NCBI GenBank assembly: GCA_947258805.1 | Contig: CAMYJV010000044.1 | Coordinates: forward strand, 1-14,716 | Length of the DNA stretch: 14,716 nucleotides | Direction of reading: 5' to 3' | DNA from: an uncultured Gammaproteobacteria bacterium | GTDB taxonomy: Bacteria > Pseudomonadota > Gammaproteobacteria > GCA-2729495 | Program-made: the position numbers and the translations under genes | Notes under the pieces: generated by a model | What the model was told of the DNA's origin: nothing | Seen by the model: the letters and a program-made list of their open reading frames with translations, nothing else | Databases searched by the model: none | Shown: piece by piece, positions 1 through 14,716 of the stretch | Numbering within the stretch: position 1 is the first letter of the stretch | How the letters are laid out: the number at the start of each line of letters is the position of its first letter

Positions 1-1020
1 CTCCGAGCCGATAATGATGGCAATCCAGCGGGTCGAATCGTCAGTCTCCAGCGCCAGCTTCACAGTCATGGTCAGCGGCACCGACAGCAGCATGCCCACC
101 GGGCCCAGAATGAAACCCCAGAAAAACAGGCCCGTAAACACGACCAGGGGCGAAATACCGACGCCGTGGCCCATCAGCCGGGGTTCCAGGTAGTTCCCGA
201 ACACGATATTGATGGCCATGAAGCCGGCCGCCGTGGCACCAGCTTCCGGCCACCCGAGCTGAATGACTGCCAGCAGAACGGCCGGGATCGCGGCGATGAT
301 GGAGCCGATGGTCGGGATGTAGTTGAGCAGAAAGGCCAGCATGCCCCACAGCAGGGGGAAGTCCAGGCCGATGAGCCCCGTCACCACGCCGGCGCAGACA
401 CCGGTCACCAGGCTGACGGCGGTCTTGATGCCGAGATAGCGAGCGAGATTGTCCAGGAAGGTTTCCTGGCCTGTGAACGACGCACCCTCGGCACCAAAGG
501 CCGCCCGGATCTTGGTCGGGATGCTGGACGCATCCAGCAGTATGAAAACCATCGTGAAAAAGACCAGGAACACGTTGGTCAGCACCTCGCGTGTCCCTAC
601 GAGGATGTTGGCAGCCAGGCGCAGGGCCCACCCGGGGTCTGCGAGTTCCTGCAATCCCTGGATAGACAGCTCCCGGCCGGCCAGGCGGGACAGGATCTGC
701 AGCAGGCCCTGGACGATCGCCTCCAACCGGGCCTGGTAGGCCGGGAGCGCAGCGGCGAAGTCGCCGACCGAAGTCCCAATGATCGTCACGATTACGAACA
801 GCAGCAGCATGATGCCGCTGAGGATAATCAGGGCGGCCAGGATGGCGGGGACCCGGTGGCTCTGCATCCAGAGCATTGGCCGGACGGTGATCAACGCGAG
901 GAAACCGGCCAGCAGGAACGGCACGATGATTGTCTCGGCCGCCTGCACGCCGTAGACAATGATCATGACCGCTGCCACGGTGATAACCGCGTTGGTTTTT
1001 ACCCCCAGCAAGTCGCGCAA
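1..1020 (-). CDS. AI-2E family / PerM-like membrane protein, 3' end missing
   Basis: The minus-strand frame is open to the window edge for 340 codons, so the C-terminus lies outside. The translation shows hydrophobic N-terminal helices, a soluble central segment, and then the hallmark C-terminal block: LNYIPTIGS, an FGNYLEPRLMGHGVG-like stretch, GPVGMLLSVPLTMTVKL and an end resembling the usual K-x-x-LE-x-x-x-x-TRW segment. This is the pattern of the AI-2E transporter (PF01594) family, about 350-370 residues, whose members include the AI-2 exporter TqsA, PerM and Na+/H+ antiporters. The substrate cannot be read from sequence. I place the start at a TTG at 1020: there is no ATG upstream, an in-frame TGA lies about 10 codons earlier, and a GGGAGG sits 6 bases before it. 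Its 5' neighbour is an MFS gene on the same strand, 104 bases away, so co-transcription is possible but not shown. Confidence 0.88.
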   Translation of the reverse strand, partial: MRDLLGVKTNAVITVAAVMIIVYGVQAAETIIVPFLLAGFLALITVRPMLWMQSHRVPAILAALIILSGIMLLLFVIVTIIGTSVGDFAAALPAYQARLEAIVQGLLQILSRLAGRELSIQGLQELADPGWALRLAANILVGTREVLTNVFLVFFTMVFILLDASSIPTKIRAAFGAEGASFTGQETFLDNLARYLGIKTAVSLVTGVCAGVVTGLIGLDFPLLWGMLAFLLNYIPTIGSIIAAIPAVLLAVIQLGWPEAGATAAGFMAINIVFGNYLEPRLMGHGVGISPLVVFTGLFFWGFILGPVGMLLSVPLTMTVKLALETDDSTRWIAIIIGSE

Positions 1021-1026
1021 AAAAGA

Positions 1027-1032
1027 CCTCCC
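1027..1032 (-). promoter_or_regulatory. Ribosome binding site deciding a TTG start
   Basis: GGGAGG on the minus strand, six bases upstream of the TTG at 1020. It is the only good Shine-Dalgarno sequence between the in-frame stop and the first membrane helix, so it fixes the start of the AI-2E family gene. Confidence 0.6.
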
Positions 1033-1124
1033 GACGGTCCCGGTGACTCAGTGCTGGCGGAAATCATCGCATACCCCAAACGAACCCGCACAGCCTCGGG
1101 GCGGTGAGCTGGCGCCCGGTGTGG

Positions 1125-2387
1125 CTAGACGGCCTCTCGCGGCACCGGCTTCATGAACAGGAACACGACACCGGCGACCATGACCGGGACCACCGCGCAC
1201 CACGTGAAGGCCTGCTGCCAGCCGACGGCGGCAATCACGTAGGAGGCGGCCAGCGGTCCGCCGCCGAAGCCCAGTTCAATGGCCAGCGAGCCCGCAACAC
1301 TGGCGGCGGTGGCCCGCAGCTCGGCCGGAAAGTTCTCGGCAATGAAGGTGGCAATCACCGCATAGGCGCCGTAGAAGAAGAATGTCATGCAGCTGAAGCT
1401 GATGATGATCTGCCACCAGCTCTCGGCGAGCCAGATCATCACGGCAAAGGCCAGGCCGCCGAGCCAGCTCCAGATGACGATCGTGTTCCGGCGGGTGACG
1501 AAAAACTCGCCGACGAAGGCCGCCAGCACGTAACCGAAACCGCCGACCAGGAAAGACAGGCCTACGGTCTGAATAGCTTTTTCCGGTTCCCAGCCGAGGT
1601 CTTCCTGGAAATACGCGGTGAGCAGAATGGTCGTGCCGTAGGCGAACACGTAGAGGAACTGCCCGACGAACAGGAGAATGGTCTTGCGGCGCAGGCCCGG
1701 CTCGAACAGCCGGCGAATACTGGGTTGCGGGGCGCCTTCTACCGGTGCCTGGCGAGCGTCGACCCAGGCTTTGGGTTCCTTCAGGTAACGGTGAATAATC
1801 CAGACGTAGGGCAGAAACAGCAGCGCGAGCAGAAAAATATAGCGCCAGCCCCAGGTAGTGAGTACCCACGCGCCCAGCATCGACGCAATGAAGGCGCCGA
1901 TAGGAAAGCCGATCTGCAACACGCCGGAGAACAGGCCCCGCAGCCGGGCCGGCGCCTCTTCGATCATCAGCGTGACGGTAATGGGCGACTGCGCGCCGGC
2001 GAAGGCGAAGCCGAAAGTTCGCGCCACGAGCAGGCTTAGCGTATTCGGAACCCAGGTCAGGGCGGCGACGAAAAAGGGCGTCAGCAGGTTGGTGACCACC
2101 AGCATGCGCTTGCGCCCGAGGCGATCTGTGAGCACGCCGAGCCGCGTGATCACGATGCCGGCGAGCGCAAAGGTCAGGAAAATGTACCAGCCGCGTTCCG
2201 TCACGCTCCAGCCGAATTCTTCCGACATTTGTGTCAGCACGAAGTTGAACAGCAAGTGATCGAAATTGGCGAATACGACGCCGATCAGGCAGATCAGGAA
2301 GACCCGCCAGGTATGGCCGGGGACGCCGGCGAGCAAGGCCAGGATGCCGGGTTCCTTGTCCATGGGTTGATTGGCGGGCACGCTCAA
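1125..2387 (-). CDS. MFS transporter, 12 transmembrane segments
   Basis: A 420-residue major facilitator protein of normal length. TM1 carries an NFDHLLFNFVL segment. The loop between TM2 and TM3 carries the MFS motif A as GVLTDRLGRKR (residues 84-94). An E-x-P-x-x-x-RG stretch after TM4 (around EEAPARLRG) is typical of the MHS/AAHS-like and sugar-porter branches. Hydrophobic helices continue to the C-terminus. Substrate unknown; organic or aromatic acids are reasonable given the catabolic neighbours, but this is inference. The start is a TTG with GGGAGA seven bases upstream. The first ATG (2363) has no ribosome binding site but would give only a slightly shorter protein. It is transcribed divergently from the nitrilase at 2494 across 106 bases, and this shared upstream region suggests a functional link, perhaps import of that enzyme's substrate. 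Confidence 0.9.
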   Translation of the reverse strand: MSVPANQPMDKEPGILALLAGVPGHTWRVFLICLIGVVFANFDHLLFNFVLTQMSEEFGWSVTERGWYIFLTFALAGIVITRLGVLTDRLGRKRMLVVTNLLTPFFVAALTWVPNTLSLLVARTFGFAFAGAQSPITVTLMIEEAPARLRGLFSGVLQIGFPIGAFIASMLGAWVLTTWGWRYIFLLALLFLPYVWIIHRYLKEPKAWVDARQAPVEGAPQPSIRRLFEPGLRRKTILLFVGQFLYVFAYGTTILLTAYFQEDLGWEPEKAIQTVGLSFLVGGFGYVLAAFVGEFFVTRRNTIVIWSWLGGLAFAVMIWLAESWWQIIISFSCMTFFFYGAYAVIATFIAENFPAELRATAASVAGSLAIELGFGGGPLAASYVIAAVGWQQAFTWCAVVPVMVAGVVFLFMKPVPREAV

Positions 2388-2394
2388 GGCTCGA

Positions 2395-2400
2395 TCTCCC
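2395..2400 (-). promoter_or_regulatory. Ribosome binding site of the MFS gene (TTG start)
   Basis: GGGAGA on the minus strand, seven bases before the TTG at 2387. It favours the TTG over the internal ATG at 2363, which has no purine-rich sequence before it. Confidence 0.5.
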
Positions 2401-2480
2401 GATCCGATGCGCTAGACTCGGCGCAGCATAACAGGGCTCATGCAGGTTGCCGGGGTGCGGCAGCGGCGTGACCAACCAGC

Positions 2481-2487
2481 AGAAGGG
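2481..2487 (+). promoter_or_regulatory. Ribosome binding site choosing the second of two ATGs
   Basis: AGAAGGG abuts the ATG at 2488 but lies six bases before the ATG at 2494, so the second ATG is the better start. The paralogous gene at 7168 has the same arrangement (two ATGs two codons apart, Shine-Dalgarno well placed for the second). Confidence 0.55.
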
Positions 2488-2493
2488 ATGACG

Positions 2494-3648
2494 ATGACTC
2501 TGCAGTACACGGCCGTGGGTATCCAGAACGAGTCGCACATGGCTCTGACCATCGACGATTACTGGACCGATCTGCGCTCACTGGCGGAGAGCATCAAATA
2601 CGCGGTCTGGAACTGCAGTCTCGATCTGCCGGTGCGCCTGGTGTCGGTGTCCGAAGGCGGCATTGGCGGATGGTGTCTGGGTGGGGGAGAGGAACACCTG
2701 CGCATTGCCCGTGAGGTGGTACCGACCATTCCGGGACCGGAGACAGAGTTTCTCGGCGAGCTGTGCAAGGAATTCGATTTCTACCTGATTGCGCAGATGA
2801 TCGCGAAAGATCCCGAGCTGATGGAAGACCGGGTTTTCAATATCGCCTTCGTGATCGGACCAGATGGCCAGGGGATCCACAAGCACTACAAGACGGCGTT
2901 CTACCAGCGCGAACCCAATACTGCACCTAGCGATATCTGGAACCTGTACCTGGAGCGCTATGGCGACGATCCGCAGCGCCTGTTCGAAGCCGTATTCCCG
3001 GTAGCGAAGACCGAGATCGGTAATATCGGCACGCTGATCTGTGCCGAAGGCAGTTTTCCGGAGGCCGCGCGGGGCCTCGCCCTGAACGGTGCCGAGATTA
3101 TCTGGCGCACGCAGTACCCGGAACCGTGGATGGGCAACGGTTTCGCCGAGACCCAGAACAAGTCCCACGCCATCTTCAACACCTGTTACGTGCTGGCGCC
3201 GAACATCGGTGAAATCTGGTTCCCCGGCGGCCAGCAGAAGATGAGCTGCGGCAAGAGCCAGATCATCGACTACCGCGGCAACGTGATTTCCGAGTATCTG
3301 GGTGGCGGGCAAACGCTGGTTTCGTCCATTATCAACATCGACGGCTTGCGGGACTTCCGCGTGCGGGCACAATGGCAAAACCTCGCCAAGGACCTGCGCG
3401 TGGAGGAATACAAGGTCATCTATGACGCGATGATGGCCAGGGGCGGGATCTACCCGGCCAACCTCGCGATGGACAAGCCCCCAATGGATGAGGGGCAGCA
3501 ACTGGAACTGGTGAAACACCAGATCAACAAGATGGTGGCCTGGGGCGTGTATACCGCGCCGCCTGCCTGGGAACCCTATGAGGTCGATCCGGAAGTCAAG
3601 GCACGGATCGATGCGGCCGAAGCAATTAGTAAAGGAGCAGATCGATGA
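2494..3648 (+). CDS. Nitrilase-superfamily carbon-nitrogen hydrolase, catalytic triad intact
   Basis: A 384-residue member of the carbon-nitrogen hydrolase family (PF00795), which hydrolyses nitriles, amides or carbamoyl compounds through a Glu-Lys-Cys triad. The triad is visible: Glu54 in LVSVSEGGIGG, Lys133 in HKHYKT, and Cys183 in GTLICAEGSFPEA. An NGAEIIWR block and a YVLAPN segment follow, as in family members. It is longer than most amidases (about 260-345 residues), with an insertion of about 35 residues between Lys and Cys and a C-terminal extension of about 60-70 residues. The substrate is unknown. The stop overlaps the next gene as ATGA, so the two are translationally coupled. It is a clear paralog of the protein at 6095-7168 (shared YTAV, CSL-LPVRL, KTEIGNI, NGAEI and LPEPW-like blocks), but only this copy keeps the catalytic cysteine. 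Confidence 0.9.
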   Translation: MTLQYTAVGIQNESHMALTIDDYWTDLRSLAESIKYAVWNCSLDLPVRLVSVSEGGIGGWCLGGGEEHLRIAREVVPTIPGPETEFLGELCKEFDFYLIAQMIAKDPELMEDRVFNIAFVIGPDGQGIHKHYKTAFYQREPNTAPSDIWNLYLERYGDDPQRLFEAVFPVAKTEIGNIGTLICAEGSFPEAARGLALNGAEIIWRTQYPEPWMGNGFAETQNKSHAIFNTCYVLAPNIGEIWFPGGQQKMSCGKSQIIDYRGNVISEYLGGGQTLVSSIINIDGLRDFRVRAQWQNLAKDLRVEEYKVIYDAMMARGGIYPANLAMDKPPMDEGQQLELVKHQINKMVAWGVYTAPPAWEPYEVDPEVKARIDAAEAISKGADR

Positions 3649-4067
3649 GCGACGCGCACGCAGTGGACTTTTCACAGATTCGCGGTGACTGGCATTTTCA
3701 CCTGAATTTTCTCGCGAACGCGGTCAAGCAGAGCCTCGTGCGTGCCCAGAAGATGTGGGGCGAAGTAGAGTCCGAAGCCGGCAGCTCGGCCGTTGGCGAG
3801 CTCGTTAACAAGCTCGGTGACGCGTGGTCCCGGCTGGAAGCCACGGCGACGGGCAAGGATCCGATTGATATTGCCAGCCCTATTGTGGACGAGTTCATGG
3901 AACTGTGCGCCCAGTGCAAGGCGCCTTGTGACGAGCTGGAAGAGACGAAAGGCCTTGGTGGTTCCGCGTCCATCTACGATACGCCGCTGGAGCACTTCAC
4001 AGAGGCCATGCGCCAGGTCCGCAGCTTCAATGACGACCTGGTGATGATGCGGGAGCAGAAGCCTTAG
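3645..4067 (+). CDS. Unknown 140-residue protein with a CX2CX3C motif, coupled to the nitrilase
   Basis: Not recognised. The start ATG overlaps the nitrilase stop (ATGA) and has AAAGGAG seven bases upstream, so it is almost certainly a real, co-translated gene. The protein is soluble, acidic and probably mostly helical, with no signal peptide. Near the N-terminus is a DWHFHLNF segment with two histidines (17 and 19). The centre carries Cys88, Cys91 and Cys95 in an ELCAQCKAPCDEL context, a possible metal site or disulfide cluster. The C-terminus has a helical HFTEAMRQVRSFNDDL stretch. Because it is coupled to an amidohydrolase, it could be a small subunit, chaperone or regulator of that enzyme. 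That is inference from position only. Confidence 0.75.
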   Translation: MSDAHAVDFSQIRGDWHFHLNFLANAVKQSLVRAQKMWGEVESEAGSSAVGELVNKLGDAWSRLEATATGKDPIDIASPIVDEFMELCAQCKAPCDELEETKGLGGSASIYDTPLEHFTEAMRQVRSFNDDLVMMREQKP

Positions 4068-4158
4068 GATCCACCGAGGTTTCGCTGATCTGGGCCTTCG
4101 CGCATCCACCGTAGGCCGAAGTCCGATCTAGTTCTTGTCGGCGGCGCAAACGCGGATG

Positions 4159-4860
4159 TCAACGAACCCGTCGACCCACCAGGCCCAGCAGACTCAATCC
4201 TCCCAGCAGCAATGGCAGGCTGGCCGGCAGCGGGACAATCACGATCGGCGTAATGTCGACGAACAAACCCGCTGCGTCCATCTGCAGCGCGTTGGCGTTG
4301 GGGTTGCCGAGAATCGCGGTCACCTGCTGGGCGGTGAGATCGAAACCGGTCAGCTGGCAATCCATCAGGTTGGGTGGCGTGCTGATCGGCGGATTGCACT
4401 CGTTGTTGTGGGGCAGCCCCAGATTGTGGGCGAGTTCGTGGGAGTTCAGGATCGCGCCGGCAGTAACGCTGTTGAACACGGCAGGGTCAGCGGCGGCGAG
4501 CGAAGCGACAACGATATTGTTGCCATTGATCGTTGCGCAGCCGTCGATCGTCGGCGATGGACTCGGCACGCTGCACACGGTGACCGTGTCCACGAAGTAC
4601 ATATTGATGCCCGGCGGCGCAACGGGCATCAGGGAAAACAGTGCGTTCAGATCCGCCAGCGTGTTGATATTCAGCAGGCTGCTGTTGGCTATGGATATGG
4701 TCGGCTGAAAACGGACGTCGATTGTCATTGGGCCGAAACTGGCTTGGGAAAAAATCGTGTTCATGTCTGCCTGGTTCGTCGTGACGAACGCGGCCCGGCT
4801 CAAACCGGGCATGATCGACAGGACGAACAGGGCGAGAACGGCCAGGTTTTTCTTGTTCAT
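4159..4860 (-). CDS. Secreted metzincin-like zinc protease with VPLPA-CTERM anchor
   Basis: A 233-residue exported protein. The start ATG at 4860 has AGAGAGG six bases upstream; an upstream ATG at 4881 would add only seven residues. Residues 1-24 form a signal peptide (MNKKN, hydrophobic core, cleavage near SRA-A). Residues 141-151 read HELAHNLGLPH, the HExxHxxGxxH zinc motif of metzincin metalloproteases, and Met166 in PNLMDC is a plausible Met-turn. Four cysteines (96, 108, 155, 168) could form disulfides outside the cytoplasm. The C-terminus has VPLPA at 209-213, then a leucine-rich helix and a GRRVR tail. This is the VPLPA variant of PEP-CTERM sorting signals, cut by an exosortase or archaeosortase-like enzyme, which is not in this window. 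The target is unknown. It converges on the 140-residue protein gene, 91 bases away, with no clear terminator between them. Confidence 0.82.
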   Translation of the reverse strand: MNKKNLAVLALFVLSIMPGLSRAAFVTTNQADMNTIFSQASFGPMTIDVRFQPTISIANSSLLNINTLADLNALFSLMPVAPPGINMYFVDTVTVCSVPSPSPTIDGCATINGNNIVVASLAAADPAVFNSVTAGAILNSHELAHNLGLPHNNECNPPISTPPNLMDCQLTGFDLTAQQVTAILGNPNANALQMDAAGLFVDITPIVIVPLPASLPLLLGGLSLLGLVGRRVR

Positions 4861-5040
4861 GATGATCCTCTCTGTACGCATGACACGTGGGGCAGGAGAG
4901 GAACGGGCTGGTCAGCACAACCCAGCTCACCGATGTTGTCGCGCAGCGGCTGAACGTAGCGGGCATCACTCGCCACCTTCTCTCTACCCCAGCGCCATCG
5001 GGTATGCGGCCTACCTTGCGCCGATTCCTGGCCTATGTCT

Positions 5041-5057
5041 AGCCATGCCAAATGGCT
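5041..5057. repeat. Perfect 6-base inverted repeat in the protease leader
   Basis: AGCCAT and ATGGCT are separated by five bases. If the candidate promoter at 5072-5101 is right, this hairpin would lie within the first 25 bases of the protease transcript, where it could affect stability or initiation. Its small size makes chance occurrence possible. Confidence 0.35.
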
Positions 5058-5066
5058 GCTCGAAAA

Positions 5067-5092
5067 CTCTTATAATCAGAGCGTTATTAGAG
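5067..5092. repeat. Imperfect inverted repeat overlapping the candidate promoter (possible operator)
   Basis: CTCTTATAA (5067-5075) and TTATTAGAG (5084-5092) match in eight of nine positions around an 8-base centre. The repeat covers the -10 box and much of the spacer of the candidate promoter, which is where a repressor site would be expected. No regulator gene is in the window. Confidence 0.35.
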
Positions 5093-5101
5093 CCCTTTCA
5101 A
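5072..5101 (-). promoter_or_regulatory. Candidate sigma-70 promoter for the protease gene
   Basis: On the minus strand, TTGAAA (5101-5096; five of six to consensus) is followed after 18 bases by GATTAT (5077-5072; four of six). It would give a leader of roughly 200 bases before the protease ATG. Found by eye only. Confidence 0.35.
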
Positions 5102-5168
5102 TAGTTAGTGAACTGCGCCGACAGCTGGCGTGATGCGCCGCGGTCCACGTGAGAGATCCCTGGCGCAG

Positions 5169-6098
5169 CTAGGGTCTTTCCGCCTGGTGCTGCGCCCGAA
5201 GCCGGCGGAAAGCAACGATGGCCGCGTCGCTGGGCACGAGTTTTTCCCCGCTGGCATCATCGACGCTGTAGGGAAATTGCGAGTCGAGTACCGCCTGGTC
5301 TTCGTGGAAGACCAGGTAATTGCCGATGCGGCACCACAGGCGCATCAGCGGTCGCAGCAGCGCAAATTTCAACCGGTGGTGCACCCGGCAGTAGACTTCC
5401 GTGTGGTGCTCGTCTACCGGCGCAAATGTTACCGACATCGCGTAGCTAGCCAGGGGTTGCTGGGTCCAGACATTGGGATAGGTGAAGTCTACGTGATGCC
5501 GCACGCGATCGCCCTGCATCAGTTTCGAGCGGAAGCCGCCGGGGATGTCTTCGACCTGGATCCGTGTGACGGGATCCCGGATACGGCGCCCGAGCGTCTT
5601 GCGATGCACGAAGGGCAGGTGACTGTGGTCGACAACCCCCTCGATGCAACGCGTGTAGTGCGCCGGCCAGTGCTGAGTGCATTCATCGTAGACGAGCTCA
5701 TCGACGCCCGGTTGATGAGGCACCGGGGGTAGATCATCTGCCGCGACTTCCGGACCGCGCCACAGCCAGACGAAGTGCTGGCTTTCCCGGATCGGCATGG
5801 CGCGAGCCCGGAAGTGTTGGGGTATTTCCCAGTCATCTCCCTCGGCGGGTACGCGCAGGCAGCGGCCGTCCCGCGCGAACTGGAAACCGTGATAGGGGCA
5901 GGTAATGGCGCCGTCCACCACCTCGCCCAGGCTTAGTGCTGCTCCCCGGTGCGGGCAACAGTCAACAAGGCAGCCTGGCACCCCGTCCGCATCGCGCCAG
6001 AAGACCATTCGCTCACCAAAGCGGCGCTTTGCAACCGGCCGTTGCTGAAGCTCCCGCGAGCTGAGCACCGCGTACCAGTGCCCGCTGGACACCGTCAC
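5169..6098 (-). CDS. Rieske non-heme iron oxygenase, catalytic (alpha) subunit
   Basis: About 309 residues. The Rieske [2Fe-2S] ligands are Cys48 and His50 (CPH) and Cys67 and His70 (CPYH). The mononuclear iron site is E153-x3-D157-x2-H160-x4-H165 (EGVVDHSHLPFVH), and Asp267 in an HEDQAVLD segment is the likely third ligand. All cofactor residues are present, so it should be active with an external ferredoxin/reductase, which is not in the window. The family hydroxylates, demethylates or cleaves aromatic and other cyclic substrates. The compact alpha-only architecture resembles the vanillate demethylase/PaO-like branch rather than naphthalene dioxygenase. The GTG start at 6098 overlaps the TGA of the preceding gene (GTGA), so it is translationally coupled; a GTG at 6092 is an alternative. 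It is the third gene of the UbiD/nitrilase-like/Rieske operon. Confidence 0.9.
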   Translation of the reverse strand: MTVSSGHWYAVLSSRELQQRPVAKRRFGERMVFWRDADGVPGCLVDCCPHRGAALSLGEVVDGAITCPYHGFQFARDGRCLRVPAEGDDWEIPQHFRARAMPIRESQHFVWLWRGPEVAADDLPPVPHQPGVDELVYDECTQHWPAHYTRCIEGVVDHSHLPFVHRKTLGRRIRDPVTRIQVEDIPGGFRSKLMQGDRVRHHVDFTYPNVWTQQPLASYAMSVTFAPVDEHHTEVYCRVHHRLKFALLRPLMRLWCRIGNYLVFHEDQAVLDSQFPYSVDDASGEKLVPSDAAIVAFRRLRAQHQAERP

Positions 6099-7168
6099 TT
6101 CTTGTCTGGCCGGATATTGCTGCGCGTGAAGGCGCCGCGCTCGATCAGCGTGTCCACCGCGTCCGCCACGATGCGGCCCTTGTCGGCATGCTGCAACGGC
6201 GGCAGGTTTTTTGGCCAGATGGGTTGTTCGTAGAGTTTCTGGAAGATCTCGGTCTTCAGGTACGGCAGCCAGTTCTGGAAGCGCGAATGCTCCCGGTAGT
6301 GCCGCAGGGCTTCGATGTCGATCTGGGTCGAGATATAGCAATCGTCAACGACCATACTTTCAGCCAGCACTTCACCCCGGTACCCGTAAATACCCGTCCG
6401 GCCGCCCAGCGCCCCACCAATGCTGGTATCCGGCGTGCCCGGCGGTCCGGCGACGATTAGCGACCCGGTGTTCGGCGCCAGCATATAGCAGGTGTTGTCC
6501 ATGGCCCGGGCGCGATTCTGCAGCTGGAAAATGCCGCGCGAGACCCAGGGCTCGGGCAATGACGCGTGATACAGGATTTCCGCACCGTTCATTGCAAAGG
6601 CTCGCCAGGCCTCCGGGAACGCGCCTTCGACGCCCACGCTGCCGGCGATGTTGCCGATCTCCGTTTTCGCTACCGGGAAGAAGGTTTCGAGGCTGTCGCC
6701 GTGTTCCGCAACCCAGTCGTCGTACACGTCGTGGGGCGTGGTGGAGTGCTCGGTGTACAGGATGATGTTTTTCTGGTGTTCGTAGACGATTTCACCCTGC
6801 GGGCTGATCATGAACACCGTGTTGAAGAAACGGCCCGGGAACTTCGCATGTTTGGTCTTCAGCTGCGCGACGATGAAACAGCCGTGCTGTTTGGCCTTGT
6901 CGGCGAGCATCTCCGTTTCCCAGCCGGGCAAGTCGGCCGCCATGACCTCCGTGTACTGCGCCTGCTCCATGTCGATGATTTCGTCGATGAAGCCCTGGAT
7001 TGCCCCTTCTCCCAGCGTAATCAGGCGCACCGGCAGTTCCAGGGAGCAGATGTGCATGACCAGATCGATCATGTTGCCGATGTGCCGGAGATTCTTCTCC
7101 ACCTCCTGGCGCGTCGGCACGTTGTGCACGCTGGTCTGCAGTGCAACGGCGGTGTACGGCGCAATCAT
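6095..7168 (-). CDS. Nitrilase-family protein lacking the catalytic cysteine
   Basis: A 357-residue member of the carbon-nitrogen hydrolase family, clearly homologous along its length to the protein at 2494-3648. Glu54 (ITLGEGAIQG) and Lys133 (EHQKN) fall at the same positions, but the nucleophile position is Gly179: the segment reads GNIAGSVGVEGAFPEAW where the paralog has GNIGTLICAEGSFPEA. No other Cys lies nearby. It is therefore either a non-catalytic or binding/scaffold member, or one with altered chemistry. The start is ATG 7168, with GAGG eight bases upstream; an in-frame ATG at 7174 is possible but sits too close to that site. It begins just after the UbiD stop (7179), and its own stop overlaps the Rieske GTG, so all three are one operon. 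A single-base error (TGC to GGC) could in principle create the Gly, but flanking residues also differ. Confidence 0.88.
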   Translation of the reverse strand: MIAPYTAVALQTSVHNVPTRQEVEKNLRHIGNMIDLVMHICSLELPVRLITLGEGAIQGFIDEIIDMEQAQYTEVMAADLPGWETEMLADKAKQHGCFIVAQLKTKHAKFPGRFFNTVFMISPQGEIVYEHQKNIILYTEHSTTPHDVYDDWVAEHGDSLETFFPVAKTEIGNIAGSVGVEGAFPEAWRAFAMNGAEILYHASLPEPWVSRGIFQLQNRARAMDNTCYMLAPNTGSLIVAGPPGTPDTSIGGALGGRTGIYGYRGEVLAESMVVDDCYISTQIDIEALRHYREHSRFQNWLPYLKTEIFQKLYEQPIWPKNLPPLQHADKGRIVADAVDTLIERGAFTRSNIRPDKK

Positions 7169-7178
7169 CGGCATGTCC

Positions 7179-8600
7179 TCAGGCGGCTGATTTCTTGCCG
7201 GCCTTCGGCGCGACATAGTCGTCGAGGCGCAGCTCGTCGGCGCCCGGTGTTACCGGCCGCACCAGCTTGTCTACGTCTTCCAGGTCCATCGTCGCATCGA
7301 TGCCGATGCGCGCTGAGAGTTGCCCCTCTTTGGCCGCGCGTTCGAGTTCCCAGCTTTCGACATCGGGAATCACCATGAACTTGCGCGCATCCGCGGCCCG
7401 GTTCCAGATAGCCCACTGCACGTCGTCCATGCTGTGCACGTCGATATCGTCGTCCACCACGATAATTCGCTTCGCAATCTTGCTGACCGGGAAGATGTGC
7501 CCGCCGGCTTCCAGGGTCTTGTGAATGATCTGCTCCGGTTCAGCATCGCTGGTCTTGTCGATACTAATCACCACGTGGGCGAGGGTCCCGAGGCCGGGCT
7601 CCAGGTACACGTGGATCTGCTTGATATCCGGCAACACAGCGCGTACCGATGCCTCGATACTGCGCTGCACGCCGTACACGGCGATGCCACCCAGCGTGTT
7701 GTGCTCCGGGTGACGGCCCGCCATGATCGTATGGAACAGCGGGTCGCGCCGGTGGGTGATCGCAGTCACCATGGTCGCCGGCGCCGTCTCCGGACCATAC
7801 TGGCCGGCGAACTCGCCGAGGAGGTTCGTGACCCGTTCCGAGAAGTCCACCGTGCCTTCAATGATGAACTCGGCACTGGCGGGTACCAAAAGGTCATTGG
7901 TCTTGCACTTGACCAGCTCCACGGCCTGGCCTGCCAGCGCGCCCCCGACACCGAATTCGGGCACATTCGGGGGCAACTTGCACGCCGCGGCCACCACCAT
8001 TGCCGGATCCGCGCCGATGGCCAGGGCAATCGGCATCGGCCGCCCGGTTGCCTCCCAGGCGGCGTAGTGCCGGCGCAGATCGCTCATGCTGCTGGCGTTG
8101 ATCACGCAGCGGTTCTTGCCGATGATCAGCGTCCGGTACACGCCGATGTTGTAGATGCCGTTGTCCGGATCGCGGGTGATGCCAATGGCGGCGGTCATGA
8201 AGGGCCCGCTGTCCAGTTCGAAGAAAGTGGGGATCGGCAGAGTGCTCAAATCTACGTCGTCGCCGGTGATCACTATCTCCTGCGAGACCGCCTGCGCTGT
8301 TGTCACCGGGTCAATGGGAGCAGCCTTCGCTGCCTCCAACAGCGCGTCAAAGCGGGTGTCGTCGAAGGCCTCAGGGTCGGGCTGATCCAGCGCCAGCGCA
8401 AAGCGCGGCAGGGTATTCAGCAGGCCCCCCACGGCACGGTAGCTGGCGCCGCGCACCTTCTCGAACAGGAAGGCCTGCCGCGCCAGGTCGAGCGTTTGCA
8501 TCACGGCCGCCATCTCGAAACGAGGCTCAACCTCGCGTGAAACGCGGGCCAGTCCACCCCGCTGTTCAAGCAGTGCGACGAAAGAACGTAGGTCCTGCAC
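7179..8600 (-). CDS. UbiD-family prFMN-dependent decarboxylase
   Basis: A 473-residue protein of usual UbiD length. UbiD enzymes reversibly decarboxylate (or carboxylate) aromatic and unsaturated acids using prenylated FMN made by UbiX, which is not in this window. It opens with the typical QDLRSFVALLEQRGGLARV N-terminus. YNIGVYR around Arg156 and VPASAEFIIEGT with Glu244 and Glu248 correspond to the cofactor and active-site region. The HNTLGG block and the C-terminal IIVVDDDIDVHSMDDVQWAIWNRA segment are family signatures. The start is GTG 8600, supported by AGGAG eight bases upstream and by the family N-terminus; the frame stays open upstream to 8783, but that extension has no family similarity. 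The substrate is unknown. The neighbouring Rieske oxygenase and nitrilase-like protein suggest catabolism of a carboxylated aromatic or amide compound. Confidence 0.92.
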   Translation of the reverse strand: MQDLRSFVALLEQRGGLARVSREVEPRFEMAAVMQTLDLARQAFLFEKVRGASYRAVGGLLNTLPRFALALDQPDPEAFDDTRFDALLEAAKAAPIDPVTTAQAVSQEIVITGDDVDLSTLPIPTFFELDSGPFMTAAIGITRDPDNGIYNIGVYRTLIIGKNRCVINASSMSDLRRHYAAWEATGRPMPIALAIGADPAMVVAAACKLPPNVPEFGVGGALAGQAVELVKCKTNDLLVPASAEFIIEGTVDFSERVTNLLGEFAGQYGPETAPATMVTAITHRRDPLFHTIMAGRHPEHNTLGGIAVYGVQRSIEASVRAVLPDIKQIHVYLEPGLGTLAHVVISIDKTSDAEPEQIIHKTLEAGGHIFPVSKIAKRIIVVDDDIDVHSMDDVQWAIWNRAADARKFMVIPDVESWELERAAKEGQLSARIGIDATMDLEDVDKLVRPVTPGADELRLDDYVAPKAGKKSAA

Positions 8601-8608
8601 CTGGGTGA

Positions 8609-8613
8609 CTCCT
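8609..8613 (-). promoter_or_regulatory. Ribosome binding site deciding the UbiD GTG start
   Basis: AGGAG on the minus strand, eight bases before the GTG at 8600. It excludes the longer open frame (to 8783) and the ATG at 8648, whose translation does not resemble UbiD. Confidence 0.6.
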
Positions 8614-8768
8614 GCAATCAGACTGCCCGGTCGGGCGAGCGGCTGCATTGTATCTGCGCAGTGGTCAGGGACGCAGGCACGGTCCGAAGCTTGACCGCCC
8701 AAGGGGCAGGCGGGGTGGCGTAGAAGGGGTCTCTGCCGGACTAATTCTTTAATGAATGGGTAAAATAT

Positions 8769-8806
8769 TCTCATTAAAAACAATTTAATAGAATGTTTTC
8801 ATGAGA
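8769..8806. repeat. 38-base imperfect dyad, probable operator
   Basis: The core at 8777-8799 is a 23-base palindrome (AAAACAATTTA, central A, TAGAATGTTTT) with nine of eleven arm positions matching. It is flanked by a second perfect pair, TCTCAT (8769-8774) and ATGAGA (8801-8806), so that symmetry extends across 38 bases with a one-base offset. This size and its place between divergent genes fit a binding site for a dimeric regulator. No regulator gene is visible nearby. Confidence 0.5.
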
Positions 8807-8934
8807 GTTATTCTAGACTTGAATCAGGGCCACTCATAGCTTGTGTGATCCTGTATCAGCGGCTGTTTCCCGTTAGGCAAGCAGCACCGGTTCGGGGCAT
8901 GATCGCCGTTGCACGAAGTGACCCAGCAACGAGC

Positions 8935-8940
8935 GGGAGG
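8935..8940 (+). promoter_or_regulatory. Ribosome binding site of a TTG-started gene
   Basis: GGGAGG five bases before the TTG at 8946. The next in-frame ATG is about 49 codons in, inside the membrane domain, so this site supports the TTG start. Confidence 0.6.
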
Positions 8941-8945
8941 CGGTC

Positions 8946-9557
8946 TTGAGTAACGCGGCAGAAGCAACCCTGGCAGAGGCGGGTACGGACGCAGATCCGC
9001 AACGGTATTTCTGGTACGGGGTGTGGGCAGTCCTGTTGGGGGTGTCCTTCCTGCCTTTGCTCGGCAGTCCGTTTCGGCTGCCACAGGTCATGAACTACAC
9101 GGCCCTGCTCGTGATTCACGAATTCGCCGCTTTCCTGTTCTTTGGCCACACGTTTTTCAGCAACATCTGGGCAATGAAACTCCGGTTGACGGAGCCGGAA
9201 GAGACGGGTGTTCGCGCCCGGTCTTTCCTGCGCATCCTCGCCATGAGCATCACCGGGCCGACCTCTTTCATTATCCCCGTCACCGGTCTGATGGTGGTGG
9301 AGTCCTTCGGTGGCCTGGAAGCTGCCCCCTGGGCCTGGGACGCGTACTTCGCCTTCTGGATCATGCTTGGTATCAGCATCATTCCCGACGTGATTCGCTA
9401 TGCGCGCAACCGCAATGCCGGCCAGGTGCGCCACGGCATGAAGAGCGGCGGGATCCGCGGCATGCTGGCCTTGGTGCTGACCCTGTACATCATGGTCTGC
9501 ATGGTGGCGAAGGTGTCGATTTTTGCCGGACCTCTAGGCGGTCTGCTCATCAGATGA
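8946..9557 (+). CDS. Integral membrane protein, DUF2269-like
   Basis: A 203-residue protein with about five membrane helices (near residues 22-40, 52-75, 97-118, 131-150 and 172-192). It starts at TTG with a strong ribosome binding site. Histidines at 58 (VIHEF) and 68 (FGHTF), and a TGPTSFIIPVTGLMV stretch in the third helix, resemble the predicted membrane protein family DUF2269, which is distantly similar to CopD-like or cytochrome b-type four-helix proteins. No function is established; heme or metal binding through the helix histidines is a guess. Its stop overlaps the lipoprotein start (ATGA), so the two are coupled and may form a membrane complex. Confidence 0.7.
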   Translation: MSNAAEATLAEAGTDADPQRYFWYGVWAVLLGVSFLPLLGSPFRLPQVMNYTALLVIHEFAAFLFFGHTFFSNIWAMKLRLTEPEETGVRARSFLRILAMSITGPTSFIIPVTGLMVVESFGGLEAAPWAWDAYFAFWIMLGISIIPDVIRYARNRNAGQVRHGMKSGGIRGMLALVLTLYIMVCMVAKVSIFAGPLGGLLIR

Positions 9558-10042
9558 CGCCCGGCCCGCTGGCAGCCCGGCTGATCTTGTTGCTGCTGGT
9601 TGCCATGGCAGCCGGGTGTGCGGGGGACGACGATCCTGCAACGGCTAATGAGCAGCTGGTGGCTCGCTACTACGAAGAAGTCTTTAACGACCGCAACCTC
9701 GAGTTCCTGAACGAGGCGCTGCGGAATGACGTGGTGGGTCACGGCCCGGGGATGGATGACCGGGTGGAAGGTATTGCCCAGGTGGCGGCCTTTTCTGCCT
9801 ACGTTTACGAGATCTACGATGATTATCGCCTGACGGTAGACCAGCTCTTCGGACGCGGCGACTTTGTGCAAGTAAGGGCAACCGTCACCGCCGTGCACCG
9901 GCCCACCGGTCGCCCGGTGCGCTTCTTCGGGCTGTCTGTCTACCGGCTGGAAGGCGGCCAAATCGCGGAATACTGGCGTGCCTATGACCGGCTGGATCTC
10001 TATGAGCGTCAGCTCGGCGGGTGGCGCCCGGACGGCTCCTGA
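9554..10042 (+). CDS. SnoaL/NTF2-like lipoprotein
   Basis: A 162-residue protein beginning with a lipoprotein signal: MTPGPLAAR, a leucine-rich core, then AAGC with Cys22 as the lipidated residue; Ala at +2 predicts outer-membrane sorting. The mature part (ANEQLVARYYEEVFNDRNLEFLNEAL and, near the C-terminus, GGQIAEYWRAYDRLDLYEQ-like) has the alpha+beta barrel pattern of the SnoaL polyketide-cyclase/NTF2-like superfamily, which includes isomerases, cyclases and many non-enzymatic binding proteins. A periplasm-facing SnoaL-like lipoprotein would more likely bind a small ligand, but that is inference. It is coupled by ATGA overlap to the upstream membrane protein and converges on the SDR gene with a gap of only four bases. 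Confidence 0.82.
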   Translation: MTPGPLAARLILLLLVAMAAGCAGDDDPATANEQLVARYYEEVFNDRNLEFLNEALRNDVVGHGPGMDDRVEGIAQVAAFSAYVYEIYDDYRLTVDQLFGRGDFVQVRATVTAVHRPTGRPVRFFGLSVYRLEGGQIAEYWRAYDRLDLYERQLGGWRPDGS

Positions 10043-10046
10043 CCAC

Positions 10047-10760
10047 CTACCAGGCCACGGTCTCGCCGTTGTATCGCCGGAACGTGCCACTGTGTTCCGG
10101 CTGCAGATCGGCAATCAGCTGGCGCAGGCCGGTCACGCTGTCTTCCGGCTTCACGTCTGCGGTGCCGAAATCCATGCGGGTTTGCACGTAGCCGGGACAA
10201 AAGAGGGCAACGATGATGCCCCGGTCGCGCAGCACGCCCGCCAGCAGTCGCATGCCCTTGTTCAGGGCCGCCTTGCTGGAGGCATAGGCAAAGGCGGGCG
10301 TGTCGCGTTCCACCAGCGAACCCACGGTGCTCGACAGGGAGACGATCTTTTTCTGCTCGCTGGCCGCGACGGCATCGACGAAGGCTTCCGCCATCTTCAT
10401 CGGTCCCAGCGTGTTCGTGCGCAGCACCTGCTGCCACAGGTCATAGTCCAGCGTGCCGAAGTGCTGGCGTCCGATATGCTGCGGAATGGGCACCGGGCCG
10501 ATCATGCCGGCGTTGTTCAGCAGCACGTCGATGGTCTGGCCCCGATAGCGGTGGGCGACGGCGTCTACCTGGTCGTGATCCGTAACGTCGAGGCCTTCGA
10601 CAATCAGTTCGCCGTCGCCGGTTAGCGCTTCCAGGCCGCCGGCGTTGGCAGGGTCGCGCACGGTGGCGATCACCCGCCAGCCGTCAGCCAGGTACTGCCG
10701 CGCGAACTCCAGCCCGATGCCGCGATTCGCACCGGTGACCAGCACCGTGGGCCGGCTCAC
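10047..10760 (-). CDS. Classical short-chain dehydrogenase/reductase
   Basis: A 237-residue SDR with all core motifs: TGANRGIG at 9-16 (nucleotide-binding glycine motif), NNAG at 82-85, a serine at 143/144 (SLSS), and the Tyr159-x3-Lys163 catalytic pair (YASSK). The Arg13 next to the glycine motif is often seen in NADP-preferring members, but that does not prove it. The C-terminal end (SGTFRRYNGETVAW) resembles C-factor/CsgA-like SDRs. Substrate unknown. The GTG start overlaps the TGA of the upstream epimerase-like gene (GTGA), so it is the last gene of a three-gene minus-strand operon. Confidence 0.92.
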   Translation of the reverse strand: MSRPTVLVTGANRGIGLEFARQYLADGWRVIATVRDPANAGGLEALTGDGELIVEGLDVTDHDQVDAVAHRYRGQTIDVLLNNAGMIGPVPIPQHIGRQHFGTLDYDLWQQVLRTNTLGPMKMAEAFVDAVAASEQKKIVSLSSTVGSLVERDTPAFAYASSKAALNKGMRLLAGVLRDRGIIVALFCPGYVQTRMDFGTADVKPEDSVTGLRQLIADLQPEHSGTFRRYNGETVAW

Positions 10761-11620
10761 GCGAGCAGGTCCTCTGCCTCACGCTCGCTCAGCGGATCCG
10801 CCAGCGTGAACCCCGCTGCCTTGATTTTCCCGTTGCTCACCTTGCGCGGGCCCTTGCTGAGGCCCAGCCAGGTGATGGGCGCCAGGCCTGCCTGCTCGCC
10901 CACCTTGCCGAAGAACTCGGCCTTGGAATCCCGGACGTCGTTGAACAGGTTGTAGAGACCGTCGAGGCGGTTCTCAATCGCGAATTGCAGCCCCCGGACC
11001 ACGTCGTCACGATGCACGATCATCGCGTCCGATTCGCCGTCAAACGGGATCTGCTGACCGGCAATCCGGGCGACTTCCAGCGCATGCAGCCGGCCGGGCC
11101 CGTAGATGGTCCCCGTGCGGTAGTTGCACACGTGCAGGCGCTCGGTAGCCGCCTTTGCCAGCAGTTTTTCGGTGTCGATATAGACCTGAGCGAAGGGTGA
11201 TGTCGCGTTCGGCGGGGTGGCTTCGTCCACGTGATCGGCACCGCCGGCATCGCCGTAGGCGTTCAGGGAGCTGCAGAAGACGATCTGCTGCAAACCGGGC
11301 GCCGCATCCAGGCTGGCCAGCAGGGATTCTGCAGTACCCACGTACGAGTCACGGTACAGCTCCGGGTCCATATACGGCTTGCCGTCTTTCTCCGTGAGGC
11401 CTCCGGCCATGGTCAGCAGGACCACATCCTGGCCGGCGATCAGCTCCCGCATTTTGTCGCGATCGCTGCCCTTCATCACAACTACCCGGTCGGCGACACC
11501 CGCCAGTTCCGCCTCGCGTTCCGGCCGGGTGGTCGTCACGCTGATTTCATGTCCCTGGCTGCGCAGGAGACGGGCTGCCGCAAGCCCCGTGTAGGCGGCT
11601 CCAACGATGGCGATTTTCAT
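10757..11620 (-). CDS. Extended SDR / NAD(P)-dependent epimerase-like protein
   Basis: A 287-residue Rossmann-fold protein starting MKIAIVGAAYTGLAAARLL, then CSSLNAYG (Ser117/118), TGTIYGPGR and a substrate-lobe HRDDVVRGL block typical of the NAD-dependent epimerase/dehydratase family. Two deviations stand out. The nucleotide-binding loop is GAAYTG rather than GxxGxxG. The active-site Tyr147 is five rather than four residues before Lys152 (YIDTEK). It may therefore act on an unusual substrate or have weak catalysis. The ATG at 11620 has an AGG eight bases upstream in a strikingly AT-rich leader. It lies 33 bases after the bilin-reductase-like gene and overlaps the SDR gene, forming one operon. 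Confidence 0.85.
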   Translation of the reverse strand: MKIAIVGAAYTGLAAARLLRSQGHEISVTTTRPEREAELAGVADRVVVMKGSDRDKMRELIAGQDVVLLTMAGGLTEKDGKPYMDPELYRDSYVGTAESLLASLDAAPGLQQIVFCSSLNAYGDAGGADHVDEATPPNATSPFAQVYIDTEKLLAKAATERLHVCNYRTGTIYGPGRLHALEVARIAGQQIPFDGESDAMIVHRDDVVRGLQFAIENRLDGLYNLFNDVRDSKAEFFGKVGEQAGLAPITWLGLSKGPRKVSNGKIKAAGFTLADPLSEREAEDLLA

Positions 11621-11653
11621 TATAAAAACCTATATAAAACAAGTACTCGAAAG

Positions 11654-12409
11654 TTATATATCACTTAGATTGTTCATCAGGACCCGGCGCATTTCCTGGC
11701 CCTGATCGGTGCCGACCAGGCGGTAAACGCCTTTCCAGGCCCGCGGGTCGAGGCGCTCGCTGAAAAAGCCTTCCAGGTGGCGCCGGTTGCGCTCACGCAT
11801 CTCCGCCGGCTTCGGGGGCGGGTAGTCGAGGGTGTTCACCAGGTCGAGCCAATGGTCCAGGTAGACATGAATCTGTTCACCGACCCGCTCGAGTTCCGCG
11901 CGATCGGTAGGCCGGCCCGCGCCGATGCTCCACGGTGACAGGTAAGCGGCAATGGCCGGGTTTGCGGGGGCACTGGCGCAGGCATTGTCGGCGTTCTGCG
12001 TGGCCCGCCAGTAGGCCTTGGTAATCGGGCCGAACACCGCTTCGATGTATGCCGGGTGGTCGATGGGATCCAGGCGCGGCAATAAGTCGGCGTTGTAGAC
12101 GCAGCGATCCTCGCCAAACTGAACCACCTGGCCGTGAAAGTGCGGCATCACGCTGGTGGCGGTGCCGAACAGGAAGAACAGCTGGGTGTCGGCCGGGTCG
12201 CCTGCCAGCCGGATGTGGACCATGCGGTCCACGCACCCGCCGCCGGCCCACAAGCGCAGGAAACCGGCAGGTTGCCCGGGGTTGTCGGCAATCGTCAAAG
12301 GCAACAGCGGCGAGCCGCCCGCGCCGGTGCGTTCCTCGAACCGCAGCCGCGCCGTGCAGCGCGACACGAGGCCATTGACGAAGCTGAAACCAAAGTCACT
12401 GGTAGTCAT
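11654..12409 (-). CDS. Protein resembling ferredoxin-dependent bilin reductases (PcyA/RCCR superfamily)
   Basis: A 251-residue protein that I align by eye with phycocyanobilin:ferredoxin oxidoreductase from memory. Residues 73-120 (ADTQLFFLFGTATSVMPHFHG, then VYNADLLPRLDP) match the central strand region, with Asp108 in the position of the catalytic aspartate segment. Residues 156-167 (YLSPWSIGAGRP) match the SPYCLFIRP-like strand. The C-terminal RNRRHLEGFFSERLDPRAW segment and its LMNNLSD ending match the last helices. Length also fits (about 240-250). Such enzymes reduce biliverdin-type linear tetrapyrroles or chlorophyll catabolites with ferredoxin and have no other cofactor. The family call is tentative and function unproven. 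There is no clear ribosome binding site. It is first in an operon with an epimerase and an SDR, and divergent (77 bases) from the riboflavin-kinase/HAD gene. Confidence 0.5.
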   Translation of the reverse strand: MTTSDFGFSFVNGLVSRCTARLRFEERTGAGGSPLLPLTIADNPGQPAGFLRLWAGGGCVDRMVHIRLAGDPADTQLFFLFGTATSVMPHFHGQVVQFGEDRCVYNADLLPRLDPIDHPAYIEAVFGPITKAYWRATQNADNACASAPANPAIAAYLSPWSIGAGRPTDRAELERVGEQIHVYLDHWLDLVNTLDYPPPKPAEMRERNRRHLEGFFSERLDPRAWKGVYRLVGTDQGQEMRRVLMNNLSDI

Positions 12410-12486
12410 GGCTGGTGAGCATACGGATGGGCGTTCCGCGCAGTGCCGATTGCGGTTGCCCGTGTTCGCTAGGCAGAATCGACGGC

Positions 12487-13536
12487 ATGGAAGACTGGCA
12501 ATTCAGCGGCCGGGTGACGGCGGGCGTAGGTCAGGGCAGCGGCTTTACCTCTCTCGACTGGGTTCGCGATGCGTTGATGGCTGCGGTCGGCATCGAGCCG
12601 TTCCCCGGTACGCTGAACCTGCGGCTGGAGTCGGACAGCGCGCTGGAGGCCTGGACGAAGCTCCAAGCGTCGCCGGGTATCCGGATTCCCGGCCAACGGG
12701 GCGCCTGTGATGCGCGCTGTTATCCCGTGCGGGTGGCTGAGCGCGTGCCCGCGGCAATAGTCCTGCCGGAAGTTGCCGGCTATCCGCCGGCGCAGGTAGA
12801 ACTGGTGGCCGCACTACCCATGCGCCAACACCTGGACCTGAGCGAAGCTGACGAAGTTCTGGTCCAGGCCAGTCCGCGCGGCCTCGTGACAGCGGCCATC
12901 TTCGACGTGGACGGCACGCTGATCAACAGCGTGGACGCGTACCACATCGCCGCTGGCCGGGCGGCAGCGCCGCTGGGTTACACCGTCACTCACGACATGG
13001 TGCGCCAGGCCCTGAACTCGCAACAACCGTTCTGGAATGTGGTCATTGAGAATCCGGCGGAACGGACCGCCGACACGATCGCGAATCTGCGCCGGGACAC
13101 CATGCGGCACTGGGGGGACGTGCTCGACGAGCATGTATCGGTGTTTCCCGGGCTGCGGGCGACGCTGGAGGGACTGCAGGCCGGCGGCCTGAGATTGGCC
13201 ATCTACACCGGGTCGCGCGGGGAGTCCTTCGGGCCCCTCGAGCGTTCCGGGCTGCTCGAATTCTTCGAGATCGTGTTGACCGCTGACGACGTGGAGGAGG
13301 CGAAGCCGCACCCGGAAGGCGTGCTCAGGTGCCTGGAAGTTCTGGGCGTTGCCCCGGCCGAGGCGGCCTATATCGGTGACTCGGTGCCGGATATGGGTGC
13401 CAGCCATGCGGCCGGCGCGCGCGCCGTTGGCGTGCTGACCGGTGCAGCGGACTCGGCCGCCCTGTCGGCAGCCGGTGCGCACGATCTGGCAGCTGATCAT
13501 GCAGCCCTGTTGAGGATACTGCTGCCACAACGCTAA
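12487..13536 (+). CDS. Fusion of CTP-dependent riboflavin kinase-like domain (DUF120) and HAD phosphatase
   Basis: A 349-residue two-domain protein. Residues 5-128 match the archaeal riboflavin kinase family (RibK, DUF120/PF01982): FSGRVTAGVGQG glycine-rich opening, PFPGTLNLRL with the PGTLN signature (40-44) whose Thr and Asn hold Mg2+ in the archaeal enzyme, CYPVRV, a LPEVAGYPPAQVELVA segment and an LDLSEADEV end. Residues 134-345 are a HAD hydrolase with every motif: DVDGT (nucleophile Asp140, acid Asp142), TGS (241-243), Lys273 in AKPHPEG, and GDSVPD (297-302), with a helical cap as in phosphoglycolate phosphatase-like enzymes. The archaeal kinase makes FMN from riboflavin with CTP. The HAD part could dephosphorylate FMN or a related phosphate. 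ATG 12487 is chosen because the domain begins right after it; a GTG at 12415 would add 24 unstructured residues. No strong ribosome binding site precedes either start. Confidence 0.85.
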   Translation: MEDWQFSGRVTAGVGQGSGFTSLDWVRDALMAAVGIEPFPGTLNLRLESDSALEAWTKLQASPGIRIPGQRGACDARCYPVRVAERVPAAIVLPEVAGYPPAQVELVAALPMRQHLDLSEADEVLVQASPRGLVTAAIFDVDGTLINSVDAYHIAAGRAAAPLGYTVTHDMVRQALNSQQPFWNVVIENPAERTADTIANLRRDTMRHWGDVLDEHVSVFPGLRATLEGLQAGGLRLAIYTGSRGESFGPLERSGLLEFFEIVLTADDVEEAKPHPEGVLRCLEVLGVAPAEAAYIGDSVPDMGASHAAGARAVGVLTGAADSAALSAAGAHDLAADHAALLRILLPQR

Positions 13537-13630
13537 CGCGTAGCGCCGGTCCCCCGTCGCACCAGGCCTCCCGCAGCGTGACAACTGGAGTATGCTGATA
13601 GCAGGCTAATGCTCGCATTGGCGGGGAATC

Positions 13631-14398
13631 ATGAACTCTCGATCGATAACGATGCCGTTGATCAATGCGCTGGCGCTGGCGCTGACCCTGCTCGTCAACG
13701 GTCTGGCCAGCGGGCTGCCGCTTAACGGCCAGACCACCGGACAGATTTCCGACCGGTTTGACGTCTACTTCGTGCCGGCCGGCTACGTTTTCTCGATCTG
13801 GGGGCTGATTTACGCCGCCCTGATTGCCTTCGTGGTCTATCAGTTCTTGCCGGCCCACCGGGACAGTCCGGCGGCTGGAAGGGTCGGCTGGTTATTTGCC
13901 GCGAGCTGCGGGGCCAATATCGGCTGGATCTTCTGCTGGCACTACGAGCTTTTTCCGCTCGCCCTCCTCACGATGCTGTTCATGCTGGGCTGCCTGATCA
14001 GCATTTATCTGCGCCTGGATATCGGCGGACACGATGTACCCGGGCCGGATCGCTGGTTCGTGCATGCGCCGTTCAGCCTCTACCTCGGCTGGATTACGGT
14101 AGCCACCATCGCCAATACCACGCAGCTGCTGGACTACCTGGCCTGGGGTCGCTGGGGCCTCGCTGCGGAAACCTGGATGGTGGTCATGCTGGCCGTGGCA
14201 GTGGCCCTGGCCGCAGTCGTGGCCTGGCGCCGCCGCGATGTGATTTATTTGCTGGTGCTCGTCTGGGCGCTGGCGGGTATCGGTGTCAAGCAGGAGCCGG
14301 TGGCGCTGGTCGCTACAGGCGCCTGGGTTGCCGCCGGCGCGATAGCGCTGCTGGCACTGGCATCACTGGTGCGCCCGTTGCGCCGGTCCGCCGCCTAG
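13631..14398 (+). CDS. TspO/MBR-like (tryptophan-rich sensory protein family) membrane protein
   Basis: A 255-residue polytopic membrane protein with roughly seven to eight hydrophobic helices and many tryptophans. The FVPAGYVFSIWGLIY segment (about 47-61) resembles the PPGYVFxxxW signature of TspO, and a GANIGWIFCWHYE segment lies about 50 residues later. Classical TspO has about 160 residues and five helices, so this belongs to the longer 250-residue group often annotated as tryptophan-rich sensory protein. TspO proteins bind porphyrins, and some degrade protoporphyrin to a bilin-like product. The ATG has GGGGA shortly upstream. Its TAG stop overlaps the stop of the convergent UbiD gene in a CTAG palindrome. 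Family assignment is moderate and ligand unproven. Confidence 0.6.
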   Translation: MNSRSITMPLINALALALTLLVNGLASGLPLNGQTTGQISDRFDVYFVPAGYVFSIWGLIYAALIAFVVYQFLPAHRDSPAAGRVGWLFAASCGANIGWIFCWHYELFPLALLTMLFMLGCLISIYLRLDIGGHDVPGPDRWFVHAPFSLYLGWITVATIANTTQLLDYLAWGRWGLAAETWMVVMLAVAVALAAVVAWRRRDVIYLLVLVWALAGIGVKQEPVALVATGAWVAAGAIALLALASLVRPLRRSAA

Positions 14399-14716
14399 TC
14401 GCGCCAGTTCCTGAAGTAATCGGCCCAGCGCTCGTTGACCAGGTCGAAGGTCTCCGGGCTGAGTTTCTCCAGCAGCACGCGCGATACTTCGGGCCATTGC
14501 TCCGGGCCGCCCTCGCCGGGCAGCTGACGCGTGGCGTCGATGATGATCTTGCTGGTCAGCCAGCGGGTCGGCGCACTCGGGTCCAGGGGCATGCCGCGCG
14601 TCTGCGGCAGGATTGCGGCCGCGGGGTGAGGCTGCCAGCGAGTGCCCAGCGCGCGCAGGATCTGGCTGCGGTCGTGGACGTCCACGTCGGCATCTACCAC
14701 GATGATCACCTTGCCG
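14395..14716 (-). CDS. Second UbiD-family decarboxylase, C-terminal part only
   Basis: The last 107 codons of a minus-strand gene that enters from the right edge. The sequence GKVIIVVDADVDVHDRSQILRALGTRW, then PLDPSAPTRW and KIIIDATRQL, is the standard C-terminal domain of UbiD decarboxylases (VIVVDxDVDxxD, then KxxIDAT). The catalytic core lies outside the window. It differs clearly from the UbiD at 7179-8600 in this region, so it is a separate paralog rather than a recent duplicate. Together the two genes imply more than one prFMN-dependent decarboxylation in this locus. Confidence 0.85.
   Translation of the reverse strand, partial: GKVIIVVDADVDVHDRSQILRALGTRWQPHPAAAILPQTRGMPLDPSAPTRWLTSKIIIDATRQLPGEGGPEQWPEVSRVLLEKLSPETFDLVNERWADYFRNWRD

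Follow-up and report, generated by a model that had tools for sequence, protein, structure and literature searches.

The window, by which is meant the whole 14,716-nucleotide stretch of DNA analysed, encodes a protein of 349 residues in which a domain of the PF01982 family is followed by a phosphatase of the HAD type. Its features and neighbours, with the basis of each assignment, are as follows.

12487..13536, + strand: fused gene, PF01982 domain and HAD-IA phosphatase, 349 residues (open reading frame, profile search, relatives, model)
12514..12867, + strand: PF01982 (CTP-dep_RFKase, DUF120) domain, residues 10-127 (profile; fold match to RbkR and MJ0056)
12604..12618, + strand: PGTLN signature, residues 40-44 (alignment)
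12706..12720, + strand: CDARC, residues 74-78 (alignment)
12898..13434, + strand: HAD_2 domain, residues 138-316 (profile search)
12901..12918, + strand: HAD motif I, FDVDGT, residues 139-144, with D140 and D142 (alignment)
13030..13035, + strand: cap residues FW, 182-183 (alignment)
13207..13209, + strand: HAD motif II residue T241 (alignment)
13303..13305, + strand: HAD motif III residue K273 (alignment)
13375..13392, + strand: HAD motif IV, GDSVPD, residues 297-302, with D298 and D302 (alignment)
13631..14398, + strand: next gene, 255 residues, membrane-protein-like, after a gap of 94 bases (open reading frame)
7182..8783, - strand: UbiD-family decarboxylase, 3.7 kb from the fusion (profile search)
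14395..14716, - strand: second UbiD-family gene, C-terminal part, running off the window, 0.86 kb from the fusion (profile search)

The fused gene is one reading frame, from an ATG at 12487 to a stop codon ending at 13536, without an internal stop, and the predicted full-length structure has a mean pLDDT of 96 and a pTM of 0.93. Two genes merged by an unseen frameshift, or a chimaera, are rejected because the same fusion recurs in other sequences. The earlier note on this DNA had claimed a single gene, and this stands, as does its placing of UbiD-type genes less than 4 kb away on either side, both on the minus strand. The 255-residue downstream gene matched no Pfam family above cut-off, and promoter and Rfam scans gave nothing useful.

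The fused family and its two domains

With residues 1-130 as the query, 173 proteins matched at E ≤ 0.001 among 2072 candidates; the search covered lengths between 0.55 and 1.75 times that of the query, a range that favours fusions and misses short stand-alone forms. The earlier note had raised the question of how common the fusion is. It is not one odd gene, since at least 117 proteins among the matches listed (117 of the 120 listed of 173) carry both PF01982 and a HAD domain. Members of this fused family occur in Pseudomonadota, in Geobacter and in an acidobacterial genome, those named among the matches listed being a Chromatiales bacterium, Sterolibacterium sp. and Geobacter argillaceus. 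Database names for such proteins are HAD-type hydrolase or phosphatase and, once, riboflavin kinase, archaea type. A single-protein scan of genome_contigs gave four loci, with every match in the HAD half. Forward fusions (those in the window's order) with a readable context are that of the window and one on a 3.5-kb contig (L034), which an amidase gene adjoins; another (L035) is cut by the contig end.

The family alignment consists of the query and 120 listed of the 173 relatives (121 rows), and the row counts in this section refer to it. The first half scored 92 bits with PF01982 in the whole protein and 95.3 bits as residues 1-133 alone, against a curated cut-off of 25. Its best solved relatives by sequence are MJ0056 (E 8e-10) and the Thermoplasma riboflavin kinase (E 4e-8). 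Because the HAD fills the match list of the whole-model structure search, in which the best 50 matches were HADs only, the first half was modelled separately; this model matches RbkR and MJ0056, so the RibK fold is present. The cut-offs of the equivalogs ribK_Meth (51.5 against 168) and PRK14165 (70.3 against 279) were missed. The kinase domain contains both the glycine-rich loop and PGT(L)N, which we take to be the metal/phosphate signature of PF01982 kinases. G41, T42 and N44 were kept in all 121 rows, as was Glu105, and G13, G15, T42, N44 and E105 as a set are almost invariant. The position before the invariant Glu is Ala or Pro in 94 rows and Thr or Ser in nine of the 121, whereas Thr or Ser precedes this Glu in archaeal-type rows. 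Both residues are presumably flavin (FMN) contacts. As the Thr/Ser is replaced in most fused-family rows, riboflavin may not be the acceptor. C74, the first of the two Cys of CxARC, was found in 121 of 121 rows and is another residue in four HTH-linked archaeal-type rows. Compared with archaeal RibK (MJ0056) and RbkR, the domain of the window is bacterial, is joined to a HAD, has the first CxARC Cys and lacks the Thr/Ser before Glu.

The second half scored 107.7 bits with HAD_2 (cut-off 23.8). Helices at residues 148-216 of the model form a cap between motifs I and II, which together with the four motifs places the domain in class HAD-IA. Profile searches of both halves thus bear out what had been read from the letters: an archaeal-type riboflavin kinase domain, with its PGTLN and RibK fold, and a HAD phosphatase with all four motifs. 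The domain shares fold and motifs with HAD-IA members such as phosphoglycolate phosphatase, AlnB and a Bacteroides pyrophosphatase. Unlike those, it reached no functional NCBIfam cut-off among the 25 of 36 matches listed, and it has Phe-Trp at cap positions 182-183. Phosphoglycolate phosphatase (TIGR01449) was the best NCBIfam match listed, yet was rejected at 107 against 180 bits, and PpaX was also below cut-off. By profile and by fold the HAD is close to sugar-phosphate phosphatases. All 112 capped rows have W183, and 111 of these have F182; the pair is found in none of eight other HADs aligned. Its value as the mark of a unique substrate is weakened because four of those eight have Phe in the Trp column; at best the pair hints at a dedicated substrate.

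Residues at positions 13, 15, 42, 44, 105, 140, 142, 241, 273 and 298 all pass in 111 of the 121 rows. The chain of the window holds two intact active-site frames. The HAD is broken, cut or absent in six rows (P0024, P0041, P0044, P0055, P0058 and P0071), P0058 also being without one kinase residue, and the first half is changed or cut in four (P0033, P0051, P0092 and P0107). Five further rows (P0049, P0065, P0076, P0089 and P0097) have no cap and keep the tested HAD residues. Partner swaps were also seen, P0044 joining DUF120 to a pyridoxamine-oxidase-like domain and P0058 to a glyoxalase-like domain. Since relatives have a broken HAD (P0041) or a different partner (P0044, P0058), the pairing is not strictly required.

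The mirror-image fusion and the domain tree

PF01982 was found in nine of 396 acidobacterial genomes (the group of G003, Bryobacter) and three of 396 actinobacterial genomes (the group of G001, Leifsonia). Five of the nine acidobacterial holders (G099, G144, G222, G238 and G318) have the reversed order, HAD first and DUF120 last, the HAD of G318 being cut by the contig start. One (G342) has the window's order, the gene of G197 is cut by a contig end, and G221 and G245 have a short divergent form. In the taxonomic order of G342 the domain occurs in five of 18 genomes, with both fusion arrangements present, and in that of G099 in one of two. A C-terminal DUF120 was also found in eight database proteins (P0122-P0129), of which P0122 is the G099 protein.

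The reversed fusion (P0122-P0129, L007, L029, L031 and L033) thus also combines PF01982 with a HAD-IA domain in the opposite order, but its HAD is nearest REG-2-like HADs (128 and 111 bits for P0122 and P0129; cut-off 155), whereas that of the window is nearest phosphoglycolate phosphatase. YigB was below cut-off for the reversed-form HAD. The forward and reversed HAD sets are clearly homologous (hhalign probability 99.4). A profile of the forward HADs gave a median of 330 bits with its own members and 50 with the reversed HADs; a reversed-HAD profile gave 386 with its own and 41 with the forward set. One fusion event followed by a swap of order is therefore unlikely; a single fusion whose HAD was later replaced is possible. 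A plasmid of Natrinema gelatinilyticum carries a frame (L010:3007-3930) with PF01982 and HAD in the window's order; the forward profile gave its HAD 61 bits, the reversed one 16.5.

In a tree of 59 kinase domains, rooted by midpoint only, 48 rows fall into one group (support 99/99): the Natrinema fusion and all bacterial domains apart from two divergent short forms. Nine stand-alone forms branch first within it, followed by a reversed group (95/87), which includes a PF01982 piece cut by a contig end and, on a very long branch, the Natrinema domain, and a forward group (99/95), which includes the forms with pyridoxamine-oxidase-like and glyoxalase-like partners. The divergent short forms L037 and L038 fall among the archaeal-type rows, a label that for P0131, P0134 and P0137 rests on an extra HTH-like N-terminal part and on sequence. 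We read this topology as pointing to one entry from archaea and then separate fusions.

Neighbourhoods of PF01982 genes

A stand-alone DUF120 gene of Azoarcus sp. KH32C (L011:11977-12414) belongs to a phenylphosphate carboxylase operon. It immediately follows ubiX, with an overlap of four bases (ATGA), and a NUDIX gene comes next. The accessible text of PMC6541611 describes UbiX as joining FMN with DMAP or DMAPP, some UbiX using DMAPP directly. Conversion of DMAPP to DMAP by NudJ in vitro is described in the accessible part of PMC12359138, and that of PMC5852087 gives, for a benzene-degrading culture, one transcript with ubiD, ubiX and a gene of low NUDIX-hydrolase identity. The DUF120 and NUDIX genes of KH32C are a candidate pair for the supply of FMN and DMAP for prFMN. 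Relatives of the Azoarcus DUF120 number 28, those named being one from Azoarcus and six from Aromatoleum.

The queries for UbiX and UbiD were the UbiX, UbiD and Ppc proteins of Azoarcus together with the window's own UbiD. At E 1e-4 the 14.7-kb window held no match to the Azoarcus UbiX, and neither UbiX nor UbiD was matched at 19 further PF01982 loci, of which several are short. These comprise 14 loci (L008, L009 and L029-L040, including two same-genome pairs) and five haloarchaeal ones (L010 and L012-L015). The link to UbiD drawn in the earlier note is thus weak at the fused genes and strong at the stand-alone Azoarcus gene. The window also encodes, alongside UbiD, a Rieske oxygenase and two PF00795 carbon-nitrogen hydrolases (2440-3648 and 6095-7216), the latter below all functional NCBIfam cut-offs. 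Perhaps amides or nitriles are turned here into acids, which UbiD then decarboxylates.

Genes for ribose isomerase and the pentose-phosphate pathway are neighbours of three PF01982 genes, namely the second copy in G222, the second copy in G238 and the G318 fusion, and were assigned by Pfam for G222 and by eye for G238 and G318; some acidobacterial PF01982 genes are near sugar-phosphate genes rather than flavin genes. Two of five divergent short PF01982 genes (L037:9601-10023 and L040:9085-9549) have cytidylyltransferase (CMP-sugar) genes nearby, L040 with a NeuB-family gene as well, and the other three are near other things. The DUF120 proteins of L037 and L040 may perhaps use CTP to phosphorylate sugars and not riboflavin. 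As two of the five are near CMP-sugar genes, the domain family may phosphorylate other things. The PF01982 genes of haloarchaeal plasmids (L013-L015) have ribB beside them or nearby.

On plasmids the kinase half matched in six of 72,556 records, five haloarchaeal and one from Azoarcus, and the whole protein in 171 records, which among the 15 of 171 listed were mostly HADs alone. A phage origin of the main group was rejected, as the phage collection held no match to it at E 0.01 and the matches in viral_contigs, at three or more loci, were all outside the kinase half. At the low end of L039 (about 100-490) a frame of 163 residues matches DUF120 weakly (33.5 bits); it adjoins P22-type coat and scaffold genes and is possibly phage-borne. 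RibF-type PF01687 was present in 11 of 12 genomes with PF01982 (not G528), including all six with the fused gene. Of 19 genomes lacking PF01982, 18 had it (not G020). Replacement of RibF was therefore rejected for the genomes tested.

Proposed function and its alternatives

It is tentatively proposed, with some doubt, that the protein, with its two active sites, may serve as an accessory flavin-phosphate enzyme, a kinase/phosphatase pair of the flavin pathway. The N-terminal domain would phosphorylate riboflavin at the expense of a nucleotide, probably CTP, giving FMN beside the normal RibF; CTP and riboflavin as substrates, and FMN as product, are suggested by its membership of PF01982. The C-terminal HAD would dephosphorylate one of the metabolites of this pathway: ARPP, whose phosphatase we take to be EC 3.1.3.104, or FMN. 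Dephosphorylation of ARPP would feed riboflavin synthesis upstream of the kinase; dephosphorylation of FMN would give a kinase/phosphatase cycle like that of plant AtFMN/FHy. The FMN synthesis/hydrolysis switch put forward in the earlier note is a candidate reading of the pair. The two sites may cooperate. That the HAD acts within the flavin pathway may be expected because the pairing recurs and has a plant analogue, because Bacillus HADs hydrolyse both FMN and ARPP (PMC7062661, accessible text) and because EC 3.1.3.104 is a gap in haloarchaeal riboflavin synthesis (PMC8305020, accessible text). The existence of a mirror-image fusion with another phosphatase also suggests a shared job, probably in flavin metabolism. 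Against the proposal stand the HAD scores below the functional cut-offs listed, the replaced Thr/Ser, the sugar-phosphate and CMP-sugar neighbours of some PF01982 genes, and the relatives whose HAD is broken or whose partner is another domain.

Plant AtFMN/FHy consists of a RibF-type kinase and an N-terminal FMN hydrolase of the HAD type. Like it, the bacterial fusion has kinase and phosphatase in one chain (PMC9678776, accessible text); unlike it, PF01982 is N-terminal and the HAD C-terminal. The view that the fusion is distinct in make-up from the plant protein is upheld, its kinase family being PF01982 with no PF01687 (RibF-type kinase) found in it at E 1.

Both domains may instead act outside flavin metabolism, on a sugar or pentityl phosphate, PF01982 being wider than riboflavin. 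The closeness of ribose isomerase and pentose-phosphate genes to PF01982 genes in G222, G238 and G318 points this way, as do the two divergent genes near cytidylyltransferases, one also near NeuB, and the likeness of the HAD to sugar-phosphate phosphatases by profile and fold. However, the divergent L037 and L038 are a separate branch of the domain tree, the Azoarcus operon points to FMN use and the haloarchaeal plasmid genes L013-L015 are beside or near ribB, so that a role of this kind is considered rather unlikely. Loss of the presumed flavin-contacting Thr/Ser from most rows (120 relatives listed of 173) would suit a DUF120 domain that has given up kinase activity and gates the HAD as a sensor of flavin or CTP. 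The modelling of the two domains as one body (pTM 0.93) is consistent with this, and Thermoplasma RbkR carries this domain together with a DNA-binding part (5trd, as far as the entry describes it). Yet G13, G15, T42, N44 and E105 hardly vary, which is what a functioning kinase should show, and the stand-alone Azoarcus form sits among enzymes, making such a sensor decidedly improbable.

A further conceivable role is the supply of prFMN precursors for the nearby UbiD decarboxylases, in which the kinase would make FMN and the HAD would convert DMAPP to DMAP, so that one protein gave both UbiX substrates. This is improbable: at E 1e-4 no UbiX was found in the window and neither UbiX nor UbiD at the 19 other loci, some of them short; both UbiD genes are on the opposite strand and so are not in one operon with the fusion; within the main group, the context read for stand-alone bacterial genes is that of a single gene; and DMAPP is taken directly by some UbiX (PMC6541611, accessible text). 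It is very improbable that bacteria acquired one archaeal kinase, which at first made FMN specifically for UbiX and was then fused, at least twice, to different DMAP-making HADs, one chain thereby providing both parts of the prenylated-FMN cofactor.

Both domain families are already known, as is the union of riboflavin kinase and FMN hydrolase in plants. No description of a PF01982-HAD fusion, its mirror form or a DUF120-UbiX operon was found in a literature search of titles, abstract starts and term counts, in which subscription journals are sparsely covered. If the proposed accessory flavin-phosphate enzyme is real, separate PF01982-HAD unions besides that of plants would make the coupling of the two activities a recurring solution. 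They would also offer a sequence handle on the cellular supply of FMN and DMAP to UbiX and on the phosphatase step of riboflavin synthesis, a gap in haloarchaea according to the accessible text of PMC8305020. The DUF120-HAD fusion of Natrinema is a possible candidate for the haloarchaeal ARPP phosphatase.
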